A stretch of DNA of 64,000 nucleotides from positions 930,001 to 994,000 of the forward strand of contig NZ_JAQNDO010000001.1 in NCBI RefSeq assembly GCF_028369105.1, read 5' to 3'. Origin of the DNA: Polyangium mundeleinium. GTDB taxonomy: Bacteria; Myxococcota_A; Polyangia; Polyangiales; Polyangiaceae. Below are positions 1-64,000 of the stretch, in pieces. The notes beneath the pieces were generated by a model that was not told the origin of the DNA, ran no database searches, and was given only the letters and a program-made list of their open reading frames with translations. The position numbers and the translations under genes are program-made. Position 1 is the stretch's first letter; each line of letters opens with the position of its first letter.

Positions 1-730
1 TCATTTTCATTCCCACGGACCGCGGCCCCACAAAAAACTCGGGACGCGCGGCGAGGTCTTCCCGCACGAGGACCTTTTGCTTGGCGACGATCCCCGCGAT
101 CAACATGGCCGCGCCGCCGGCCTGGATGAGGCCGTCGAGCACGAGCAGGGGCCTCGCGATTTCGTCGCTCCCGCTGAAATTGCCCGCTCCGGCGACGATG
201 AAGGGGCCGACGACGGGCACGAACAGCGCCGGCCAGGGGGCCCGATTCGACTCGGCCGCCGACGCGCCGATCGCCGTGAAGAGATAAAACGTCCCGAAGA
301 CCACGCTGCCCGCGATGACGAGGCCCTTCCGCATGCGCTCTTCGAGCACGTATCCCGGGGGAACGACGCCTCCCTTGTACGGCATGACGGGCTTCATCTC
401 CGTCGTGTCGACGGGGGGAGGCCCATACCCGGGAGGAGGCGGATACGGATACCCCGGTTGCCCGTACGGATAAGGATAGGGGTACGGGTATGGGTACGGG
501 CCCGGCTGCACGCCCGGCGGCGGCGTCCCGGGCGGGAGCGGCGCCGCCGCACCGGGGGGCGGGGGGGCCGGCGGCGCCGGCGCTGCCATGGCCGGGGGAG
601 GCGGCGCAGCGGGCGCCTTTTGCGACTGCGCCGCCGACGTGGCCGGCGCGGCGAGCAATCCGACGCCGAGCGACACGGCGCCGAGGTGCCTCGTGTATCT
701 GTATTGGGGCCTCGTGAAATGCGAGCTCAA
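1..730 (-). CDS. Pro/Tyr-rich multipass membrane protein (3' end outside window)
   Basis: The reading frame runs off the left edge, so only the N-terminal 243 codons are visible. I place the start at a TTG because a strong GGGAGG lies 6-7 nt upstream and the frame then opens with an Arg-containing n-region and a hydrophobic stretch ending APATSAAQ, a plausible signal peptide. A Pro/Ala-rich linker follows, with a run of PYPYPY repeats, then three hydrophobic segments (around residues 130-150, 160-180 and 195-215). I do not recognise a named family. Similar Pro-rich exported membrane proteins are common in Polyangiales. A function cannot be given. Confidence 0.7.
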   Translation of the reverse strand, partial: MSSHFTRPQYRYTRHLGAVSLGVGLLAAPATSAAQSQKAPAAPPPPAMAAPAPPAPPPPGAAAPLPPGTPPPGVQPGPYPYPYPYPYPYGQPGYPYPPPPGYGPPPVDTTEMKPVMPYKGGVVPPGYVLEERMRKGLVIAGSVVFGTFYLFTAIGASAAESNRAPWPALFVPVVGPFIVAGAGNFSGSDEIARPLLVLDGLIQAGGAAMLIAGIVAKQKVLVREDLAARPEFFVGPRSVGMKM

Positions 731-844
731 TGTCGTTCCCTCCCGCCCGGGGCGCGTGATCCGCGCACCGTGCAGGCATCGTATCCCGGGCTTGTCACGG
801 GCTGCAAGCCGAATACGTCTACGCATCCCGGCGGACGCGCCGCG

Positions 845-2599
845 TCACGGTGCTGCGCCGGGCCCGAGCTCCTGGCGAATGCGGAGCGATTCGGCCTCGA
901 TCTGCTCCGTCTCGACGCCGATCTCTGTCAGGAGCATTTCCGCCAGCCGGACGGCGACCTCGGCCTCTTCGTAACAAACCGCCGTCGCGCGGTGCGTCTC
1001 CAGCGCTTGACGCTCGCTGATGTAATGGGCCCGCACAAAGATCGGCAGGTCGGGCTGGAGGCTGCGCGCCACGTTGACCACCGCAGCCCGCGTTTCCGGG
1101 TTCGGCGTGGTCACGACGAGGTAGTCGGCGGTACCAATGCCCGCCGCATGAAGGACCTCGGACCTGCGTGCGTCGCCGTACACGGCGATTCGGCCGATGT
1201 TCGTCAGTTCGGTGACGGTGTCGATGCTCAATTCCACGATGACCGAGCAGACGTTGAATCGATCCAGGATGTCCACGGCCGTACGGCCGACGGGGCCATA
1301 CCCCACGACGATCGCGCGGACGTCGCATGCGCGGGTCGGCTCTTTCTGGACCTGCTCCCGGAGCGCTTCCCCGCGCGCTTCTGCGCGGCGGTTGAGCCCT
1401 CGCCAGAGCGTCGGGCGGCCGCGCAGCCATTCTTCGAGGGGATCGATGAACCGGAAGAGCAATGGATTCAGGCCAATCGAGGCGATCGCGCACGCCACGA
1501 GCACGCTGCGCCCCTCCGTGGGGAAGAGGTCGACCTTGTTCGCCGCGTCCGCGAGGATGAACGAAAATTCGCCGATCTGCGCGAGCCCGATCGCCACCGT
1601 GAGCGCCGTCCGGACCGAATACCCGAGCACCACGACGACGACGAGCGCGGCGAGGGGTTTGGCGAGGAGGATGATTCCGAGCACCGAAAGGACGAGCCCG
1701 GGCTGCGCGATGAGCGTGCGAGGGTCGAACTGCATGCCGACGGTGACGAAGAAGAGCACCGCGAAGGCGTCCCGCATCGGGAGCGCATCCGCGGCGGCCT
1801 GGTGGCTGACCTTCGATTGTCCGACGACCATGCCCGCGAGGAACGCGCCGAGCGCCATCGACGCCCCGAAAATGACGGCGGAGCCCGTGGCGACGGCGAG
1901 CGCGACCGCGAGGACGGCGAGCGTGAAGAGCTCGCGGCTGCGTGATTGCGCGACACGCGTGAGAAACCAGGGGACGGCGCGCGCGCCGAAGACGAGGACG
2001 ATCGCGATGAGCGCGGTGAGCTTGAGCAATCCAATGCCGATAATCCCGACCGCCTGCGCAGGGGAGGCCTGCGTGCCTCGCAAAGCCGCGAGGACCGGGA
2101 CCATCAGGAGAATGACGACCGTGAAGATGTCCTCGACGATCAGCCATCCGACGGCGACGTGCCCGTGCGGCGTTTCGAGCGCGTCGTGATCGGTGAGCAT
2201 CCGGATCAGCACGACCGTGCTCGCGACGGCCACGGACATCCCGAGCACGACGCCGGCCGAGGTGGACCACCCGAACGCGACCGCGACCACGGCTCCGAGC
2301 GCGGTGGCGAAGAGGCTCTGCACGACCGCGCCCGGCACGGCGATGCGCCGGACCTTGAGGAGGTCGCCGAGCTGGAAATGCAACCCCACGCCGAACATGA
2401 GCAGGACGATGCCCACCTCGGCGAGCTGCCCGGCGAGCTCGAGGTTCGCCACGAACCCAGGGGTCCGCGGGCCGACGACGATGCCGGCGAGGAGGTAGCC
2501 GAGGATGGGCGATGCGCCGAGGCGGCGCGTCACCATGCCGAGCAGGAGCGCCGCGACGAGCCCGCCCGTCAGCGTGAGGATGAGGTCGTAGGCATGCAT
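845..2599 (-). CDS. CPA2-family monovalent cation:proton antiporter with TrkA-N domain
   Basis: Inner-membrane K+(Na+)/H+ antiporter of the KefB/YbaL type. The N-terminal ~390 residues are a run of about twelve hydrophobic helices typical of the Na+/H+ exchanger fold. The C-terminal third is a cytoplasmic RCK/TrkA-N nucleotide-binding domain opening with the Rossmann motif VVGYGPVG and followed by a conserved GDARRSEVL stretch, as in KefB/KefC. An in-frame ATG 60 nt upstream (2659) would add 20 residues rich in Ser and Arg. I prefer the start giving MHAYDLILTLTGG because the first transmembrane helix begins there; neither start has a strong ribosome site. Length (584 aa) fits the family. The transported ion and gating ligand cannot be read from sequence. 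Confidence 0.9.
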   Translation of the reverse strand: MHAYDLILTLTGGLVAALLLGMVTRRLGASPILGYLLAGIVVGPRTPGFVANLELAGQLAEVGIVLLMFGVGLHFQLGDLLKVRRIAVPGAVVQSLFATALGAVVAVAFGWSTSAGVVLGMSVAVASTVVLIRMLTDHDALETPHGHVAVGWLIVEDIFTVVILLMVPVLAALRGTQASPAQAVGIIGIGLLKLTALIAIVLVFGARAVPWFLTRVAQSRSRELFTLAVLAVALAVATGSAVIFGASMALGAFLAGMVVGQSKVSHQAAADALPMRDAFAVLFFVTVGMQFDPRTLIAQPGLVLSVLGIILLAKPLAALVVVVVLGYSVRTALTVAIGLAQIGEFSFILADAANKVDLFPTEGRSVLVACAIASIGLNPLLFRFIDPLEEWLRGRPTLWRGLNRRAEARGEALREQVQKEPTRACDVRAIVVGYGPVGRTAVDILDRFNVCSVIVELSIDTVTELTNIGRIAVYGDARRSEVLHAAGIGTADYLVVTTPNPETRAAVVNVARSLQPDLPIFVRAHYISERQALETHRATAVCYEEAEVAVRLAEMLLTEIGVETEQIEAESLRIRQELGPGAAP

Positions 2600-2696
2600 T
2601 CGTCCAGAGGACGAAGAGCAGGAGGCGGACCCGCGGAGAGGAACCCGACGAGCGAGCATCTTGGGGGCGTTTTCGCCCGCTCGCTCGGCGCGTGGT

Positions 2697-3491
2697 TCAC
2701 GCGATGGAGCGCACCACGCCGCCGTCCACGAGGAGGGCCGCGCCTGTGGTGGCCGACGCGCGCGCGCTGCACACGTAGGCGATCATGGAAGCGACCTCGT
2801 CCGGCGTGGCGAAGCGCTGGATGATCGAGGTCGGCCGCGCGGTCGCGAAGAATTCGCGCTCGACCGTGGCGGCGTCCACGCCGCGCGCCGCCGCGAGCTG
2901 GGAGACGAACGCCCCCACGCCCTCGGACGACGTCGGACCCGGCAGGACGCTGTTCACGGTGACGCCGGTCCCGCGCAGCGTCTCGGCGAGGCCCTTCGCG
3001 ACCGAGAGCTGCGCGGTCTTCGTCATGCCGTAATGGATCATCTCGGTCGGGATCTGGAGCGCCGATTCGCTCGACACGAAGACGATGCGGCCCCAGTTCC
3101 GGGCCCGCATGCCGGCCACGTAATGGCGCGAGAGGCGGATGCCGCTGAGCACGTTCGTCTCGAAGAACCGGAGCCAGTCCTCGTCCGGGATCTCTTCGAA
3201 GGGTTTGGGCTCGAAGATGCCCATGTTGTTGACGAGCACGTCGACGTCGGGGAGCTTCGAGACCAGCGCTTGGCATCCGGCCGCGGTCGAGAGATCCGCC
3301 GCGATGCCGTCGATCGTCGCGCCGGGCAGCGCGCGCCGGAGCGCGTCCACGGCGCCCTGCACGCGGGACTCGGTCCGTCCGTTCACCGTGACAAGCGCAC
3401 CCTCGCTCGCCAGGGCGTGCGCGGCGGCGAGGCCAATTCCTGCGGTCGAACCCGTCACGAGCGCCCGCTTCCCCGTCAATCCGAGATCCAT
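2697..3491 (-). CDS. SDR-family NAD(P)-dependent oxidoreductase
   Basis: Classical short-chain dehydrogenase/reductase of 264 residues. It shows the cofactor motif TGSTAGIG near the N-terminus, the structural NNMG motif, the catalytic Ser in VFVSSES and the YGMTK (YxxxK) active-site pair, followed by VNSVLPGP. The start is fixed by AAGGAGG six bases upstream of the ATG at 3491; a longer frame to 3536 lacks such a site. It lies on the same strand as the antiporter, about 100 bp upstream of it. The substrate is unknown; the family covers 3-ketoacyl reductases and many alcohol or sugar dehydrogenases. A strong terminator lies between it and the upstream metalloprotease gene. Confidence 0.92.
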   Translation of the reverse strand: MDLGLTGKRALVTGSTAGIGLAAAHALASEGALVTVNGRTESRVQGAVDALRRALPGATIDGIAADLSTAAGCQALVSKLPDVDVLVNNMGIFEPKPFEEIPDEDWLRFFETNVLSGIRLSRHYVAGMRARNWGRIVFVSSESALQIPTEMIHYGMTKTAQLSVAKGLAETLRGTGVTVNSVLPGPTSSEGVGAFVSQLAAARGVDAATVEREFFATARPTSIIQRFATPDEVASMIAYVCSARASATTGAALLVDGGVVRSIA

Positions 3492-3611
3492 GTCTTCCTC
3501 CTTGTTCGGGCGGATGCTAGCGCGCGCGGCGGCCACGCGCAGCGAGCTCGACGGTTTTGCCGGTCCGTCCTCGGGCGCGAGCGAAAGGCCCTGCCTCGGG
3601 CGTCCGACCCC

Positions 3612-3658
3612 TCAAAAAAGAGCCCCGGAGAGCAGGGAGGGAGACTGCTCTCCGGGGC
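3612..3658 (-). terminator. Rho-independent terminator of the blaI/M56 operon
   Basis: A perfect 14-bp inverted repeat (3622-3635 with 3645-3658, 9-nt loop) has a GC-rich stem and, read on the minus strand, is followed at once by TCTTTTTT. It sits 39 bp after the stop of the M56 protease gene and upstream of the SDR gene. It should therefore end the blaI-protease transcript and insulate the SDR gene. Confidence 0.88.
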
Positions 3659-3696
3659 CGTGGTGCAGATTGTCGATTCGCCAGCGTCCGGGTTTT

Positions 3697-5796
3697 TCAG
3701 AGCGCCGGCGGAGGCGGCGGCGCAGGCGGCATGGGGGGCCTCGGCGCGCCATGCGGCACGGGCGGCATGGGCGGCACGTGCGGCATCGGGGACGGGTGCG
3801 GCATGGCATGGGGCGCGGCATGCGGCGGAGGCGGCGGAGGCGGCGCCGGCGGCACCGGCGGTACAGCGTGCTTGGCCTTCTTGCGGGCCTTGCGGGCCTT
3901 TCGCTGTGCCTTCGCGGCCTCTTCCTCGGCCTCGCGTGCCTCTTCGAGCGCATCCTCGCGCGCCTGGTCGGACGCCTCGCGGGCGCTCTCCATGGCCCGG
4001 CGGCGAATCTCCGGCATCTGCTCGCGGATCTCGCGGAGGCGCTCCTGCACCTCTTCGCGTGCGTCTTCGAGCTCCTTGCGCGCGTCTTCGAGCCCCTTGC
4101 GCGCGTCCTTGCGAGCCCGCTTGATCTCACGCTCGGCGTTCTTGCGCGCGTCCTCGTCGCGGACGTTCCTGCGCACGTCGGCGAGGGCTCGATCGAGGTC
4201 GGCGTCGATCTGCTCCTGCGAGGGGAGGGAGCGCTCGATCTGCTCGAAGTCGATATCGACGCGCGGCGCCGGCATGTGGATGCGGATGCGCGGTCCACGC
4301 GCGACGGCGACTTCGTTCTCCTCGTCCTGGTCGTCGTCGTCGTCGTCGTCGTTGTCCTGGTCGTCGTCGTCGTTGTCCTGGACCGCGACGTCGTTGTCCT
4401 GGTCGTCGTCGTCGTTGTCCTGGTCGCCGTCGTCGTTGTCCTGGTCGTCGTCGTCGTCGTCCTCATCGTCCTGCGCGATGGGCCCGTGACGACCGTGATG
4501 CTTGTGCGCGTGCTTCTCGCTGCGGTGTTTCGCCGCCTCGGCGTGGTGCTTGTCTTTTCGCTTGTGCTTCGGGCCCTCGCAGACGGGCTCTTCGTCCTCA
4601 TCCGCATCCTCATCCGCATCCTCGTCCACGAGGGCGGCGGGCGTGGGCTTCGCGGGCGCGGCGTTCTTGGCGATGGGCGTCGCCGGGGGCAATCCCTTCG
4701 CTTCGGCCACGCCGCAGGCGCAAGGCGCGAGGAACGTGAACGCGGTCAGGACGAACGTGACGATCGGCGCGGCCCACAGCGGCTTGCGCGGCTCCGCGGT
4801 CATGCCTTCGCCCCGCACGAGGCGCTCGACGCGCTGCCGCAGCTCGCTCGTCCCCGCCGCCATCGTCGGCACGGGCAGGCCCGTCATCGGCCGATGAACC
4901 CAGCGCGCCACCTTCGTCAGGCACTCCGCGAGGTCGAGCGGACGCGCCGTGCGCCGCGCGGCCCAATCGTCGGCCAAGAGCTCCGCGCATGCCGCGAGGC
5001 GGTGCGCCGCGAGCCAGTTCAGGGGCTGGAAGAAGAACACGCGGCAAAACATGCTCGTCGCGAGCCGATACAGCGGATCCCGACGCGCCACGTGCCCGAG
5101 CTCGTGCGCGAGGACGCTCTCCTGGGCGTCCGGGCCGAGCTCCTTCGTCACGCGCTCGGGCAGACAGATTTCAGGACGACGAATACCGAGGGCCATGGGA
5201 ACATTCACTTTCTCGGACGCGCTGAGCAAGGGCGCCCGCATGCAAACGGGTTCACGCGCTGCGAGCGTGGCGAGGACGTCGCCGAGCGGACCGCCTTCGA
5301 GCCTCCGCCGGCCTTCGAGGCGCTTGCGCAGGGCCATCCACGTGCGCGCGAGCGAGCCGAGCAAGAAGAGCGCGCCGAGCGCCCACCCGGCCACGAGGAC
5401 CTTGGACCACGAAAGGAAGGACGCGCGCGAGGGCTTCGCGGCCGGCTTGGCCTTCGTTTTGGGCAGGAAGGCCCTCGGCTTCGTCGAGGTCACGACGACG
5501 TGGGTCGCGGGGCCCATGTCCGTCGTCACGACGATCTCGGTCGCGCGGGGCAATTCGCGGTCGATCACGCGGGCCGTGGGCGCGGGCTCCGCGAGCGAGA
5601 AGGTCCCGCCCACGGGGCGGAGCGACGCCGCCGTCTGCACGGTGGCCGTGACGAGCCCGCCCACGAGGGCGACGCGCCACGCGAGTTCCTGCCAATCGGG
5701 GCGATTCCGCGACAAACGGTCGAAGAGCCACGCGCCCCCGAGGAGGGCCGTGCTGTGTATCAGGTACGTGACCAACCATCCCACGAGGGTGTTCAT
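3697..5796 (-). CDS. BlaR1-like M56 metallopeptidase with His/Asp-rich C-terminal sensor-like extension
   Basis: Membrane metalloprotease of the BlaR1/MecR1 family, 699 residues. Hydrophobic helices lie near residues 5-25, 39-58 and 132-153. The M56 domain carries HELGH (231-235) and a downstream AELLADD (271-277) that supplies the third zinc ligand. A fourth helix (340-362) leads to an extension of about 330 residues. Instead of a penicillin-binding domain this holds a His-rich stretch (nine His within 411-437), an acidic QDNDDDD repeat (443-495), a charged predicted coiled coil (515-640) and a Pro/His/Met tail (645-699). The ATG overlaps the blaI stop (ATGA). By family logic a signal outside the membrane activates cleavage that inactivates BlaI. 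The ligand is unlikely to be a beta-lactam; metal ions are an inference. Confidence 0.88.
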   Translation of the reverse strand: MNTLVGWLVTYLIHSTALLGGAWLFDRLSRNRPDWQELAWRVALVGGLVTATVQTAASLRPVGGTFSLAEPAPTARVIDRELPRATEIVVTTDMGPATHVVVTSTKPRAFLPKTKAKPAAKPSRASFLSWSKVLVAGWALGALFLLGSLARTWMALRKRLEGRRRLEGGPLGDVLATLAAREPVCMRAPLLSASEKVNVPMALGIRRPEICLPERVTKELGPDAQESVLAHELGHVARRDPLYRLATSMFCRVFFFQPLNWLAAHRLAACAELLADDWAARRTARPLDLAECLTKVARWVHRPMTGLPVPTMAAGTSELRQRVERLVRGEGMTAEPRKPLWAAPIVTFVLTAFTFLAPCACGVAEAKGLPPATPIAKNAAPAKPTPAALVDEDADEDADEDEEPVCEGPKHKRKDKHHAEAAKHRSEKHAHKHHGRHGPIAQDDEDDDDDDQDNDDGDQDNDDDDQDNDVAVQDNDDDDQDNDDDDDDDQDEENEVAVARGPRIRIHMPAPRVDIDFEQIERSLPSQEQIDADLDRALADVRRNVRDEDARKNAEREIKRARKDARKGLEDARKELEDAREEVQERLREIREQMPEIRRRAMESAREASDQAREDALEEAREAEEEAAKAQRKARKARKKAKHAVPPVPPAPPPPPPPHAAPHAMPHPSPMPHVPPMPPVPHGAPRPPMPPAPPPPPAL
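4312..4470 (-). repeat. In-frame heptad-codon repeat encoding QDNDDDD units
   Basis: About 160 bp of nearly pure GAC/CAG/AAC codons inside the M56 protease gene encode five copies of a seven-residue unit based on QDNDDDD, plus a degenerate last copy (QDEENEV). The underlying 21-nt unit makes the tract prone to copy-number change by slippage. The reading frame is intact through it. Confidence 0.85.
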
Positions 5797-6233
5797 CGCT
5801 TCCCTTCCTTCTTCTTGGCCGCGGCGATCATTCGTTCGAGCTCGGACAGCTCGTCGGCGCGTATCTCGTGGCGCGCAATCAGATGCGATACGAGCGCCAC
5901 GGGATCTCCCCGGAAGAGACGCTCGGTCAGGTCGGAGACCATGCCTCGCGTGACCTGATCCTCGCTCACCGTGGGCCGATAAATGAATTTTCGGCCGTCT
6001 GCGCGGTGCGCCACGACGCCCTTCTCCTCCATCTTCTTCAGCATGGTGGCGATGGTCGTCGGCGCGAGGCCACGCTCCGAAAGCAAGGCCTGGTGCACGT
6101 CCGTGACCGTGGCCTCGCCGAGCTCCCATAACACTCGCATGATCGCGAGCTGCAAAGCGCCGAGGTGCGTGAGCTTCTGCCCCCCCTCGGCTTCGTCCTC
6201 GAATGCGTCCTTGCCCTTGTCCTTGTTCGACAC
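5793..6233 (-). CDS. BlaI/MecI/CopY-family transcriptional repressor
   Basis: Winged-helix repressor of the Penicillinase_R family. The DNA-binding region is visible as LGALQLAIMRVLWELGE, followed by TVTDVHQAL and TTIATMLKKMEEKGVV, with a helical dimerisation tail. I choose the GTG at 6233 (GAGGA just upstream). A longer frame to 6290 would start inside its own operator and read MPSINYLGS, which has no family resemblance. Its stop overlaps the start of the M56 protease, so the two are translationally coupled, the usual sensor-repressor arrangement. It probably autorepresses through the paired sites at 6250-6277. Confidence 0.9.
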   Translation of the reverse strand: MSNKDKGKDAFEDEAEGGQKLTHLGALQLAIMRVLWELGEATVTDVHQALLSERGLAPTTIATMLKKMEEKGVVAHRADGRKFIYRPTVSEDQVTRGMVSDLTERLFRGDPVALVSHLIARHEIRADELSELERMIAAAKKKEGKR

Positions 6234-6249
6234 GTGTTCCTCGTCAGCT

Positions 6250-6277
6250 ACTACTCGAGTAATACTACCCAGGTAGT
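6250..6277. promoter_or_regulatory. Two abutting BlaI-type operators
   Basis: Two 14-bp sites lie back to back. One (6264-6277) is ACTACCCAGGTAGT, a dyad of ACTACC and GGTAGT. The other (6250-6263) is ACTACTCGAGTAAT, containing the perfect palindrome TACTCGAGTA. Both fit ACTAC-N4-GTA-N-T, close to the ACTAC/GTAGT consensus of BlaI-family repressors. They lie 17-44 bp ahead of the blaI GTG, where the core promoter must be, so bound repressor would block RNA polymerase. Confidence 0.78.
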
Positions 6278-6448
6278 TGATGGAGGGCAAGGAAGATCGA
6301 AGGAACCTGGAACGTCGGGATCCTGCTCGGCCGGGCCACGGCGGCGGGCGTATGCCCTCGGCGGCAGGCGTGTTCGTCGATGCGCCGCGCGTGTCCTCGG
6401 CGCGTCCCCCGCGCGCGCCGCCCCGGTTCCGCTATCCTGCGGCCGCCC

Positions 6449-6997
6449 ATGGCCCTGACCGCGACCATCTACCACTTGCAGGTGAACCTCTCCGACGTCG
6501 ATCGCGGGGTTTACGAGACCTTCGATCTCCGCCTCGCGCGCCACCCGTCGGAGAGCATGCGTTATCTGCTCACGCGTACGATCGCCTACTGCCTCAGCTA
6601 TGAGGAAGGCATTACGTTCAGCAAAGAGGGCCTCTGCTCCACGGAGGAGCCGCCGGTGGTCCTTCGTGATCCCACGGGGCTGCTCGTCGCATGGATCGAT
6701 ATCGGATCCCCCTCGGCCGAGCGGCTGCACAAGGCCTCCAAGGCGGCGCGCCGGGTCGCGCTCTTCACACACGCGCCGCTCGCGCTGCTGCAGCGCGAAG
6801 CGTCGTCGCGCGTCATTCACAAGGTCGATGCGATCGAGGTGTGGCGAATCGAACCGACATTCCTCGATGCCCTCGAAGCCAAGGTCGATCGGAATACGAA
6901 GTTGGACCTCCTGCGGGATGACGAGCAGCTCTACGCCACCGTGGGCGACAATGTCGTGACGGGGACGATCACACGTTGCTCGCTCGTCGAAAAATAA
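6449..6997 (+). CDS. yaeQ: YaeQ family protein
   Basis: A 182-residue protein that matches YaeQ in length (E. coli protein 181 aa) and in order of motifs: MALTATIYHLQVNLSDVDR at the start, RHPSESMRYLLTRTIAYCL, a GLCSTEEP segment, WIDIGSPSAERLHKASKAA, and a C-terminal SLVEK. YaeQ proteins have a fold related to PD-(D/E)XK nucleases; their cellular role is not settled. The ATG at 6449 is chosen because the family begins there; a longer frame adds an Arg/Pro-rich stretch without homology. It is a single gene, divergent from blaI. Confidence 0.95.
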   Translation: MALTATIYHLQVNLSDVDRGVYETFDLRLARHPSESMRYLLTRTIAYCLSYEEGITFSKEGLCSTEEPPVVLRDPTGLLVAWIDIGSPSAERLHKASKAARRVALFTHAPLALLQREASSRVIHKVDAIEVWRIEPTFLDALEAKVDRNTKLDLLRDDEQLYATVGDNVVTGTITRCSLVEK

Positions 6998-7091
6998 CGA
7001 AACCGAATGTCGGCTCGAGCGTAGTCTCCACCTTGATGCGTCTCCGGCCATGGGGGGTGCCGGCGCACATCGAAAAAAGGAAGGGGATACG

Positions 7092-10025
7092 ATGCAAAGA
7101 GCTTCGATGAGCAGGCCCGTGCGGCGTCGTCTGGGAGGCGTGTTCGCTGGTGTATGCGCACTGTTCCTGGGAAGCGCCGTGACCGGGGCCGGTTGCAGCG
7201 ACGAACCGACGAATCCATCCACGACGATGAGCTCGTCCTCGAGCTCGGGCACGGGCGGCGCGGGCGGCGGCACCGGCGGCGGGAATACCGGCGGCGGCGG
7301 CGCCGGTGGGCAAGGCGGAATGGGCGGCGGCGGAATGGGCGGGCAAGGCGGAATGGGCGGCGCCGAGCTTTGCACGACGCCCGCGCCCGGCGCGACGCGC
7401 GGCGCGGCGGTCGCGATTTCGGCGGACGACACGACCGTCGTCGCCGTGAACCGCGATGCGGGCAGCGTGACGGTGCTCTCGGTCGAATACAATCCCGTGG
7501 ACAACCTGCCGGCGCTCACGAAAAAGGCCGAGATTGTCGTGGGGGGCGAGCCCTGGCAGGTCGCGATCGACGGCTGCGGCGACAAGGCCTACGTGGTGCT
7601 GCGCAAGGACCAGAAGGTCGTGGAGATCCGCGATCTCAAGGGCACGCCCGTCATGGGCAAGGAGATCGCCGTCGGCTCGGAGCCCACGGCCATCGCGATC
7701 ACGCCGAACAACACGTCGCTCTACGTCGCCAACTGGGTCGACGGCACGCTTTCGCTCATCGACCTCGCGTCGCTCACGTTGTCGAAGACGATCGATCTGA
7801 ACGGGCCGCTCGCCGGCACGGGCTTGCTCGGCCCCTCGGTCACCGCCGACAAGGCGCGGCCCGCGCTCGCGCACCCGCGCTCGCTCGCGATCACGAACGA
7901 CGGCGACGCCGACGACGCCGACGAGAAGATCTACGCGACCGAGTTCTTCGCGCAGCGCACGGCGCCCGAGCAGATCAACGCGCAGGGCGTGTCGAACGTC
8001 GACACGAACTGGGCAGGCATCGTCTACAGCGTGAAGGCCGCGGACGGCGCGGTCGCCACGATCGCCCTGCCGTCGATCGACGACACGGGCTTCGTCGATC
8101 ACAAGGGACAAGCCACGGGTTGTTTCCCGAACCAGCTCCAGTCGATCACGATCCAGAAGGATCTCGCCTACGTCACGTCGATCTGCGTCTCGCCGGCCGG
8201 CCCCGTCGGTCCGTTCCAGAAGAACGCCTGCACGACGAACGCGCAATGCACGAACGTGAACGTCGTCAGCACATGCAATACAACCGTCGGCTCCTGCACG
8301 TACAGTTGCTCGACCGACGCCGATTGCGGCGGCGACGCGCCCGCGGGGTCGTGCCAGGGCGCCGGACCGCTCGGCAACGGCGCGTGCCGGGCGATCCCGA
8401 CGAACAACAAGACCGTGGTGCACCCGGTCGTGAACGTGCTCGACACGAAGACGGACGCGGCCGTCGCCGCGGCGCCGACGAACCTGAACCGCGCCTTCCG
8501 CGACGCGTACGTCGCGGCGAACGTGGCCGACGACGCCAGCCGTCGGTATCCGCTGGTCGCGAACGACATCGCGTTCGTCGGGGCGACGGGCGAGGCGTAC
8601 GTGCCGGCGAACGGCGCGGACGCGGTGTTCCGCGTGAGCTTTAACGAGACGAGCGGCGCCGTCACCAGCGTCGGCGCCACGGACAAGAAGTTCATCGACC
8701 TCGCGCCCCAGGCGCTCGCGGAGAGCCTGAAGGGCGTGGGCCCGATCGGCGTCGCCGTGGCGAACACGCATCCGTTCGCGTTCGTGGCGAACGACATCAG
8801 TCGTAACGTGTCGTCCCTCGCGATCGATCCGGGCAAGCAGGTCGTCGCGGGCTCCGATCTCGGCACGGCGCGTGTCGTCCAGACCGCGCCCATGCCCGCC
8901 GACGCGGCAGGGATGTCGGTCCTGCGCGGCAAGCGGATCTTCAACACGGGGCTCGGGCGCTGGTCGCTCCGGGGCCAGGCGTGGGTCTCCTGCCAGTCGT
9001 GCCACATCGACGGCCTGAGCGACAACGTGACCTGGTACTTCGCCCGCGGCCCGCGGCAAGCGACGAGCCTCGATGGCAGCTACGCCTCGAAGGATCCCAC
9101 CGACCAGCGCATCTTCGGCTGGACGGCGTTCCAGGAAGAGGCGCACGACTTCGAGAACAGCGCGCGCGGCACGCAGGGCGGCGTCGGCGCCCTCGTGACG
9201 ACGGAGAGCAACCCGCCGGCCAACACGGATCGCATCAACCTCGCGGACACGGCGAAATACGCGCCCGCGGGCGCCGTGGGCCTGAACGGCTCGACGAAGG
9301 AGATCCACGACACGGACAGCGTGCGGAAGGACTGGGACGACTTCGAGGCGTACGCGCGCAGCCTCCGTTCGCCGCGCAAGCCCTCGAATCTCGACCCGGC
9401 GAAGGTCGCCGCGGGCTTGACGCTGTTCATGGAGGGCGGGAGCTGCCAGGGCTGCCACGGCGGTGCGAAGTGGACGCTCTCGAAGCGCTTCTACACGCCG
9501 TCGGCGGCGACGAACGAGGCGCTGCTCGCGAAGGCGTACGAGGGCGACGCGCTGCTCGCCGCCGGCTTCCCCGCGGCCTTGCTCCCGGCCACCGCGGGCA
9601 ATCAGTTCATGCGCTCGCCGAGCCCGAAGAACGCCGGGCTCGACCAGATCCAGTGCGTGCTCCGCCCCGTGGGCACGTTCGGGATCTCGCCGGCCGCGGT
9701 GAACGTGATCGAGGTGCGCGCCGACATGATCGCGAAGGCCCAGGGCGACGAGGCCATCGGCAAGGGCTTCAACGTGCCGTCCCTGCTCGGCATGCAGGTC
9801 GGCGCGCCGTTCTTCCATGCAGGCAACGCGCGGACGCTGGAGGAGCTCTTCTCGAATACGTTCGTCGCCCACAACAAGGCGCTCGCCGCGCCGAGTTACC
9901 TCACCGGCCCGAACGACATCGAGAACCTCGTGGCCTTCGTGCTCTCGATCGACGAGGACACGACGCCGATCGATCTGCCGGCCATGCCCGGCGCCAAGGG
10001 CGGCGATTTCTGCGCCGCGCCCTGA
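7092..10025 (+). CDS. Lipoprotein with YncE-like beta-propeller and di-heme cytochrome (peroxidase-like) domain
   Basis: Exported protein of 977 residues. After a signal peptide ending GAGC comes a Ser then Gly-rich linker typical of myxobacterial surface lipoproteins. The next ~450 residues hold repeated YVA/AYV blade-like segments of a YncE/lactonase-type propeller, with a Cys-rich insert near residues 375-435. The C-terminal part carries two c-type heme sites, CQSCH (634-638) and CQGCH (785-789), arranged as in the cytochrome c peroxidase/MauG family. The start follows a strong AAGGAAGGGG ribosome site. A second protein of the same plan is encoded at 15475-18276. Electron transfer or peroxide reduction at the cell surface is likely; the substrate is unknown. 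Confidence 0.85.
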   Translation: MQRASMSRPVRRRLGGVFAGVCALFLGSAVTGAGCSDEPTNPSTTMSSSSSSGTGGAGGGTGGGNTGGGGAGGQGGMGGGGMGGQGGMGGAELCTTPAPGATRGAAVAISADDTTVVAVNRDAGSVTVLSVEYNPVDNLPALTKKAEIVVGGEPWQVAIDGCGDKAYVVLRKDQKVVEIRDLKGTPVMGKEIAVGSEPTAIAITPNNTSLYVANWVDGTLSLIDLASLTLSKTIDLNGPLAGTGLLGPSVTADKARPALAHPRSLAITNDGDADDADEKIYATEFFAQRTAPEQINAQGVSNVDTNWAGIVYSVKAADGAVATIALPSIDDTGFVDHKGQATGCFPNQLQSITIQKDLAYVTSICVSPAGPVGPFQKNACTTNAQCTNVNVVSTCNTTVGSCTYSCSTDADCGGDAPAGSCQGAGPLGNGACRAIPTNNKTVVHPVVNVLDTKTDAAVAAAPTNLNRAFRDAYVAANVADDASRRYPLVANDIAFVGATGEAYVPANGADAVFRVSFNETSGAVTSVGATDKKFIDLAPQALAESLKGVGPIGVAVANTHPFAFVANDISRNVSSLAIDPGKQVVAGSDLGTARVVQTAPMPADAAGMSVLRGKRIFNTGLGRWSLRGQAWVSCQSCHIDGLSDNVTWYFARGPRQATSLDGSYASKDPTDQRIFGWTAFQEEAHDFENSARGTQGGVGALVTTESNPPANTDRINLADTAKYAPAGAVGLNGSTKEIHDTDSVRKDWDDFEAYARSLRSPRKPSNLDPAKVAAGLTLFMEGGSCQGCHGGAKWTLSKRFYTPSAATNEALLAKAYEGDALLAAGFPAALLPATAGNQFMRSPSPKNAGLDQIQCVLRPVGTFGISPAAVNVIEVRADMIAKAQGDEAIGKGFNVPSLLGMQVGAPFFHAGNARTLEELFSNTFVAHNKALAAPSYLTGPNDIENLVAFVLSIDEDTTPIDLPAMPGAKGGDFCAAP

Positions 10026-10060
10026 GGGTCGGATTCCTCCCACGAGATAGGTAGAGGTAG

Positions 10061-10093
10061 CCGCCCGCCCCGCGTGAACGTCGGGGCGGGCGG
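10061..10093. terminator. GC-rich hairpin between convergent genes
   Basis: A perfect 12-bp stem (10061-10072 with 10082-10093, 9-nt loop) of pure G/C lies in the 79-bp gap between two converging genes. Downstream on the plus strand is TGGCCCTTGTTTC, a weak T-rich run. It probably serves as a terminator for the cytochrome gene and, less certainly, for the opposing giant kinase gene. Confidence 0.7.
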
Positions 10094-10104
10094 TGGCCCT
10101 TGTT

Positions 10105-13100
10105 TCAGCGGTGCGGGCCGCCACGACGAGCGGGCGCGAGGTCGACGTGACGGCAGCGCCGGAGCGCGTACTCCATGCCGCTCTGGAGCGTGCCCATCGT
10201 GACGAACGATTTCAGATCGACGTCGAGCGCGATGAGCGTCTGCGCGATCCGCGGCGCGATGCCCGTGAGCACCGTCTCGGAGCCGAGCAGCCGGAGCGCG
10301 GCGGCCACGTTCACCAGCATGCCCGCGACGTGTGTGTCGACGTGCTTCATGCCCGTGACGTCGAGGATCACGACCCGGGCTCCGAGGCGCTGGGCGCCGT
10401 CGAGCGCCACGCTGAGCACCTGCTCGGCGCGCTCGGTATCCATCGTGCCGATGAGCGGCATCACGACGATGTCCTTCGTGATCGGCAAGAGCGGCGTCGA
10501 GAGCTCCGCCAGGCGCTGGCGTTGCCCCGCGACGACCTGCTCGTGCAGCGCCGCGCGCTCATGCTCGATCTCGCGGCGCTGGCCGAGCTCCATTTCGAGC
10601 GCCTGGTTCATGTCGAACAGGCTGTCGTTGACCCGGCGCAGCTCCTCCGTCCGGTGCGCGACCTCCATCTCCAGCCGCTCGTTCGCGCGCTTGACCTGCT
10701 CGTTCGCGGTGTGCGTGTTCTCGATGAGGCGCGCGATCTCGATCGCGATGGCCGCCTGCGAGGAGAGGAGCGTGAGCAGCTCGACACGCGCCGCGTCGAA
10801 GACGCCCGCCGTCATGCGGTTTTCGAGGTAGAGCGCGCCGCTCAGCCGGCCCTGGTGGAGGAGGGGCAGGCAGAGGATCGATTTCGGCGCGAACGCCTGG
10901 ATGTACGGGTCGTCCGAGAACCGCGAGGCCTTGCGCGAGTTGTCGAGGACGACCGGTTCGAGGGTGCGCGTGACGTAGTGGATGACGCTCTTCGCGCACG
11001 CCTGCACGTCTTCGAGCGGCTGGCCGCGCCCCACGTCGAGCGTGCTGCCGGCCGGCCGGAACGTCGCTTCGGCGACGAGCTCTCCGTCCCGCGCGAGGAT
11101 GAGCAAGCCGTGGTCGGCGCCCGCGTTCTCCAGCACGAGCTTCGCGAGCCGATCGACGACCTGGGGCAGGTCGATCTCGCTCGCGATTTCCTGGGCGGCC
11201 CGGACGACGAGCGCGGCGTCGCGGAGGCTGCCGAGGCTGGTTTGTCCGAGGAGGGTTCGGGTCGCGAGGGATGCGCTCGAACTGGCGGTCGTCGACGCCC
11301 CGCGCGTGCGCGAGACCTCGCGGAGCGAAGGCCAGATGTGGGTGGCCTCGTTCTCCAGCGCCACGACCTTCGGCACTGCGCCCCAGTGCGCGTAGGCACG
11401 GTAAGCGTTTTTCATGTAGCCGCCGCCCGCGGTCGGCGCGCCGATGCTCAGGTAGAACTTGGCGCACAGCTCGCCGGTCAGCGCCTCGAAATGCGGGGCC
11501 TTGTTCTCCTGGCAGAGCGTGATGGCCCGTTCGTAGAGGCGGATCGCGCCCTCCAGGTCCCCTTCCGTGCGCGCCGCCTCCGCGTTCACCATGGCCTCGA
11601 GGTGCGCGAAGCTCTTCGGGGACCAGGCGGCGAGCTGCGCGACCTCCGCGCGGCATTTGCGCAGGATCTCCGCCTGTCGTTCGGCCTCCTCGTGCGCCTC
11701 GGCGCGAGGCAGGCCGAGGAGCACGAGGGCGCGGAGGCAGGGATGGACCTTCGAGGCGAGGTTTCCGCCGGCAAACCCGATGCTCCGCTCGGCGGCCTCG
11801 GACCACGTCCAGGCATCCTCGTACTGGCCGTGGATCAGGTAGACGAGCGTCTTCAGGATCGCGTGGTGGATCTTCGCGTTGCCGAAATGCTCGTCATCGA
11901 GGCGTGAGACGAACTCATTTTCGTGGAACGTCTCGTCGTCGAGCGACGTGCGATCCCGCGTCTTGCCCGCGAGGCACGCGATGGTCTGCCTGACGACGGT
12001 CATGGTGGCCAGGTTCGCCGGCATGCGCGTGCGGCGGATGATGGCGAGGTGCTTCTCGGCCTCCTCGACGAGCTCTTCGATCGGATTGCCCGCGAACACG
12101 TTCCCCATCGTCTCGAGGAAACACGCGGTGCCGATCATGTAGTATTCGCCGGTCTCCAGGCCCTTCTGTCGCGCGATGGCCCAGTTCTCGTTGGCCTGGC
12201 GCATCGGGTGCTGCATGTGCACGCAGCTCCCCCAGGGGATGTGGAGCCGCGAGAGCTGCATCGCGCTCGGGCATTTCTGGTTGATGGCCTCCGCGAGCTT
12301 GCAGAACTCCATCCCCTCGTTCACGCGGCCGAACATCCCCGCGAGCACGTAACCGACGCACGCATACGGGAAGGGGCACAGCTCGGTGTGGCCATGCACG
12401 AGGCCCACGTTCACAGCCCGGAGGTTGATGACGGAGAACGCAATGGGGTTGATGTGGTGGGCGCTGTCCGAGATGGCGTCGAGGATCGAGAGGACCGATC
12501 GGATCACCGGATCCGAGGCCTCCGGCGCGTCGGCGAGGTCGAGAATGCCGCGCCCGCGCAGGTTCGTGGTGAGCTTCTCGAGCTCCGACATCATCACCGC
12601 GGGCGAACCGAGCTCCTCCATCGGCAAGGGATGCCCGAGGAACGCGAGCGTCTCGCTGCCGGTCCGCACCGCCTCGACGAAGCGGCCGTGCGAGACGTTG
12701 TTGTAGATGCGTTGCCTCTGGACCGTCGCCCGCTCGACGTCCGTCTTCACGCGGCGCAAGAGTTCGAGGAAGAGCGCCTCGGCCCCCGCAGCGTCGCCGC
12801 TCAGGTACGCATTCTGGCCGCCTTCGATGTAGAGCGAGAAGCAGAGGTCGTAACGCTCGTCCCAGTCGGCCACGTCGAGCAAGTCGATGCCCGCGCGCGT
12901 GTAAATGGCCCCCGCGTGATAGGCTGTCGCGGCTTTCGACCTTTGCCCGGCGCGCAGGTTGATCTCCGCGAGGTCGAGCCGCTCGGCCCGATCGGTGATG
13001 GCCGCGGCGCCGAGGTTCAAATGGTGGACGAGGTCGAGCAGCTCGTCGTCGCGCGGGCGCTCGCCCGACCGCTTCCGGAGCAGGCGGCCAATGGAGAGGT

Positions 13101-15273
13101 GGAGCTGCTTTCGTTGCTCCGGCTCGACGAGCGTGTAGGCGGCTGAGAGGACGCGGTCGTGGACGAACTGGTAGCGGACGTTGAAGAGCGACGCCGAGAG
13201 CTCCCGCGCGCCGCCCCCGAGCCCGGCTTCGAGATACCTGTAATCGCCGTCGAGCGACACGACGAGCCCCGCCCGGAGCGCCTCCCACAGCGCCGCGGAG
13301 ACCTCGGTCGCCGGCTTTTCGGCGATCGTCGCGAGCGAGCCGAAATCGAAGGAATGGCCGATGCACGCCGCGCGCTTGAGCACGTGCTGCGTCTCCGGCG
13401 AGAGGCGGCGGAGGACGCCGACCATCAGGTCGACCACGTTGTCGGTCACGTTCGCGGCGCGGATGGCCGTGTCGTCCCATTGCCACGCGCCGCGCTCGGG
13501 GTCGAAGCGGAGCAGGCCCCGCTCGTACAATGCGACCATGAACTGGTGCGCGAAGAACGGGTTGCCCTGCGTCTTCTCGTAGACGAGGTCCGCGAGCGTC
13601 TGGACCTCCTCGGGCTTGCTCGTCAGCGTGTCGGCGACGAGGCTTCCGACCATGTCGCGATCGAGGGGCGCGAGGTGGATCCTCGCGGGCGAAAACCCCG
13701 AGCTCACGAGCTCGTCGAGCAGGGTCGAGAGCGGGTGGCCGGGGGAAACCTCGTTGTCGCGATACGCGCCGATGATGAGCAGATGCCGGCTGAACGCGTC
13801 CGTGAGGAGCAGGTGCAGGAGCCGCTGCGAGGCGGGATCCATCCACTGGAGGTCGTCGAGGAAGATCACCAGGGGGTGCGCCTCGCTCGCGAACACGTGC
13901 AGGAAGTTCTGGAGCGTGAGCTCGAAGCGGTTTTTCGCTTGATCGGGCGGCAGGTCGGAGACCTTGGGCTGCGCGCCGAGGACGAGCTCGAGCTCGGGGA
14001 CGAGCTCGACGAGGAGCGCGCCATTGCCGCCGAGGGACGTGAGCAGGTCGTTTTTGTATGCCGCGAGCGTCTCCGGCGGCTCCGTCAGGATCTGCTGCAC
14101 GAGCTCGCGGAGCGCCTGCACGACGGGCGCGAGCGGGACGTCGCGCGAGATCTGGTCGAACTTGCCGGCGGCGAAAAAACCGCCGCCGTGCCGCGCGATG
14201 ATCTTGTGGATCTCGTGGACCAGCGCCGATTTGCCCACGCCGGAGTAGCCGGCGACGAGGCAAAGCTCCGGGCCGCGCGCGCGGGCGCGGCCGAACGCCT
14301 GGAGGAGCGCCTCGATGTCACGGTCGCGGCCGTAGAGCCGCTGCGCGCGGCGGAGCTCGGGCGCCTTGTCGTGTTGCCGGAGCGGGAAGGGCGTGATGGT
14401 CCCGGAGGCTTTCCATTGCCGCAGGCATTCGGAGAGGTCCGCCCGGACCCCGGCGTCGCTCTGGTATCGCTCCTCCGGCGTCTTTGCGAGCAGCGTCATC
14501 ACGAGGTCGGAGAGCGGCGCGGGCACCGCGGGGACGAGCTCTTGCGGCGGCACGGGGGGGCGTGTGAGGTGGCTCTGGACGATCTCCGCGAGCTCGCGCT
14601 GCGGGAATGGCACTGAGCCCGTCAGCATCTCGTAGAGGATCACGCCGAGCGAGTAGAGGTCGGTCCGGGAATCGACGGCCCGGTTCATGCGCCCCGTCTG
14701 CTCGGGGGCCATGTAGAGCAGCGTCCCTTCGAGCGAGCGCGGCCCCGTGGGCGCGTGGAGCTCGCGGGAGATGCGCGCGGAAATGCCGAAATCGATGAGG
14801 TGCGCCGTCCAGGTCGACGCCTCGATCAAGACATTTCGTGGGGTCAGGTCCTTGTGAAGGATTCCCTTCCGGTGGACCGCGGCGAGCGCATTCGAGATCG
14901 AAAGGGCGATCGTCAGCGCGGTCTCGATATCGGGCCTTCGGCTCTCCAGGATCTCGCGCAGCGTGGGATGGCCGATGTCGGCCATGATCAGGACGACGCC
15001 ACGGCCGTGTTCTTCGAGCGCGAGCGCCTCGGGCGCGCACTCCACGCCGAGCTCGCGCAGGATCGTGAACTCGCGCCGCAGGCGGCCGACCTCCCGGACG
15101 GTGGGATATTCGTTTTTCGTCTGCTTGAGGACGACCTGGGCGCCGTCGGCGATTCTCGTCCCACGGAACACCAGCGTCTCGGCCCCTTCGTAGATGGGCG
15201 TCAGCGCGGTGAAACCCTCGAAGGAGACCCCCTGGACGTCATCGGCTGCGCGATGGATGGGCTCGGCGGACAT
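10105..15273 (-). CDS. Giant signalling protein: Ser/Thr kinase, AAA ATPase, helical repeats, GAF, STAS
   Basis: 1,722 residues. Residues 18-290 are a protein kinase with VVLK (K50), catalytic loop HKDLTPRN (140-147), DFG (161-163) and APEQ; the Gly-rich loop is degenerate, as is usual for this subgroup. A P-loop ATPase follows (Walker A AGYSGVGKS at 341-349; FLDDLQWMD as Walker B), then a long helical region with TPR-like repeats, a GAF domain (about 1370-1540), a coiled coil, and a C-terminal RsbR-type STAS domain (about 1605-1715) with Thr1647 and Thr1679 at the two phospho-sites known in RsbR. There is no histidine-kinase core, although many relatives of this architecture have one. It is probably a cytoplasmic signal integrator feeding a stressosome-like partner-switching system. 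Confidence 0.9.
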   Translation of the reverse strand: MSAEPIHRAADDVQGVSFEGFTALTPIYEGAETLVFRGTRIADGAQVVLKQTKNEYPTVREVGRLRREFTILRELGVECAPEALALEEHGRGVVLIMADIGHPTLREILESRRPDIETALTIALSISNALAAVHRKGILHKDLTPRNVLIEASTWTAHLIDFGISARISRELHAPTGPRSLEGTLLYMAPEQTGRMNRAVDSRTDLYSLGVILYEMLTGSVPFPQRELAEIVQSHLTRPPVPPQELVPAVPAPLSDLVMTLLAKTPEERYQSDAGVRADLSECLRQWKASGTITPFPLRQHDKAPELRRAQRLYGRDRDIEALLQAFGRARARGPELCLVAGYSGVGKSALVHEIHKIIARHGGGFFAAGKFDQISRDVPLAPVVQALRELVQQILTEPPETLAAYKNDLLTSLGGNGALLVELVPELELVLGAQPKVSDLPPDQAKNRFELTLQNFLHVFASEAHPLVIFLDDLQWMDPASQRLLHLLLTDAFSRHLLIIGAYRDNEVSPGHPLSTLLDELVSSGFSPARIHLAPLDRDMVGSLVADTLTSKPEEVQTLADLVYEKTQGNPFFAHQFMVALYERGLLRFDPERGAWQWDDTAIRAANVTDNVVDLMVGVLRRLSPETQHVLKRAACIGHSFDFGSLATIAEKPATEVSAALWEALRAGLVVSLDGDYRYLEAGLGGGARELSASLFNVRYQFVHDRVLSAAYTLVEPEQRKQLHLSIGRLLRKRSGERPRDDELLDLVHHLNLGAAAITDRAERLDLAEINLRAGQRSKAATAYHAGAIYTRAGIDLLDVADWDERYDLCFSLYIEGGQNAYLSGDAAGAEALFLELLRRVKTDVERATVQRQRIYNNVSHGRFVEAVRTGSETLAFLGHPLPMEELGSPAVMMSELEKLTTNLRGRGILDLADAPEASDPVIRSVLSILDAISDSAHHINPIAFSVINLRAVNVGLVHGHTELCPFPYACVGYVLAGMFGRVNEGMEFCKLAEAINQKCPSAMQLSRLHIPWGSCVHMQHPMRQANENWAIARQKGLETGEYYMIGTACFLETMGNVFAGNPIEELVEEAEKHLAIIRRTRMPANLATMTVVRQTIACLAGKTRDRTSLDDETFHENEFVSRLDDEHFGNAKIHHAILKTLVYLIHGQYEDAWTWSEAAERSIGFAGGNLASKVHPCLRALVLLGLPRAEAHEEAERQAEILRKCRAEVAQLAAWSPKSFAHLEAMVNAEAARTEGDLEGAIRLYERAITLCQENKAPHFEALTGELCAKFYLSIGAPTAGGGYMKNAYRAYAHWGAVPKVVALENEATHIWPSLREVSRTRGASTTASSSASLATRTLLGQTSLGSLRDAALVVRAAQEIASEIDLPQVVDRLAKLVLENAGADHGLLILARDGELVAEATFRPAGSTLDVGRGQPLEDVQACAKSVIHYVTRTLEPVVLDNSRKASRFSDDPYIQAFAPKSILCLPLLHQGRLSGALYLENRMTAGVFDAARVELLTLLSSQAAIAIEIARLIENTHTANEQVKRANERLEMEVAHRTEELRRVNDSLFDMNQALEMELGQRREIEHERAALHEQVVAGQRQRLAELSTPLLPITKDIVVMPLIGTMDTERAEQVLSVALDGAQRLGARVVILDVTGMKHVDTHVAGMLVNVAAALRLLGSETVLTGIAPRIAQTLIALDVDLKSFVTMGTLQSGMEYALRRCRHVDLAPARRGGPHR

Positions 15274-15474
15274 GACAGCTCCCTGGACATGTCCCCCCGC
15301 AAGAGCACGAAGCTATCCGGTGCGGCGGTCTGTAACAAGGCTTTGTGCTCCCGTCGCGTCGTTTTTCTGCCGTTGCGTCATCGTCAATCGGTCGACGCTG
15401 GATCTTGGGAGGTACGCCGCGCAGGTAGCGTGGTGTAGTTCGTGTCACAACGATCCTGCGCGGCGGTGCTGCAT

Positions 15475-18276
15475 TCACTCGTCGCCGTCGCGGATGCCGT
15501 CTTCGTCGCGATCGATGCCGATTCGCTCGCCGGAGCCGGGGGGGACGGCGGTGAAGGTGATCTCGGTGTGGAGGAGGTTCGCGACGAGCACGAGCATGGT
15601 CCGCGAGAGCGGGCCGAACGACTGCTTGCTCGAGACGAACTGGTTCGCGCCGACGTAGTGGAAGCCGATCTCTTCGAGCGCGAATTGCATCTTCGCCACG
15701 ACGTCGCACTCGCCCTCGTCCGCCCGCGCGAGGAAGAGGTCGAGGCGCCCGCTCGCCGCGGCGCCGTTGTGGCTCGTCCACGTGACCTGCTGGCCGACGA
15801 TCGGCGCAAGGTTGGAATCGAAGGCGAGGAGGAATTGCTCGACCTGGCGGCGCTTGATATCACCGTCGCCGCCGGGACGATCGTCGAACCCGTTCGGGCT
15901 GAAGCCGCTCAGGAGGTCGAATCCGGGCGAGTGCATGAAGCGGAAGATCGTGTCCTCGGCGCCGTCATTGAGGAAGCCGAACCCGCGGACCTGATCACCC
16001 GTGAGCTCGTTGTGCCCCGGGAGAATCGACGGCACCGCGGGCATGCCGAACATCCCGACCTTCTGATAGAGGTTCCGCAGGTGCGGGACCTTCATCGGCT
16101 GCGGGACCTCGTTGAGGACGTACCGCCCGTCCGTGCCGAAGAAACCCGGGAATGGCTCGCCGAACGCGGCGTTCGCGTCGGGGGCGAGCCGGTGGCAGTC
16201 CTCGCAGGCCAGGATGGCGGCATCGGGCGTGAAGAAATGGTCGCGCCCGGCCTGTTGATCCGGCGTGAGCGAGTTGTCGAGGCGCCGGATCGGGTTCGGC
16301 GGGTACATGATCTGGAGCACGAAATCCGTGAAGGCCTCCATGTCGTCGGGCGGAATGGGCTGTGTGCGCCCGAGCAGGCCGACGAATCCGCCCTGGAACG
16401 TCGCGAAGGCGCCGCGTTCGTCGAACGTGCCGTCGTTCGGCTGGGCGCTCGGCTCGGCGTTGCCCATGGTGCGGTCGCCACGCCAGTGCATCGGGCCGTG
16501 GTTCGCCATTCCGCGCAGGCTCTGCGTGGTCATGGGGCCCTTGAGGGCGTCGAGGTTGTCGAACGTTTCGAAAAACTCCGGCAGCGCGAGGGCGACCGGC
16601 CCCGGCAAGGGGATCGTGGTCTCCTCCGGATTGCCGAGGTCCCAGGCGAGGCTGTCGAAATCACCAAAGACGTGGCAACTCGCGCAGGACGACTCGCCGT
16701 TGCTGGAGCTGAACCGGGCGTCGTAGAGGTACTGGCGGCCCTCGGTGATGCTCGGGGGCTCGGGGTTGTACATCGGGACGCGCGCGAGCACGGCTTTCGT
16801 CGTGGGGTTCACGACCGCGATCTTGTTGTCGAAGCGCGTGAGCACGTAGAGGCGATTGCGGGCCTCGTCGAGCACGAGGCCCGTCGGACCCACGGGCTCG
16901 CCGCCGTCGTCGAGGACGATGTGGTTCGACGCGCTCGGGACGAAGGTGTCGTTTTCGAGCTGCGCCGTGTCGAAGATGCCGATCTTGCTCGATCCGAGCG
17001 CCGCGACATAGAGCTTTTTGCCGTTTTGCGTGATGGCCATCCCGACCGGGGTCGCGAGGCTCTTTTCGTTCGTGGCGTTCGGGAGCGGCGCGACGGGGGC
17101 GTTGTAATTGATGTGCTTGTTGAGGTGCCGCGAGCTCACGGCGCCATTTTTGAGGATCGAGATCCGCGACTCGTGGAGGTGGCCGCGCACGGTCGAACCG
17201 GCGAACGTCCCCGGGCCCTCGAACCGCTGGAGGTTGTTCGCCTCGGTATTCGTGACGTAGACCTTTCCGTTCGCCGGGTTGACGATCATGTTGAAGAGGA
17301 TCGTCCCGACACCGGCATAAACGCCCGATGCGCCCGGGAGCTGGGCCGGCGGGTTCGCCGCGGCGTCGATGACGAAGACGTCCTTGTCGGGGAGCGTGAA
17401 GTTGACGACCCCGTCCCAGGGTTCCCCGTCGTAGTCGACCCAGTGCTGTCCGTCGAATTTGACGATGAGCGCGGTGGGCGGCTGCTCCACGCCGAGCGAA
17501 TCGGTCCTCGGCGCCGGCAGGCCGCCGAGCTGCGCCACGAGGTCCCGATGAAGGGACGTCGTTCGATTGCCGGTATGGAAGCCGGCGGCGTACACGTGTG
17601 ACCCGTCCGGGCTCACGGCGAGCGCGCGCGGTGTGTCCGTGAACAGCGTGATGATGTTGAGCGGAGCACCCCCGAGCGTGTTCGGGCCGAGGTTCGTCGC
17701 GTCGAAGACCCATACGTCGGCCCGGCCGACGCCGGGGGTCGTGAGCTTGGGATCAAAAGGAATGTTCTGACCACGGTGGGCCGTCGTGATGAACGCGCGG
17801 TTCTTGCCGGGGCCGCCAAAGACGAGGTCGCGTGGCTCGTCGCCGACGAGCAACGTCCGCACGACGCGCGGCGCAAAGCCGGGCTTCACGTCGACGATGC
17901 TGATGCTATCGGAGAGATGATTGACGACCCACACCTCGTCATTGTTCCGCGCCGCGACCGCGACGGGCTCGAGGCCCACCGTGACGGAGCCGAGGTGGAT
18001 GAGGCCGAGGATCGTGACGTGGAAAATCTCCAGACGGTTGTCGGGGGTGTTGACGGCATAGAGCCGGCTCCCATCCGGAGAAAGAGCGAGGGGTCGTACC
18101 TGACCACTCTCGAAGAGCGCAAAAGAGGAGGCCTCGGCAGCCGCCGGCGCCGCGAGCGTCGCGAGGGCGGCCGCAACACCGAGGGTCGTCCCGAGGCGGC
18201 GACGCAAAACCGGGATCCGCGCCTCGTTCTCCTGTGAAGGTGAATGCCGTTCGCCCGGAGGGAGCTTCGTGGACAT
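15475..18276 (-). CDS. Secreted beta-propeller/di-heme cytochrome protein
   Basis: 933 residues with a Sec signal (RRRLGTTLGVAAALATLAAPAAAEA). The N-terminal half is a YncE-like propeller (SPDGSRLYAVNTPDN, SPDGSHVYAAGFHTGN, QNGKKLYVAALGS). The C-terminal half has two heme c sites, CASCH (531-535) and CEDCH (691-695), in a cytochrome c peroxidase-like region. It ends in DRDEDGIRDGDE, a calcium-binding type-3-repeat motif. The start at 18276 has AGAGG upstream; a longer frame lacks a ribosome site and a signal peptide. It shares its plan with the product of 7092-10025 but has no lipobox, so it is probably periplasmic or released. Confidence 0.87.
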   Translation of the reverse strand: MSTKLPPGERHSPSQENEARIPVLRRRLGTTLGVAAALATLAAPAAAEASSFALFESGQVRPLALSPDGSRLYAVNTPDNRLEIFHVTILGLIHLGSVTVGLEPVAVAARNNDEVWVVNHLSDSISIVDVKPGFAPRVVRTLLVGDEPRDLVFGGPGKNRAFITTAHRGQNIPFDPKLTTPGVGRADVWVFDATNLGPNTLGGAPLNIITLFTDTPRALAVSPDGSHVYAAGFHTGNRTTSLHRDLVAQLGGLPAPRTDSLGVEQPPTALIVKFDGQHWVDYDGEPWDGVVNFTLPDKDVFVIDAAANPPAQLPGASGVYAGVGTILFNMIVNPANGKVYVTNTEANNLQRFEGPGTFAGSTVRGHLHESRISILKNGAVSSRHLNKHINYNAPVAPLPNATNEKSLATPVGMAITQNGKKLYVAALGSSKIGIFDTAQLENDTFVPSASNHIVLDDGGEPVGPTGLVLDEARNRLYVLTRFDNKIAVVNPTTKAVLARVPMYNPEPPSITEGRQYLYDARFSSSNGESSCASCHVFGDFDSLAWDLGNPEETTIPLPGPVALALPEFFETFDNLDALKGPMTTQSLRGMANHGPMHWRGDRTMGNAEPSAQPNDGTFDERGAFATFQGGFVGLLGRTQPIPPDDMEAFTDFVLQIMYPPNPIRRLDNSLTPDQQAGRDHFFTPDAAILACEDCHRLAPDANAAFGEPFPGFFGTDGRYVLNEVPQPMKVPHLRNLYQKVGMFGMPAVPSILPGHNELTGDQVRGFGFLNDGAEDTIFRFMHSPGFDLLSGFSPNGFDDRPGGDGDIKRRQVEQFLLAFDSNLAPIVGQQVTWTSHNGAAASGRLDLFLARADEGECDVVAKMQFALEEIGFHYVGANQFVSSKQSFGPLSRTMLVLVANLLHTEITFTAVPPGSGERIGIDRDEDGIRDGDE

Positions 18277-18288
18277 GAGGCCTCTTTC

Positions 18289-18323
18289 TCGATGGGGCGA
18301 TCGAATCGAGATCGTCCCATCGA
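18289..18323 (-). promoter_or_regulatory. Hairpin in the leader of the cytochrome gene
   Basis: Inverted repeat just upstream of the ribosome site of the 15475-18276 gene: 8 bp (TCGATGGG/CCCATCGA), one mismatch, then 5 bp (CGATC/GATCG) around a 7-nt loop. It ends about 12 nt from the start codon. It may act as an mRNA leader structure or as a dyad operator; sequence alone does not decide. Confidence 0.5.
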
Positions 18324-18622
18324 CACAAAAGGAGGTTGTTACGTTCGCCAGGTGCGACCGTGCAATCCGGGCATGAGCAAATGCCGAGCCCAAGTGTATC
18401 CTACATAAATGGGTTCGCCTTTCAAGAGCAATTTGAGTCAATTGCATGATGACGAATTTTCGACGTGCATGCGCCATCTCCGGGGCGCAGCGAGGGATTC
18501 GCCCGGAGGGGGGATGGGTGGATTCTGCTTTTACTGAACTCGGGTCGGTGGGACCGCGAGGGGGGGGGCTCAGGCGATGTCGATAGGAAGGAGGGAGGGG
18601 ATGGCCGTCTGGCGGCCCTGCG
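18324..18622. other. Non-coding gap between cytochrome and VWA genes
   Basis: About 300 bp with lower GC near 18400-18460 (including an AT-rich CATAAATGGG stretch), which should hold the promoter of the minus-strand cytochrome gene, followed by a G-rich stretch with a run of nine G near 18560. I see no convincing ORF, RNA gene or repeat. No -35/-10 pair is clear enough to name. Confidence 0.5.
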
Positions 18623-20401
18623 TCATTTGACGCAGTCGCAGCAAAGGTCGTCGGCCACGCCGGCGAGCGCCTTGTCGAGGCCCGCGGAGTCGCTTGCTTG
18701 CAGGTAGAGGACGTCCCCGTTCGGATCCTTGGCGACGAAACCGCCCGGCCCCTCCTGGCAGCCCGCCGGGAACCCCTTGGCCGTCTGCCCCGCGCAAGCC
18801 ATGTCGTTGAGGAACGCGGCGCCGACGCCGCCCGGCTGAATGGCGCCCTCCGCGGAGAAGCCGACCACGAATGTGCGGATCCCCGAAGCCGAGAGCTGCT
18901 GTACGATGGGCAGCGGATTCGGATCGGGGCAAGACTGGTCCCAATCCGCGCCGTCGGTCACGAGGACGACGTATTGGTCGCGGCCAGGCGTGACGCTCTT
19001 GAGGAGGTGGTCCGTCGCCGTGAAGAGGGCCTGGCCCGTGGGCGTGCTGATGCAGAGGCGGGTGGTGGCCGGATCGAGGTATTGCTGGATGGCGGGGCCG
19101 CTGCCGAGGGCCGGGGGCACGACGATCTCGCCGTTCTCGCAGAATGGGTTCGTCGCCTGCTTGGTGTCCGTGACCCGCTCCGCGAGGGTGATACACGTGT
19201 TTCCACCCGGATCTCTCGGCCAGAGTTCGAGGCCGTACCGCGCATGCGCGTCGCGGGGCGGGGCCACCATCTTCTCGATCGCGGTGAGCGCCTGGTGCCA
19301 CTTGCTGCTCTTGTAATCGGGCCCGTCCGTGGGTGTCTCGCCGTTCGGGGTCTTGTGCATGGTGAGCGTGCGGTCGAGGGCGATGAGGATTTCGGGGGGA
19401 TCACACGTATCGCCGCAATTGCAGCAGAGCTTGCCGCCGATCGACTTGAGCGCGAGGGCGAGCTCCGCCGCGTTGCCAGCCTTGAGGTAGAGCGGCGCGC
19501 CCGTGGGATCGGTGGACGTGTAGTTGCCATTGCCGTCGTCGGTGCAGGAGGCCGGGAACCCCTTCGCGGTGCCGCCGGCGCAGGCCATGTTGTTGAGGAA
19601 CTCGGCGCCGACGCCGCCGGGCTGGATGTCGCCGGTCGCGGAGAAGCCAACGATGTACGTCTTGATGCCCTTCTTCATGAGGGCCTGCGCGATGGGCAAG
19701 GGATTGGGCTCCGGGCAGGATTGGTCCCAGTCCGCGCCGTCGGTCACGAGCACGACGTATTGCTCGCGCCCGGGGACGGCGATTCCCTGGAGGTGCTGCT
19801 CGGCCGTGAGCAGGGCATTGCCGGTGGGCGTGCTCGTGCAGAGCGTGGTGGTGGCCGGATCGAGGAGCGCTTGAATGGCCATGCCCTGATCGAGGCCCGG
19901 GGTGATCAGGACCTCGCCCTCCTGGCAAGCCGGGTTCGTCGCCTGCTTCGTATTGAGCACGCGCTCGGCGAGGGTGATGCAGGCGCCGCCGCCCGGGTCC
20001 TTGGGCCAGAGCTCGACGCCGAACCGAATGCCCTTGTCGAGGGGAGGCGCGACGAGCTGCTCGACGGCGGTGATCGCCTGGGACCATTTCGAGCTCTTGT
20101 AATCGGGCCCGTCGCTCGGTGTTCCGCCCTCCGGGGTCTTGTGCATCGTCAGGGTCCTATCGAGGACGACGAGGACGTCGGGCGGATCGCAGACGTCGGG
20201 CCCGCCGCCGCCGGAGCCGCCGACGGAGACGAACCCGCCGGTCCCGGGGTCGGCGCCCGTGCCGCCGGAGCCGCCCGTGCCGCCCGAGGCGGTGGCGTTC
20301 GAGGAGGCGGAAGAACTGCCACCATTGCCGCTGCACGACGCGGCGAGGGAAACGGCGAGGAGAGGGAGCGCGAGGGAGCCAAGGAGGATGCGGGAGATCA
20401 T
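18623..20401 (-). CDS. Lipoprotein with two tandem von Willebrand factor A-like domains
   Basis: 592-residue exported lipoprotein: signal peptide with lipobox-like SLAASC, then a Ser/Gly-rich linker. Two near-copies of a ~260-residue VWA-like unit follow (from about residues 75 and 336). Each opens DxLxxLDRTLTMHK, continues with DGPDYKSSKW, FGVELWP or YGLELWP, and YVVLVTDGADWDQSCP, and ends with a Cys pair (LCCNCG; LCCDCVK). The metal-site motif is D-R-T-L-T instead of the canonical DxSxS. The internal repetition shows a tandem duplication. It probably binds protein or surface ligands outside the cell. It is divergent from the MerR regulator, with about 100 bp between. Confidence 0.85.
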   Translation of the reverse strand: MISRILLGSLALPLLAVSLAASCSGNGGSSSASSNATASGGTGGSGGTGADPGTGGFVSVGGSGGGGPDVCDPPDVLVVLDRTLTMHKTPEGGTPSDGPDYKSSKWSQAITAVEQLVAPPLDKGIRFGVELWPKDPGGGACITLAERVLNTKQATNPACQEGEVLITPGLDQGMAIQALLDPATTTLCTSTPTGNALLTAEQHLQGIAVPGREQYVVLVTDGADWDQSCPEPNPLPIAQALMKKGIKTYIVGFSATGDIQPGGVGAEFLNNMACAGGTAKGFPASCTDDGNGNYTSTDPTGAPLYLKAGNAAELALALKSIGGKLCCNCGDTCDPPEILIALDRTLTMHKTPNGETPTDGPDYKSSKWHQALTAIEKMVAPPRDAHARYGLELWPRDPGGNTCITLAERVTDTKQATNPFCENGEIVVPPALGSGPAIQQYLDPATTRLCISTPTGQALFTATDHLLKSVTPGRDQYVVLVTDGADWDQSCPDPNPLPIVQQLSASGIRTFVVGFSAEGAIQPGGVGAAFLNDMACAGQTAKGFPAGCQEGPGGFVAKDPNGDVLYLQASDSAGLDKALAGVADDLCCDCVK

Positions 20402-20460
20402 GGCAAAGGGTACCTCGGGCCGTGGGGACCCGACTACCCCTCCTTTTTTTCGCAGGCCCC

Positions 20461-20491
20461 TTGACCCTCACGTCACGTGAGGGCCTAGAGT
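20461..20491 (+). promoter_or_regulatory. MerR-type promoter with 19-bp spacer and perfect dyad
   Basis: TTGACC (20461-20466) and TAGAGT (20486-20491) are separated by exactly 19 bp, the long spacer that defines MerR-activated promoters. A perfect inverted repeat, CCCTCACGT-C-ACGTGAGGG (20465-20483), fills the spacer, matching TipA/Mta-type operators. Transcription would begin about 7 nt after the -10, almost at the GTG at 20499, so the mRNA is probably leaderless. Confidence 0.88.
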
Positions 20492-20498
20492 CCCGTTC

Positions 20499-21271
20499 GT
20501 GGCTGCTGGAGAGCGCAAGGACAAGGGCGCGAAGAAGCGCACGTGGAAGGTGGGAGAGCTGGCGAAGGCCACGGGGACGTCCATCCGGACACTCCACTGG
20601 TACGACGAGATTGGGCTCCTCTCGCCGTCCGACCATTCACGGGCGGGGTATCGGCTGTACGGGGAGGGGGACGTGGCCAGGCTGCAGCAGATTTTATCGC
20701 TGCGGCAGCTCGGCCTGTCGCTCGACGAGATCCGGGACCTGCTCGCGCGGCCCGACCTCTCGCCGCTCTCCATCGTCCACATGCACATCACGCGTTTGCA
20801 GGAACAAATGGAGCTCACCCGGAAGCTCCTCGGCCGCCTGGAGGTGCTCGCCGCCTGGCTTACGAAGAGCGAGCGCGTATCGGCCGATGAACTTTTGAAG
20901 ACGATCGAGGTGATGAACATGATCGAGAAATACTACACGAAGGAGCAGCTCGCGGAGCTCGAGGCGCGGCGGCAGGCGTTCGGCGAGGAGGCGATGCAAG
21001 CCGTGCAGGCGGAATGGCCGGCGCTGATCGCGAAGGTCCGCGCGGAAATGGAGAAGGGTACGCCGCCGAGGATCCGGCCGTGCAGGCGCTCGCCGGGCGC
21101 TGGATGGAGCTCGTCGAGATGTTCACCGGGGGAAACCCGGGGATTCGGCAGTCGCTCGAAAACATGTACAAGAACGAGCCTGGCTTCGCGGCGCAGCAGG
21201 GCCACGACCCGGCGCTCTACGATTACGTGCGCCGGGCGCAGGCCGCGCGAAAGGGAGGCACGAGCGTCTGA
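20499..21271 (+). pseudogene. TipA-like MerR regulator with TipAS domain, frameshifted
   Basis: The N-terminal frame encodes a MerR helix-turn-helix (WKVGELAKATG, RTLHWYDEIGLL, GYRLYGEGDVARL), a coiled-coil dimerisation helix and the first part of a TipAS drug-recognition domain (MIEKYYTKEQLAELEARR, AEWPALIAKVRAEMEKG). Near 21055-21064 the homology jumps to another frame: EDPAVQALAGRWMELVEMF, NPGIRQSLENMY and ALYDYVRRA, ending at 21271. The original frame continues to 21281 as Arg/Ser-rich nonsense. A one-base loss in the GGG run would explain it. In TipA proteins this domain traps thiopeptide-like ligands and activates the promoter. The gene is either inactivated (DNA binding may remain) or the assembly has an error here. 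Confidence 0.82.
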
Positions 21272-21335
21272 CGAAAAATAGCTTGTCCCGGCCGCACGAC
21301 CTGCCGTATCCTGGCGCTCCCTCGCGGGGCGAAGC

Positions 21336-22328
21336 ATGGACGAGAATGGGTTTTACGAGCTCTTCGTGGGGGCCTGGCTCTTTGTCGGGCTCGTCGCGGC
21401 CGGGGCCTTCGTAGGGGATCGGCTCATCTCGTACGAAGCCGCCACCAAGCTGAGCTCGCATGCGCGGCAGGCACGGGGCCGCGGGTGGTTCACGACGTCG
21501 AGGTTGCTCCTCGCGGTTTCGAGCGCCCGCATGCCCGCGGCCTACGTGCAGGCCGAGACCGCGATGGCGCTCTATTACGAGGGCCGGGTGGAGGAGGCTT
21601 GCCGCGCGATCGACGACATCCCCGTGTTCGAGGAGCCGAGCGGCGAGTTTGCCCTCTACGTCGTGAACCTGCTCGTCTGCGTGGATGTCGCCGCGGGGTA
21701 TTACAAGCGGGCGCTTTCGCGTCGCGCGGCGTGGTCGCTCGCGCAGAACGACGCCATTTTATGCATCAACGAGGCCGAGGCGCTGGCAAACCTCGGCCGC
21801 TGGGAGGCGTCGCTCGCGCATACACGGCGGGCCCTCGAAACCGGCGACGCGCTCGCCCGCACGGGAGCGGCGCTGCACGGGACGTGGGTGCTCGCCTCGC
21901 AGGAGCGCGCCGGGGAGGCGCGCGCCCTGTTCGAACGCGCGTGCGAGAACGATCTCCCCGGTGATTTCCGGAGTGAATACCATTTCGCCGAGGCCTTCTT
22001 GCGCCTCGCCGAGGGGGACCCTGCGGCCGCGCGGCGCGCGGTCCTCCGCGGGGATGCGGTCGCAAAGCGCGCGTCGTCGCGGCGCAATGCGCTCTTTTTG
22101 CTCGGCCGGATCGCGGCGCGCGAGGGCCGTTTCGAGGAGGCGCTTGCGCGGTTCGAGGAGGGCGCGAGGCACGTCTTCCGCGGACAGGGAGGGGATGGCT
22201 TGCTCGCGTGGGGCGACACGCTTGCGTCGCTCGGGCGGGCCGAGCGGGCCGCCGAGGTATGGAGGCTCGTGATCGAGAGGGATCCCGAGTCGTATACGGC
22301 GGCGCTCGCGCGGGAGCGCCTCGGCTAG
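21336..22328 (+). CDS. Membrane-anchored TPR-like protein
   Basis: 330 residues. One N-terminal transmembrane helix (ELFVGAWLFVGLVAAGAFVG) is followed by an all-helical region with TPR-like pairs, for example AMALYYEGRVEEACRAID, EALANLGRWEASLAHTRRAL and RIAAREGRFEEALARFEEGA, ending with YTAALARERLG. Such proteins act as protein-protein scaffolds. No catalytic motif is visible. It follows the MerR gene on the same strand after about 65 bp, but nothing ties it functionally to that gene. Confidence 0.8.
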   Translation: MDENGFYELFVGAWLFVGLVAAGAFVGDRLISYEAATKLSSHARQARGRGWFTTSRLLLAVSSARMPAAYVQAETAMALYYEGRVEEACRAIDDIPVFEEPSGEFALYVVNLLVCVDVAAGYYKRALSRRAAWSLAQNDAILCINEAEALANLGRWEASLAHTRRALETGDALARTGAALHGTWVLASQERAGEARALFERACENDLPGDFRSEYHFAEAFLRLAEGDPAAARRAVLRGDAVAKRASSRRNALFLLGRIAAREGRFEEALARFEEGARHVFRGQGGDGLLAWGDTLASLGRAERAAEVWRLVIERDPESYTAALARERLG

Positions 22329-22352
22329 GGATTTCGCTTTTCCAGGGACCGA

Positions 22353-22913
22353 TCAGCGGGACTTGCCGAGGTGCAGGCCCGGCAGCCCGTCGAGGCTGGT
22401 CATATTTTTCTTTTCCATATACTCCCGCATCCCCTCGGCCCCTTTCGTTTCCCCCCAATCCGTGAGCTGCGCACGTTCTCCGACAAACTCGTAGAGGGGC
22501 ACGCCGTAGCCGCACGACGTCGCGATCCGCGTCGCCTCGATGCGCAGGATGGCCCGTTCGCCCGCGCGTGGCGGGCCGAAGGGCTCGCGCAGGGCGGGGA
22601 ATTGCGCGTCGTCCGGCTCGAAGGCCTCGGCGCGGCCGTGAATCCGCAGAATGCGCGGCGGGCCCTCGAAGGCGCAAAAGAGCAGCACGATGCGCCCGTT
22701 CTCGCGGGCGTGGGCGATCGTCTCGACACCGCTCCCCGCGAAATCCAGGTACCCAAGCGTGCGCGGACCGAACACGCGCAGGGTATCGTAGCCCTTGGGC
22801 GAGAGGTTCACGAAGCCGTCGCCGGCGAGCGGGGCCGTGGCGACGAAAAAGACGTGTTGTCGCTGGATGAACCCGATGAGCTCGTCATCGAGGCTGTCAT
22901 AGAGTTTTCCCAC
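22353..22913 (-). CDS. Pyridoxamine 5'-phosphate oxidase-family (FMN-binding split barrel) protein
   Basis: 186 residues. The start (GTG giving MGKLYDSLDDELIGFIQRQ) matches the usual beginning of this subfamily. Typical segments are HVFFVATAPL, GFVNLSPKG, RTLGYLDFAGSGVETIAH, GRIVLLFCAFEGPPRILRIHG and a C-terminal YGVPLYEFVGER. These are flavin-binding split-barrel proteins, often F420- or FMN-dependent oxidoreductases of unknown substrate. No ribosome site is clear. It is divergent from the methyltransferase with a 48-bp gap. Confidence 0.88.
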   Translation of the reverse strand: MGKLYDSLDDELIGFIQRQHVFFVATAPLAGDGFVNLSPKGYDTLRVFGPRTLGYLDFAGSGVETIAHARENGRIVLLFCAFEGPPRILRIHGRAEAFEPDDAQFPALREPFGPPRAGERAILRIEATRIATSCGYGVPLYEFVGERAQLTDWGETKGAEGMREYMEKKNMTSLDGLPGLHLGKSR

Positions 22914-22961
22914 GGCCGACAAGGGTAGCAGACTCCGCGCGCCCCATGCTACGTAGAGGCC

Positions 22962-23753
22962 ATGGATCCCTCCGAGGACTGGCTCCGGCGCTGGCACGAT
23001 CGATGCCCCGGGGCCACGTCGCGCGCGTTCTTGCGCGCAAAACCCTCGACCTACGAATGGCTCGCCGGCCACGCGCGGCCGGGGGATCGCGTGCTCGATC
23101 TCGCGTGCGGGGATGGCATCCTGCTCGCGCGGCTGCGTGCCCGCGGCGTTCAGGGTGCGGTGGGAATCGATATGAGCGAGGGCGAGCTTTCGGCGGCGCG
23201 CGCGCGGCTCGGCCCGGAGGCGAACCTCGTGAAGGGACGGGCGCAGGCGCTGCCCTTCGAGGCGGGTTCGTTCGACCTCGTCACGTGCCACCTCGCGCTC
23301 ATGTTGATGCGCCCCGTGGAGGAGGTCCTCGCCGAGGTGCGTCGCGTCTTGCGGCCCGGCGGTATCCTCGCGGCCGTGGTGGGCGGCAGAGGCATGGAGG
23401 CGCCGGTTGAAAATGCGTGGACGCTGCTCGTTCGGCGGCTCCGCGAGGAGCCGTTCGACGGACCGTCGCTCGGCGACCGGCGAGCCTTCAGCGAGGAAGG
23501 GCTCCGGGAGCTGCTCCAGTCGTTCGTGAACGTGCGGATCGAGTCGATGTTCGTCGAGCTGTCGGGCACGCCCGACGAGGTCGCGGCCTCGCTTTGGGAG
23601 ACCTACGATGCCGCTCGAATCGCTTCCGCGCGCGTCGCCGTGATCGAAGAAGCCTTGCGCGCGGATTGGCAGGCCCTCCTGCGGCCGGACGGAATGCTGC
23701 CCTGCTCGATGGGGGTGCGGTGCGTCACGGCCACGACGGAGGCCTTTCGATAA
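22962..23753 (+). CDS. Class I SAM-dependent methyltransferase
   Basis: 263 residues with the methyltransferase fold signatures in order: motif I VLDLACGDGILL, the acidic loop GIDMSEGELSAAR, AQALPFEAGSFDLVTCHLALM (motif II/III) and VRRVLRPGGILAAVV. This is the Methyltransf_11 group (UbiE-like). The acceptor is unknown. An AGAGG site lies ahead of the ATG. It reads away from the split-barrel protein. Confidence 0.9.
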   Translation: MDPSEDWLRRWHDRCPGATSRAFLRAKPSTYEWLAGHARPGDRVLDLACGDGILLARLRARGVQGAVGIDMSEGELSAARARLGPEANLVKGRAQALPFEAGSFDLVTCHLALMLMRPVEEVLAEVRRVLRPGGILAAVVGGRGMEAPVENAWTLLVRRLREEPFDGPSLGDRRAFSEEGLRELLQSFVNVRIESMFVELSGTPDEVAASLWETYDAARIASARVAVIEEALRADWQALLRPDGMLPCSMGVRCVTATTEAFR

Positions 23754-23814
23754 CGGGATCCTTGCGCCTGTGTGAATACGCGGGCAGGCTTTCGCAACGC
23801 ACGGATCATCCACC

Positions 23815-24870
23815 TTGAGCCCCACCGCACGCAGCCGGATTCCGCTCTCGCTGCTCGCCGCGCTCGTCCTGCACGCGGCGGGGCTCTTGCTCGTGCGCGC
23901 CGTCCCGCCCCGCCCCCTCGAACTGTCGACGATCGGGCATGCCTTCGAGCGAGCACCCGAGCTCTGGATCGACCTCCGCCCCCTGGAGATCGCCTCGTCC
24001 CCGGAGCCTCCGCGTGGCGCCCTGGAAATGCCCCCGTCGGCCCCCGAGCCCGCGCCTCTCGCGGCGGTCCTTCCGCGTCGTACGACCTCGCAGGCGCCCG
24101 CGCCGCCCGAGCCGAATCCTGTGCCTCCTCCGAGCTCTGCGCCGCCCCCGGCCGGCGCGTCCGATTACGACGGCCCCCCGGACGAACCCCCGCGCGCAGG
24201 CGCCCTCCCGGCGCTCGCCGGTCCGCCGGTATGGGCGGTCCCGGGCGCCATGCCCCGCGAGGCGGCCCCGACGCCCGCGCCCATTCGACCGACGGCGCAG
24301 GCCGTCCTCGCAGGGAGCGCCGAGCAGGCGAGATTCCCCGCGGCCGGGACCCTGGCGTCGGCCGTCACGGAGCAGGTCCGGTCTTCGAGCACGCCTTCCG
24401 ATTCCGACAGCACGTTCCTTCTCACGCTCGACACGCGTGGACAAATTGCTTCCGTCGACGTCGTCGCGGCAAAGGGCGGCGATCGGAAAGAATGGGAGCG
24501 AATTGCCCGCGCCGTGAAGGATCAATTCGCTGGCCGCGTGTTCCCGATGCCGACCGCCTTCGCCGGCGGCGGGCGCGTGTTCGTCAGCGTGAAGAGCCAG
24601 CTCGTCTTGCCGGCCGGCACGAAGGACGTCGTCTCGAATCCCCGACCCGCCCTGATGGGTGGCAACACGAGCATCGTCACGCTCCCCGGCGTGCGTGACG
24701 ATCGGTTGTCGAGCCTCATGACCACGCACCTGCCCCCGGACGCCATCATGATCGGCTTCCAGTTCGATTTCGATGTCACCAACATCGGAGCGAGGAAGCG
24801 GCGCGTCGTGCACACGCGGGTCCACGCCGAGCCGATCGGCGCCGCGCCGCCGCCCCACGCCTCCCCTTGA
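23815..24870 (+). CDS. TonB-like Pro-rich envelope protein
   Basis: 351 residues from a TTG start. A single N-terminal helix (PLSLLAALVLHAAGLLLVRA) anchors it in the inner membrane. A long Pro/Ala-rich spacer (residues 60-170) of the kind that spans the periplasm follows, and then a globular part whose middle reads FLLTLDTRGQIASVDVVAAKGG, reminiscent of the TonB C-terminal fold. The last ~70 residues are unrelated to known TonB. I call it TonB-like from architecture only. It converges on the NTF2-like gene. Confidence 0.6.
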   Translation: MSPTARSRIPLSLLAALVLHAAGLLLVRAVPPRPLELSTIGHAFERAPELWIDLRPLEIASSPEPPRGALEMPPSAPEPAPLAAVLPRRTTSQAPAPPEPNPVPPPSSAPPPAGASDYDGPPDEPPRAGALPALAGPPVWAVPGAMPREAAPTPAPIRPTAQAVLAGSAEQARFPAAGTLASAVTEQVRSSSTPSDSDSTFLLTLDTRGQIASVDVVAAKGGDRKEWERIARAVKDQFAGRVFPMPTAFAGGGRVFVSVKSQLVLPAGTKDVVSNPRPALMGGNTSIVTLPGVRDDRLSSLMTTHLPPDAIMIGFQFDFDVTNIGARKRRVVHTRVHAEPIGAAPPPHASP

Positions 24871-24879
24871 AGGCGATTT

Positions 24880-25467
24880 TCAGGGGGTGGGCGTGCCGAG
24901 GTTCAGGAAGGTAATGAGCTTCAGCGTGCGGCGCTTGATCTTCCAGGCGCCATTGACGCGGATGACCTCGTCCTCGTAGGTGCCATTGGCTACGTCGATC
25001 GTGCCGTCGGGCAGGACGTGCGTCGCGTGCAGGTACGAGGTCATCGTGGCCTCGTCCTCGTCGATCACGTTGATGTCGATGCTGCCGATGAGGTGCTGCG
25101 TCGACGTGTAGCCGCTCGTGGTGAACACGCCCTCGACGAAGTCGGCCCAGGCGTTCGCGCCGACCGCAGTGGAGCTCGGCGGACCAGTGAAGGGGGTCCC
25201 CGGGAAATAGACCGCGAGCTCCGTGTCGCTCTTGAAACAGGGGGCGTAGATGTTTTTGCCCGCCTGCAGATCCCCGCGCCCGATTGCGTCGGTCCCGAGC
25301 GCGTAACAGACCGGCAGTTTGGCGATTTCCAGCTCGGCCGCGAGCTTCCACCCGTTCGGGGTGGGGGTAATGAATCCTGCAAACAGCGCCACGGCCGCCG
25401 CTGCCCCAGCTACCGTGAGAGCTACCTTCGCGCGCCGACCTACGGATGTGAATGAGGTCTTAATCAT
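24880..25467 (-). CDS. Exported NTF2/SnoaL-like protein
   Basis: 195 residues with a signal sequence (RRAKVALTVAGAAAAVALFAGF) and a single cone-shaped-fold domain: a helix pair containing YALGTDAIGRGD, FVEGVFTTSGYTSTQHLIGSIDI, then the strand pairs EDEATMTSYLHATHV and DEVIRVNGAWKIKRRTLKL, typical of nuclear-transport-factor-2/SnoaL-like proteins. The start has AAAGGAGA six bases upstream. The upstream gap holds an inverted repeat GAAAGC-GA-GCTTTC (25546-25559). These proteins can be isomerases, dehydratases or simple binders; the activity is unknown. Confidence 0.82.
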   Translation of the reverse strand: MIKTSFTSVGRRAKVALTVAGAAAAVALFAGFITPTPNGWKLAAELEIAKLPVCYALGTDAIGRGDLQAGKNIYAPCFKSDTELAVYFPGTPFTGPPSSTAVGANAWADFVEGVFTTSGYTSTQHLIGSIDINVIDEDEATMTSYLHATHVLPDGTIDVANGTYEDEVIRVNGAWKIKRRTLKLITFLNLGTPTP

Positions 25468-25681
25468 AGAGGTCTCCTTTAGGAACGTATGCCCCGAGTT
25501 TTCCAGATAGCCCTGTTTCCGTGCTCGACACAAGAGCCGTATTGTGAAAGCGAGCTTTCGCCTTGCTCGGGCGTCAAATGGTTGGCGTGCCTCCTCGTGC
25601 GACAGCAGGCGCGAATCCAGGCCGTCTTCGAAACGCCTAGATTGACAACGGTTCTCCCGTCGGCGCAATGTCCATCGACGC

Positions 25682-26830
25682 ATGGAAACCGTCCAAGACG
25701 TACGCGTGCCGTCCTACGAGCGCTTCTTCCAGACCTCCGGCGACCTGCTCGGCGTGCTGGCTTGGGACGGGCGCTTCGTGCAGGGCAACCGGGCATTCCG
25801 CGACGTGCTCGGATATGTGGAGGAGGCGCTCATCGGGCAGTCGTTTTCCGCGATCGTGCACCCCGACGACGCTGCCGAGGTGCGGGCCTTTTTCGAGGGC
25901 GACGGGGACGCAACGCTCCGCGTGACGAAGCGGCTCCTGCATCGCGACCTCGGCGTCCGGGCGGTCGCTCTTTCGCTCCGGCGCGTGACCGCGGACAAAG
26001 CAATCTACGTGACCGGGCGCGAGGTATACACGCAGGAGAGCACGGACGCGGCCCGACGGCGCGAGGAGGTGCTCCAGAAGATGCAGGCGACGGCCCGGGT
26101 CGGCGGCTGGGAGGTCGACAACCGGACCGGAAACCTTTCCTGGACCGAGGAGACCTACCGCATTCACGAGGTGCCGGCGGGGTTTCGGCCGGTCATCGAG
26201 ACGGCCATCGATTTCTATACGCCCGAGGCGATCCCCGTCATTTCAGCCGCGGTCGAGGGCTGCATGCGGGGGGAGGCGTATGACCTCGAACTGCAAATCC
26301 TCACAGCGAAGGGAAAACGCCTGTGGGTGCGTGCCTCGGGCCATCCGGTGTTCGAGGACGGAAATGTGGTCCGGCTCGTCGGGGCCTTCCAGGACATCGA
26401 CGATTTCAAGCGGCGTGAGCTCGAGCTGCAAGAGCAGCTCGCGATCATCGAGGAGCAACGCTCGGCCATTCACGCGATGTCGGCGCCGATCATCCAGGTA
26501 TGGGACGGCGTGCTCGCGCTTCCCGTGGTGGGGATGCTCGACGAGGCGCGCGCGTCCGAGATTACCGCGCGTATGCTCTCCGCCGTCGTGGCGCACGCGG
26601 CGACCTACGCGATCCTCGATCTGACCGGCGTGGAGAGTGTCGACGAGGCGACGGCCGATCACGTGGTGCGGATCATTCGCTCGATCCAGCTCCTCGGCGC
26701 GCAGAGCATCGTGACGGGCATTCGGCCGGCCGTGGCGCAGACCTTGATCTCGCTCGGCGCAGGGTTCGCCGGCGCGCGGACGGTCTCGAACCTCCGCGAG
26801 GCCATCAAGATCTGCATGCGCGGAAAGTGA
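25682..26830 (+). CDS. PAS-PAS-STAS regulator (RsbR-like) with Glu at a phospho-Thr position
   Basis: 382 residues: a PAS domain (8-115, with VLAWDGRFVQGNRAFRDVLG), a second PAS with PAC (140-250), a short coiled coil and a C-terminal STAS domain (268-378). The STAS part aligns well with those encoded at 10105-15273 and 54122-55057. Where those have VDTHVA, this one has VDEATA, putting Glu322 at the Thr phosphorylated in RsbR. The second site, Thr354 (AQTLISL), is kept. It is presumably a stressosome-type sensor subunit. A possible -35 (TTGACA, 25642-25647) lies close upstream, but no good -10 is seen. Confidence 0.9.
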   Translation: METVQDVRVPSYERFFQTSGDLLGVLAWDGRFVQGNRAFRDVLGYVEEALIGQSFSAIVHPDDAAEVRAFFEGDGDATLRVTKRLLHRDLGVRAVALSLRRVTADKAIYVTGREVYTQESTDAARRREEVLQKMQATARVGGWEVDNRTGNLSWTEETYRIHEVPAGFRPVIETAIDFYTPEAIPVISAAVEGCMRGEAYDLELQILTAKGKRLWVRASGHPVFEDGNVVRLVGAFQDIDDFKRRELELQEQLAIIEEQRSAIHAMSAPIIQVWDGVLALPVVGMLDEARASEITARMLSAVVAHAATYAILDLTGVESVDEATADHVVRIIRSIQLLGAQSIVTGIRPAVAQTLISLGAGFAGARTVSNLREAIKICMRGK

Positions 26831-26831
26831 T

Positions 26832-27650
26832 TCAGACCTCGGACCGCAGCATCCAGGCCTCGTAGGCGGGTACGCCGAGGCCCGCGAGCGACGGGAGGAT
26901 CACCGTATCGATCCGGTGGTGGAAAGCGTCGCTGCGTGCGCGCGCGGGCGCGAGGCCGAGGTCGCCGCGGAGAGCTGCGTCCCCGGTATCGGAATCGGAG
27001 GCGCCGTGCGCGCGATCGTAGTGGGCGAACGTGTGCGCGAGGTCGGCGGCCAGCCATTCCTGCTCGTCGTCCGTGAGCCGCGGCAGCACGAGGCGCGCAA
27101 GCGCCCAGCCAAAGCGGTCGTGCAGAATCTCGTCGCGGAGCAGGATCCGGAGCACCGCCTCGATACATGGGTTTTTCGCGTGGGCCAGGAGGACCCGCAG
27201 AATGGCGACCGAGGCCGACTCGCCGACGCAGAACATCGACGTCGTCCAGCGCGCCACGAAGAGGTGAGCGGGCAGGTCGTTGCGGTGCAGGCGGAGATCG
27301 TTGGGCGTCAAAGCAATGCCCTCGTGCCCGCCGAGCGCGTCGGCCACGCGCGCGCAGAGCTCGGTGTGGCGGGCCTCGTCGGAGAGCAGGCGCGACGCGG
27401 CGGTCGTCACTTCGAGGGGCAGGCCCACCTCGCCGAACCGCGCGATGAGCTCGCCGAACACGATCATCGACCGGTACTCGGCGACTGTCCGCGCGGCCCA
27501 CGCGCTTCGGGCGATTTCCACGTCCTCGGCGTCGAGATCGTCGGCCCTCAAACGATCCCAGGGCGGCACCTCGTAGCCGCGATCCAGCATGCGACGGTGG
27601 AGCGTGTCGAAGAGGCGCTCCGTGGTGCCGAGGGGAACCGGCGTTCGCAT
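26832..27650 (-). CDS. Ferritin-like di-iron protein
   Basis: 272 residues, mostly helical. Two ExxH motifs (EARH in LLSDEARHTELCAR and EILH in LLRDEILHDRFGWA) plus further Glu residues in EYRSMIVFGELIARFGE and VGESASVAIL give the pattern of a four-helix di-iron carboxylate site. Proteins of this type are oxidases, oxygenases or ferritin-like stores; which is unknown here. It ends 1 bp from the end of the convergent PAS-STAS gene, so the two share no room for a terminator. Confidence 0.82.
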   Translation of the reverse strand: MRTPVPLGTTERLFDTLHRRMLDRGYEVPPWDRLRADDLDAEDVEIARSAWAARTVAEYRSMIVFGELIARFGEVGLPLEVTTAASRLLSDEARHTELCARVADALGGHEGIALTPNDLRLHRNDLPAHLFVARWTTSMFCVGESASVAILRVLLAHAKNPCIEAVLRILLRDEILHDRFGWALARLVLPRLTDDEQEWLAADLAHTFAHYDRAHGASDSDTGDAALRGDLGLAPARARSDAFHHRIDTVILPSLAGLGVPAYEAWMLRSEV

Positions 27651-27672
27651 GGGGGGCTCGGGTTTGTCGGGG

Positions 27673-28044
27673 TCAGCGCTGATCGGGCGCCGTGTTGATC
27701 GTCTGGCCGGGATCCGGCGGGTTGAACTTGGCGCCGCCGTCCGGGGGTTTCGGCGTGTTGACGTGATGGGGCGGGATGGGGCTCCGGCCGGGGGGCGTCG
27801 TCGCGCTGGGCTGCGGCTGCACGGGCTCTACGGGCTCCGTCGTCGGGGCCGCGGGGGGCTCTTTCATCCGCTCGTTGATCGGGTGTTGCTCCTCGCGGGG
27901 CGGCTGGTTGATCGTCTCCTCGGGCGGCCCGCCCATCCGATCGTTGATGATCGGCTTCGCGCAGCCGGCCGCCGCCGTGGTGATGGCCGCTGCGGCGACG
28001 AGACGCGCCCGGATGCGTGCGAGGCGGGCCGGATCGATGGACAT
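27673..28044 (-). CDS. Small Pro-rich lipoprotein
   Basis: 123 residues with a lipobox-type signal ending TTAAAGC. The mature part is low-complexity, rich in Pro, Glu and Asn, and repeats the motif IN-x-RM (PIINDRMGGPPEE; HPINERMKEPP). No fold is recognised. It lies between the ferritin-like gene and the HATPase-like gene, all on the minus strand with gaps of 12-22 bp, so co-transcription is likely. Confidence 0.75.
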   Translation of the reverse strand: MSIDPARLARIRARLVAAAAITTAAAGCAKPIINDRMGGPPEETINQPPREEQHPINERMKEPPAAPTTEPVEPVQPQPSATTPPGRSPIPPHHVNTPKPPDGGAKFNPPDPGQTINTAPDQR

Positions 28045-28056
28045 GGTTCCCCGAGG

Positions 28057-28491
28057 CTACCCTTTTTTCGAGGCCTTGATAAGACGCATCAACCCGAGGC
28101 CCCCATCCGTCTTGTCGACGCTCCGTTTGTGCACGGCATCGGCCAGCGGTTTTCGCGGATCGTCGACGTTCGTGATCCGCTCGACGTCCGGGCCCGCGAC
28201 GGTGACCTCGAGCGTGTCGCCTTCGATCCGGACGCGCACGCCGAGCGGGCCTTGGCGGTCCGAGCCATGCTCCATCACGTCGGTGACCATCTCGATGACG
28301 GCCACGTTGGCCTTCGAGGCGATCGACCGTGCGAAAAACATCCCGAGCAGCTCGAAGACGAAATTCGCGACGAGCCCCGCCACGTCGCCCGTGATGTGTT
28401 CGAGCGGATCGATGGTCAGCGAGAAGGCGATGGCCGTCTTCCTGGGGTTCTCCACGGCCATGGAAAACGTCTGTTCGTAGCAGCCGGTCAT
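28057..28491 (-). CDS. SiaB/HATPase-like small regulator
   Basis: 144 residues. The order of segments resembles GHKL-type ATPases of the SiaB-like/DUF6272 group: NVAVIEMVTDVMEHG (N-box-like helix), VRVRIEGDTLEVTVAG strands, and a late GGLGLMRLIKAS (G-box-like). Such proteins act in Ser-kinase partner switching. The start at 28491 is chosen because a GGTGAGG lies just upstream; a longer frame to 28530 is also open. Assignment to this group is by pattern only. Confidence 0.6.
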   Translation of the reverse strand: MTGCYEQTFSMAVENPRKTAIAFSLTIDPLEHITGDVAGLVANFVFELLGMFFARSIASKANVAVIEMVTDVMEHGSDRQGPLGVRVRIEGDTLEVTVAGPDVERITNVDDPRKPLADAVHKRSVDKTDGGLGLMRLIKASKKG

Positions 28492-28646
28492 CGCCTCACC
28501 CCGCGGGATCGTGTCCGCATCGTACCACAACCCGACGCCTCGAAAAAAAATCGACCTCGTTCTGTCACGCCCGCCGGGGGCTCGGGTTCTCTGCTCATGA
28601 AAGGACGGCGAAGACGCTGTCCGGAATGAAACGAGAGGAGCGAGCC

Positions 28647-29057
28647 ATGAGTGGTTTCAGCCTGGTTCAGTTCATGTGCGAGGGTGGATTCGGGATGTGG
28701 ATGGTTCTCGCAGCCGGCTCTGCGGCCCTTGGCGCGGCCGTGCGATATGCGGCGGCCCCCGACCGCGGCAAACTCGCGTTCACCGCGGCCCTTTCCGTGA
28801 CGACGGTGATCGCCACGATCGCCGGCGTGTGGACGAACGTCGGCGCCGTGATGTCCTTCCTCGAAGATCCAGCGCGTGTGCCCGACGCGGAGATCACGCG
28901 GATCTTGCTCACGGGCTTGAAGGAGGCCGGCCGACCCGGGACGCTGGGCGGGCTGCTCTTGACCCTGGTCGCGTTGGTGGTGTCCGTGGGCGTGCTGCGG
29001 AGCGCGCGGATCGGCGCGGGCGCGAAGGGGGTGGAGGGTCGGGCGGCGATCGCGTGA
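28647..29057 (+). CDS. Small membrane protein resembling MotA/TolQ/ExbB N-terminal region
   Basis: 136 residues with three hydrophobic helices (MWMVLAAGSAALGAAVRYA; FTAALSVTTVIATIAGVW; GTLGGLLLTLVALVVSVGVL). The opening FMCEGGFGMWMVLAAG is shared by many short myxobacterial proteins related to the MotA/TolQ/ExbB channel family, but it is too short to be a complete member. AGAGGAG precedes the ATG. The function is unknown. Confidence 0.65.
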   Translation: MSGFSLVQFMCEGGFGMWMVLAAGSAALGAAVRYAAAPDRGKLAFTAALSVTTVIATIAGVWTNVGAVMSFLEDPARVPDAEITRILLTGLKEAGRPGTLGGLLLTLVALVVSVGVLRSARIGAGAKGVEGRAAIA

Positions 29058-29060
29058 TCG

Positions 29061-29354
29061 TCAGGCCGCCTTCTTGCGGAGCGGGCCTTCTCTTTTCCCT
29101 TTTTCGAGATCACGTTTCGCCTGCCGCCGCGTCCGCTCCTTGGCTTTGCCCGGAGCGGGCGGCGGCACGGCCACGCCGGCGCGGCGCGCCTTGGAGAGGG
29201 CGATTGCAATGGCCTGTCGGGGGTTCTTCACCCCGTGTTTGCCCTCCTTGACGTGCTCGATCTCCTCGCGGACAAACTCGCAGGCCTGCGTGCTGGGCGC
29301 CTTGCCCTCGCGCTGATCCTGCCGAGCTCGCTCGATGGTCTTTTTCTCGGGCAT
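29061..29354 (-). CDS. DUF6496-like small basic protein
   Basis: 97 residues, very rich in Lys and Arg. The core HVKEGKHGVKNPRQAIAIAL matches the short conserved motif of the DUF6496 group (small proteins with a K-x-G-x-x-V-K-x-x-x-Q-A-I-A-I-A-L pattern). A GGAGG lies 5 nt before the ATG. The basic C-terminal tail could bind nucleic acid; this is a guess. It converges on the membrane protein gene with a 3-bp gap. Confidence 0.75.
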   Translation of the reverse strand: MPEKKTIERARQDQREGKAPSTQACEFVREEIEHVKEGKHGVKNPRQAIAIALSKARRAGVAVPPPAPGKAKERTRRQAKRDLEKGKREGPLRKKAA

Positions 29355-29410
29355 GGGACCTCCACCTATCGCGTGGGGCCCGGCGCCGGCGCCCGCAAGG
29401 CACGACCCGC

Positions 29411-30034
29411 TCACGCCGGAAATTGCGTGAAGACGCGCGCCACGATCGGGTGCGCCTCGGCCCGCTCCGCCGCGGCGATGCAGCGCGGCGCGACCTCGCG
29501 GATCTTCTCGCGCCCGGGGCGCCAGCGGGAGATCATTGCCGCGTAGACGTCGAGGATCGTCATGGATTCGCCCAGCAAATAGGTCCCGGGCGAGATCCCC
29601 TGCTCTAGTGAGCGCCAGCAATCGAGCGTCCGCTGCACGGTCGCCGCCTTGAGCTCGTTTTGCGCGCCCTCGTCCTTCACCCACCGCGCGGGGAAATCGC
29701 CGACGGTGTACATCGGATAGATGCTGGACACGAAATAGACGAGCCAGCGCAAGAACGCCGGCCTTTTCGGGTCGCCGGGCGGCGGGGCGAGGTGCGTTTC
29801 TGGGTGGCGTTCGAGGAGCCAGAGGAGGATGGCCGCGCTCTCGGTGAGGACCTGGCCGTCCGGGAGCACGACCGTGGGCACCTGCGCGAGGGGGTTCAGC
29901 GCGCGCAGCGCGTCGAGCGCAGGGCCGGGCGTCCAGGGCTCGACCTCCCGGCGCTCGTAGGTTTCACCGAGGAGCTCACACGCGGCCTCGATCACCACCG
30001 AGCCGCACCCCTTGCATCCGTGAATCGTCAACAT
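29411..30034 (-). CDS. Glutathione S-transferase family protein
   Basis: 207 residues. The N-terminal thioredoxin-like domain has CKGCGS at the usual catalytic position, the cis-Pro segment QVPTVVLPDG, and LTESAAILLWLLE (glutathione-binding Glu-Ser). The C-terminal part is the helical GST domain with LLGESMTILDVYAAMISRW. The substrate is unknown. The start giving MLTIHGCKGCG fits the fold; an ATG 30 nt upstream is also open. Confidence 0.9.
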   Translation of the reverse strand: MLTIHGCKGCGSVVIEAACELLGETYERREVEPWTPGPALDALRALNPLAQVPTVVLPDGQVLTESAAILLWLLERHPETHLAPPPGDPKRPAFLRWLVYFVSSIYPMYTVGDFPARWVKDEGAQNELKAATVQRTLDCWRSLEQGISPGTYLLGESMTILDVYAAMISRWRPGREKIREVAPRCIAAAERAEAHPIVARVFTQFPA

Positions 30035-30094
30035 GGGCGCGTTTTCGCGCGGATCGACGGTCAATGCAAGCGCGCCGCACGTTGGCGCCGTGCG

Positions 30095-30682
30095 CTAGGG
30101 GCTACACTTCCAGATCTCGTTCAGGTCCTTGGCGAGGGAGTAGAGCGCCACGTTGGCGTGCTCGTAAAACCCGTTCGCGTACGGGTTCGGGCAGCCTGCC
30201 ATTCGTTTGGCTTTGCTCACCTGCTCCGGCACCTCGCTGTGCCAGAAGAAGAGGTTGTAGATTGGAATGAAGATCTTCCACGGCTTGAAGTTCTCGTCCT
30301 GCGTGTAGGCCTGCAGCTCGCTCAGCATGGCCCACGCGACGTACACGCCGTAGAAGCAAAAGAAGCTGAACACGAGGACCATCACCGGGTCCCGCGTCGT
30401 GCCCTTCGGGCCGGCCATCCCGCTGTACGCCGCGGGCGCCAGGCCAAACTGCGCGGGGGCCGTGTAGTTCCCGAACCCTTGCGGAGGCGGCCCCCATCCC
30501 TGCTGCTGCGGAGGGGCGCCCCACCCTTGTTGCTGCGCGCCGGGATACCCTTGCGGCGCGCCCTGATACCCTTGCGGCGCGCCCCACCCCTGGGGCGGAG
30601 CTGCTCCCTGGAGGTGATTGCCGCACTTGATGCACGTGGGCGCGCCATCGGCGTTTGGCGTACCACAGGTCGGACAGAACAC
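30095..30682 (-). CDS. Zinc-ribbon, Gln/Gly/Pro-rich membrane protein (DUF4234-like)
   Basis: 195 residues. It opens with a double-Cys zinc ribbon (FCPTCGTPNADGAPTCIKCG), continues with a low-complexity stretch of QG/PQG repeats (about 27-75), and ends in a hydrophobic domain (VMVLVFSFFCFYGVYVAWAM; FIPIYNLFFWH) like the DUF4234 family. The start is a GTG with GAGGAGG seven bases upstream. Such proteins are common in myxobacteria and of unknown role. Confidence 0.8.
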   Translation of the reverse strand: MFCPTCGTPNADGAPTCIKCGNHLQGAAPPQGWGAPQGYQGAPQGYPGAQQQGWGAPPQQQGWGPPPQGFGNYTAPAQFGLAPAAYSGMAGPKGTTRDPVMVLVFSFFCFYGVYVAWAMLSELQAYTQDENFKPWKIFIPIYNLFFWHSEVPEQVSKAKRMAGCPNPYANGFYEHANVALYSLAKDLNEIWKCSP

Positions 30683-30863
30683 GCACCAACCTCCTCGGGG
30701 GATTCGCAGAAAAGCGCGCAAGCACCGGCCTGCGTCGCCCTCCCCGCGCCACCCATGCGACGCGGAGCGCGGAGGAGCGTACCGAGGATGCCTTGACTTC
30801 ACAAGCGGGAGATGGCCCCTGCCGTCGAGGTCTGCTCCTCTGCCCGGAGGAGGTCGATCGTTC

Positions 30864-31340
30864 ATGAGAGGTACGCACAACCCACCGTGCGCTCGTGTTC
30901 GCCGCGCTCGTCGGGAGCCTCGTCGCGGGCGTGGGCTGCGCGGACGAGCCCACCCCGCGCGCCACGGGCGCCGCCGCCGCGGGCTACGAGGTCGTGCCCC
31001 AATGGCTGAAGCTGCCGGCCGGACAGACCCTCGGCGCCCCTGGGGCGTCGAGGTGGCCCCGAACGGGCACGTGTTCGCGATCGACGGCGGCGAAACGCTC
31101 GAAGACGCGCCGTCGGGGCGCGCGCTCGAGCTCGACCGCGAGGGCAAGGTGATCACGAGTTGGGGCGGCTTTGGCCACGAGGAAGGGCAGTTCGACACGG
31201 GGCACGATATCACCGTCGGGCCGGACGGCAGCGTGTACGTGGTCGAGCAGGTGGGGGCGACGTGTGCAGAAGTTTCGCCCCAAAATGTGAAGCCTCGATT
31301 CCTGCCGGTGCCTCTTTCCACGCGGCTCGGGGGTTGGTAG
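30864..31340 (+). pseudogene. Remnant of an NHL-repeat lipoprotein
   Basis: Pieces of one gene are split over two frames. A lipoprotein start (FAALVGSLVAGVGCADEP) and the following EVVPQWLKLPAGQTLG are in one frame. From about 31035 the homology goes on in another frame with PWGVEVAPNGHVFAIDGG, REGKVITSWGGFGHEEGQFD and DITVGPDGSVYVVEQ, which are typical NHL propeller repeats. The ATG at 30864 has GGAGGAGG upstream but is itself out of frame with the signal peptide, so a second indel lies before 30895. After VYVVEQ the repeats stop, so the 3' part is missing too. It is a decayed gene. Confidence 0.75.
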
Positions 31341-31350
31341 ATTCACCGCT

Positions 31351-32025
31351 GTGACCCTGCGCTTCCTGTTCCTCTTCTCCGCAGCTACCCTGTTGAACGG
31401 CTGTGGCGCAGACCCTTCCCCGCCGTCCGCGCCTCCGCCGCCTGCGCCCGACGCGGCGTCGGAGAAGGGCCGGATGGTGTTCATTCATGGCGCCGGCAAT
31501 GGCCAGAATGCCGACGGGATCACATCGCACGAGGAAGGCTGTCAGAAAAATGATCTCGCGAGTTGCCATGCGCTCGGGCTCGCCCTGATGACGCCGAAGG
31601 ACAAGGCGGGGCACAACAACAAGCGCGCATTCGAGGCCTTCGAGAAGGGGTGCCAGGGCGGATATGCGCCGAGCTGCAACGGCCTCGGGGTGATCTACAT
31701 CCAGGGAATGGGCGTCGCCCGTGATGTCGGTCGCGCGATGGAGCTCTACAAAAAAGCCTGCGAGGGCGAGGTGAGCACGGCGTGCCTGCACGTGGCCATG
31801 GCCTACGAGGAAGGGCGCGATGTTGCGGCGGATTGGATCGCAGCGATCCGTTATTATGAGAGCGCCTGCGCCCTCGGCGCGACGCAAGGCTGCAACACGG
31901 CGGCGAAGGCGTTCGCGGAGGGCGACAGGGTCGCGCAGGATCCGGAGAAGGCGCGCAAGTTGTATGACCGCGCCTGCCAGGAAGGCGACGAGGAAGCGTG
32001 CAAGGAGCGCGACAAGCGCAGGTAA
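31351..32025 (+). CDS. Sel1-repeat lipoprotein
   Basis: 224 residues from a GTG start; signal peptide with lipobox LLNGC and a short Pro/Ala linker. The mature part consists of Sel1-like repeats with paired Cys: CQKNDLASCHALGLAL, CQGGYAPSCNGLGVIY, CEGEVSTACLHVAMAY, CALGATQGCNTAAKAF, CQEGDEEACKERD. The Cys pairs probably form disulfides, as in HcpA-like proteins. Sel1 proteins are protein-binding scaffolds in the envelope. It lies directly behind the NHL pseudogene. Confidence 0.88.
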   Translation: MTLRFLFLFSAATLLNGCGADPSPPSAPPPPAPDAASEKGRMVFIHGAGNGQNADGITSHEEGCQKNDLASCHALGLALMTPKDKAGHNNKRAFEAFEKGCQGGYAPSCNGLGVIYIQGMGVARDVGRAMELYKKACEGEVSTACLHVAMAYEEGRDVAADWIAAIRYYESACALGATQGCNTAAKAFAEGDRVAQDPEKARKLYDRACQEGDEEACKERDKRR

Positions 32026-32068
32026 ACGCGAACGATTCGAGCCTCTCGCGCGCCACGCGCTCGGGGGC

Positions 32069-33640
32069 TCACCTTCCGTCGGGCTTCGGAGGACGGGTGC
32101 ACTGAATCCGGATCGATTGCACGACCTCGCTCTGCGCCAGCCTGGACACGACGGCGAACAGGTCCTTCGCGGGGGCGCCTATGTCGAATTGGCCTAGCAC
32201 GTAGCTCTCGAGCCTCGGCGTCGGCGGCGGGCAGGTCTCGACGAAGCGGCGCATCGCGCTGGCCGGGAGGTCCGTCGTGACGGAGATCGAAAGGGAGCCC
32301 TCGCTGCAACGCGGGGCGTCCAGGTAAAACGCTCCCTGGATTTTCTTCCGGAATGGCTCGGGGAGCGCTTCCTTTTGCCGGTATTCGCGATACCCATCAC
32401 AACGCGCGGGCCACCCGGCGGGGTTCTTGATACGCATCTCGACTTCGCGCGTCGCGTACGCCGTCCCATCAAAATCGACCGGATCGGCCCCGAGGGAGCG
32501 CCAGGCGTGTGTCGGGCCCGTCTTCGCCTCGATCTCGGGGGAGAGCAGGTACTCGGTCGCATGGAAATACACATCGATACGCGAGTGCGGGAGCGTCAGC
32601 ATTGCCGGCTCGTCGTGGTGGAGCCGGCCGCTCCTGCCGACGCCGCCCACGACCGACGCGCCCGCGTACGTCTCGAGCACGCGGGCGACGAGCTCGCACG
32701 CCGATTCGCAATGCCGTCCGACCACCACCGCGATCGGCGGGGGCGTCGGGGCGCTCGTCGTGGCGGGTGTTTCGAGGAGCGCCTGCCATACGGCCGGATC
32801 CCGGGATTCGGCCCGGTATTTCGCTCGATAGGCATCGACATATCGTGTCAGCGCGGGGGGGCGGCGGATCTCGCGGAGAGGAGCGAGGGGCGTGCGTCCC
32901 GTGAGACCTTCGAGCCACGGGAGGAGCGGCCGAGGATCGTGGCCCCACGCCGCGCGCATGTCGATCACGATGCCGCTCGCGCGCGCCCCTTGCGTGAGGT
33001 CGGTCGAGAGCCGCGCCCATGCTGGATCGTAGGCATTCGAAAGGTCGCGGATCGTGAGCGTTGCAATGCCTGACGGCGCGACGCCGACCTCGTAGGGCGC
33101 GCTCGTCGGATCAGCGGCCGGCCTCGGCGTGAAGTACGGATCGCAATGCCACATCTCGTCGGGCGGACGCGCGCAGAAGCCGACGCGCTCGCCGATCGAG
33201 AGGAGGGCGTGGTGGGTGCTGTCCACCGCATAAGGCGCGAGCTTCAGGAGCAAGCCGAAGTGCTGCTGCTCGAAGGCCAGCGCTTCTTTTCGATCGGGTG
33301 TGCGCGGGACGAAAAAGAGGTCGATGGCGGTGGAGAGCGCCGCGATGTCCTCGCGCATCGCTGCGAGGTCGACGAGCCGCTCGTCATTCCGCCGCATCGC
33401 GCGTTTCCTCTCGGCCCATGGCGTCTCGGCGACCCGTGCTGTGATCGACAGCGGGCCGTACGGACGCTCGGTCTTCGGAATTGGCTTCGCCGTGGCGGGC
33501 GCTTCCGCGGAGGTCGGCGTGGCGGGCGCTTCGTTCCACGTCGGCGTGTGCTGCCCCGAAGCCGGCGGCTGCTTCCCGCACGATACGGCAGTGAGGAGCA
33601 GCGCGCACATCGTCGAGGCTCGGGCCGGAGGCATCGCCAC
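32069..33640 (-). CDS. Lipoprotein with S41 (C-terminal processing peptidase)-like domain
   Basis: 523 residues with a signal peptide ending LTAVSCG and a Pro/Thr/Ala linker. The central part resembles the S41 family: IATLTIRDLSNAYDPAW, GIVIDMRAAWGHDP and VVVGRHCESACELVARVLE, where Ser in CESAC would be the nucleophile, then GGVGRSGRL. A Lys general base is not evident, so activity is uncertain. The C-terminal ~130 residues are unassigned and end in Cys-containing strands. A GTG at 33640 or the ATG at 33634 may be the start. Confidence 0.7.
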   Translation of the reverse strand: MAMPPARASTMCALLLTAVSCGKQPPASGQHTPTWNEAPATPTSAEAPATAKPIPKTERPYGPLSITARVAETPWAERKRAMRRNDERLVDLAAMREDIAALSTAIDLFFVPRTPDRKEALAFEQQHFGLLLKLAPYAVDSTHHALLSIGERVGFCARPPDEMWHCDPYFTPRPAADPTSAPYEVGVAPSGIATLTIRDLSNAYDPAWARLSTDLTQGARASGIVIDMRAAWGHDPRPLLPWLEGLTGRTPLAPLREIRRPPALTRYVDAYRAKYRAESRDPAVWQALLETPATTSAPTPPPIAVVVGRHCESACELVARVLETYAGASVVGGVGRSGRLHHDEPAMLTLPHSRIDVYFHATEYLLSPEIEAKTGPTHAWRSLGADPVDFDGTAYATREVEMRIKNPAGWPARCDGYREYRQKEALPEPFRKKIQGAFYLDAPRCSEGSLSISVTTDLPASAMRRFVETCPPPTPRLESYVLGQFDIGAPAKDLFAVVSRLAQSEVVQSIRIQCTRPPKPDGR

Positions 33641-33754
33641 GAATCTAGTCGACCTTTCTGCGGAAGGCTATCCTGATCCGCCCGCCAGGTCTTGTCCTCC
33701 AAACCCAGTCTCCTGTAGAGTCGGGGCGCTGCGCGCGGGAGCGGGACGATTTGC

Positions 33755-34402
33755 ATGAAAAAGACCGGAACGACAAAGACGACGGGAAAAACGACGGCGC
33801 CCACGAAGACGACGGCGAAGGCGACCTCCGCTGGGGAAGCACCCATCGTCGCTTTCGAGCATCCGCGCGCGTGGTCGACCTGGCTCGCCTCGAACCACGC
33901 CTCGTCACGCGGCGTGTGGCTCAAGCTCGCGAAGAAGGCTTCCGGCGTCGCGTCGGTCACCTATCCGGAGGCGCTCGACGTCGCGCTCGTGTGGGGCTGG
34001 ATCGACGGGCAAAAGAAGAGCTTCGACGAGGCGGCATGGCTCCAGAAGTTCACGCCGCGCGGACCGAAGAGCATCTGGTCGAAGATCAATCGGGAGAAGG
34101 CGCTGGCCCTCATCGCATCCGGGCAAATGCAGCCGTCGGGCCTCGTGGAGGTCGAGCGCGCGAAACAAGACGGCCGCTGGGACCAGGCCTACGATTCCCC
34201 GAGTCGCGCGACCGTGCCTCCCGATCTATCGGACGCCCTGGCGAAAAATTCTCGCGCCGCCGCGTTCTTCGCAACGCTCAACGCGACGAACCGCTACGCT
34301 ATCCTGTTCCGCGTCCAGACCGCGAAGAAAGCCGAGACGCGTCAGAAGCGCATCACGCAATTCGTCGAGATGCTGGCGAAGCACGAAAAGCTCCACCCCT
34401 GA
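33755..34402 (+). CDS. YdeI/OmpD-associated family protein
   Basis: 215 residues. After a Lys/Thr/Ala-rich N-terminal tail (about 30 residues) comes the characteristic AWLASNHASSRGVWLKLAKKAS, TYPEALDVALVWGWIDGQKK, FTPRGPKSIWSKINREKALAL, AYDSPSRATVPPDL and a final AKKAETRQKRITQFVEML. In Bacillus, YdeI relates to peptide resistance; in most bacteria the role is unknown. The basic tail could bind nucleic acid or membrane. Confidence 0.9.
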   Translation: MKKTGTTKTTGKTTAPTKTTAKATSAGEAPIVAFEHPRAWSTWLASNHASSRGVWLKLAKKASGVASVTYPEALDVALVWGWIDGQKKSFDEAAWLQKFTPRGPKSIWSKINREKALALIASGQMQPSGLVEVERAKQDGRWDQAYDSPSRATVPPDLSDALAKNSRAAAFFATLNATNRYAILFRVQTAKKAETRQKRITQFVEMLAKHEKLHP

Positions 34403-34450
34403 GGCGCCTTCGGGCGGCGGCGGCGCGGAAGGCCCGGGATCGGCGTCGAT

Positions 34451-35284
34451 TCACCGGGACCGCTTGCGGCGCGACCGGATTGCGAGAAGTGCCGGCGCCA
34501 CCAGGAGGAGCCAGGCACCTTGCGCGGCGCCATTCGTCGTCGAGAGCGAGCATCCCGGATCATTCGCCGGATGGATGTTCACGGGATCGCCGCCCGTGCC
34601 ACCATTGCTGCCGCCATTGCCGCCGCTGCCGCCATTGCCACCTGCGCCCGTGGAGGAGCCCGCGCCCGCGTCGTCGGGGACGCCCGCGTCCATTTCCACC
34701 GGCGAGGGCGGCACGTACGTGCTCCCCGCGGAGACGATCGTCACGACGAACCGCACCTTCGTGGGCGTGTACTGCGCAGCCGTCTCGGCACCGACGTTGT
34801 CCGCCGACGGCTTTCCGTTCTGCGTGTCCTTCAGGATGAGCGCAATTTTACCCGACCCGAGGGACCAGTCGACGGCGGTGCCGGGCGGCGACCAGAAATC
34901 CGAGAACTTCGTTTCCCAGTCGTAGACGCCCACGGTCGTGTAGGCGGGCGCCTGCCCGACGCATGCATACGTCGGCTGCGCCTCGAAACAGGCCTGGAAA
35001 CGCGTGGGCGTTTCCGTCGGCTTCGTGTAGACCTCGAGGTGCATGTGTGCCGTGCCGGTCGTGTAATCGATCGGGCTCTTCCAGTTCGAGGGCGATCCGG
35101 CGCGCGGCTCGACGCGGTAATGGGAGTCCGGCATGTCGGCCGTGTGCTCGTACGTCTCGTCGACCACGACGAACTGCTCGGCCGCCGCGAGCGAGCTCCA
35201 GCACGACACGAACGCCGCGGCCGCGAGGAAAACGCCTGCGTACCGAGGCGCGCGCGAAATCGAACCAACGCTTCTGCTTTGCAT
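34451..35284 (-). CDS. Secreted protein with MYXO-CTERM-like anchor
   Basis: 277 residues. A signal peptide (about 1-37, ending SLAAAEQ) is followed by a ~160-residue domain I do not recognise (DSHYRVEPRAGSP, GTAHMHLEVYTKP, VGVYDWETKFSDFWSPP). A Gly/Asn/Ser-rich linker leads to a C-terminal sorting signal: a Cys (DPGCS), a hydrophobic helix (GAWLLLVAPALLAI) and an Arg-rich end (RSRRKRSR). That is the MYXO-CTERM pattern, which directs processing and surface display in Myxococcota. The role is unknown. Confidence 0.8.
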   Translation of the reverse strand: MQSRSVGSISRAPRYAGVFLAAAAFVSCWSSLAAAEQFVVVDETYEHTADMPDSHYRVEPRAGSPSNWKSPIDYTTGTAHMHLEVYTKPTETPTRFQACFEAQPTYACVGQAPAYTTVGVYDWETKFSDFWSPPGTAVDWSLGSGKIALILKDTQNGKPSADNVGAETAAQYTPTKVRFVVTIVSAGSTYVPPSPVEMDAGVPDDAGAGSSTGAGGNGGSGGNGGSNGGTGGDPVNIHPANDPGCSLSTTNGAAQGAWLLLVAPALLAIRSRRKRSR

Positions 35285-35293
35285 GATTCGAGG

Positions 35294-36349
35294 CTATCCG
35301 ATCTCCCGGTGGGCGTCGAGCGGGGCGAGCGCACGCGTCAAGGTGGCGGCGTCGACCTCGGCGATGGTGCTCGTATTCTGACCGGCCCAGAGGGGCGAGA
35401 AATCTCCGCTACCGTTGCGCTCGGCCTGGGCGCGTAACGGCGCGACGGCGGCGACCACCCACGGGAATGGCGGCGCGTCCGGGCTCATGGGGCCGAGCTC
35501 GCGCATGAGTCGATTCACGATTCCGCGGGCGGGCCTTCCCGAAAACAGGTTCGTGAGGGCGGTGTGATGGCGCGCGGCGCTCTTCAGGGCGGCTCGATGC
35601 ACGGCGCTCGTATCGGCCTCGGGGCAGAGGAGATACGCGGTCCCGATCTGCACGCCCGCCGCGCCGAGCGCCATCGCCGCCCGGACACCGCGGGCATCGG
35701 CGATGCCACCGGCCGCGATCACCGGGACCTTCACCGCGTCGACGATCTGCGGCAGGAGCGCGAACGTGCCCATTTGCTCGGTGACGTCCGCGCGGAGGAA
35801 GTGGCCACGGTGCCCGCCCGCTTCGAGGCCCTGGGCGATGATCACGTCCGCGCCGTGGGCTTCGAGCCAGCGCGCCTCTTCCACGGTCGTGGCCGACGAG
35901 AGAACCTTGGCGCCCCAACCTTTGACCCGGGCCAGCAAATCGGCCGTTGGCAATCCAAAATGGAAGCTGACCACGGGCGGCGCGAATGCGGCGATGATGT
36001 CGGCGACGTCGTGCGTGAACGGCGCGCGCCCAGCGCCCGCAGGCGCGAGGTTCGGATCGATGCCGAGCTCCTCGTAATACGGCGCGAGTTTTTCCCGGAA
36101 GCGGGCCTCCTCGGCGGCGCTCGGCGTGACCGGCGTGTGGCAGAAAAAGTTCACGTTGAAAGGCCGACTCGTCCCGCTGCGGAGGGCCTCGAGCTCGCGG
36201 CGCAAGGCGTCGGGGCCGAGCATCGCGCAGGGGAGGGCGCCGAGCCCGCCCGCATTGGACACGGCCACGGCGAGCCGGCTCCCCTGGACGCCGGCCATGG
36301 GGGCCTGGAGAATGTCGTGCTCGATTCCCAGCAAATCGCGGATTCGCAT
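35294..36349 (-). CDS. Nitronate monooxygenase (2-nitropropane dioxygenase) family
   Basis: 351-residue FMN-dependent TIM-barrel enzyme. It begins MRIRDLLGIEHDILQAPMAG, with GGLGALPCAML, FNVNFFCHTP and ADVIIAQGLEAGGHRG (catalytic His region of class I nitronate monooxygenases), PVIAAGGIADARGVRAAMALGAAGVQIGTAYL (FMN phosphate site), and RGIVNRLMREL. It oxidises alkyl nitronates such as propionate-3-nitronate. GAGGGGACCG precedes the ATG. It lies 9 bp upstream of the MYXO-CTERM-like gene's end region on the same strand. Confidence 0.93.
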   Translation of the reverse strand: MRIRDLLGIEHDILQAPMAGVQGSRLAVAVSNAGGLGALPCAMLGPDALRRELEALRSGTSRPFNVNFFCHTPVTPSAAEEARFREKLAPYYEELGIDPNLAPAGAGRAPFTHDVADIIAAFAPPVVSFHFGLPTADLLARVKGWGAKVLSSATTVEEARWLEAHGADVIIAQGLEAGGHRGHFLRADVTEQMGTFALLPQIVDAVKVPVIAAGGIADARGVRAAMALGAAGVQIGTAYLLCPEADTSAVHRAALKSAARHHTALTNLFSGRPARGIVNRLMRELGPMSPDAPPFPWVVAAVAPLRAQAERNGSGDFSPLWAGQNTSTIAEVDAATLTRALAPLDAHREIG

Positions 36350-36369
36350 CGGTCCCCTCACGTGTTCCC

Positions 36370-37500
36370 TCAACCCTTGGGCTCGTCCGGTGAGCACATC
36401 TGGAGCGCTTCGAGTGGCTTCGGTTCGGGTTTTTTCTTGGGCACGTCCCCGCGCTCGCAATCGTCCGGCGTGTAGCCGAACGCGCCGAGACAAACGACGT
36501 ACCGGTTGTCGCACTGGGGCTCGCCCGAGAGAAAACAGCCGAGGTGGACCCGCGCGCAATAGCTGCAGGAATACCGCAGGGCGAGGGCGCGGCGCTCGGC
36601 CTCGTAACGCTCCCTTTGCGCTTCGAGCGTCTCCTCGGTGATCGACGTGCTGAAGAGCTGGGCGCGCCACGTGCCTTTCGTCGTGTTTCTTGGGGTCACG
36701 CGGAGAAGGATGCGCCCGTCTTCCTGGGGGCAAAAAGGCGTGATCGCCGAGACTTCGCGGTAGACGGGCACCCATATCCCGCCGTCATCGAAAAACTTCG
36801 CCTCCACCGCTGCTTCGGCGTCGATCGCGCCGTCGACGTCGTAGCTGCCTCGAAAGACGAGCCCGTAACAGCGGCCTCGATGCACGGGGATGCGCAACAC
36901 CGAGACGCTTTCGGCCTTCCGATCGAGCGGCATGCCCTCGGGCGCGAGCGTGCCGACGAGGCGGGCGAGGCGCTCGCGGATGTCCACCTCGTCCTTTTCG
37001 AGGTAAAGCGCCATCGGGCAATCCGACGGCGAAAAGCCGACCGCACATGAGCCCGGATAGGGCCCGTTGCGGTCTTTCGGAACGCATTGCTTCGTCGACA
37101 GGCAGAAGCCGCAATATCCCCAATTGTTGCACACGCCGCACTGCGTGATCGCCCCGCACGAGGCCGCGGCCTGCGCCTGCTCTTTGGGCGTCGGGTCCGT
37201 GCCCGGAGGTCGCGGGGGCGTGGGCGAGAGCAAGGGCTGCGGCCCCGAAGGCGGCGCCTCGAACGGGCTCGCGCCCCGGAACGTGCCCGACGGCGAATCC
37301 TCCGCAAGCGGCGCGTTCGGGGGGTTCGCGGCGGCGCCCGGGCCCGCGGGCGTTTCGGGGGCGCTGCGTTTTGCCGCGTGCGGCGGCGCGGTTTGCGCGC
37401 TCGCGATCGGGGATCGCTCGGGATGCGGCGCGCTCGCGCACGCGGCGACGAAGGCCGTCACGGTGAGGATGCCGAGGGACGCGGTGGTATTGGCAGGCAT
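36370..37500 (-). CDS. Cys-rich lipoprotein of unknown function
   Basis: 376 residues; signal with lipobox-like FVAACAS, a Pro/Ala linker to about residue 110, then a Cys-rich module (CGAITQCGVCNNWGYCGFCLSTKQCVP, 12-15 residues apart), a middle domain (SVLRIPVHRGRCYGLVFRGSYD) and a second Cys cluster (YSCSYCARVHLGCFLSGEPQCDNRYVVC). The Cys modules should be disulfide-bonded outside the membrane. No family is recognised. Its end is 20 bp from the nitronate monooxygenase start, on the same strand. Confidence 0.78.
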   Translation of the reverse strand: MPANTTASLGILTVTAFVAACASAPHPERSPIASAQTAPPHAAKRSAPETPAGPGAAANPPNAPLAEDSPSGTFRGASPFEAPPSGPQPLLSPTPPRPPGTDPTPKEQAQAAASCGAITQCGVCNNWGYCGFCLSTKQCVPKDRNGPYPGSCAVGFSPSDCPMALYLEKDEVDIRERLARLVGTLAPEGMPLDRKAESVSVLRIPVHRGRCYGLVFRGSYDVDGAIDAEAAVEAKFFDDGGIWVPVYREVSAITPFCPQEDGRILLRVTPRNTTKGTWRAQLFSTSITEETLEAQRERYEAERRALALRYSCSYCARVHLGCFLSGEPQCDNRYVVCLGAFGYTPDDCERGDVPKKKPEPKPLEALQMCSPDEPKG

Positions 37501-37685
37501 GGGCGCGGGGAGAGCGGCTCGATGGTAGGCCGACCAGGGCTCCTCGGGAAGCCTCCCGGCGCGGCGGGATCGTTCGAGACGGTCGCCCTACCGTGATCCC
37601 TCTAGGCGGCCGCGCGCCGAGCAGGTACCGTATCCTCGACCTCGACCCCCGAGGTCGCTCCCCACGCTCGATCTCGCTCCCCGAC

Positions 37686-39800
37686 ATGACCTCCAAGCAA
37701 CCCCAAGGCGGCACAGCGCAGGCGGACCGGGCGGCCCAAGACCGCGCACGCGGCCTGATCGATCGTGTGATCTCGGATCGGTACCGCATCCGTGAGCTCA
37801 TCGCGATGGGCGGGATGGGCGCGGTTTACCGCGGCGAGCACCTGCTGCTGAAGAAGCGCATCGCGATCAAGATCCTCCACCCGGAGACGGAAAACCTCCC
37901 GGAGCTCGTCAAGCGTTTCGAGCGGGAGGCGATCGCCGGCGCGCACATCCAGCACCCGAACGTCGCGAGCGCGACCGATTTCGGCAAGCTGCCGGACGGG
38001 AGCTACTTCCTCGTCCTCGAGTACGTCAAGGGCAAGACGCTCAATCAGCTCTTGCAAGCCGGGCCGCTCCCGCCGCGCCGCGCCGCGCGCCTGACGCGGC
38101 AGCTCGCCTCGGCCCTCGACGCGATCCACCGCCTCGACATCGTCCACCGCGACCTCAAGCCCCGCAACATCATGATCGTCGACGGTCCGGCCGAGACCGT
38201 GAAGATCATCGACCTCGGCCTCGCGAAGGTGAAGGTCAACGAGCTGTCCGCGGGCGACAGGGAGCGGCAAGATTCGCGCGCCTCGATCGGCGACGAAGAC
38301 GAGTACGGCACCCTGACCGTGGCCGGCACGATCTTCGGGACGATCGCGTATCTCTCGCCGGAGGCCGCCGACGGCATGGACGCGGTGGACGCGCGCAGCG
38401 ATCTGTATGCGCTCGGCTTGATGTTCTACGAGATGCTCTCGGGCAAACACCCGTTCACCGCGGTGAACCCCGTCGAGCTCTTCATGCAGCACCGCTTTCA
38501 GCCGCCCCCGGCGATCTCCGAGCGCTGCCCGGGCGTGACGGTGCCAGCGCCCCTCGAAGCCGTCGTGCGGAAGCTGCTCGAAAAGCAGCCGGACAATCGA
38601 TATCAGTCGGGGTTCGAGCTCGCGGGGGCGATCGACGAGGCATTGCGCGAGATGGGCCCCCCGGCCGAAGGCGAGGACGACGCGCCCCCGATGAGCGAGG
38701 GGTACGAGGGCGAGCCGAGCATGCGCACGTCGGTCCCCTCGATGCGGCCGCCCGTGCCGTCGCAAAGGCCGCCCGCGCTGACGTCGTCGCAAAAGCCGCC
38801 CGCGCCATCGCAAAGGCCTGCCTCGCCGACGTTGCCCTCGGAAGGCATGGACGCGCCCGTCTCGAAGCCGGCGGCGTCGATGCCGAAGCCGATTCTGCCA
38901 TTGGCGCAGCCGCTGCCCGACGAACCGGTGAAGGAAAGGGCAGTCGAGCCGCCGCCGCCCGACGCGATCGAGCTCACGGAGGCGCCGGCGTCGCCCGCGC
39001 GAAAGAAGAAGTCGAAGGCGCCCACCGTGCTCACCATCGTGGTGGGTGTGGCGCTCGGTTGCGGCGCTGCGTATGCGGCCCTCGTGATGCAAAAGCGGAA
39101 TGGGCCGACGCCGGTCACGCCGCAAGCGACGGTGACGGCGACGGCGTCGGCCGCGCCCAAGCCGACCGCGTCCACGGCCACGCCGGCGCCGTCGGCGACC
39201 GAGGCCGCCCCCGCGGCGACGGCGTCGGCCGCGCCCGAGCCGGCCGCGTCCGCGGCGGTCCCCGCGTCCACGATGTCGGCGGAGGCCATCGACGGCGCGA
39301 AGAGAAAATTCAAGGACGCATTCCGGTACCAGGACTGGAGGGGCGCGAGCCGCGTGGTGATCGATCTCGGCAAAAGCGCGCCCGAGGCGTTCAAAGATCG
39401 CGAGTTCTCGCAGCTCGTGCAGGGCCTCGCCATTCAGCTCTCGCGGGAGAACGCGGACGCGGAGCTCCTCGATCTCTTCGCGAACGACCTCGGGAGCGAC
39501 GGGCTCGACATGCTCTACGCGTTCGTCGAGGGACAAGGAAAAGCGCCGATCGCCGTGGCCTCCGGGAAACTCCTGCAGGACGAGACGCGGCTCACGAAGG
39601 CGTCGCCGGCGATGCGCATCGCGCTCGACCTGCGGAATGCCACGTGCGTGGACAAACTCACCCTGCTCGACCGCGCGCAAAAGGACGGCGATTTCCGCGC
39701 GCGCCTCGTGCTGGAGACGCTCGGGCGCGCGTGTTTCCCTCAGAACCCGAACGTCGAGAAGGTCATTTACGACCTCCGGACGCGGTTCCCGAAGCGGTGA
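37686..39800 (+). CDS. Membrane Ser/Thr protein kinase
   Basis: 704 residues. Kinase domain (about 30-320): MGGMGAVYRG loop, IAIK (Lys62), HRDLKPRN (154-161), DLG in place of DFG (176-178), SPEAA, and SDLYALGLMFYEML. A Pro/Ser-rich stretch follows (330-440), then one transmembrane helix (TIVVGVALGCGAAYAALVM), a Thr/Ala/Pro linker and a C-terminal helical domain (AKRKFKDAFRYQDWRGASRVV onward) outside the cytoplasm that may sense ligand. I use the ATG at 37686, just before the kinase region; a GTG at 37593 would add 31 residues without homology. Confidence 0.92.
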   Translation: MTSKQPQGGTAQADRAAQDRARGLIDRVISDRYRIRELIAMGGMGAVYRGEHLLLKKRIAIKILHPETENLPELVKRFEREAIAGAHIQHPNVASATDFGKLPDGSYFLVLEYVKGKTLNQLLQAGPLPPRRAARLTRQLASALDAIHRLDIVHRDLKPRNIMIVDGPAETVKIIDLGLAKVKVNELSAGDRERQDSRASIGDEDEYGTLTVAGTIFGTIAYLSPEAADGMDAVDARSDLYALGLMFYEMLSGKHPFTAVNPVELFMQHRFQPPPAISERCPGVTVPAPLEAVVRKLLEKQPDNRYQSGFELAGAIDEALREMGPPAEGEDDAPPMSEGYEGEPSMRTSVPSMRPPVPSQRPPALTSSQKPPAPSQRPASPTLPSEGMDAPVSKPAASMPKPILPLAQPLPDEPVKERAVEPPPPDAIELTEAPASPARKKKSKAPTVLTIVVGVALGCGAAYAALVMQKRNGPTPVTPQATVTATASAAPKPTASTATPAPSATEAAPAATASAAPEPAASAAVPASTMSAEAIDGAKRKFKDAFRYQDWRGASRVVIDLGKSAPEAFKDREFSQLVQGLAIQLSRENADAELLDLFANDLGSDGLDMLYAFVEGQGKAPIAVASGKLLQDETRLTKASPAMRIALDLRNATCVDKLTLLDRAQKDGDFRARLVLETLGRACFPQNPNVEKVIYDLRTRFPKR

Positions 39801-39803
39801 CGG

Positions 39804-40829
39804 TCATTTCTCGGAGGTGACCAAAAGCTCGGGGTCGATCCGGACCTCGAAGAAATTCATGCGCCAATCGAGGTGTGCGCCGTTCGTGCGGCCGGTCATC
39901 CCCACGCGCGCGACGGTCTGACCCTGCTTCACCTCGTCTCCCACCTTGGCGGCGAAGCCGTTCAGGTGGATGAAGGTCGAGGTCAAACCCTGCCCGTGGT
40001 CGATGATGAGCGTATCGCCGCTCAACGGGAGGTTTTTCTCGGCGAACACCACCGTACCGCAGGCCGGCGCGCGCACCGGCGTCCCGGTGGGCACGGCGAT
40101 ATCGACGCCCCAGTGGATGCCGCCGTCCGTGCCATTGAGCAGGCGCGGCTGCCCGTACCGCGAGGTGACCTTGCCCTTCGAGGGCCAGATGAACGGCTCC
40201 TTGAAGCAGGTTTTTTTCGTGTACTTCTTGCGAACCGCGTCGAGCTTTTGCTCGGCCTGCGTGAGCTTGACTCGCGTGGGCATGTCGAGCTCGACCATGT
40301 TCTTCGGCAGGTTGTCGATCTTGTCGGTCTCGAACGTGCGTTGCTCCACGTCGAACACGCGTTCGAGCACCTGACCGTCCTCGAACGTGATGGTGATCTT
40401 CTCCTGCTTCGGCGCGTTGCGCCCGAACGCGATCAAGAAGTCGCCCTCGTCGCTGACGATGGCCCGATGCCCGGGGAACGCCATTTTGCCCAATTTTCCG
40501 TCGAGCTTCGCGCGGAGGAGCCCGCCTTGCACGGCGCGCCCTTCGAGCGTGAGGCGGCTCGGATCGGCCTGCGGGGCGGCGTCCTGCGCGCCTGCGTCCG
40601 GAGGTTCGGCGCTCGCCGCGGCCGGGGCCGCAGAAGGGGCCGCGCTCGCGCTGGCCGTGGGCGCCGCTGCGGCGGCGGGCTCGGTCGAGGCGGACGGCGA
40701 TGTCCAGACGACCGGTGCGGCCGAACTCGGGGGCGGCGCTGCCGTCGAATCTGCGGGCGATCCCGAAGGACCACCGCGCTCGCATGCCGTGAGGGCGAGG
40801 GTGCAGGCGAGGAGAGCGGTGATTCGCAT
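39804..40829 (-). CDS. M23 (LytM) family metallopeptidase lipoprotein
   Basis: 341 residues; lipobox LALTACE, then a Ser/Ala/Pro linker. The C-terminal LytM domain shows GIHWGVDIAVPTGTPVRAP, the CGTVVFAEKN strand, LIIDHGQGLTSTFIHL (zinc and catalytic His) and VARVGMTGRTNGAHLDWRM. M23 enzymes cut peptidoglycan cross-links; some only bind and regulate amidases. The metal ligands HxxxD (HWGVD) and HLDW look intact, so it should be active. It converges on the kinase gene with a 3-bp gap. Confidence 0.9.
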   Translation of the reverse strand: MRITALLACTLALTACERGGPSGSPADSTAAPPPSSAAPVVWTSPSASTEPAAAAAPTASASAAPSAAPAAASAEPPDAGAQDAAPQADPSRLTLEGRAVQGGLLRAKLDGKLGKMAFPGHRAIVSDEGDFLIAFGRNAPKQEKITITFEDGQVLERVFDVEQRTFETDKIDNLPKNMVELDMPTRVKLTQAEQKLDAVRKKYTKKTCFKEPFIWPSKGKVTSRYGQPRLLNGTDGGIHWGVDIAVPTGTPVRAPACGTVVFAEKNLPLSGDTLIIDHGQGLTSTFIHLNGFAAKVGDEVKQGQTVARVGMTGRTNGAHLDWRMNFFEVRIDPELLVTSEK

Positions 40830-40926
40830 GAGGGCATCGTGCCAGAGCCCGTGGACGGGCACGAGGCAAGAGCACGACGTCTGCGCCCGGTCGTCCGGGG
40901 CGCAATGGCAAAAGAAGGAAAAATAT

Positions 40927-41199
40927 TCAATCGCGGTGAAACCGCTGCCGTGAGCGCTCCCGCGCTTTTTCGATCTCGATCGCGCGATCGCGCGGCTCCG
41001 CCGTCGTGGAGAGGGATTGCATCAGCACGCGCGCGGCAGCGGCGACGTCTTCCACGGCTTGTTCGAAGGCCGCCTCGTTCGCCCGCGATGGCTTGTTGAA
41101 GCCGCTCAGCTTGCGGACGAACTGCAGCGACGCCGCGCGGATCTCCTCCTCGGTGGCGGGGGGCTCGAAGTTGAACAGGGTCTTGATGTTCCGGCACAT
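40927..41199 (-). CDS. DUF2277 family protein
   Basis: 90 residues. MCRNIKTLFNFEPPATEEEI and the later QFVRKLSGFNKPS are the signature of DUF2277, small proteins found widely and often near sigma factors or stress genes. CTGGAGA precedes the ATG. It is the last gene of the run YCII-YCII-sigma-DUF2277 on the minus strand, 14 bp after the sigma factor. The role is unknown. Confidence 0.92.
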   Translation of the reverse strand: MCRNIKTLFNFEPPATEEEIRAASLQFVRKLSGFNKPSRANEAAFEQAVEDVAAAARVLMQSLSTTAEPRDRAIEIEKARERSRQRFHRD

Positions 41200-41213
41200 G
41201 GCGATCTCCAGGG

Positions 41214-42494
41214 TCAATCCGTACGAACCGAGGTGCGCGCGCAGGTGGCAGCGCGTTCGAGCAGGAGCGCGCGCTCGCGGGTGTTCCGCGTGAGGGACGC
41301 GGCGCGCTCGAACTCCACGCGCGCCTCGGCGTCGCGGCCGAGCTTCGCGAGCAGGTCGCCGCGGACGCTCGGCAAGAGGTGGTAGCTCGCGAGCGAGGGC
41401 TCCGAGACCAGCGCGTCCACGAGCACGAGCCCTGCGGCCGGGCCGAACGCCATGGAGAACGCGACGGCGCGGTTCAGCTCGACCACGGGCGAGTTCGTGA
41501 GCTCGACGAGCGCCGTGTAGAGCGCCGCGATGCGCTTCCAGTCCGTCTCCTCCGCCGTCCGCGCGCGCGCGTGGCAGGCAGCGATCGCGGCTTGCAGCGT
41601 GTACGGTCCCAGCGCGCCTCCGAGCGCCTCGGCGCGCGCGATGGCCGTGAGACCCCGGCGGATCAAGAGGTGGTCCCAGCGCGCGCGGTTCTGATCGAGC
41701 AGCAAGATCGGCTCGCCCTTCGGACCGACCCGCGCCCGCGCGCGCGAGGCCTGGATCTCCATGAGCGCGACGAGCCCGTGGACCTCCGGCTCCTTCGGCA
41801 GCAGCTCGGCCAGGATGCGGCCGAGGCGCAGCGCGTCCTCGCAGAGCGCGGGCCGCATCCAGTCGTCCCCGGCCGTCGCCGAATACCCCTCGTTGAAGAC
41901 CAGATAAATCACCTGGAGCACCGACGACAAACGGGCGCCGAGCTCCTCGCCGCGCGGGACCTCGAACGGGACGTTCGCTTCGGCGAGGGTGCGTTTCGCG
42001 CGGACGATCCGCTGCGCCACGGTCGGCTCCGGGACCAGGAATGCGCGCGCGATCTCCTCCGTCGTCAATCCGCCGAGCAAGCGGAGCGTGAGCGCGACGC
42101 GCGCCTCGGTCGACAGCACCGGGTGACAGGCCGTGAACACGAGGCGCAGGAGATCGTCGCCCACGTCCTCGTCGATCGCGGCTTCGAGGTCGGGCACGGC
42201 CGCATGTCGATCGGCCTCGATCGTGTGGCCGAGCTCCTCGTGCTTGCGCTCGATGCGCTTGCTCCGCCGCACGAGATCGATCGCGCGGTGCTTCGCGGTG
42301 GCCATGAGCCAGGCGCCCGGGTTGTCCGGGATGCCCGATTCTGGCCACCGCTCCAGCGCGGCGACGAGCGCGTCTTGTGCGAGCTCCTCGGCGAGGCCGA
42401 CGTCGCGCACGATGCGCGCGAGACCTGCGATGAGCTTGGCCGACTCGATCCGGAAGACTGCGTCGATCGCTCGGTGCGTAGCGGAGGCCGTCAC
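41214..42494 (-). CDS. ECF sigma factor with long C-terminal extension (ECF42 type)
   Basis: 426 residues. Region 2 is LARIVRDVGLAEELAQDALVAALERW; region 4 is LRLLGGLTTEEIARAFLVPEPTVAQRIVRAKRTL. A ~230-residue helical extension (TPR-like, formerly linked to DUF6596) follows, with YLVFNEGYSA and LLDQNRARWDHLLIRRG. This is the group known as ECF42, which lacks an anti-sigma factor; its extension controls activity and its partners are DGPF (YCII-like) proteins. Two such genes lie directly upstream, which fits well. Confidence 0.93.
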   Translation of the reverse strand: MTASATHRAIDAVFRIESAKLIAGLARIVRDVGLAEELAQDALVAALERWPESGIPDNPGAWLMATAKHRAIDLVRRSKRIERKHEELGHTIEADRHAAVPDLEAAIDEDVGDDLLRLVFTACHPVLSTEARVALTLRLLGGLTTEEIARAFLVPEPTVAQRIVRAKRTLAEANVPFEVPRGEELGARLSSVLQVIYLVFNEGYSATAGDDWMRPALCEDALRLGRILAELLPKEPEVHGLVALMEIQASRARARVGPKGEPILLLDQNRARWDHLLIRRGLTAIARAEALGGALGPYTLQAAIAACHARARTAEETDWKRIAALYTALVELTNSPVVELNRAVAFSMAFGPAAGLVLVDALVSEPSLASYHLLPSVRGDLLAKLGRDAEARVEFERAASLTRNTRERALLLERAATCARTSVRTD

Positions 42495-42542
42495 GGCCCC
42501 CGATCAGAGCATCTTCTTCCGCCCGCGCAAGGGTTTGTCCCG

Positions 42543-42971
42543 TTACTTCTTCCCTTCGACCTGGGCGCGGAGGCGCTCCTCCGCCGCTCGGAGCTCGCCC
42601 GTGGGATCACTCGGCGCGAAGTCCTCCGTGGCGAACACCTGCCGGATCTCGACCTCGCTCTCCTCGAGCATGGGGTTCGGCATGCGCTTGACCCACTCGA
42701 TGGCCTCCTCCTTCGACCGCACCTGCCAGAGCCAGAAGCCTGCGAGCAGCTCCTTGGTCTCGGCGAAGGGCCCGTCGATCACGGTCCTGCTATTCCCCGA
42801 GAACCGGACGCGCGCGCCTTTCGAGCTCGGGTGCAGGCCCTCGCCCGCGAGCATCACGCCGGCCTTCACCAGCTCCTCGTTGTACTTCCCCATCGCGGCG
42901 AGCATCTCCTCGCTCGGAAGAACGCCGGTCTCGCTGTCCTTGGTGGCCTTGACCAGAATCATGAACTTCAT
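42543..42971 (-). CDS. YCII/DGPF-domain protein
   Basis: 142 residues starting MKFMILVKATKDSE, with the diagnostic DGPF (66-69) followed by AETKELLAGFWLWQV and EEAIEWVKRMPNPM. These single-domain proteins have a dimeric alpha+beta-barrel fold with a buried His/Asp pair in some members; the activity is unclear. AAGGAG precedes the ATG. It lies between a paralogue and the ECF42 sigma factor, the canonical arrangement. Confidence 0.93.
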   Translation of the reverse strand: MKFMILVKATKDSETGVLPSEEMLAAMGKYNEELVKAGVMLAGEGLHPSSKGARVRFSGNSRTVIDGPFAETKELLAGFWLWQVRSKEEAIEWVKRMPNPMLEESEVEIRQVFATEDFAPSDPTGELRAAEERLRAQVEGKK

Positions 42972-43036
42972 CGTCGTTTCTCCTTCTTGCCTTCAGCTAC
43001 ACGTCGAACGAACGTCCCTGGGATCGACACGCTCCT

Positions 43037-43468
43037 CTACTTTTTTTTCCAGAACGTGCGAAGCCACGTCGGGGCGGCCTTCTCGACGATGGCCATCATC
43101 TCGGGCGGAATGTCCTCCGCGCCCGTCATGGGCAAAATGGTGAGGATGTCGTCGTGGCCGATCCCCGTGGGGCAGCGCAGGGCCCATTCGATCGCTTCCT
43201 CGCGGCTGTTCACGTCGATCAGGTAAAACCCGCCGACGAGCTCCTTCGACTCCACGAACGGGCCGTCGAGCACGACGCGTTTTCCGCCCTTGTTCGCCAC
43301 ACGCGCGCCCTCCTGGGCCGGGTTCAGGCCCTCGGCCGTGACGAGCACGCCGGCCTTCGTCATGTCCTCGTTGAATTTCATGTAGGCGGCGATGAGCTCG
43401 TCGCTCGGCGGGGCTCCCTCGGTCTTCGGGGCGTTCGGGTCGGGGGCGGCGCAGATCATGAATCGCAT
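43037..43468 (-). CDS. YCII/DGPF-domain protein (paralogue)
   Basis: 143 residues starting MRFMICAAPDPNAPK, with DGPF at 68-71, then VESKELVGGFYLIDV and EEAIEWALRCP. It is clearly related to the product of the next gene downstream. The start is set by AAGGAGA nine bases ahead of the ATG at 43468; longer frames reach into the divergent promoter region. It is probably the first gene of the four-gene ECF42 operon. Confidence 0.92.
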   Translation of the reverse strand: MRFMICAAPDPNAPKTEGAPPSDELIAAYMKFNEDMTKAGVLVTAEGLNPAQEGARVANKGGKRVVLDGPFVESKELVGGFYLIDVNSREEAIEWALRCPTGIGHDDILTILPMTGAEDIPPEMMAIVEKAAPTWLRTFWKKK

Positions 43469-43618
43469 GGTTGGGTCTCCTTGTTTCTCTGCTTGGTCGG
43501 ACTGGGCTCCCCGACCGGGCTTCATGGCCACGACGAACCAGGGCAGGCCAGATCGACACGCCCCCAAAATTATTTTTGTCTGTCGGGCAAAACACTTAAC
43601 CGTTTACGAAACTATTTC

Positions 43619-43647
43619 TTGACAACCCCGACCCGGGAACGATACTT
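43619..43647 (+). promoter_or_regulatory. Likely promoter of the ArsR/SRPBCC operon
   Basis: TTGACA (43619-43624) with GATACT/ATACTT (43641-43647) at a 16-17 bp spacing, only about 7 nt before the GTG of the ArsR gene, so the transcript is probably leaderless. The heptamer CTTAACC occurs at 43595-43601 and again at 43657-43663, straddling the promoter. ArsR-family autorepression at such repeats is plausible but not shown. Confidence 0.6.
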
Positions 43648-43653
43648 AGGCAC

Positions 43654-44001
43654 GTGCTTAACCAAAGCGCGTCCCTCGATCGTATGTTTCAGGCGCTCGC
43701 GGACCCGACCCGTCGGGTCATGATCGAGCGCTTGAGCCGCGGACCGGCCTCGGTGACTGAGCTCGCCGGGCCGCTTTCCATGTCGCTTCCCGCCGTGATG
43801 CAGCACCTGCAAGTGCTGGAGACGAGCGGCCTCGTGCGCTCGGAGAAGGCCGGGCGAGTGCGCACGTGTCGGCTCGAGCCCGCGGCGCTGCGGGCGGCCG
43901 AGCGATGGATCGCCGAACGACGCGCGAGCTGGGAGCGATGCTTCGACCGGCTTGGCGATTACCTCGCCGAGCACCCTGACGAACCCGAATCGAAGGATTG
44001 A
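43654..44001 (+). CDS. ArsR-family transcriptional regulator
   Basis: 115 residues. The winged helix is visible in RMFQALADPTRRVMIERLSRG, VTELAGPLSMSLPAVMQHLQVLETSGLV and the wing RSEKAGRVRTCRLEP. No Cys/His metal site of the arsenic or zinc type is seen, as is usual for the subgroup paired with SRPBCC proteins. It is followed after 3 bp by such a gene. It probably represses its own operon. Confidence 0.93.
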   Translation: MLNQSASLDRMFQALADPTRRVMIERLSRGPASVTELAGPLSMSLPAVMQHLQVLETSGLVRSEKAGRVRTCRLEPAALRAAERWIAERRASWERCFDRLGDYLAEHPDEPESKD

Positions 44002-44004
44002 ATC

Positions 44005-44472
44005 ATGACCGAACGATCTGTCACGCATACGACTTTTGTCATCGAGCGGTTTTTCCAGGTCTCGCCGGCGCGCGTCTTCGCGGCCTGGTCGACGGCGGAA
44101 CAGAAGCGCAAGTGGTTCGGCTGTCATGAGGGCGCAACCCACGAGCTCGATTTCCGCGTCGGAGGCCGCGAGACGTATCGAGGCGGCCCGAAAGGCGGAC
44201 CGATCTACACGAATGAGACGCGTTTTCAGGACATCGTTCCGAACCAGCGTATCGTCTACACGTACGACATGCTCCGCGACGAGACGCGGATCTCGGTGTC
44301 GGTGGTGACGATCGAGCTCAAGGCCGAGGGCAAAGGGACGCGGCTCGTTTTCACGGAGCAGGGCGCTTTCCTCGACGGACACGACGCGCCGGAGGGGCGC
44401 GAGCACGGGACGAAGGTCGTCCTCGACAAACTCGTCGAGGGGCTCGAGCGCGAGACGCACGCCGCCGCTTGA
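44005..44472 (+). CDS. SRPBCC (AHSA1-like) protein
   Basis: 155 residues of the START/Bet v1 fold in the AHSA1 branch: FVIERFFQVSPARVFAAWSTAEQKRKWFG, DFRVGGRETYRGG, and a C-terminal helix (FLDGHDAPEGREHG, VVLDKLVEGLE). These bind hydrophobic ligands; the partner ArsR gene suggests a small-molecule stress response. It overlaps no neighbour and is the second gene of the pair. Confidence 0.92.
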   Translation: MTERSVTHTTFVIERFFQVSPARVFAAWSTAEQKRKWFGCHEGATHELDFRVGGRETYRGGPKGGPIYTNETRFQDIVPNQRIVYTYDMLRDETRISVSVVTIELKAEGKGTRLVFTEQGAFLDGHDAPEGREHGTKVVLDKLVEGLERETHAAA

Positions 44473-44504
44473 CAGGACGCAGGCGGTGCGGTCGAGGCGC
44501 GTTG

Positions 44505-44580
44505 TGATCGCGATCGGAAAGGCGCGCCCGCCCACCTGATCGCGACCACACGGCCCAAGCAAAAACGCGTTGAATATCAA
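44505..44580 (+). promoter_or_regulatory. Candidate control region of the viperin-like gene
   Basis: The 9-mer TGATCGCGA occurs at 44505-44513 and 44537-44545 (32 bp apart, about three helical turns); the first lies in the palindrome GATCGCGATC. A small dyad TTGA-ATA-TCAA lies at 44570-44580. These could be operator sites for the next gene. GATC/GCGA-rich words are common in GC-rich genomes, so the case is weak. Confidence 0.3.
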
Positions 44581-44661
44581 GCGCTTCTCCTGCTGATGGG
44601 GATGGCATGCCCTTCGCTCGTCCGGGCCCGCGTGCGTTCTTGCCCCCGCACGCCCGGTGCC

Positions 44662-45525
44662 ATGCCTCGACCCATGCCCCCTTCCGTCAACTACCACCTG
44701 TGGAAGCCGTGCAACATGCGGTGCCGCCATTGTTTTGCGACCTTCGACGACATCGCAGCGACGGACCTGCCCCGCGGCCACTTGCCTCGTGCCGATTCCA
44801 TCCGCGTCGTCGAGCTCCTCGCAGAACGATTCCGCAAGATCACGTTTGCCGGGGGAGAGCCAACGCTTTGCCCTTGGCTCCCGGAGCTCATCAGGGTCGC
44901 GAAAGAGCGTGGGGCCGTGACCATGCTCGTCACGAACGGTACCCGCCTCGCGGACGAGGTTCTCGCGTCGCTCCAGGGACGGCTCGATTGGCTCACGTTG
45001 AGCATCGACAGCGCCTCCGAGGATACACACGTCGCCCTCGGGCGCGCCGTGCGAGGCAACGCCATTCCCACCACGAGGTACGTCGAGATGATCGAGCGAG
45101 CCCGCGCGCTGGGAATGCGCATCAAGGTGAACACCGTGGTCACGGCGCTCCATGCCGATGAGGACATGTCCGATTTGATCCTCGCCCTCCGTCCGGAGCG
45201 ATGGAAGGTCTTGCGCGTGCTGCCGATCGACGGCCAGAACGCCGGGCGCGTCGAGCCGCTCCTGTGCACCGCCGAGGTATTTCGTGCATTCGTCGCGCGG
45301 CACGAGCGCGTGCAGGAGCGCGGCATCACCCTCGTGCCCGAGGACCACGAGGACATCCTCGGCAGCTACGCCATGGTGGATCCTGCCGGCCGCTTTTTCG
45401 ACGACATGGACAGCGTGCACCATTACGGCCGCCCGATCCTCGACGTCGGCTTGGAGGCTGCCTGGGACAGCGTTCGTTTCTCGCTCGCTCGGTTCCAGGG
45501 GCGCGGGGGAGATTATGCCTTTTGA
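44662..45525 (+). CDS. Prokaryotic viperin-like antiviral radical SAM enzyme
   Basis: 287 residues from this ATG (an in-frame ATG at 44596 adds 22; an ATG at 44674 is also possible; none has a clear ribosome site). SVNYHLWKPCNMRCRHCF carries the radical-SAM CxxxCxxC at the place and in the context seen in viperins. It continues with FAGGEPTLCPWLPELI, LTLSIDSASEDTHVALGR (viperin: CDSFDEEVNVLIGR), IKVNTVVTALHADEDMSD, ERWKVLRVLPIDGQN (viperin: RWKVFQCLLIEGEN), LVPEDHEDILGSYAMVDPAGRFFD, and a final ILDVGLEAAW and RGGDYAF. Viperins turn CTP, or in bacteria also GTP/UTP, into 3'-deoxy-3',4'-didehydro nucleotides that stop viral RNA synthesis. A nucleotide kinase, often linked to bacterial viperins, is not seen nearby. 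Confidence 0.9.
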   Translation: MPRPMPPSVNYHLWKPCNMRCRHCFATFDDIAATDLPRGHLPRADSIRVVELLAERFRKITFAGGEPTLCPWLPELIRVAKERGAVTMLVTNGTRLADEVLASLQGRLDWLTLSIDSASEDTHVALGRAVRGNAIPTTRYVEMIERARALGMRIKVNTVVTALHADEDMSDLILALRPERWKVLRVLPIDGQNAGRVEPLLCTAEVFRAFVARHERVQERGITLVPEDHEDILGSYAMVDPAGRFFDDMDSVHHYGRPILDVGLEAAWDSVRFSLARFQGRGGDYAF

Positions 45526-45529
45526 GGCC

Positions 45530-46798
45530 TCATCCCTCCTCGGCGATCTTGCGCAGGAGCCGCAGGAGCTTCGCCCTGTCCACCCCGAGCCTCCGCGCGG
45601 CTTCGGACTTGTTTCCTTTGCACTCGGCGAGCACGCGATTGACCAGATCACGTGAGAGCGGCCGCGCGCCGGCGTCTCCCGCGGCCCCGCCAAGGATTTC
45701 GGCGACGGCGCGCAGGGTGATTCCGCCGCTCGGCTCCATGTAGGTCACGAGGAGGTCGAGCTCGCGCACGTTGGCGTGGAAGGGCGCGAGCATCAGCCGC
45801 TCCAGCGCTTCCACTTCCACCCGTCGCGGATCGAGCATGACCCCGCGCCTGCGAAAGAGATGTTCCAGAATGGCAAACAGGTCTTCGGGTCGCTCGCGGA
45901 GCGGTGGGATCTCGATACGCGCCAGAAATCTCGCATACAGGTCTCGCCGGAACGTCCCGGCTTCGATCATGTCCTCGATGTCGCGGTTCGTCGCGGCGAC
46001 GAGGTGGACGTCCACCTTGAGCGGCTTGCTCTCGCCGACGGGCAAGACCTCCCGGTTCTCCAGGAGGCGAAGCATCTTCGGCTGCAGGTCGGGCGCGAGC
46101 TCGCCGAGCTCGTCCAGAAAAACCGTGCCGCGCGCGTGGGCGCGCAGGATGCCCTCACCCCCGTCCGCGCTGCCCGAGAACGCGCCTTTTTTCCAGCCAA
46201 ACAGGTGCGCCTCGAAGACCGTGGCCGGCATTGCGGCGACGTTCACCGCGGCGAAGGGTTTCCCCGCACGGCCGAGCGCGCCCGTGACCTGCTCGGCCAG
46301 GAGCTCCTTGCCCGTTCCCGTCTCGCCCAGGATGAGCACGTTGGGCATGGGCCGATGGGCGAGCCGCGCGAGGTCTCTGCGCACGCCCCGCAATCCGAAC
46401 GGCCCGACGAGCGCCCCGAGCGGCGCCTCCGGGGCGAGCGGGCCTTCGAATCGCTCCCGGAAGACGAGGAGCGTGCGGCCGATTCGCACGACGGCGCCGT
46501 CCTCGAGCGGCACGGCTTCTCGTGGGCGAAGCGCGTGGCCGCCGATGAACGTCCCGTTGCGGGAGCCGAGGTCCTCGATGTGGATGCGTCCTCCGGGTCG
46601 CGAGAATCGAAGGTGCTGGCCCGAGACCTCCCCGTCGATCAGGCCGCGCTGGGCGAGGAAGGCGCGGCCCATAGGCTCACGCGGGCCCGGCAGTGGAAGG
46701 GCGGCGAGCGTGGGGAACGCAGCGAGCAGGACAGGCTCACCGCCCGGACCATCGCCCCGCGCTGGCGGTCGATGCTCTTCCGTGGTGGTCTGGCTCAT
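45530..46798 (-). CDS. FHA-domain AAA+ (NtrC-like) Fis-type regulator
   Basis: 422 residues. FHA domain (about 35-115) with the phosphothreonine-binding pattern GEVSGQHLRF and LGSRNGTF. AAA+ domain with Walker A GETGTGKE (158-165) and Walker B GTVFLDELGE (223-232). The sigma-54 contact loop is GAFSGS (205-210) rather than GAFTGA. C-terminal Fis-type helix-turn-helix (386-415, KGNKSEAARRLGVDRAKLLRLLR). The ATG overlaps the stop of the upstream Ser/Thr kinase (ATGA), so the kinase may phosphorylate this protein or its partner. The changed loop makes sigma-54 activation uncertain. Confidence 0.92.
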   Translation of the reverse strand: MSQTTTEEHRPPARGDGPGGEPVLLAAFPTLAALPLPGPREPMGRAFLAQRGLIDGEVSGQHLRFSRPGGRIHIEDLGSRNGTFIGGHALRPREAVPLEDGAVVRIGRTLLVFRERFEGPLAPEAPLGALVGPFGLRGVRRDLARLAHRPMPNVLILGETGTGKELLAEQVTGALGRAGKPFAAVNVAAMPATVFEAHLFGWKKGAFSGSADGGEGILRAHARGTVFLDELGELAPDLQPKMLRLLENREVLPVGESKPLKVDVHLVAATNRDIEDMIEAGTFRRDLYARFLARIEIPPLRERPEDLFAILEHLFRRRGVMLDPRRVEVEALERLMLAPFHANVRELDLLVTYMEPSGGITLRAVAEILGGAAGDAGARPLSRDLVNRVLAECKGNKSEAARRLGVDRAKLLRLLRKIAEEG

Positions 46799-48660
46799 GG
46801 CGATGGATCGTCGAGGTAAAACGCGACGGGGATCTGCCTGTCGCCAATACGGAACTCCGTCCCGACACACAGCGCGGAGGTCAAGAGCCCTTTCGGGTGA
46901 AAGATATGGTTCCCTTGGGCGACCGTCTCGCCCCGTGAATCCTTGATCGTGATCTCCAGACCCGGCTTCTGCGAGAGCTGGCCGGCCGTCACGGAGAGAC
47001 GTCGCTCCCGGGCGATTGTCCCGTCTCGCGAAGTGTCCGCACCTTGGGCCGCGGCGATACATTGCACTTCGCTTCGAGGATCGTCCGCGCGGCGGAAGCA
47101 GACCGAGAGGTCCGCCTGTCCGCCGCCGAGATGGGCGAGCCGCAGCAGGAACGGCCGAGCGTGAGGTAACATCTCCGCGCAGCGTCCGGGGACGTAGGGC
47201 CGGTCCGAGCTGCATTGCGCGCATTGATCTGGATTTTTCTCGCACCATGTCCCGCGCGTGTCCTTCCTCGCGGGATTGCAATCGGGCCCGCCGCAGCAGA
47301 CGCCGGCGCGGTCTTGCTCGACGGCTTTCGGGGGCGGCGACTGCACGAGCGGCGTCGCGCTGGGGCTCGACGTCGGCAGCGACAGCAGCGGAACGTCGTC
47401 TGCGGCGAACTTCCCGGGGGGCTTCATGTAAATGGCTCCTGCGAGCAGCGCGATCGCCCCCGCCAGTGCGTACATCGCGCCCCGCGCCCCGCGCCCCGCG
47501 GGTTGGTCCCGACGCACAGGCGCCGACGAATGCCGCGGCGCTGGCATCGGAGCCGTCCTCGCGACCGGGGCCATGGGCTCCGTGCGCGGGACGAACGGTG
47601 CTGCGGCCGGCGCGTGGGGCTCGGTGCGCGAGGGAAGGGCGCCGTGCGGCGCGCGCCGGCTCGGCGGAGGCGCGCCCGTTTTCAGCACCGACGCGAGCGC
47701 GGCCCCGTGCTCCGGGCGATCCTCCGGCCTGAGCGAGAGGCATGCCGCGATGGCCGTGCCCCAGGGCCCGGACAAACTCGGATTCGGCCAGGGCCTCCGC
47801 CCCGCCTCGATGTCCGCGTACCTTTGCGCCATGGCCTCGAACGAGGCTGAAGGGCCGAGGCCTGCGGGGTGCGTGCCCCAGAGCAGCTCCCACGCGATGA
47901 CGCCGAACGCGAACATGTCGCGCGCGCAGCTCTCCTCGGCCGCTGCGCGCCGGCTCGGGCGGAACAGCTCGGGCGCGAGATACCGCACGGTCCCGATCAC
48001 GCCGCCCACCGCCGTCAAGCGCTGCGGATTGCCGATCGGAACGGCGATCCCGAAATCGACCAGCTTCACCGTTCCGGGCCGGTGCGGGGTTTCCCAGAAC
48101 GCGTCCGTCACGAGCACGTTGGCCGGCTTCAGATCGCGGTGCGCGAGCCCGGCCGCGTGCACGTACGCGAGGACGTCGACCACCTGCGCAAGCGCGGCGA
48201 ACCGATGTCCTTTCGACATCCGCCGATCGTGCATCGCTGCGTCGAGCGTGGAGCCCTGGACGAGGTCGAGCACGACCCCCACGAGGCCCTTGTCGAGATC
48301 CTCGAACAACGCGTGGCACGCGCAGAGCCCCGGGTGATCGAGCGCCGCGAGGATCTTCGCCTCGCGCCGGGCGCGCGCGAACGCCGCCTGCCCGGCCTCC
48401 GAGAGGTGAACGAGCTTCAAGGCTCGCGTGGCCCCTTCGTCCAGGGGATCGACCACCTGCCACACCGCCCCCTGTCCACCCTCCCCAAGGGGCCGGATCA
48501 GCGTGTAGCGATCGACACGGTCACCCGGACGCAAATCCACGTACTGCCGGTTACACCATTCAGCCAACGGAGGGAAGGCGGAAGGCAGGTCGAGCGCGGC
48601 GTTTGTCTGCGACGACGCCTGGGTCGGGCGGAAGAGACGGGAACATCCGTTGGGGCTCAC
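46795..48660 (-). CDS. Membrane Ser/Thr protein kinase with Cys-rich outer domain
   Basis: About 621 residues. Kinase domain: LGEGGQGAVWQ loop, ALKLVHL (Lys), HRDLKPAN, VDFGIAV, and APELF. It is followed by a Pro/Ala linker, one transmembrane helix (MYALAGAIALLAGAIYM) and an extracytoplasmic region with six or more Cys (VCCGGPDCNPARK, WCEKNPDQCAQCSS) and a C-terminal beta domain. I place the start at the GTG at 48660; upstream codons would reach the divergent mepA gene, and a TTG closer to the kinase core is possible. No ribosome site is clear. Confidence 0.85.
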   Translation of the reverse strand: MSPNGCSRLFRPTQASSQTNAALDLPSAFPPLAEWCNRQYVDLRPGDRVDRYTLIRPLGEGGQGAVWQVVDPLDEGATRALKLVHLSEAGQAAFARARREAKILAALDHPGLCACHALFEDLDKGLVGVVLDLVQGSTLDAAMHDRRMSKGHRFAALAQVVDVLAYVHAAGLAHRDLKPANVLVTDAFWETPHRPGTVKLVDFGIAVPIGNPQRLTAVGGVIGTVRYLAPELFRPSRRAAAEESCARDMFAFGVIAWELLWGTHPAGLGPSASFEAMAQRYADIEAGRRPWPNPSLSGPWGTAIAACLSLRPEDRPEHGAALASVLKTGAPPPSRRAPHGALPSRTEPHAPAAAPFVPRTEPMAPVARTAPMPAPRHSSAPVRRDQPAGRGARGAMYALAGAIALLAGAIYMKPPGKFAADDVPLLSLPTSSPSATPLVQSPPPKAVEQDRAGVCCGGPDCNPARKDTRGTWCEKNPDQCAQCSSDRPYVPGRCAEMLPHARPFLLRLAHLGGGQADLSVCFRRADDPRSEVQCIAAAQGADTSRDGTIARERRLSVTAGQLSQKPGLEITIKDSRGETVAQGNHIFHPKGLLTSALCVGTEFRIGDRQIPVAFYLDDPSP

Positions 48661-48719
48661 AACATCGGCCGCGCCACGAAGTGGGCTGCTCGCGAGCGTT
48701 TTCGGCGTAGAATGGAGGT

Positions 48720-49676
48720 GTGAGGTCCGTGCCCCCGCGCGTCCTGGGCTCCGCGATCGTGATCGTCGCTGCGGCGTGGATCGTGGTCGCCGCCGCGCAG
48801 CGCGGGGCGCCTTCACGTCCGAACGAGGCGGCACCCGCCGCGCCGATGACGTCCGCGCTTCGCTTGGGAGCTCTGCCGGGGGTCGCGTCTGTGCTCGCGC
48901 CTGCGCCGCCGAGCGACGTGCCCGCGGCGGTGATCCCGGCGGAGGCGCCGAACGTGCCCGCGCGTTGTGCGCCGGAGCCAGCGATCGAGATGCGCGCGTC
49001 CGAGCCTCCGCCCGCCGCGGAGCTGTTTCGCCTCGCCAAGGAGAAACCCGACGCGCTCGGCTCGGCGTCGCTGGGTTCGCCCACGCGGGGATCGCTGTTC
49101 GGCGGCGTGGAGCTCAAGGACTCCGAGGGCATCCTGCGCGCGGGCGGTTATGGTTGGGGCACGGAGCTCGTCATTCGCTCGATCGAGCGCGCGGTGCGGG
49201 AGGTGCGGCGGTGTTTTCCGGGCTCACCCCAGCTTTATGTCGGCGACATCGCCCGCGAGCGCGGCGGCTGGCTCAAGCCCCACCGGAGCCATCAATCCGG
49301 CCTCGACGCCGATATTGGATATTATTACAAAACGCAGGCGACCTGGTACCAGCGCGCCACGGCGCAGAACCTCGACGTGGCGCGTACCTGGGCGCTCGTG
49401 CGGGCGCTGATCGAGGGAGGCCATGTCGAGATGATCTTCATCGATGTTTCGGTGCAGCGGCTCTTGCAAGCGCACGTCGCGACCCTGCCCGAGGGCGAGC
49501 GCCCGCCCGAGGACGTTTTTCCGACCCCCACGAAGCGGGACACGATCGTTCGCCACGCCTGGGGGCACGCGACGCATTTTCACGTCCGGTTCCGGGACCC
49601 GGCCGCGGTGGCGCTCGGGCATCGGCTCGCGGACATCCTGCCTCGGCTGCGGGGGGCGCGCCGGGCGCCACGGTAA
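48720..49676 (+). CDS. mepA: Penicillin-insensitive murein endopeptidase (MepA-like)
   Basis: 318 residues. N-terminal membrane or signal helix (VLGSAIVIVAAAWIVVAAA), a Pro/Ala-rich spacer, then the LAS-type metallopeptidase: HRSHQSGLDADIGYY (zinc His and Asp) and HATHFHVRFRDP (HxH). MepA cleaves D-alanyl-meso-diaminopimelyl cross-links in murein. It has a GTG start, with a second GTG nine bases on; the first has GGAGG almost adjacent. The ~120-residue N-terminal spacer is longer than in E. coli MepA. Confidence 0.9.
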   Translation: MRSVPPRVLGSAIVIVAAAWIVVAAAQRGAPSRPNEAAPAAPMTSALRLGALPGVASVLAPAPPSDVPAAVIPAEAPNVPARCAPEPAIEMRASEPPPAAELFRLAKEKPDALGSASLGSPTRGSLFGGVELKDSEGILRAGGYGWGTELVIRSIERAVREVRRCFPGSPQLYVGDIARERGGWLKPHRSHQSGLDADIGYYYKTQATWYQRATAQNLDVARTWALVRALIEGGHVEMIFIDVSVQRLLQAHVATLPEGERPPEDVFPTPTKRDTIVRHAWGHATHFHVRFRDPAAVALGHRLADILPRLRGARRAPR

Positions 49677-49746
49677 CGGGTTTTCCTTCCACGCTTGCCG
49701 CGGGCGCTGGGCGGCCCGAGAGATCGGCGCCTGGGAGGTGATCCGA

Positions 49747-49995
49747 ATGGCAGGTCAGAATCAGGGGCCGAGCAAGCCGAAGGGCGAGGAAGCCGCGGAA
49801 CAGGGCGTCCGGCAGGACATCGAGACCGTCGAGAGCGAGCGCCTCGCGCAGGAACACGTGCAACAGACCGGGTACGAGGGCGACCGGCCGGCGACGGGCG
49901 TGGTCAGTGACCGAGGGGACAGCCCGGGCGAGCCGTGGCGTCACGGCGTGCCCATCGATCGCGCGCATCCGCGCGGCCGCGGCGGGCGGGGATGA
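49747..49995 (+). CDS. Small hydrophilic hypothetical protein
   Basis: 82 residues, Glu/Gln/Arg-rich without hydrophobic stretch: MAGQNQGPSKPKGEEAAEQG at the start, a middle ETVESERLAQEHVQQTGYEG and an Arg/Gly end. It is supported as a gene by a strong GGGAGGTGA ribosome site at ideal spacing and by its position after mepA. No family is recognised. Confidence 0.6.
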   Translation: MAGQNQGPSKPKGEEAAEQGVRQDIETVESERLAQEHVQQTGYEGDRPATGVVSDRGDSPGEPWRHGVPIDRAHPRGRGGRG

Positions 49996-50008
49996 AGAAA
50001 GGGGAGGC

Positions 50009-50911
50009 TCAGGGAAAACCGACACCCTTGCAGGCGACGGGGTCGAAATACCCGTCCACGGCGCCGCACGTGCCGTCCCACGCCGTCCCCTTCTTGATGC
50101 AATACTTCCCCGCCGTATCACCGAGCCCGACGTAGGGGACGAGCTCCTTGCATTCGAAGTCGTCCGGGCAGTCGCAATAGTTCCCTTCGTCCGGTGCGCC
50201 TTCCGCAGGGCCGCAGCGGCAGGAACAATACACCGCTTGCTCCGGAGGGCGTGGCTTGCACTGGCCGCAGACGGCGCTCGAGACCGGCGCGTCCGAGCCG
50301 GGGACGCAGCAGCTCTTGCCCTCGTTCTCGAGCGCGTTCGCGCCTCCGCTCTGGCAGCTCCCGGGCACGTGGCAGACGTACTTTTTGCATTCCTTCGTGC
50401 CCACGTCGCACGTCGTGCCCTGGGGGCAATGGTTGTCCGCCGTGCACTCGCACGAGCTGCGCTCCGCGTTGCACGCGCCGCCGTAGTTCGCGCATTGCGA
50501 GACGCCCCCGTCCGCCGCGTGAGGATCACAAGGGATCGGGACGACGCCGGATTCGACGCACGATTGGTCCGGGCCGCAGCTTGCATCCAGGGGGCCCGTG
50601 CATGGGGTCGGTTCGGGTTGGCCGAGCGGGCAGCTCGTGCGGCCCTGGAAATTGTTGAGCAGGCAAATTCCGGTCTCGCATTGCTGGAAATCATTCGTCA
50701 CGATGCTGCGCTCCGTGACCTTCGAGCCGGGGAATCGTGCGTCGAGTTCGACGAAAGGTACACACGGATTCCCCACGTCGCTCGACGTCTGGATGGGCTC
50801 GGCGACGATCACGTTGCAGCCGGGCAGGAGCCCGGATGCAGCGGAAAAGAGACCTGCGAGGACCATCGAAACGACGAAAGCACCACTTCGCAAACCATTT
50901 CGTAGCGACAT
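50009..50911 (-). CDS. Cys-rich lipoprotein
   Basis: 300 residues; signal with lipobox GLLPGC after SMVLAGLFSAAS. The mature protein contains about 30 Cys in clusters (CETGICLL, ASCGPDQSC, CQSGG, SCCVPGS, YCSCRCGP, YCDCPDDFEC), with repeats resembling small disulfide-rich modules (CxxxxxCxxG-type) of myxobacterial surface proteins. No named family. The start at 50911 has GAGAGG upstream. Confidence 0.82.
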   Translation of the reverse strand: MSLRNGLRSGAFVVSMVLAGLFSAASGLLPGCNVIVAEPIQTSSDVGNPCVPFVELDARFPGSKVTERSIVTNDFQQCETGICLLNNFQGRTSCPLGQPEPTPCTGPLDASCGPDQSCVESGVVPIPCDPHAADGGVSQCANYGGACNAERSSCECTADNHCPQGTTCDVGTKECKKYVCHVPGSCQSGGANALENEGKSCCVPGSDAPVSSAVCGQCKPRPPEQAVYCSCRCGPAEGAPDEGNYCDCPDDFECKELVPYVGLGDTAGKYCIKKGTAWDGTCGAVDGYFDPVACKGVGFP

Positions 50912-50976
50912 GAGCACCTCTCCCCCGAACAGTCTCCAGAGCCTGCCGGCACGGCTCACGTCGCAGGCATTTTATT

Positions 50977-52020
50977 TCAATTCCAGGAGAGCTCGGCGCC
51001 GAGGGAGGGAGAGACGAAGGGCAAACCCCAGGTCGCCGCCACGCGACCGACGAATTGGACGACCGGACGCTGAGCCGTGACGCCGGTGAGCACGTCCGCC
51101 CGGATTCGAAGATGCGGCGTCACCGCATAGCCGAGCCCCGCGCGAAGGTACGGCGCGAAGGTGAAGAGCGTCTCGCTCGTCCCCGCATACGAGCGCGCAG
51201 GGCGGCCTTCGAAATGGAGCAGGACCGCCGAGAGGCCGGCGCCTACGTTCACGTTCCACGCGGCGCCGCGCGGCGCGAAGGATCCCCGAAACCCCACGCC
51301 GAGCAAGCCGATACGCGAGGTCGCCACGCCCTCGGGGCCGAGGAGGTTCGCCGGGACAACCGGGATCGATACGAAGGCGCTCATCCCGATCCGCTCGCTC
51401 GGTCGCAAGATGTGCATGGACGTATGGAGGAGCCCCGAGGGGCCGATGCCGCCCGGGCTCATCAGCATGGACGGCCCGAGCTCGAGCGTGAGGAGAGGCC
51501 GTTTGTTGGGGCGCGCGGCGGCAGGCGGCGCCTCGGCGGGGCGAGGGGCGAGGATCTCGCGAATGACCGCAGGCGGGGCCACCTCGCCGGGTGGGGGCCG
51601 CGGCGCGTCGAGCTCCATGAGGCTCGCGCGGAGCAGCTCCATCACCCGGAGCGCAATCGTGGCGCTGCCGCCGTGCGGAGGCTCGTGCTCCGCGACGAGC
51701 TCGCGGAGCACGGTTTTTCCGGTCATTCGGTCGACGATCCACACCTCGACGCCGGCGCTCGACGGGACGATCCGCACGGCCGCGACCGCGTCGCTCTTGC
51801 GCGCAGCCTCCTCCAGCGGCTCGCGCGCCGGCGGACCTGCCTCCATCTCCACGTCGAGGACCTCGAAATGGAGTGCCTCGAGCTCGGCGCGAATGCGCAC
51901 CGCGATCCCCTCGTCCTTCGCAGGCGCGACGAGGACGATCCGTGGCTCGCCGTTCGCGCGCGCATCGGCGAGCGGGAGGGAAATCAGGGCGAGGAACACG
52001 CAAAGCGAGGCCGCCCTCAT
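50977..52020 (-). CDS. Outer-membrane beta-barrel-like protein of a sigma-factor operon
   Basis: 347 residues with a signal peptide (LCVFLALISLPLADARA). The N-terminal half is a soluble alpha/beta region (RIVLVAPAKDEGIAVRIRAELEA, VWIVDRMTGKTVLREL). The C-terminal ~170 residues consist of alternating strands (GFRGSFAPRGAAWNVNVGAGLSAVLLHFEG, LRAGLGYAVTPHLRIRADVL) ending with LGAELSWN, typical of an outer-membrane barrel. It overlaps the stop of the FecR/TPR gene by four bases (ATGA) and is the third gene of that operon. Confidence 0.78.
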   Translation of the reverse strand: MRAASLCVFLALISLPLADARANGEPRIVLVAPAKDEGIAVRIRAELEALHFEVLDVEMEAGPPAREPLEEAARKSDAVAAVRIVPSSAGVEVWIVDRMTGKTVLRELVAEHEPPHGGSATIALRVMELLRASLMELDAPRPPPGEVAPPAVIREILAPRPAEAPPAAARPNKRPLLTLELGPSMLMSPGGIGPSGLLHTSMHILRPSERIGMSAFVSIPVVPANLLGPEGVATSRIGLLGVGFRGSFAPRGAAWNVNVGAGLSAVLLHFEGRPARSYAGTSETLFTFAPYLRAGLGYAVTPHLRIRADVLTGVTAQRPVVQFVGRVAATWGLPFVSPSLGAELSWN

Positions 52021-53315
52021 TCGTCCCCCGCCGCCGCCCGAGCCACCTCGGCGTGAGGGCCACCCGGGAAATTGCGCAGATACGCGCGCGCCGCCTCGCG
52101 GGCGAGGGGTTTGTCCCCGGAGCGTAGGCGCGCTTCGAGGAGGCGCCCCGCGGCCTCCCGGGCGAGCCTGCCGCGCGGGCGCTCGCGCAGGTACGTCGCG
52201 AACCAGCGCGCGGCCTCCGCATGCGCGCCCTGTTTGTCGAAGCTGATGATTCCCAGGAGGAAGGCCGCCTCGGCGGCTTGTTCGTCGGCCGGGAAGCGCC
52301 GTCGCAGCGCCGAGAACGCTTCCACGGCGCGCGCCGTATCACCGGTCAGGCGGGCGGCGTCGCCGAGGTCGCGGAGATCGGCCGCGCTACCTGTCTCGTA
52401 AATGGCACCGAGCCCCTCGCGGTCCGCCGCTTCGAGGGCGTCTTTGTATTTGCCCGAGGCCGCAAGATCACGCCACGAGGGGCCCGGCGGTGTGGGCGGA
52501 AGGGCTATCTTGCGCGGCGGTGCGGCGCGCGGGACGTTCGGCGCAGGCGGTGGATCCGGGGCTTTTTCGGGCGGGTCCTCGGGCAAGGACGGCGGCTCTG
52601 CCGCATTCTGAGGGACGTCCGGCGTCTCGCGTGTCTCCTGGTTGTCCCGGTGAATCACGAAGCGCCCCTCCTTGCGGTTCACCTCCAGCGTATCGCCGCC
52701 GCGCAGGGCGATTCCTTCGCCGAGGATGGGACCTGCGACCGAGACCGAGCCTTCGACGAGGTGCAGCGTGAGCCGCTCGGCGGCGAGATCCCAGGCGACA
52801 TGAAAACGTGTGCCCGTGACCAGGATCTCGAAGGGGCCGCTGTCGACGAGCCAGCGTGTGCCCTCGTGGTGCACGACGGAGGCCTCGAGCGCGCCATTTT
52901 CGAGCACGACGCGCCCACCCGCCCGATCCACGGAGGCAATTCGGACGCTCGAATCCGGCTGGATGCGGAGGCGTGTCCCATCCGAGAAGACCACGGGCAC
53001 CATGCGCCCGGCCGGCGTCGCGATGAAGGCCCCGGCCCTGCCCGCATAGGCCCCGTCGCCCGCGCCGACGTGAAACGTGAGCGGGCGCTGCCCGAGGACG
53101 AAGAAAATGAGGAGGCACGTTGCCGCTGCCACGGCGAGAGCCGCCCCGACAAACCGTTTCCGGGCTCGCCGGGGAGGATGCGCCCGCCGCGCAGCGTCCG
53201 CGGTGAAGAGGCGCGCGCGCGCCGCGGGATCGGGCGCCCGGCGGCGGAGGATCTCGTCCTGCTCCGCGGCGATCCTGCGGCCGAGCCGGATCAGCGCTTC
53301 TTCGGAGCTCCCCAT
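52017..53315 (-). CDS. FecR-domain protein with TPR-like tail (probable anti-sigma factor)
   Basis: 432 residues: a short cytoplasmic N-terminal region with Arg-rich segment, one transmembrane helix (FVGAALAVAAATCLLIFFVLG), a FecR domain in the periplasm (DGTRLRIQPDSSVRIASVD, WLVDSGPFEILVTGTRFHVAWD, LHLVEGSVSVAGP), a Pro-rich linker and TPR-like helical repeats at the end. FecR proteins hold or activate their partner ECF sigma factor in response to an outer-membrane signal. It overlaps the sigma gene by 25 bp and the barrel gene by 4 bp. Confidence 0.87.
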   Translation of the reverse strand: MGSSEEALIRLGRRIAAEQDEILRRRAPDPAARARLFTADAARRAHPPRRARKRFVGAALAVAAATCLLIFFVLGQRPLTFHVGAGDGAYAGRAGAFIATPAGRMVPVVFSDGTRLRIQPDSSVRIASVDRAGGRVVLENGALEASVVHHEGTRWLVDSGPFEILVTGTRFHVAWDLAAERLTLHLVEGSVSVAGPILGEGIALRGGDTLEVNRKEGRFVIHRDNQETRETPDVPQNAAEPPSLPEDPPEKAPDPPPAPNVPRAAPPRKIALPPTPPGPSWRDLAASGKYKDALEAADREGLGAIYETGSAADLRDLGDAARLTGDTARAVEAFSALRRRFPADEQAAEAAFLLGIISFDKQGAHAEAARWFATYLRERPRGRLAREAAGRLLEARLRSGDKPLAREAARAYLRNFPGGPHAEVARAAAGDE

Positions 53316-53968
53316 CGTGCACTCCCTTCGAGCCAGTCCGAGAGGGCCGGGTGCTCCCGCGCCTGCTCGGTGAAATGGGCCTCGGCGCGCGCGAGCCGCC
53401 GTTTGATGGTCGCGAGCGAGACGCCACACGCCTCCGCGATCTCCGTGAGTTCCATCCCCCCGACGAAGCGCAGCGCGAAGGGAATCCGCTCGTCGACGGG
53501 CAAACCATCGAGGATCGTGTACGTGGCGCGAAGGGCCTCCGTCACCTCGCTGCTCGGCAGAGGCGCCTCCACCTCGGGGACTTCATACCAGGGCAAGAGC
53601 CGGAGCCAGAATCGGCGCGAGCGGCGCAAGATGCAGGTTCGGGCGGTGAAAATGGCGATCGAGGTGAGCCAGGCGCGCAAGGCGCCCGGGTCGCGTAGCT
53701 CGTCGATCGAGCCGAGCGCGCGGACGAACACATCGTGATGGATATCGGCGAGCTCGCGATCGGCGCCGAGCACGCGCACGAGCGTCCGCATGACGTGCGC
53801 CTCGTACCTATCGTAAAGCGCCGCGATCGCCGCGCGGTTGCCCGCACGAACGGCGGTCACCAAGACGGCGTCGTCCCCCACGAAAGGGAGGGCCCGGACG
53901 ACCACGCCGCCGCCGCTGCCGGCCGCAGGATGCTCGCTCGTTCTCGTGGAAAGTTGCGACGTACCCAC
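53291..53968 (-). CDS. ECF-type RNA polymerase sigma factor
   Basis: 225 residues with region 2 (AIAALYDRYEAHVMRTLVRVLG, DIHHDVFVRALGSIDEL) and region 4 (YTILDGLPVDERIPFALRFVGGMELTEIAEACGVSLATIKRRLARA). GTG start. It heads an operon with a FecR/TPR protein and an outer-membrane barrel, so its activity probably responds to an envelope signal. It differs from the ECF42 factor at 41214-42494, which has its own extension instead of an anti-sigma factor. Confidence 0.93.
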   Translation of the reverse strand: MGTSQLSTRTSEHPAAGSGGGVVVRALPFVGDDAVLVTAVRAGNRAAIAALYDRYEAHVMRTLVRVLGADRELADIHHDVFVRALGSIDELRDPGALRAWLTSIAIFTARTCILRRSRRFWLRLLPWYEVPEVEAPLPSSEVTEALRATYTILDGLPVDERIPFALRFVGGMELTEIAEACGVSLATIKRRLARAEAHFTEQAREHPALSDWLEGSARWGAPKKR

Positions 53969-54121
53969 GTTGATGACGCCACAGTATCCGCACCTCGTCC
54001 AGACGGCTCATCGGTTGGTTGTCTCACGGATTGAAGCCGTCGCCCGTACGCGTCCTGAACGTGCGTCGCCCTTTACGCTACCAATGAGAGCGGGTAGGGT
54101 CGAAGACTTGGGGGAAATGTC

Positions 54122-55057
54122 ATGAACGATTGCGCCCAGAGCGCGAGTGGAATCGAGGCCGAGCGCGACGAGCTGCGGGCGGAGGTCGAGCGGCTCCGTC
54201 GCAGGCTCGCCAAGGTGGAGGGGACTGCGGCTGCGGCCCTTGGGACCGAGTCGAAGCGGATGGAGCAGGACCTCTTGGCGCAGCAGGCCGTGCTTTGGGC
54301 GTTCCTCGACAACACGCCCGCTTTGATGTTCGTCAAGGATCTCGAGGGGCGGTTCGTCCTGGTGAACGAAGAATATACGAAGTTCGCGGGCCGCTCGTCG
54401 GCGGAGTTGCTGGGGCATCCGGGTTCGTCCGTGCTCGCGGCGGCGGACGTGCCGAGGATGGATGCGGCGGATCGGCGCGCGCTCACGGAGGGGCGGATGC
54501 AGTTCGCCGCTACGCTGACCGTGCCCGACGGGTCGAGGAGGACCTTCATGACGGTGAAGTTCCCGATCCGGGACGAGCGCGGTGAGGTATTCGGTGTGGG
54601 CACGGTGGCCATCGATATGTCGCGCGAGCAAGAGGCGGAGCAGGCACGCGCCGCCTTGCAGGAGACAATCATCGCTGCGCAGGAAGCGACGATTCGCGAG
54701 CTGACGATCCCGCTCCTGCCCATCGCCGACCACGTCGTCGCGATGCCCCTGGTCGGCACGATCAACGAGCGGCGGGCCCAGCAAATCCTCGATGCGTTGC
54801 TCGAAGGGATCACGCGGCACCAGGCGACGGTCGCGATCCTGGATGTCACGGGCATCCGTATCGTCGACACGCACGTCGCGCAGGCGCTCGTTCATGCGGC
54901 GCAGGCCGCGAAGCTGCTCGGCGCCGAGGTCGTGCTCACGGGAATGAGCCCGGCCATCGCGCGCACGCTCGTGGATCTCGGCGCGGACCTCCAGGGGATC
55001 GTCACCCTGGGCACGCTCCAGAGCGGCATTGCGTGGGCGATCAGGGGCCGGCGTTGA
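54122..55057 (+). CDS. PAS-STAS regulator (RsbR-like)
   Basis: 311 residues: N-terminal coiled coil (ERDELRAEVERLRRRLAKVE), one PAS domain with PAC (55-170, DNTPALMFVKDLEGRFVLVN), a linker helix and a C-terminal STAS domain (195-308). Both phospho-Thr positions of RsbR are kept (Thr250 in VDTHVA, Thr282 in ARTLVDL). GGGGGAAA precedes the ATG. It is close in sequence to the STAS part of the giant kinase and probably belongs to the same stressosome-like network. Its last 17 bp overlap the end of the convergent gene. Confidence 0.92.
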   Translation: MNDCAQSASGIEAERDELRAEVERLRRRLAKVEGTAAAALGTESKRMEQDLLAQQAVLWAFLDNTPALMFVKDLEGRFVLVNEEYTKFAGRSSAELLGHPGSSVLAAADVPRMDAADRRALTEGRMQFAATLTVPDGSRRTFMTVKFPIRDERGEVFGVGTVAIDMSREQEAEQARAALQETIIAAQEATIRELTIPLLPIADHVVAMPLVGTINERRAQQILDALLEGITRHQATVAILDVTGIRIVDTHVAQALVHAAQAAKLLGAEVVLTGMSPAIARTLVDLGADLQGIVTLGTLQSGIAWAIRGRR

Positions 55058-56306
55058 GGAGGACGAGCACGTCGCGATCCTGGCGATTCGCGACGGCAAT
55101 GTCGGGGCGGCCATTCGTGTCGAAATCGTCGATCAAAAGGCCATTGGGGCTCAGGCCGAGCGCGAGCTTCTGAAGGGGCTGGAAGCTGCCGTCGCCGTTG
55201 CCGAGGAAAATGGACAGATCGGAGGTCGTGAAATTCTCGACCGCCACGTCGACGTGCCCGTCGCCATTGAAGTCCGCGACGCCGATGGCCATCGGCGCGC
55301 CGCCGGAGGGGTGGTGCACGGCCGCCTGGAAGGCCCCGTCGCCGTTGCCGAGCAGCACGGACATGTCGTTGCTCTCCGCGTTCGCCGCGACGAGATCGAC
55401 GTGCCCGTCGCCATTGAAGTCGCCCGTTGCCACGGCGCGCGCGAGCTTCCCCGCGGGGTAGCCGGTCGCAGCGGCGAACGTCCCATCGCCGTGACCGAGG
55501 AGGATCCTCACGTCATCAAACGCGGCGACGGCGAGGTCGAGCGAGCCATTGCCGTCGAAATCGGCGGTCGCGATGCTGATGGGCGCCGTGCCGGCGGGGT
55601 AGGTGACGGCAGGCGCGAGCGTCCCGTCGGGTTTGCTGAGGAGCACGTGCACGCCGATGCCCGACTGGCCAGGGACGATCAAATCTCCGAGGCCGTCCAC
55701 ATTCACGTCCCGCACGACGAGGTGCATTCCCTGGCCGAGGGCCTCGTAACTCGCGCTCATGGCCTGCGACGGGAACGTGCCGTCGCCCTGGTTCACGAGG
55801 ACCGAGACCGTGCCGAGGTGCGAAAGTGCGATGTCCGCCTTGCCGTCCCCCGAGAGGTCACCGATGGCCGCGGAGAAGAGCGAGATCGTGTTCATATTCA
55901 TGACCACGGGGAACGTCTCCGGCGGGCCGAAGGAGCCGTCGCCTTTGCCACGGAGGATCGTGTACGTATTGTCTTGCAGGGAATTGGCCGTGACGATGTC
56001 CGTCGCGCCGTCCCCGTCGAGGTCGCCGCCGGCGAGCCAGAGGGGCGGAGAGAGGTCCGCGCCGACGACGTACGAGGCTGGCGCCTTGAAAAGCGCGCCC
56101 GCGCCGCCGGCGCCACCGGCGCCGCCTGTACCGCCGGACCCGCCCGCGCCGCCGGACCCGCCCGCGCCGCCCGTGCCCGAGCTGCTCGACGAGGCGCTGC
56201 TGCCCGAGGACGAGGTGCCATTGGCATCGGGGTCGTTCGAAGCGCAGGCGCTGAACGCCGCCCCGCCGAGGAGGAAAAGAAACGTGCTGAAGATAGGACG
56301 AAACAA
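55041..56306 (-). CDS. FG-GAP/VCBS-repeat lipoprotein
   Basis: 421 residues from a TTG start with AAAGGAG upstream. Signal with lipobox-like AAFSAC, then a Ser- and Gly-rich linker (GTGGAGG type), then seven FG-GAP/VCBS repeats, each with a DxDGDG-type calcium loop (GDLDGDGATD, GDLSGDGKAD, ADFDGNGSLD, GDFNGDGHVD, ADFNGDGHVD, DDFDTNGRPD) and a GDGSF or GDGTF turn. These form an integrin-like beta-propeller outside the cell for adhesion or carbohydrate binding. Confidence 0.92.
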   Translation of the reverse strand: MFRPIFSTFLFLLGGAAFSACASNDPDANGTSSSGSSASSSSSGTGGAGGSGGAGGSGGTGGAGGAGGAGALFKAPASYVVGADLSPPLWLAGGDLDGDGATDIVTANSLQDNTYTILRGKGDGSFGPPETFPVVMNMNTISLFSAAIGDLSGDGKADIALSHLGTVSVLVNQGDGTFPSQAMSASYEALGQGMHLVVRDVNVDGLGDLIVPGQSGIGVHVLLSKPDGTLAPAVTYPAGTAPISIATADFDGNGSLDLAVAAFDDVRILLGHGDGTFAAATGYPAGKLARAVATGDFNGDGHVDLVAANAESNDMSVLLGNGDGAFQAAVHHPSGGAPMAIGVADFNGDGHVDVAVENFTTSDLSIFLGNGDGSFQPLQKLALGLSPNGLLIDDFDTNGRPDIAVANRQDRDVLVLLNAGP

Positions 56307-56347
56307 AGGGAAGCTCCTTTCTGGTTTCCTGGATTCCGTGCCGCTCT

Positions 56348-56923
56348 CTACTTCCAGCTCACCTCATAACGGCAACGCGACCCGCGAAGCTTTCGACAAA
56401 CCAAGGGTTCGAGGTGCGTGACGAGCGCGGTGCGTTCAAATCGCCGCGCCCAGGCCTGCATGATTCCGCGATCGAGATCGCAATTGTAGGGGGAATCCAC
56501 CTCCATGACGGCGCGGTGCCGGGAAACGGAGGCGCATTTGTAATGACCGATGCCCTCCCGCATCGTGCCCGTATGCGGATCGAACATGGGCACGCCGTTT
56601 TCGAGGTGATTGAGGTGGTATCCAGCGTCGAAGATTTGCATCGCCGTGGCGATGTCGGTCGCCCCGGGCGGAATGGCGGCGTGGTTGACGACCTGGCAGC
56701 CCATCTCGAAGGCTCTCTGCGGGCCGACGAGCAAGAGCAACTCGCCCAGCGCGGCAATGAGCTTGTCGAGCGGGCTGGCCGGCGGGATCTCGAGCTCGCC
56801 ACTCGGTCCCACCCGGGCGAGCCCGTATTTCGTGAAGACGGCGCGCGGGGCGTCGGGCACCGCTTTGAACGCGTCGAAGTAACTTTCGAGGATGGGGCGG
56901 GTGGCCGCGAATTCCGAGAGCAT
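56348..56923 (-). CDS. Uncharacterised conserved protein, paralogue A
   Basis: 191 residues that I cannot assign to a family. It shares its whole length with the product of 58124-58696: MLSEFAATRP at the start, YGLARVGPSGELE, then an almost identical C-terminal half ([55 protein letters not shown]) and the end CRYEVSWK. The CRYEVSW ending recalls 4-vinyl-reductase (V4R)-type ligand-binding domains, only as a guess. The start is the first Met matching the paralogue. Confidence 0.72.
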   Translation of the reverse strand: MLSEFAATRPILESYFDAFKAVPDAPRAVFTKYGLARVGPSGELEIPPASPLDKLIAALGELLLLVGPQRAFEMGCQVVNHAAIPPGATDIATAMQIFDAGYHLNHLENGVPMFDPHTGTMREGIGHYKCASVSRHRAVMEVDSPYNCDLDRGIMQAWARRFERTALVTHLEPLVCRKLRGSRCRYEVSWK

Positions 56924-57015
56924 CCCGCAGGATAGCGGACAGGCAGCGGAACACCAGGTCGGGCGCGGAGGCGGGCAGGCTCCCGCCACGGGGCGGGAGC
57001 GCCTACCCGCGCCGA

Positions 57016-57999
57016 TCACGCATTCAAGAGGCGCATGCTCACCTCGGCATAACGCGCCCCGGCCGCAGCGCCGCGGGGCATGACCGCGTCGAGGCGCGCG
57101 AGATCGTCCGCCGAGAGCGAGATGGCCTCTGCCGCGATGTTCTCTTCGAGGTAGCTCCGGCGCTTCGTGCCCGGAATGGGCACGATGAAATCACCCTGGA
57201 CGAGCACCCACGCGAGCGCGAGCTGCGACGCTCTCACGCCCTTTTCGGCGGCGATTGTCTCCACCTTGGCCACGAGGTCGAGGTTCTTCTGGAAGTTTTC
57301 CCCCTGGAAGCGCGGCGAGCTGCGGCGGAAATCGTCGGGCGCGAGGTCCTCGAAGCGCTTGATTTGCCCCGTGAGGAAGCCGCGGCCGAGGGGGCTGTAG
57401 GCGAGGAAGCCGATGCCGAGCTCGCGACAGACGGAAAGGATGTCGTCCTCCGGATCCCTCGTCCAGAGCGAGTATTCCGTCTGCACCGAGGCCAGCGGAT
57501 GGACCGCGTGCCCGCGCCGGAGCGTCGCCGCGCTCGCCTCCGAGAGGCCGATGGCCCGCACCTTGCCCGCCTTCACGAGGTCCGCCATCGCGCCCACGCT
57601 CTCCTCGATGGGCGTTTTGGGATCCACGCGGTGGAGCTGATACAGATCGATCACGTCGACGCGGAGGCGCCGGAGGCTCGCGTCGCACGAGTTCCGGATG
57701 TACGCGGGCGTGCCGTTGACGCCGCGCACGCGCGTGTCGTTCGGATCACGCACGATCCCGCATTTCGTCGCGAGGACGACCTCGCCTCTTCGGCCCGCGA
57801 TGGCGCGGCCGACGAGCTCTTCATTCGTGAATGGGCCATACATGTCCGCGGTGTCGAGCAGGTTGACGCCGAGATCGAGCGCGCGGTGAATCGTGGCAAT
57901 TGACTCGGCTTCGTCGCGCGGGCCGTAAAAATCGCTCATGCCCATGCAGCCGAGGCCGAGGGCAGAGACCGTGAGGGGACCGAGCTTACGCGTGTGCAT
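57016..57999 (-). CDS. Aldo/keto reductase
   Basis: 327-residue TIM-barrel NADPH oxidoreductase. It shows [13 protein letters not shown], the catalytic Asp/Tyr in [21 protein letters not shown] (Lys), [12 protein letters not shown] (His), [22 protein letters not shown] and [18 protein letters not shown] (cofactor loop). It resembles AKR13-type enzymes (pyridoxal reductase and YajO-like). AAGGAGCCCTC precedes the ATG at 57999. It lies between the two paralogous genes of unknown function, all on the minus strand. Confidence 0.94.
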
Positions 58000-58123
58000 G
58001 AGGGCTCCTTCTTGTCGCGCCGCATGGTAGCGCCCGCGCCGCATGCGCACCATCCCTCGGGGCCCCGTGGTCCCGGCTGGTTTCTTGCTTCTCGGCTGTG
58101 CCACGCAAACCAGCTGCACGGCT

Positions 58124-58696
58124 TTATTTCCAGCTCACCTCGTAACGGCACCGCGGGGCGCCGGTTTTTCGGCAGACCGAGGGCTCGATGTGCGTGACGA
58201 GCGCGGTGCGCTCGAACCGCCGCGCCCAGGCTTGCATGAGCCCGCGATCGAAATCGCAAGGGTAAGGCACGTCCACTTCCATGACGGCGCGGTGTCGCGA
58301 GATGGAGAGGCACCGGTAATGACCGATGCCTTCGCGCATCGTACCCGTCTGCGGGTCGAACATGGGGACGCCGTCCTCCAGGTGATTGAAATGGTATGCG
58401 GCGTCGAACATCTGCATCGCCGTGACGATGTCGGTCACGCCTGGCGGGCTCTCGGCGTACTTCATGCCCGCGACGCCCATCTCGAAGGCCTTCTGTGGAC
58501 CGATGAGCGCACACAGCTCGTTCTCCGCCCGGACGAGCTTGTCGATAGGGCACGTCTCGTGGAACTCGAACTCACCGCTCGGCCCTACGCGGCCGAGCCC
58601 GTACCTCGTATAGACGGTGCGCGGAGCGTCGACCGCTTTGAACGCGTCGAGATGGCCTCGCAAGGTGAGCCCGGTAATGGTGAATTTCGAGAGCAT
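58124..58696 (-). CDS. Uncharacterised conserved protein, paralogue B
   Basis: 190 residues, the partner of the product of 56348-56923. Conserved blocks are [117 protein letters not shown] and CRYEVSWK. The high match in the second half compared with the first suggests a constrained C-terminal domain. The function is unknown. Confidence 0.72.
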
Positions 58697-58754
58697 ACCG
58701 GTGAGCATAAAGGGAGGGTTCCCTGAAAACCAGGGCGGGCGCCCTTCGGCCGGA

Positions 58755-60350
58755 TTAGAGCCGCGAGGCGCGCACGGCCGGGGGCCCCTCGTCGAGCAGC
58801 TCCTGCAGCTTGTGCACCTCGACCGGTTTGACGAGGTGCACGTCGAACCCGGCGGCCAGCGCGGAGGTGCGTTGCTCGGGTGATCCATACCCCGTCAGCG
58901 CCACGAGCCAGAGGCCTCTTCCGCGGGGATCGGCGCGCAGCCGCCGCACCACCTCGAACCCGTCGATGCCCGGCAGGCCGATGTCGATGAGCGTCACGTC
59001 CGGCAGGAGCTCGAGCACTTTGCCGACGCCCACGATTCCATCCGAGGCGGCGTGGACCTCGTGGCCCCACATCTCGCAGAGATTGCCGAGCGCCTGCTGC
59101 GCGTCGACGTTGTCCTCCACGATGCAGACGCGCCGCCGGCGGAGCTCGGTGGTTCCTCGCTGCGACGCGCGTTCGCCCGCCTCGGCGACCCCGAGCAGCG
59201 GCAAGCGCACCTCGAACTCGGCGCCGTGCCCGATGCCCTCGCTGCGCGCCTCCACCTGGCCGCTGTGCAGCTCGACGAGCGTGCGCACGAGCGTGAGGCC
59301 GATCCCGAGGCCGCCACGCGAGCGCGCGAGCGTCACGCTGGCCTGCGCGAAGAGGCCGAAGATCATGGGAAGCGCGTCGGCCGCGATGCCGACGCCGTCG
59401 TCGCGCACCGTGACGCGCGCGAACGTGGCGCCGCCGGATGTGATCGGATCGAGGCGCATGCGGATGTGACCGCCGACGTCGGTGTACTTGCTCGCGTTGT
59501 CGAGCAGGTTCGTGAAGATCTGTTCGAGGCGCGTGATGTCGCCGCGGATCTGCACGGGCACGTCCGGCAGCGCGAGCGTGAGCGTCTGGCCGCGCGCGTT
59601 AGTGCTGCGCTCGCGTGTCGTGAGCACCACACGCGCGAGCAGGCTCTTCAGATCCACCGGCCCGAGGCGCAGGTCGATCTTGCCCTGCGTGACGCGCGAG
59701 ACGTCGAGCAGATCGTCGACGAGCCGCGCGAGGTGCACGGTCTGACGTCGCAGGACCTCGCGGGCGCGGCGCTCGCCCTTGTTCACGGCGTCGCGTTGTT
59801 CGAGCAGCGGCAGCGACGCGGTGATGGCCGCGAGCGGGTTGCGGAGCTCGTGCGCCAGCATGGCGAGGAACTCGTCCTTGCGACGGTCTGCCTCGGCCAG
59901 GCGATCGGCGCGCGCGCGGAGCTCACGCTCGGCCTGCGCGAGCCGCAGGAGCGAGCGCACGGTGGCCACGAGCTCGGTGGCCTCGAAGGGCTGCGTCAAA
60001 TAACCGTCGGCTCCGATGTCGAGCCCCTGCACCTTCTTGTCGAGCGAGACGAACGTCGCCGACGTGTGCAGGATCTTCACGCCCGCGGTGTCTGGGTTTG
60101 CCTTGATGCGCCGGCAGACTTCGAAGCCGTCGATGTCGGGCAGCTTGACGTCGAGCACCACCACGTCGGGCGGAGCGCGGTGGATCATCTCGAGCGCGTC
60201 CATGCCGCTCGACGCTTCGACGACGTCGAGGCCGGCCCTGCGGAGCATCGTCGTGCCGAGATAACGCGCGACCTCGTTGTCGTTCACGTTGAGGATCTTG
60301 CCCCCATGCTCCCGCGCCTTGCCGTTGTTCCGTTGCATGCGTCCCGTCAC
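58755..60350 (-). CDS. Hybrid histidine kinase: REC-HisKA-HATPase-REC
   Basis: 531 residues. N-terminal receiver (about 18-135) with VVVLDVKLPDIDGFE (phospho-Asp) and LTQPF; a coiled coil; HisKA with LAMLAHELRNPLAAI; HATPase with FTNLLDNASKYT, RDDGVGIAADALP and RGGLGIGLTLVRTLVE; then a second receiver (VTLIDIGLPGIDGFEV, VALTGYG, LVKPVE). There is no transmembrane segment, so it is cytoplasmic. It starts with a GTG overlapping the stop of the upstream kinase (GTGA) and is the third gene of the cobalamin/phosphorelay operon. Confidence 0.93.
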   Translation of the reverse strand: MTGRMQRNNGKAREHGGKILNVNDNEVARYLGTTMLRRAGLDVVEASSGMDALEMIHRAPPDVVVLDVKLPDIDGFEVCRRIKANPDTAGVKILHTSATFVSLDKKVQGLDIGADGYLTQPFEATELVATVRSLLRLAQAERELRARADRLAEADRRKDEFLAMLAHELRNPLAAITASLPLLEQRDAVNKGERRAREVLRRQTVHLARLVDDLLDVSRVTQGKIDLRLGPVDLKSLLARVVLTTRERSTNARGQTLTLALPDVPVQIRGDITRLEQIFTNLLDNASKYTDVGGHIRMRLDPITSGGATFARVTVRDDGVGIAADALPMIFGLFAQASVTLARSRGGLGIGLTLVRTLVELHSGQVEARSEGIGHGAEFEVRLPLLGVAEAGERASQRGTTELRRRRVCIVEDNVDAQQALGNLCEMWGHEVHAASDGIVGVGKVLELLPDVTLIDIGLPGIDGFEVVRRLRADPRGRGLWLVALTGYGSPEQRTSALAAGFDVHLVKPVEVHKLQELLDEGPPAVRASRL

Positions 60351-62365
60351 TCCGTGCTCGATGAGGTGCCCACACCTGCTTTCCGCAAGGCGTCGCGAAT
60401 GCGGTGGATGGCGAGTTCGCGCGAGAGGCTGTCCTTCGAGAGGATCGCCTCGGTCTCGGCCACGAGCCGCTCGCGTTCGGAGGGCTCGAGCACGTGGGAC
60501 GTGACGATCACCACGGGGATGCTCCGCGTGCGCGGGTCGGCCTTGAGGTCGTCGAGGACGTCGAACGCGGTGACGTCCTTCAGCAGGAAGTCGAGGAGGA
60601 TGACCTCGGGACGGAGCTTTTGGGCGAGCTCCACGCCTTCGGGCCCGGTGCGCGCGTCGATGAGCTCGTAGGGCGTCTTTTCGAGCAGCTTGCGCATGAG
60701 GTACCGGGCTCGCTCGTCGTCGTCGATGACGAGCAGCCGCGCCGGCGTGCCGGGCCGCGCCACGCTCTTCAGCTTGCGGAGCAGGTGATCCTGATCGACG
60801 GGCTTGAGCCAGAACTCGTCGGCGCCGAGCGCGCGCGCGCGTTGCTCCTTGTTGATGACGGTGACGACGAGCACGGGGATCTCGCGCGTCTCCGGGCTCT
60901 GCTTCACCTCGGCCAGGAAATCCCAGGTGGCCTCGCCTTCGAGCATGATGTCGAGCACGATCGCCGCAGGGCGGAACGTGCCGAGCTGTTTGCGCGCGTC
61001 GTCGACGGTGCGCGCGGGCACGACCTGAAAGCCCGCGAGCGAGAGGAACTTCTCGTAGATGAACATCGTCTTGCGATCGTCCTCGACGATGAGCACTGGC
61101 GAGCGCGAGGGATCGAGCGGGCGCGCGGCGAGCGTCGCGAGTTCGCGGACCTCGGGGTGCGTGGCGGGGATCGTGAGGGTGAAGGTGGATCCTTCGCCGA
61201 GTTTGCTCTCGACCGTGAGCGTCCCGCCGAGCAGCTCCGCCAGGCGCCGCGAGAGGGCGAGGCCGAGGCCGATGCCCTTGTGCTTGCGCTGGACGGGTCC
61301 GTCGATCTGCCCGAACTCCTCGAAGACGCGATCGAAGTGCTCGGCCGCGATCCCGATGCCCGTGTCCTGCACGCGGAAGACCACCTCGTCGCCGCGACGT
61401 ACGGCGCTCGCCACGACACGGCCCTGCTCGGTGAACTTGAGCGCGTTCGTGATGAGGTTGCGGAGAATCTGAGCGACCTTGCCCCGATCGGTCTCGAGCG
61501 TGATGTTGCCCTCGGGCAGCTCGAAGAGGAGATCCACGCCGGGGTGCGAGGGCAGGAGAGGCCGGAGCATGCCGCGCAGCGAGGCGAAGAAGTCGGAGAC
61601 GGTGAAGAGGTCCGCGCGCAGCGTGAGCTTGCCAGCCTCGGCCTTGGAGAGATCGAGGACGTCGTTGACGAGCTGCGAGAGCTCTTCGGCCGAGGTGCGG
61701 ATGAAGCGGATCTGTTTCTGCTGCTCCTCGCTGAGCGGGCCATCCGTGCCGTCGAGCAGAAGCTGGGACAGACCCAGGATCGAGTGCAGCGGCGTGCGGA
61801 ACTCGTGGCTCACGTTGGCGAGGACGCGACGGCGGACCTCGGAGGTGCGGCGGAGTGCGTCGGCCTTCTCTTCGATCTCGGCGTGGAGCGTGACAACGCC
61901 GCGGTTCGACTCGTCGAGCTCGCGGTTCGTGCGGGTGAGCTCCGCGTGTTGTTGCTCGATCTCGCGTTGTTGCCGCACGACCTCGCGGTTCAGGTTCACG
62001 ATCTCGGTGAGGGCGCGGCTGAGCTGCTCGATCGCGCCGCCGTAGCCCTCCGGGTACACGAAGCCGAAGAGCTCGACGCCGCCCTCGCCGTTCGGGCGCG
62101 CGCTGAATGACACGGTGGCGGGCTTGCCGTGGCAGAGGAGCGCGAGCTCCCAGCCGCGGATTTCACTCCCCACCGCGCGCGTGAGCAGCGCTTGGGTTTT
62201 TTCTTCGGTGCCGGGCACGGCGAGCGTGGTCAACGCGGCGCCGGGCTGCGCGCCGAGGAGGTTTCGCGCGCGCACGTCGGCCCACTGGATGACCCCGAGC
62301 GCGTCGCATGCGAGCGCGAGCTCACGGCTCTCGGAGAGCCAGCGCGCGTCCGTTCGTTCGTTCAT
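60347..62365 (-). CDS. Histidine kinase with two C-terminal receiver domains
   Basis: 672 residues without membrane segments. A PAS-like N-terminal region (1-110) is followed by a coiled coil and HisKA with LANVSHEFRTPLHSILG (His187), HATPase (ILRNLITNALKFT, VQDTGIGI, KGIGLGLALSRRLAEL), then two receivers: VLIVEDDRKTMFIYEKFLS with AIVLDIML, and LLVIDDDERARYLMRKLLE with VILLDFLLKD. GGAGGGACGGC precedes the ATG, which overlaps the stop of the cobalamin-binding protein gene (ATGA). The two receivers suggest that it phosphorylates, or is fed by, the next kinase. Confidence 0.93.
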   Translation of the reverse strand: MNERTDARWLSESRELALACDALGVIQWADVRARNLLGAQPGAALTTLAVPGTEEKTQALLTRAVGSEIRGWELALLCHGKPATVSFSARPNGEGGVELFGFVYPEGYGGAIEQLSRALTEIVNLNREVVRQQREIEQQHAELTRTNRELDESNRGVVTLHAEIEEKADALRRTSEVRRRVLANVSHEFRTPLHSILGLSQLLLDGTDGPLSEEQQKQIRFIRTSAEELSQLVNDVLDLSKAEAGKLTLRADLFTVSDFFASLRGMLRPLLPSHPGVDLLFELPEGNITLETDRGKVAQILRNLITNALKFTEQGRVVASAVRRGDEVVFRVQDTGIGIAAEHFDRVFEEFGQIDGPVQRKHKGIGLGLALSRRLAELLGGTLTVESKLGEGSTFTLTIPATHPEVRELATLAARPLDPSRSPVLIVEDDRKTMFIYEKFLSLAGFQVVPARTVDDARKQLGTFRPAAIVLDIMLEGEATWDFLAEVKQSPETREIPVLVVTVINKEQRARALGADEFWLKPVDQDHLLRKLKSVARPGTPARLLVIDDDERARYLMRKLLEKTPYELIDARTGPEGVELAQKLRPEVILLDFLLKDVTAFDVLDDLKADPRTRSIPVVIVTSHVLEPSERERLVAETEAILSKDSLSRELAIHRIRDALRKAGVGTSSSTE

Positions 62366-63159
62366 GCCGTCCCTCCGAGGGCCAGGTGCCGCACGTGGGA
62401 CGCCGGGCGTGCGACCAGCCGGCCCGCGACCTCGATGAGCTCGCGGGCGTCGCGGGCGAATTCGTCGGCGCCGAGCTCCCCCGCGGGATCGGCGAGCGTA
62501 CTGCACGCGGCGCCGCCGACGAGGATGGGCAGCGCGTCGCCGAAGTCGGACCGCAGCCGCGCCACGGTCATGCGCAGCGAGTGGAGGTTGAAGCTCATCG
62601 TGGCCGAGAGCGCGACGAGGTCGGGGCGCTCCCTGTGGATCATGGACACGAGCGATTCGGTGGGGACGTCGGCGCCGAGGAATCGAACCTCGTAGCCCGC
62701 GAGGTCGAGGGCGTCGGCGGCGAGGCGCGCGGGGAAATCGTGGTGCTCGCCCTCGACGCAGCCGAAGACGACGAGCTTGCCGATGAGCGGTGAGGCAGGC
62801 GAGAGCCGGTAGAGGTGCGCGAGAACGACCTGCGCGACCGCGGTCGCGAGGTGCTCGTCGGCCACGCTGATCCGGTTGTCCTGCCAGAGCAGCCCGATCT
62901 CGCGCTGGGCGGCCTCGAGGACGTGCTGGGACAGCTCCGCGGCCGGCGCGCCGCGCCCGACGCCTTCTTCCATCACCAGGCGCAATGCTTCACGCCGATC
63001 GCCTGCGAGCTGAGCTTTGACGAATTGCGCACACAGATCGTCGAGGTCCATGGGGCTTCGGAGGTGTTGCACGGAGGACGCCCGCGGCAGGGTCGAATGG
63101 CAGGCCCATCCGTCGATTTGCAACCCCTCGCCCTCGTGCGCTTTGCCCTCGGAAAACAT
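62362..63159 (-). CDS. Cobalamin-binding (B12-2 plus B12-binding) regulatory protein
   Basis: 265 residues: an N-terminal helical cap (about 37-120, VLEAAQREIGLLWQDNRISVADEH) and a Rossmann-like B12-binding domain (126-250, KLVVFGCVEGEHHDFPARLAADAL, GYEVRFLGADVPTESL, PILVGGAACS). The base-off ligand motif (D/E)xHxxG appears as E138-H-H140-D-F-P143, keeping the axial His but with Pro for Gly. Such proteins can sense light or oxygen through cobalamin. It heads the operon with two kinases, so it is probably their sensor. The start could also be the ATG at 63051. Confidence 0.88.
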   Translation of the reverse strand: MFSEGKAHEGEGLQIDGWACHSTLPRASSVQHLRSPMDLDDLCAQFVKAQLAGDRREALRLVMEEGVGRGAPAAELSQHVLEAAQREIGLLWQDNRISVADEHLATAVAQVVLAHLYRLSPASPLIGKLVVFGCVEGEHHDFPARLAADALDLAGYEVRFLGADVPTESLVSMIHRERPDLVALSATMSFNLHSLRMTVARLRSDFGDALPILVGGAACSTLADPAGELGADEFARDARELIEVAGRLVARPASHVRHLALGGTA

Positions 63160-63531
63160 GGATTCGCTTCTTGCTAGAGCCTCGTCACGATCGGGAGATG
63201 GGAATTGGTTCCAATGGCCTCCGGGAGCCGGCCGATCGCGGGTTTCGTCTGTCGTGAGGAGCCATGACCAGAACGGGAATGATTCTTTGCATCCCGAGCC
63301 CGCCCGTGTGGCATTGATTTCTGCGTCGGGATGACCCGTAGGGACACACCTGAGTATAAGTAGTTGGTGGACTGGCAAGCATGCAAACGGGGCAAACCTG
63401 GCCATGGCGAGCATTCGCGCTGTGCGCTTGTGCGGCAATGGCCGAGCTGAGGCTTCCCTGGAATGGGCCGCCGAGAAGGCTCGGCCGGGCCGCGCAGCAC
63501 GTGGACGTGAGCCTCCGCGCGGGGTGGCGTT
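63160..63531. other. Non-coding gap upstream of the cobalamin/phosphorelay operon
   Basis: About 370 bp between the AlkB-like gene (ending at 63532) and the cobalamin-protein gene, both on the minus strand. It must hold the operon promoter. I see a GGAA-TTGG-TTCC inverted repeat (around 63201) and an AT-richer stretch (63350-63370), but no clear -35/-10 pair, hairpin or ORF with a good start. Confidence 0.5.
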
Positions 63532-64000
63532 TTACCCGTGAAACGCGCGAATGGTGATCGAAATCCGGCGTCCGCGTGCGCCCTTGGGCGCGGGCACTTC
63601 GTGGGTCCAGGCTCGATTCGTGTCCCATGGGAGCACGATGACCCCTGCATGAAGGGCGGGGACGTCCACGAACCCTTTTCCTCGCCACGGCCGCATTCGA
63701 AATACCCGCTCCTCGCCGAAGGAGATCGTGACGATCGGCGAGCCCTCGATGCGGTTGATGTCGCTGTCGCGGTGTTTTCCGATGTAATGCCCCTCCGCGC
63801 CGTCGTACCAGTTGAAGAGCAAGCCGTTCAGCCGCGGCTCGAATGTCGCGCGCGCCCAGCCGAGCCAGTCCTCCATCTCGGGCGTGAGCGGCAGCGCGCG
63901 ATTCGTGTTGCCCGTGTAGCGGTAGTCCGCGCCGTACGCCTGTTGCCATCGCGGCGTGCGCACGAGGCGGCCGTGCATCTTGATCTCGTGAAACGCGTCG
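63532..64000 (-). CDS. AlkB-like 2-oxoglutarate/Fe(II) dioxygenase (5' end outside window)
   Basis: The frame is open to the right edge (DAFHEIKMHGRLVRTPRW...), so the N-terminus is missing. Visible parts are YTGNTNRALPLTPEM, NGLLFNWYDGAEGHYIGKHRDSD (HxD iron ligands), SPIVTISFGEERVFRMRPW, the second His in WTHEVPAP, and RGRRISITIRAF (2-oxoglutarate Arg motif RxxxxxR). This fits the AlkB family that removes alkyl groups from 1-meA/3-meC in DNA or RNA. All catalytic residues seen are intact. Confidence 0.93.
   Translation of the reverse strand, partial: DAFHEIKMHGRLVRTPRWQQAYGADYRYTGNTNRALPLTPEMEDWLGWARATFEPRLNGLLFNWYDGAEGHYIGKHRDSDINRIEGSPIVTISFGEERVFRMRPWRGKGFVDVPALHAGVIVLPWDTNRAWTHEVPAPKGARGRRISITIRAFHG

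What the first reader, a model, noticed from the sequence alone, without database searches (positions are those of the whole stretch)
62362..63159. Cobalamin sensor coupled to a multi-receiver phosphorelay
Three genes overlap by four bases each (ATGA, GTGA): a B12-binding protein, HK-REC-REC and REC-HK-REC. None has a membrane segment or a DNA-binding output. This suggests a cytoplasmic light, redox or cobalamin sensor that passes phosphate through up to four receivers to an output protein elsewhere.
Basis: partly seen in the sequence, partly recalled or inferred. Interest (0 to 1): 0.62.

Follow-up and report, generated by a model that had tools for sequence, protein, structure and literature searches.

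The report
B12 light sensor with kinase pair
A soil bacterium (Polyangium) carries a small vitamin-B12 protein with the hallmarks of a green-light sensor, encoded together with two hybrid histidine kinases; related myxobacteria keep the same set, usually with a bilin-binding type of globin, so this looks like a conserved light-signalling pathway from which Polyangium has dropped the second pigment.

Summary
Confirmed and extended. Three overlapping minus-strand genes encode a stand-alone B12-binding protein, a PAS/coiled-coil HK-REC-REC and a REC-HK-REC. The B12 protein has every published light-signature element (GxxW, EH, GxxH, GxxxP; full set in 39 of 40 module loci); its predicted fold is closest to photocobilins. 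The trio is a unit: all three genes in 4 of 6 Polyangium genomes, none in the other 2; among 108 family genomes the kinase orthologue was found in 11, each time beside this B12 gene. The module also occurs in Myxococcus, Corallococcus, Pyxidicoccus, Archangium, Hyalangium and Nannocystis, while some B12 relatives lack kinases. In 34 of 40 loci a photocobilin-type globin lies beside the B12 gene, sometimes with heme oxygenase or bilin reductase. Polyangium has no linked globin and neither enzyme (0 of 6 genomes), and its branch nests among globin-bearing ones: probable loss of the bilin arm. Catalytic residues of both kinases are present; three receivers are canonical, one lacks the switch lysine. 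Best reading: an adenosylcobalamin green-light receptor that docks on the first kinase and sets a phosphorelay with output elsewhere. Light response, docking and phosphoflow are untested. New variant of a known kind.

The parts
62362..63051 (-). Stand-alone B12-binding protein, 229 aa (alternative upstream ATG at 63159 adds 36 aa)
   Evidence: PF02607 + PF02310; AF2 model pLDDT 93.5; top PDB match photocobilin 8j2w, Foldseek E 1.6e-16 and VIA-align Z 26.2
62884..62895 (-). GxxW element, G53-L-L-W56 (cap over the adenosyl group in CarH-type domains)
   Evidence: G and W in 40 of 40 module B12 proteins, window included; signature from PMC11796333
62851..62856 (-). EH element, E66-H67, at W-x9-EH spacing
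   Evidence: 40 of 40 module proteins
62740..62751 (-). GxxH element, G101-E-H-H104 (H104 = predicted lower cobalt ligand)
   Evidence: H104 40 of 40, G101 39 of 40
62662..62676 (-). GxxxP element, G126-A-D-V-P130
   Evidence: 40 of 40 for both G and P
60347..62365 (-). Hybrid histidine kinase PAS/coiled-coil-HK-REC-REC, 672 aa
   Evidence: HisKA, HATPase_c, 2 x Response_reg; kinase residues present in 39 of 39 loci scored
62054..62326 (-). PAS-fold domain of the first kinase (no Pfam match; recognised by structure)
   Evidence: AF2 model, mean pLDDT 82.5; Foldseek top hit PAS 8px4, E 8.8e-6
61859..62044 (-). Long coiled-coil (signalling helix); proposed docking surface for the B12 protein
   Evidence: helix 108-169 in the model; invariant polar positions R127, Q132, S153, H161 in 30 rows; docking is inference from AppA-PpsR/AerR-CrtJ
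58755..60350 (-). Hybrid histidine kinase REC-HK-REC, 531 aa (alternative ATG at 60338)
   Evidence: 2 x Response_reg, HisKA, HATPase_c; kinase residues present in 39 of 39 loci scored
59958..60296 (-). N-terminal receiver of REC-HK-REC, non-canonical (Asn in acidic pocket, Gln at switch-Lys position)
   Evidence: Asn 38 of 39; Gln 35 and Glu 3 of 39, one gap

Best explanation
The B12 protein is an adenosylcobalamin photoreceptor domain without its own output. In the dark it holds AdoCbl (lower ligand H104; W56 and E66/H67 around the adenosyl group). Green light breaks the Co-C bond, the adenosyl group leaves and the four-helix cap moves. The residue after W56 is Gln, not the His used by Thermus CarH, so the light state should resemble SasPcob/CtMerR rather than the bis-His state of CarH. 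The B12 protein sits on the PAS/coiled-coil of the partner kinase (as the related AppA domain sits on the linker helix of PpsR) and switches autophosphorylation; the phosphate reaches the two receivers of that kinase and, through the second kinase with its non-canonical input receiver, a final receiver and an output encoded elsewhere. In most relatives a photocobilin-type globin, probably bilin-bound, adds a second pigment; Polyangium lost that arm together with heme oxygenase. Shown by computation: signature, fold, linkage, presence of catalytic residues, absence of bilin genes. Inferred: cobalamin binding, light response, docking, direction of phosphate flow.
For: Full GxxW/EH/GxxH/GxxxP signature in the window and in 39 of 40 module loci; in the same comparison 11 of 16 HTH-B12 (CarH-like) proteins have it and 6 enzyme-type B12 proteins (my label) lack W and EH. 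Four proteins bearing the signature were shown experimentally to respond to green light (PMC11796333, Results read). Nearest sequences and structures are photocobilins. Best NCBIfam model is CarH, far below its cut-off. Sister operons insert heme oxygenase, globin and ferredoxin-dependent bilin reductase, and the globin profile (its second half) matches only photocobilin bilin domains in the PDB at E <= 0.1. Heme oxygenase: 31 of 32 genomes whose B12 locus has the globin, 0 of 4 with a globin-less operon (Fisher 8e-5 on non-independent genomes), 0 of 6 Polyangium. Two-way co-occurrence of B12 gene and kinase in 11 of 11 genomes. Kinase residues and three receivers kept. Fused globin-B12 proteins also sit directly before kinases in other phyla. 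A methylmalonyl-CoA mutase in the same genome suggests AdoCbl is available.
Against: No spectrum, binding or phosphotransfer data. The signature is also found outside kinase operons (22 of 31 globin+B12 loci without a kinase downstream, 13 of 19 other B12 loci) and does not prove photoreception; AerR and AppA relatives bind other cobalamin forms or heme. Loss of the bilin arm could mean that the Polyangium version changed its signal. Relatives with the B12 gene but no kinase pair exist inside (L040, L142, L157, L162) and just outside (L158, L160) the module's part of the tree. One globin-bearing genome lacks heme oxygenase (G343) and one globin-less copy (L159) lies in a genome that has it, beside a second, globin-bearing module. 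No Hpt or output gene in the trio. P. fumosum has a frame break between the two receivers of the first kinase, real or a sequencing error.
Confidence: 0.66

Rival explanations
1. The B12 protein is a sensor of adenosylcobalamin supply or of the redox/methylation state of the corrinoid, not of light; the kinases report cofactor status.
For: Same fold as corrinoid proteins (VIA-align Z 24.1 for 3ezx, 23.9 for MetH 1bmt); Polyangium lacks the bilin genes that most strongly tie the operon to light.
Against: W56, E66 and H67, absent from the 6 enzyme-type proteins compared, are kept in 40 of 40 module loci, four Polyangium among them; relatives are linked to bilin genes.
Confidence: 0.2
2. Polyangium still uses a bilin: another globin encoded elsewhere takes the place of the missing partner, and the bilin comes from an unrecognised or non-homologous heme-degrading enzyme.
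For: A distant relative of the globin profile exists in 6 of 6 Polyangium genomes (E about 1e-8; G000:C1:6777488, L200); it keeps RGM of the RGMC motif, and the motif is altered in some globins of intact operons too (3 of 10 rows of A3 depart from RGMC). One search scored 150 of 195-265 candidates per genome, so a better globin is not strictly excluded.
Against: That globin is also in the two Polyangium genomes without the trio; heme oxygenase (PF01126) and bilin reductase (PF05996) were found in none of the 6 genomes.
Confidence: 0.09
3. The B12 protein is a corrinoid methyl carrier of one-carbon metabolism that merely neighbours a two-component system.
For: Weak NCBIfam matches to MtbC, MtgC and pyl_corrinoid.
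Against: All below the family cut-offs (54.5 against 215.3 for TIGR02370); no methyltransferase in the set; two-way conservation with the kinase.
Confidence: 0.04

Closest known systems
Photocobilins (SasPcob 8j2w/8j2x, AbDPcob 8j2y; PMC10979010)
   Same: Closest structures (Z 26.2 and 25.9) and sequences; same signature; SasPcob also has Gln after the Trp (PMC11796333); stand-alone form shown in the paper to act on a separate enzyme domain by protein contact (passages)
   Different: No bilin-binding globin domain in the window protein and none linked to it; partner is a histidine kinase, not a cyclase
Pre-2 FDBR / B12-binding / BBAG-2 three-gene cluster of Myxococcales (PMC10151467)
   Same: Sister operons of the window trio hold B12 gene, globin (RGMC in 7 of 10 aligned) and, in some, bilin reductase or heme oxygenase
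   Different: Window lacks globin and reductase; 'histidine kinase' does not occur in the paper's main text (find searches)
CarH/LitR repressors
   Same: W-x9-EH, GxxH, GxxxP and cobalamin-domain fold (Z about 19.6); best NCBIfam model
   Different: No MerR HTH; Gln replaces the His that forms the bis-His light state; output is a phosphorelay
AerR/PpaA and AppA SCHIC acting on CrtJ/PpsR (7te2, 4hh3; PMC9144470)
   Same: Stand-alone B12 protein (AerR) or related domain that binds, or is modelled to bind, a PAS/linker-helix partner (passages); fold Z 21.8 for AerR; 4hh3 chain A also appears among matches of the kinase PAS model
   Different: Partner there is a DNA-binding regulator in photosynthetic bacteria, not a kinase

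Membership tests
Light-responsive cobalamin-binding domains (SignatureFinder signature) | GxxW, EH, GxxH and GxxxP in the cobalamin domain | tested here: met
   All four in the window protein; full set in 39 of 40 module loci
Light-responsive cobalamin-binding domains (SignatureFinder signature) | AdoCbl binding and green-light spectral change | not testable with these tools
   Needs purified protein
CarH | N-terminal MerR-type DNA-binding domain | tested here: not met
   No HTH in Pfam; NCBIfam CarH 63.6 bits against cut-off 400
Photocobilin | B12 domain joined to a bilin-binding globin-like domain | tested here: not met
   The 229-aa protein is filled by the two B12 domains; globin profile finds none at the locus
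Pre-2/BBAG-2/B12 bilin cluster | B12 protein nested among those linked to globin and bilin genes | tested here: met
   Window clade lies in a starred (96) 8-row clade whose other four rows (L091, L092, L093, L126) have globin plus HO and/or FDBR at the locus (quick tree, SH-aLRT only)
Pre-2/BBAG-2/B12 bilin cluster | Ferredoxin-dependent bilin reductase and globin genes present | tested here: not met
   FDBR 0 of 6 genus genomes; no linked globin in 4 of 4 Polyangium with the trio
Corrinoid methyltransferase carrier (MtbC/pyl_corrinoid) | Score over the curated family cut-off | tested here: not met
   TIGR02370 54.5 against 215.3; MtbC 56.1 against 350
Hybrid histidine kinase | H-box His, N/G boxes and receiver Asp present | tested here: met
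   Kinase residues 39 of 39 in both kinases; receiver Asp in 37-38 of 39, the rest gaps apart from one Asn
Multistep phosphorelay | Hpt or other His intermediate, and a terminal output regulator | tested here: inconclusive
   No Hpt or output domain within the trio; the rest of the genome was not searched for partners

The most novel reading that the evidence does not exclude
Myxobacteria possess an undescribed two-pigment photosensory phosphorelay: a stand-alone AdoCbl photoreceptor and a bilin globin jointly gate a dedicated PAS-hybrid kinase / REC-HK-REC pair. Polyangium (and, separately, one Polyangiaceae MAG) has shed the bilin arm with heme oxygenase and runs it on B12 alone, a natural one-pigment version that shows what each pigment contributes. 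(Probability lowered from 0.50 to 0.47 on recheck, because the motif Cys is missing in the Myxococcus L131 and Archangium L137 globins of alignment A3, so bilin binding there is less sure.)
Probability: 0.47. Interest if true: 0.74.

Novelty: new variant of a known kind. Interest (0 to 1): 0.64.

Why it matters
The B12/BBAG-2 cluster of myxobacteria was reported with no kinase pathway in the text I could search. The conserved kinase pair supplies a candidate, present in tractable genera including a Myxococcus xanthus strain (L125). M. xanthus has no bacteriophytochrome (PMC12288465, section read), so this would be a further route from light to behaviour. The output domains listed for light-responsive cobalamin domains do not include histidine kinases (PMC11796333 Fig. 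9 legend; 'kinase' 0 times in its main text). A B12-gated kinase would also be a green-light optogenetic input independent of DNA binding. The Polyangium version separates the cobalamin arm from the bilin arm in nature.

Tried and rejected
Rejected: that the trio is a chance neighbourhood (two-way co-occurrence; concordant presence/absence); that the N-terminal region of the first kinase is a hidden globin (the model is a PAS fold with a coiled coil); that the PAS is a heme or flavin sensor: no His or Cys in its part of the 30-row alignment is invariant or nearly so, which makes this less likely but does not exclude it; that the downstream 200/204-aa proteins are the output: they have no Pfam or NCBIfam match, were found among my loci only in Polyangium, and one copy persists in a Polyangium genome without the trio.

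Led nowhere or limited: fold Z alone does not separate photoreceptor from enzyme corrinoid domains. A single globin sequence found no relative in the PDB although the 10-row profile did. One downstream query ('p4') was out of frame and was redone in frame. In the quick tree the label 'module' needs 7 changes (starred branches force 2), several long branches meet, and 8 non-module rows lie in the module's part: L040, L142, L157, L162 without a kinase pair in several kb, and L135, L140, L165, L178 on short contigs or near a contig end; one origin of the module is neither shown nor excluded. Greedy ORF calling hid several globin genes; the six-frame domain map replaced it. The domain profiles (REC, HK, B12, globin, FDBR, HO) were built here from window and locus sequences; Pfam confirmed FDBR in L091, L092, L095, L126, L142, L162, L178 and heme oxygenase in L091.

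Rows left out of counts: the module set of 40 loci (window included) was listed by hand and holds L123 (first kinase incomplete) and L149 (cut by contig end); nine loci that duplicate others were dropped. The catalytic count covers 39 loci per kinase: first kinase not scored in L123, second not in L149. The heme-oxygenase count covers 36 genomes that I chose; the genomes of L091/L121, L139 and L149 were not given. G177 there has B12 and globin but no kinase pair. The published photoglobin paper (PMC8717448), the 2016 TIBS and the 2017 Annual Review articles were not held and may already describe kinase links of globin-B12 proteins.
Full report
WHAT IS THERE. The window is bases 930001-994000 of contig C1 of a 13.25-Mb genome; its nearest named relatives are Polyangium. 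On the minus strand lie a B12-binding gene (62362-63051, or from 63159), HK-REC-REC (60347-62365) and REC-HK-REC (58755-60350), with ATGA and GTGA overlaps. Pfam gives B12-binding_2 + B12-binding, then HisKA/HATPase_c/2 receivers, then receiver/HisKA/HATPase_c/receiver. No membrane stretch. Against three other Polyangium the three genes show dN/dS 0.17-0.27, so they are under purifying selection.

IT IS A UNIT. In the genus, all three genes occur in the same 4 of 6 genomes and none in the other 2. One of those two (G284) has the flanking AlkB-like and aldo/keto reductase genes at the corresponding place with no match to the trio between them, only 36-59-bp matches to the end of AlkB and the intergenic stretch; the site in the other (G286) was not found. 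In 108 genomes of the family, the HK-REC-REC orthologue (E <= 1e-120; 11 candidates scored per genome) occurs in 11, each time within about 1.6 kb of the B12 gene, and these are exactly the 11 genomes whose B12 match is 172 bits or more. A scan of named genomes confirmed 104 loci and returned the best 80. With the genome-search loci and without duplicates, 40 loci form the module: B12 gene first in 32, kinases first in 3, kinases divergent in 5 (all Nannocystis). Named genera: Polyangium, Myxococcus (including an M. xanthus strain), Corallococcus, Pyxidicoccus, Archangium, Hyalangium, Nannocystis, a Labilithrix MAG, and other Polyangiaceae and Myxococcaceae MAGs. Against this: L040, L142, L157 and L162 fall in the module's part of the tree and L158 and L160 just outside it, and none shows the kinase pair in the DNA held. 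The linkage is firm within the myxobacterial module, not for the whole B12 family.

THE B12 PROTEIN LOOKS LIKE A PHOTORECEPTOR. SignatureFinder (PMC11796333; Results read) ties GxxW, EH, GxxH and GxxxP to green-light response. The window has GLLW, EH (W-x9-EH), GEHH and GADVP. The full set is in 39 of 40 module loci, and W, E, H and the lower-ligand His in 40 of 40. In the other groups of the same comparison the full set is in 19 of 25 (other B12 with a kinase downstream), 22 of 31 (globin + B12, no kinase downstream), 11 of 16 (HTH-B12) and 13 of 19 (rest); six enzyme-type members of the last group (label mine) lack W and EH. The residue after W is Gln in 37 of 40 module loci and Glu in 3, so the bis-His light state of Thermus CarH is not expected; the paper notes Gln there in SasPcob. 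The AlphaFold2 model (pLDDT 93.5) matches photocobilin 8j2w best (Foldseek E 1.6e-16; Z 26.2, rmsd 2.1 A over 205 residues). Enzyme corrinoid domains also score Z 24, so fold alone does not decide; the signature does the work.

BILIN GENES IN SISTER OPERONS. In L091 the order is heme oxygenase, B12, globin, ferredoxin-dependent bilin reductase, kinases; L092, L095 and L126 also carry the reductase. A heme oxygenase lies near the B12 gene in 8 of 40 loci and a reductase in 4. In 34 of 40 a globin gene lies within 1.5 kb of the B12 gene; the six without are the four Polyangium, L094 (a Polyangiaceae MAG) and L159 (a second copy in Nannocystis pusilla). The stand-alone globin usually gives two profile hits; of ten aligned, seven carry RGMC, the others HGMC, RGMA and RGMS, the last two from Myxococcus and Archangium. 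The profile's second half finds only photocobilin bilin domains in the PDB. RGMC is the motif reported for BBAG-2 biliverdin globins (PMC10151467; passages read), where a bilin reductase, B12 protein and BBAG-2 globin were described as a three-gene cluster; 'histidine kinase' does not occur in its main text.

POLYANGIUM HAS DROPPED THE BILIN ARM. Bilin reductase 0 of 6 genomes, heme oxygenase 0 of 6, no globin at the locus. Of 36 genomes with related loci that I gave, 31 have heme oxygenase; the five without are three Polyangium, the MAG with globin-less L094, and one MAG whose operon keeps the globin (G343). So 31 of 32 globin-bearing and 0 of 4 globin-less; Fisher 8e-5 overstates this because relatives are not independent. 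Two events, Polyangium and the MAG, fit; the third globin-less copy, L159, lies in a genome with heme oxygenase and a second, globin-bearing module. In the quick tree the Polyangium branch sits in a starred clade of eight whose other four rows all have the globin, and globin presence changes three times in the module. Loss is the simpler reading. A distant globin relative (RGMP) is in all six Polyangium, including the two without the trio (150 candidates scored per genome).

THE KINASES. The first kinase begins with a PAS fold and a long coiled coil, whose first 115 residues are 28-50% identical to the window outside Polyangium. Its kinase residues are present in 39 of 39 loci and both receivers are canonical in nearly all. 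The second kinase has its residues in 39 of 39; its last receiver is canonical, its first has Asn in the acidic pocket (38 of 39) and Gln (35) or Glu (3) for the switch Lys. So three ordinary receivers and one atypical one, kept that way across the group, which suggests a reading or docking role.

MECHANISM. AppA's B12-like domain binds the helix between PAS domains of PpsR, and AerR is modelled on the same site of CrtJ (PMC9144470; passages read). By analogy the B12 protein should sit on the PAS/coiled-coil of HK-REC-REC and change its activity on photolysis. A stand-alone photocobilin changing the activity of a separate enzyme domain by contact is published (PMC10979010; passages and one section read). 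Direction of regulation, phosphate path and output are unknown; the atypical receiver as the entry point of the second kinase is a guess.

NOVELTY AND LIMITS. Not CarH (no HTH), not a photocobilin (no globin domain), not the known bilin cluster in full. Ten literature searches listed no paper that I recognised as describing a kinase partner for a stand-alone B12 photoreceptor of this type; I saw listings, and passages or sections of seven papers (PMC11796333, PMC10979010, PMC10151467, PMC9144470, PMC9614035, PMC7694542, PMC12288465); in PMC9304148 the find terms gave no passage. The library lacks key papers, including the photoglobin paper whose title names signal transduction. I therefore call it a new variant of a known kind.

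Noticed in passing
L142, L162, L178: B12 - globin - ferredoxin-dependent bilin reductase clusters without kinases in Gemmatimonadaceae and Thermomicrobiaceae MAGs, outside the Myxococcales to which pre-2 reductases were said to be largely confined. Whether they are pre-2 was not tested.
   Followed up: partly
L161, L163, L164, L167, L171, L172, L173, L175, L176, L179: Fused globin-B12 (photocobilin-like) proteins directly before a histidine kinase in MAGs or genomes titled Ignavibacteria, Albibeggiatoa, Rhodopirellula, Opitutae, Bacillota, Paenibacillus, Sulfuritalea, Gemmatimonadaceae and Spirochaetes; kinase confirmed by Pfam in L161, L167, L172, L175, L176.
   Followed up: partly
L098, L100-L104, L106: Another polyangial branch pairs globin-B12 proteins (no globin seen in L103) with HK and REC-HK genes and stands apart from the module in the tree: a parallel arrangement.
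   Followed up: partly
L118 (Polyangium fumosum), first kinase gene: Reading frame broken between the two receivers of HK-REC-REC; real or a sequencing error.
   Followed up: partly
G000:C1:6777488-6777742 (L200): Divergent relative of the BBAG-2-like globin with RGMP instead of RGMC, in all six Polyangium genomes.
   Followed up: partly
window 56348-58726, minus strand: Two related proteins of about 200 aa with no Pfam or NCBIfam match flank an aldo/keto reductase just downstream of the trio; one or two copies also near the trio in other Polyangium.
   Followed up: partly
L159 and L136: Nannocystis pusilla DSM 53165 carries two modules, one with heme oxygenase, B12 and globin, one without globin.
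   Followed up: no
G000:C1:222074-222526 (L059): The same genome also encodes a MerR-B12 (CarH-like) regulator with W-x9-EH.
   Followed up: no
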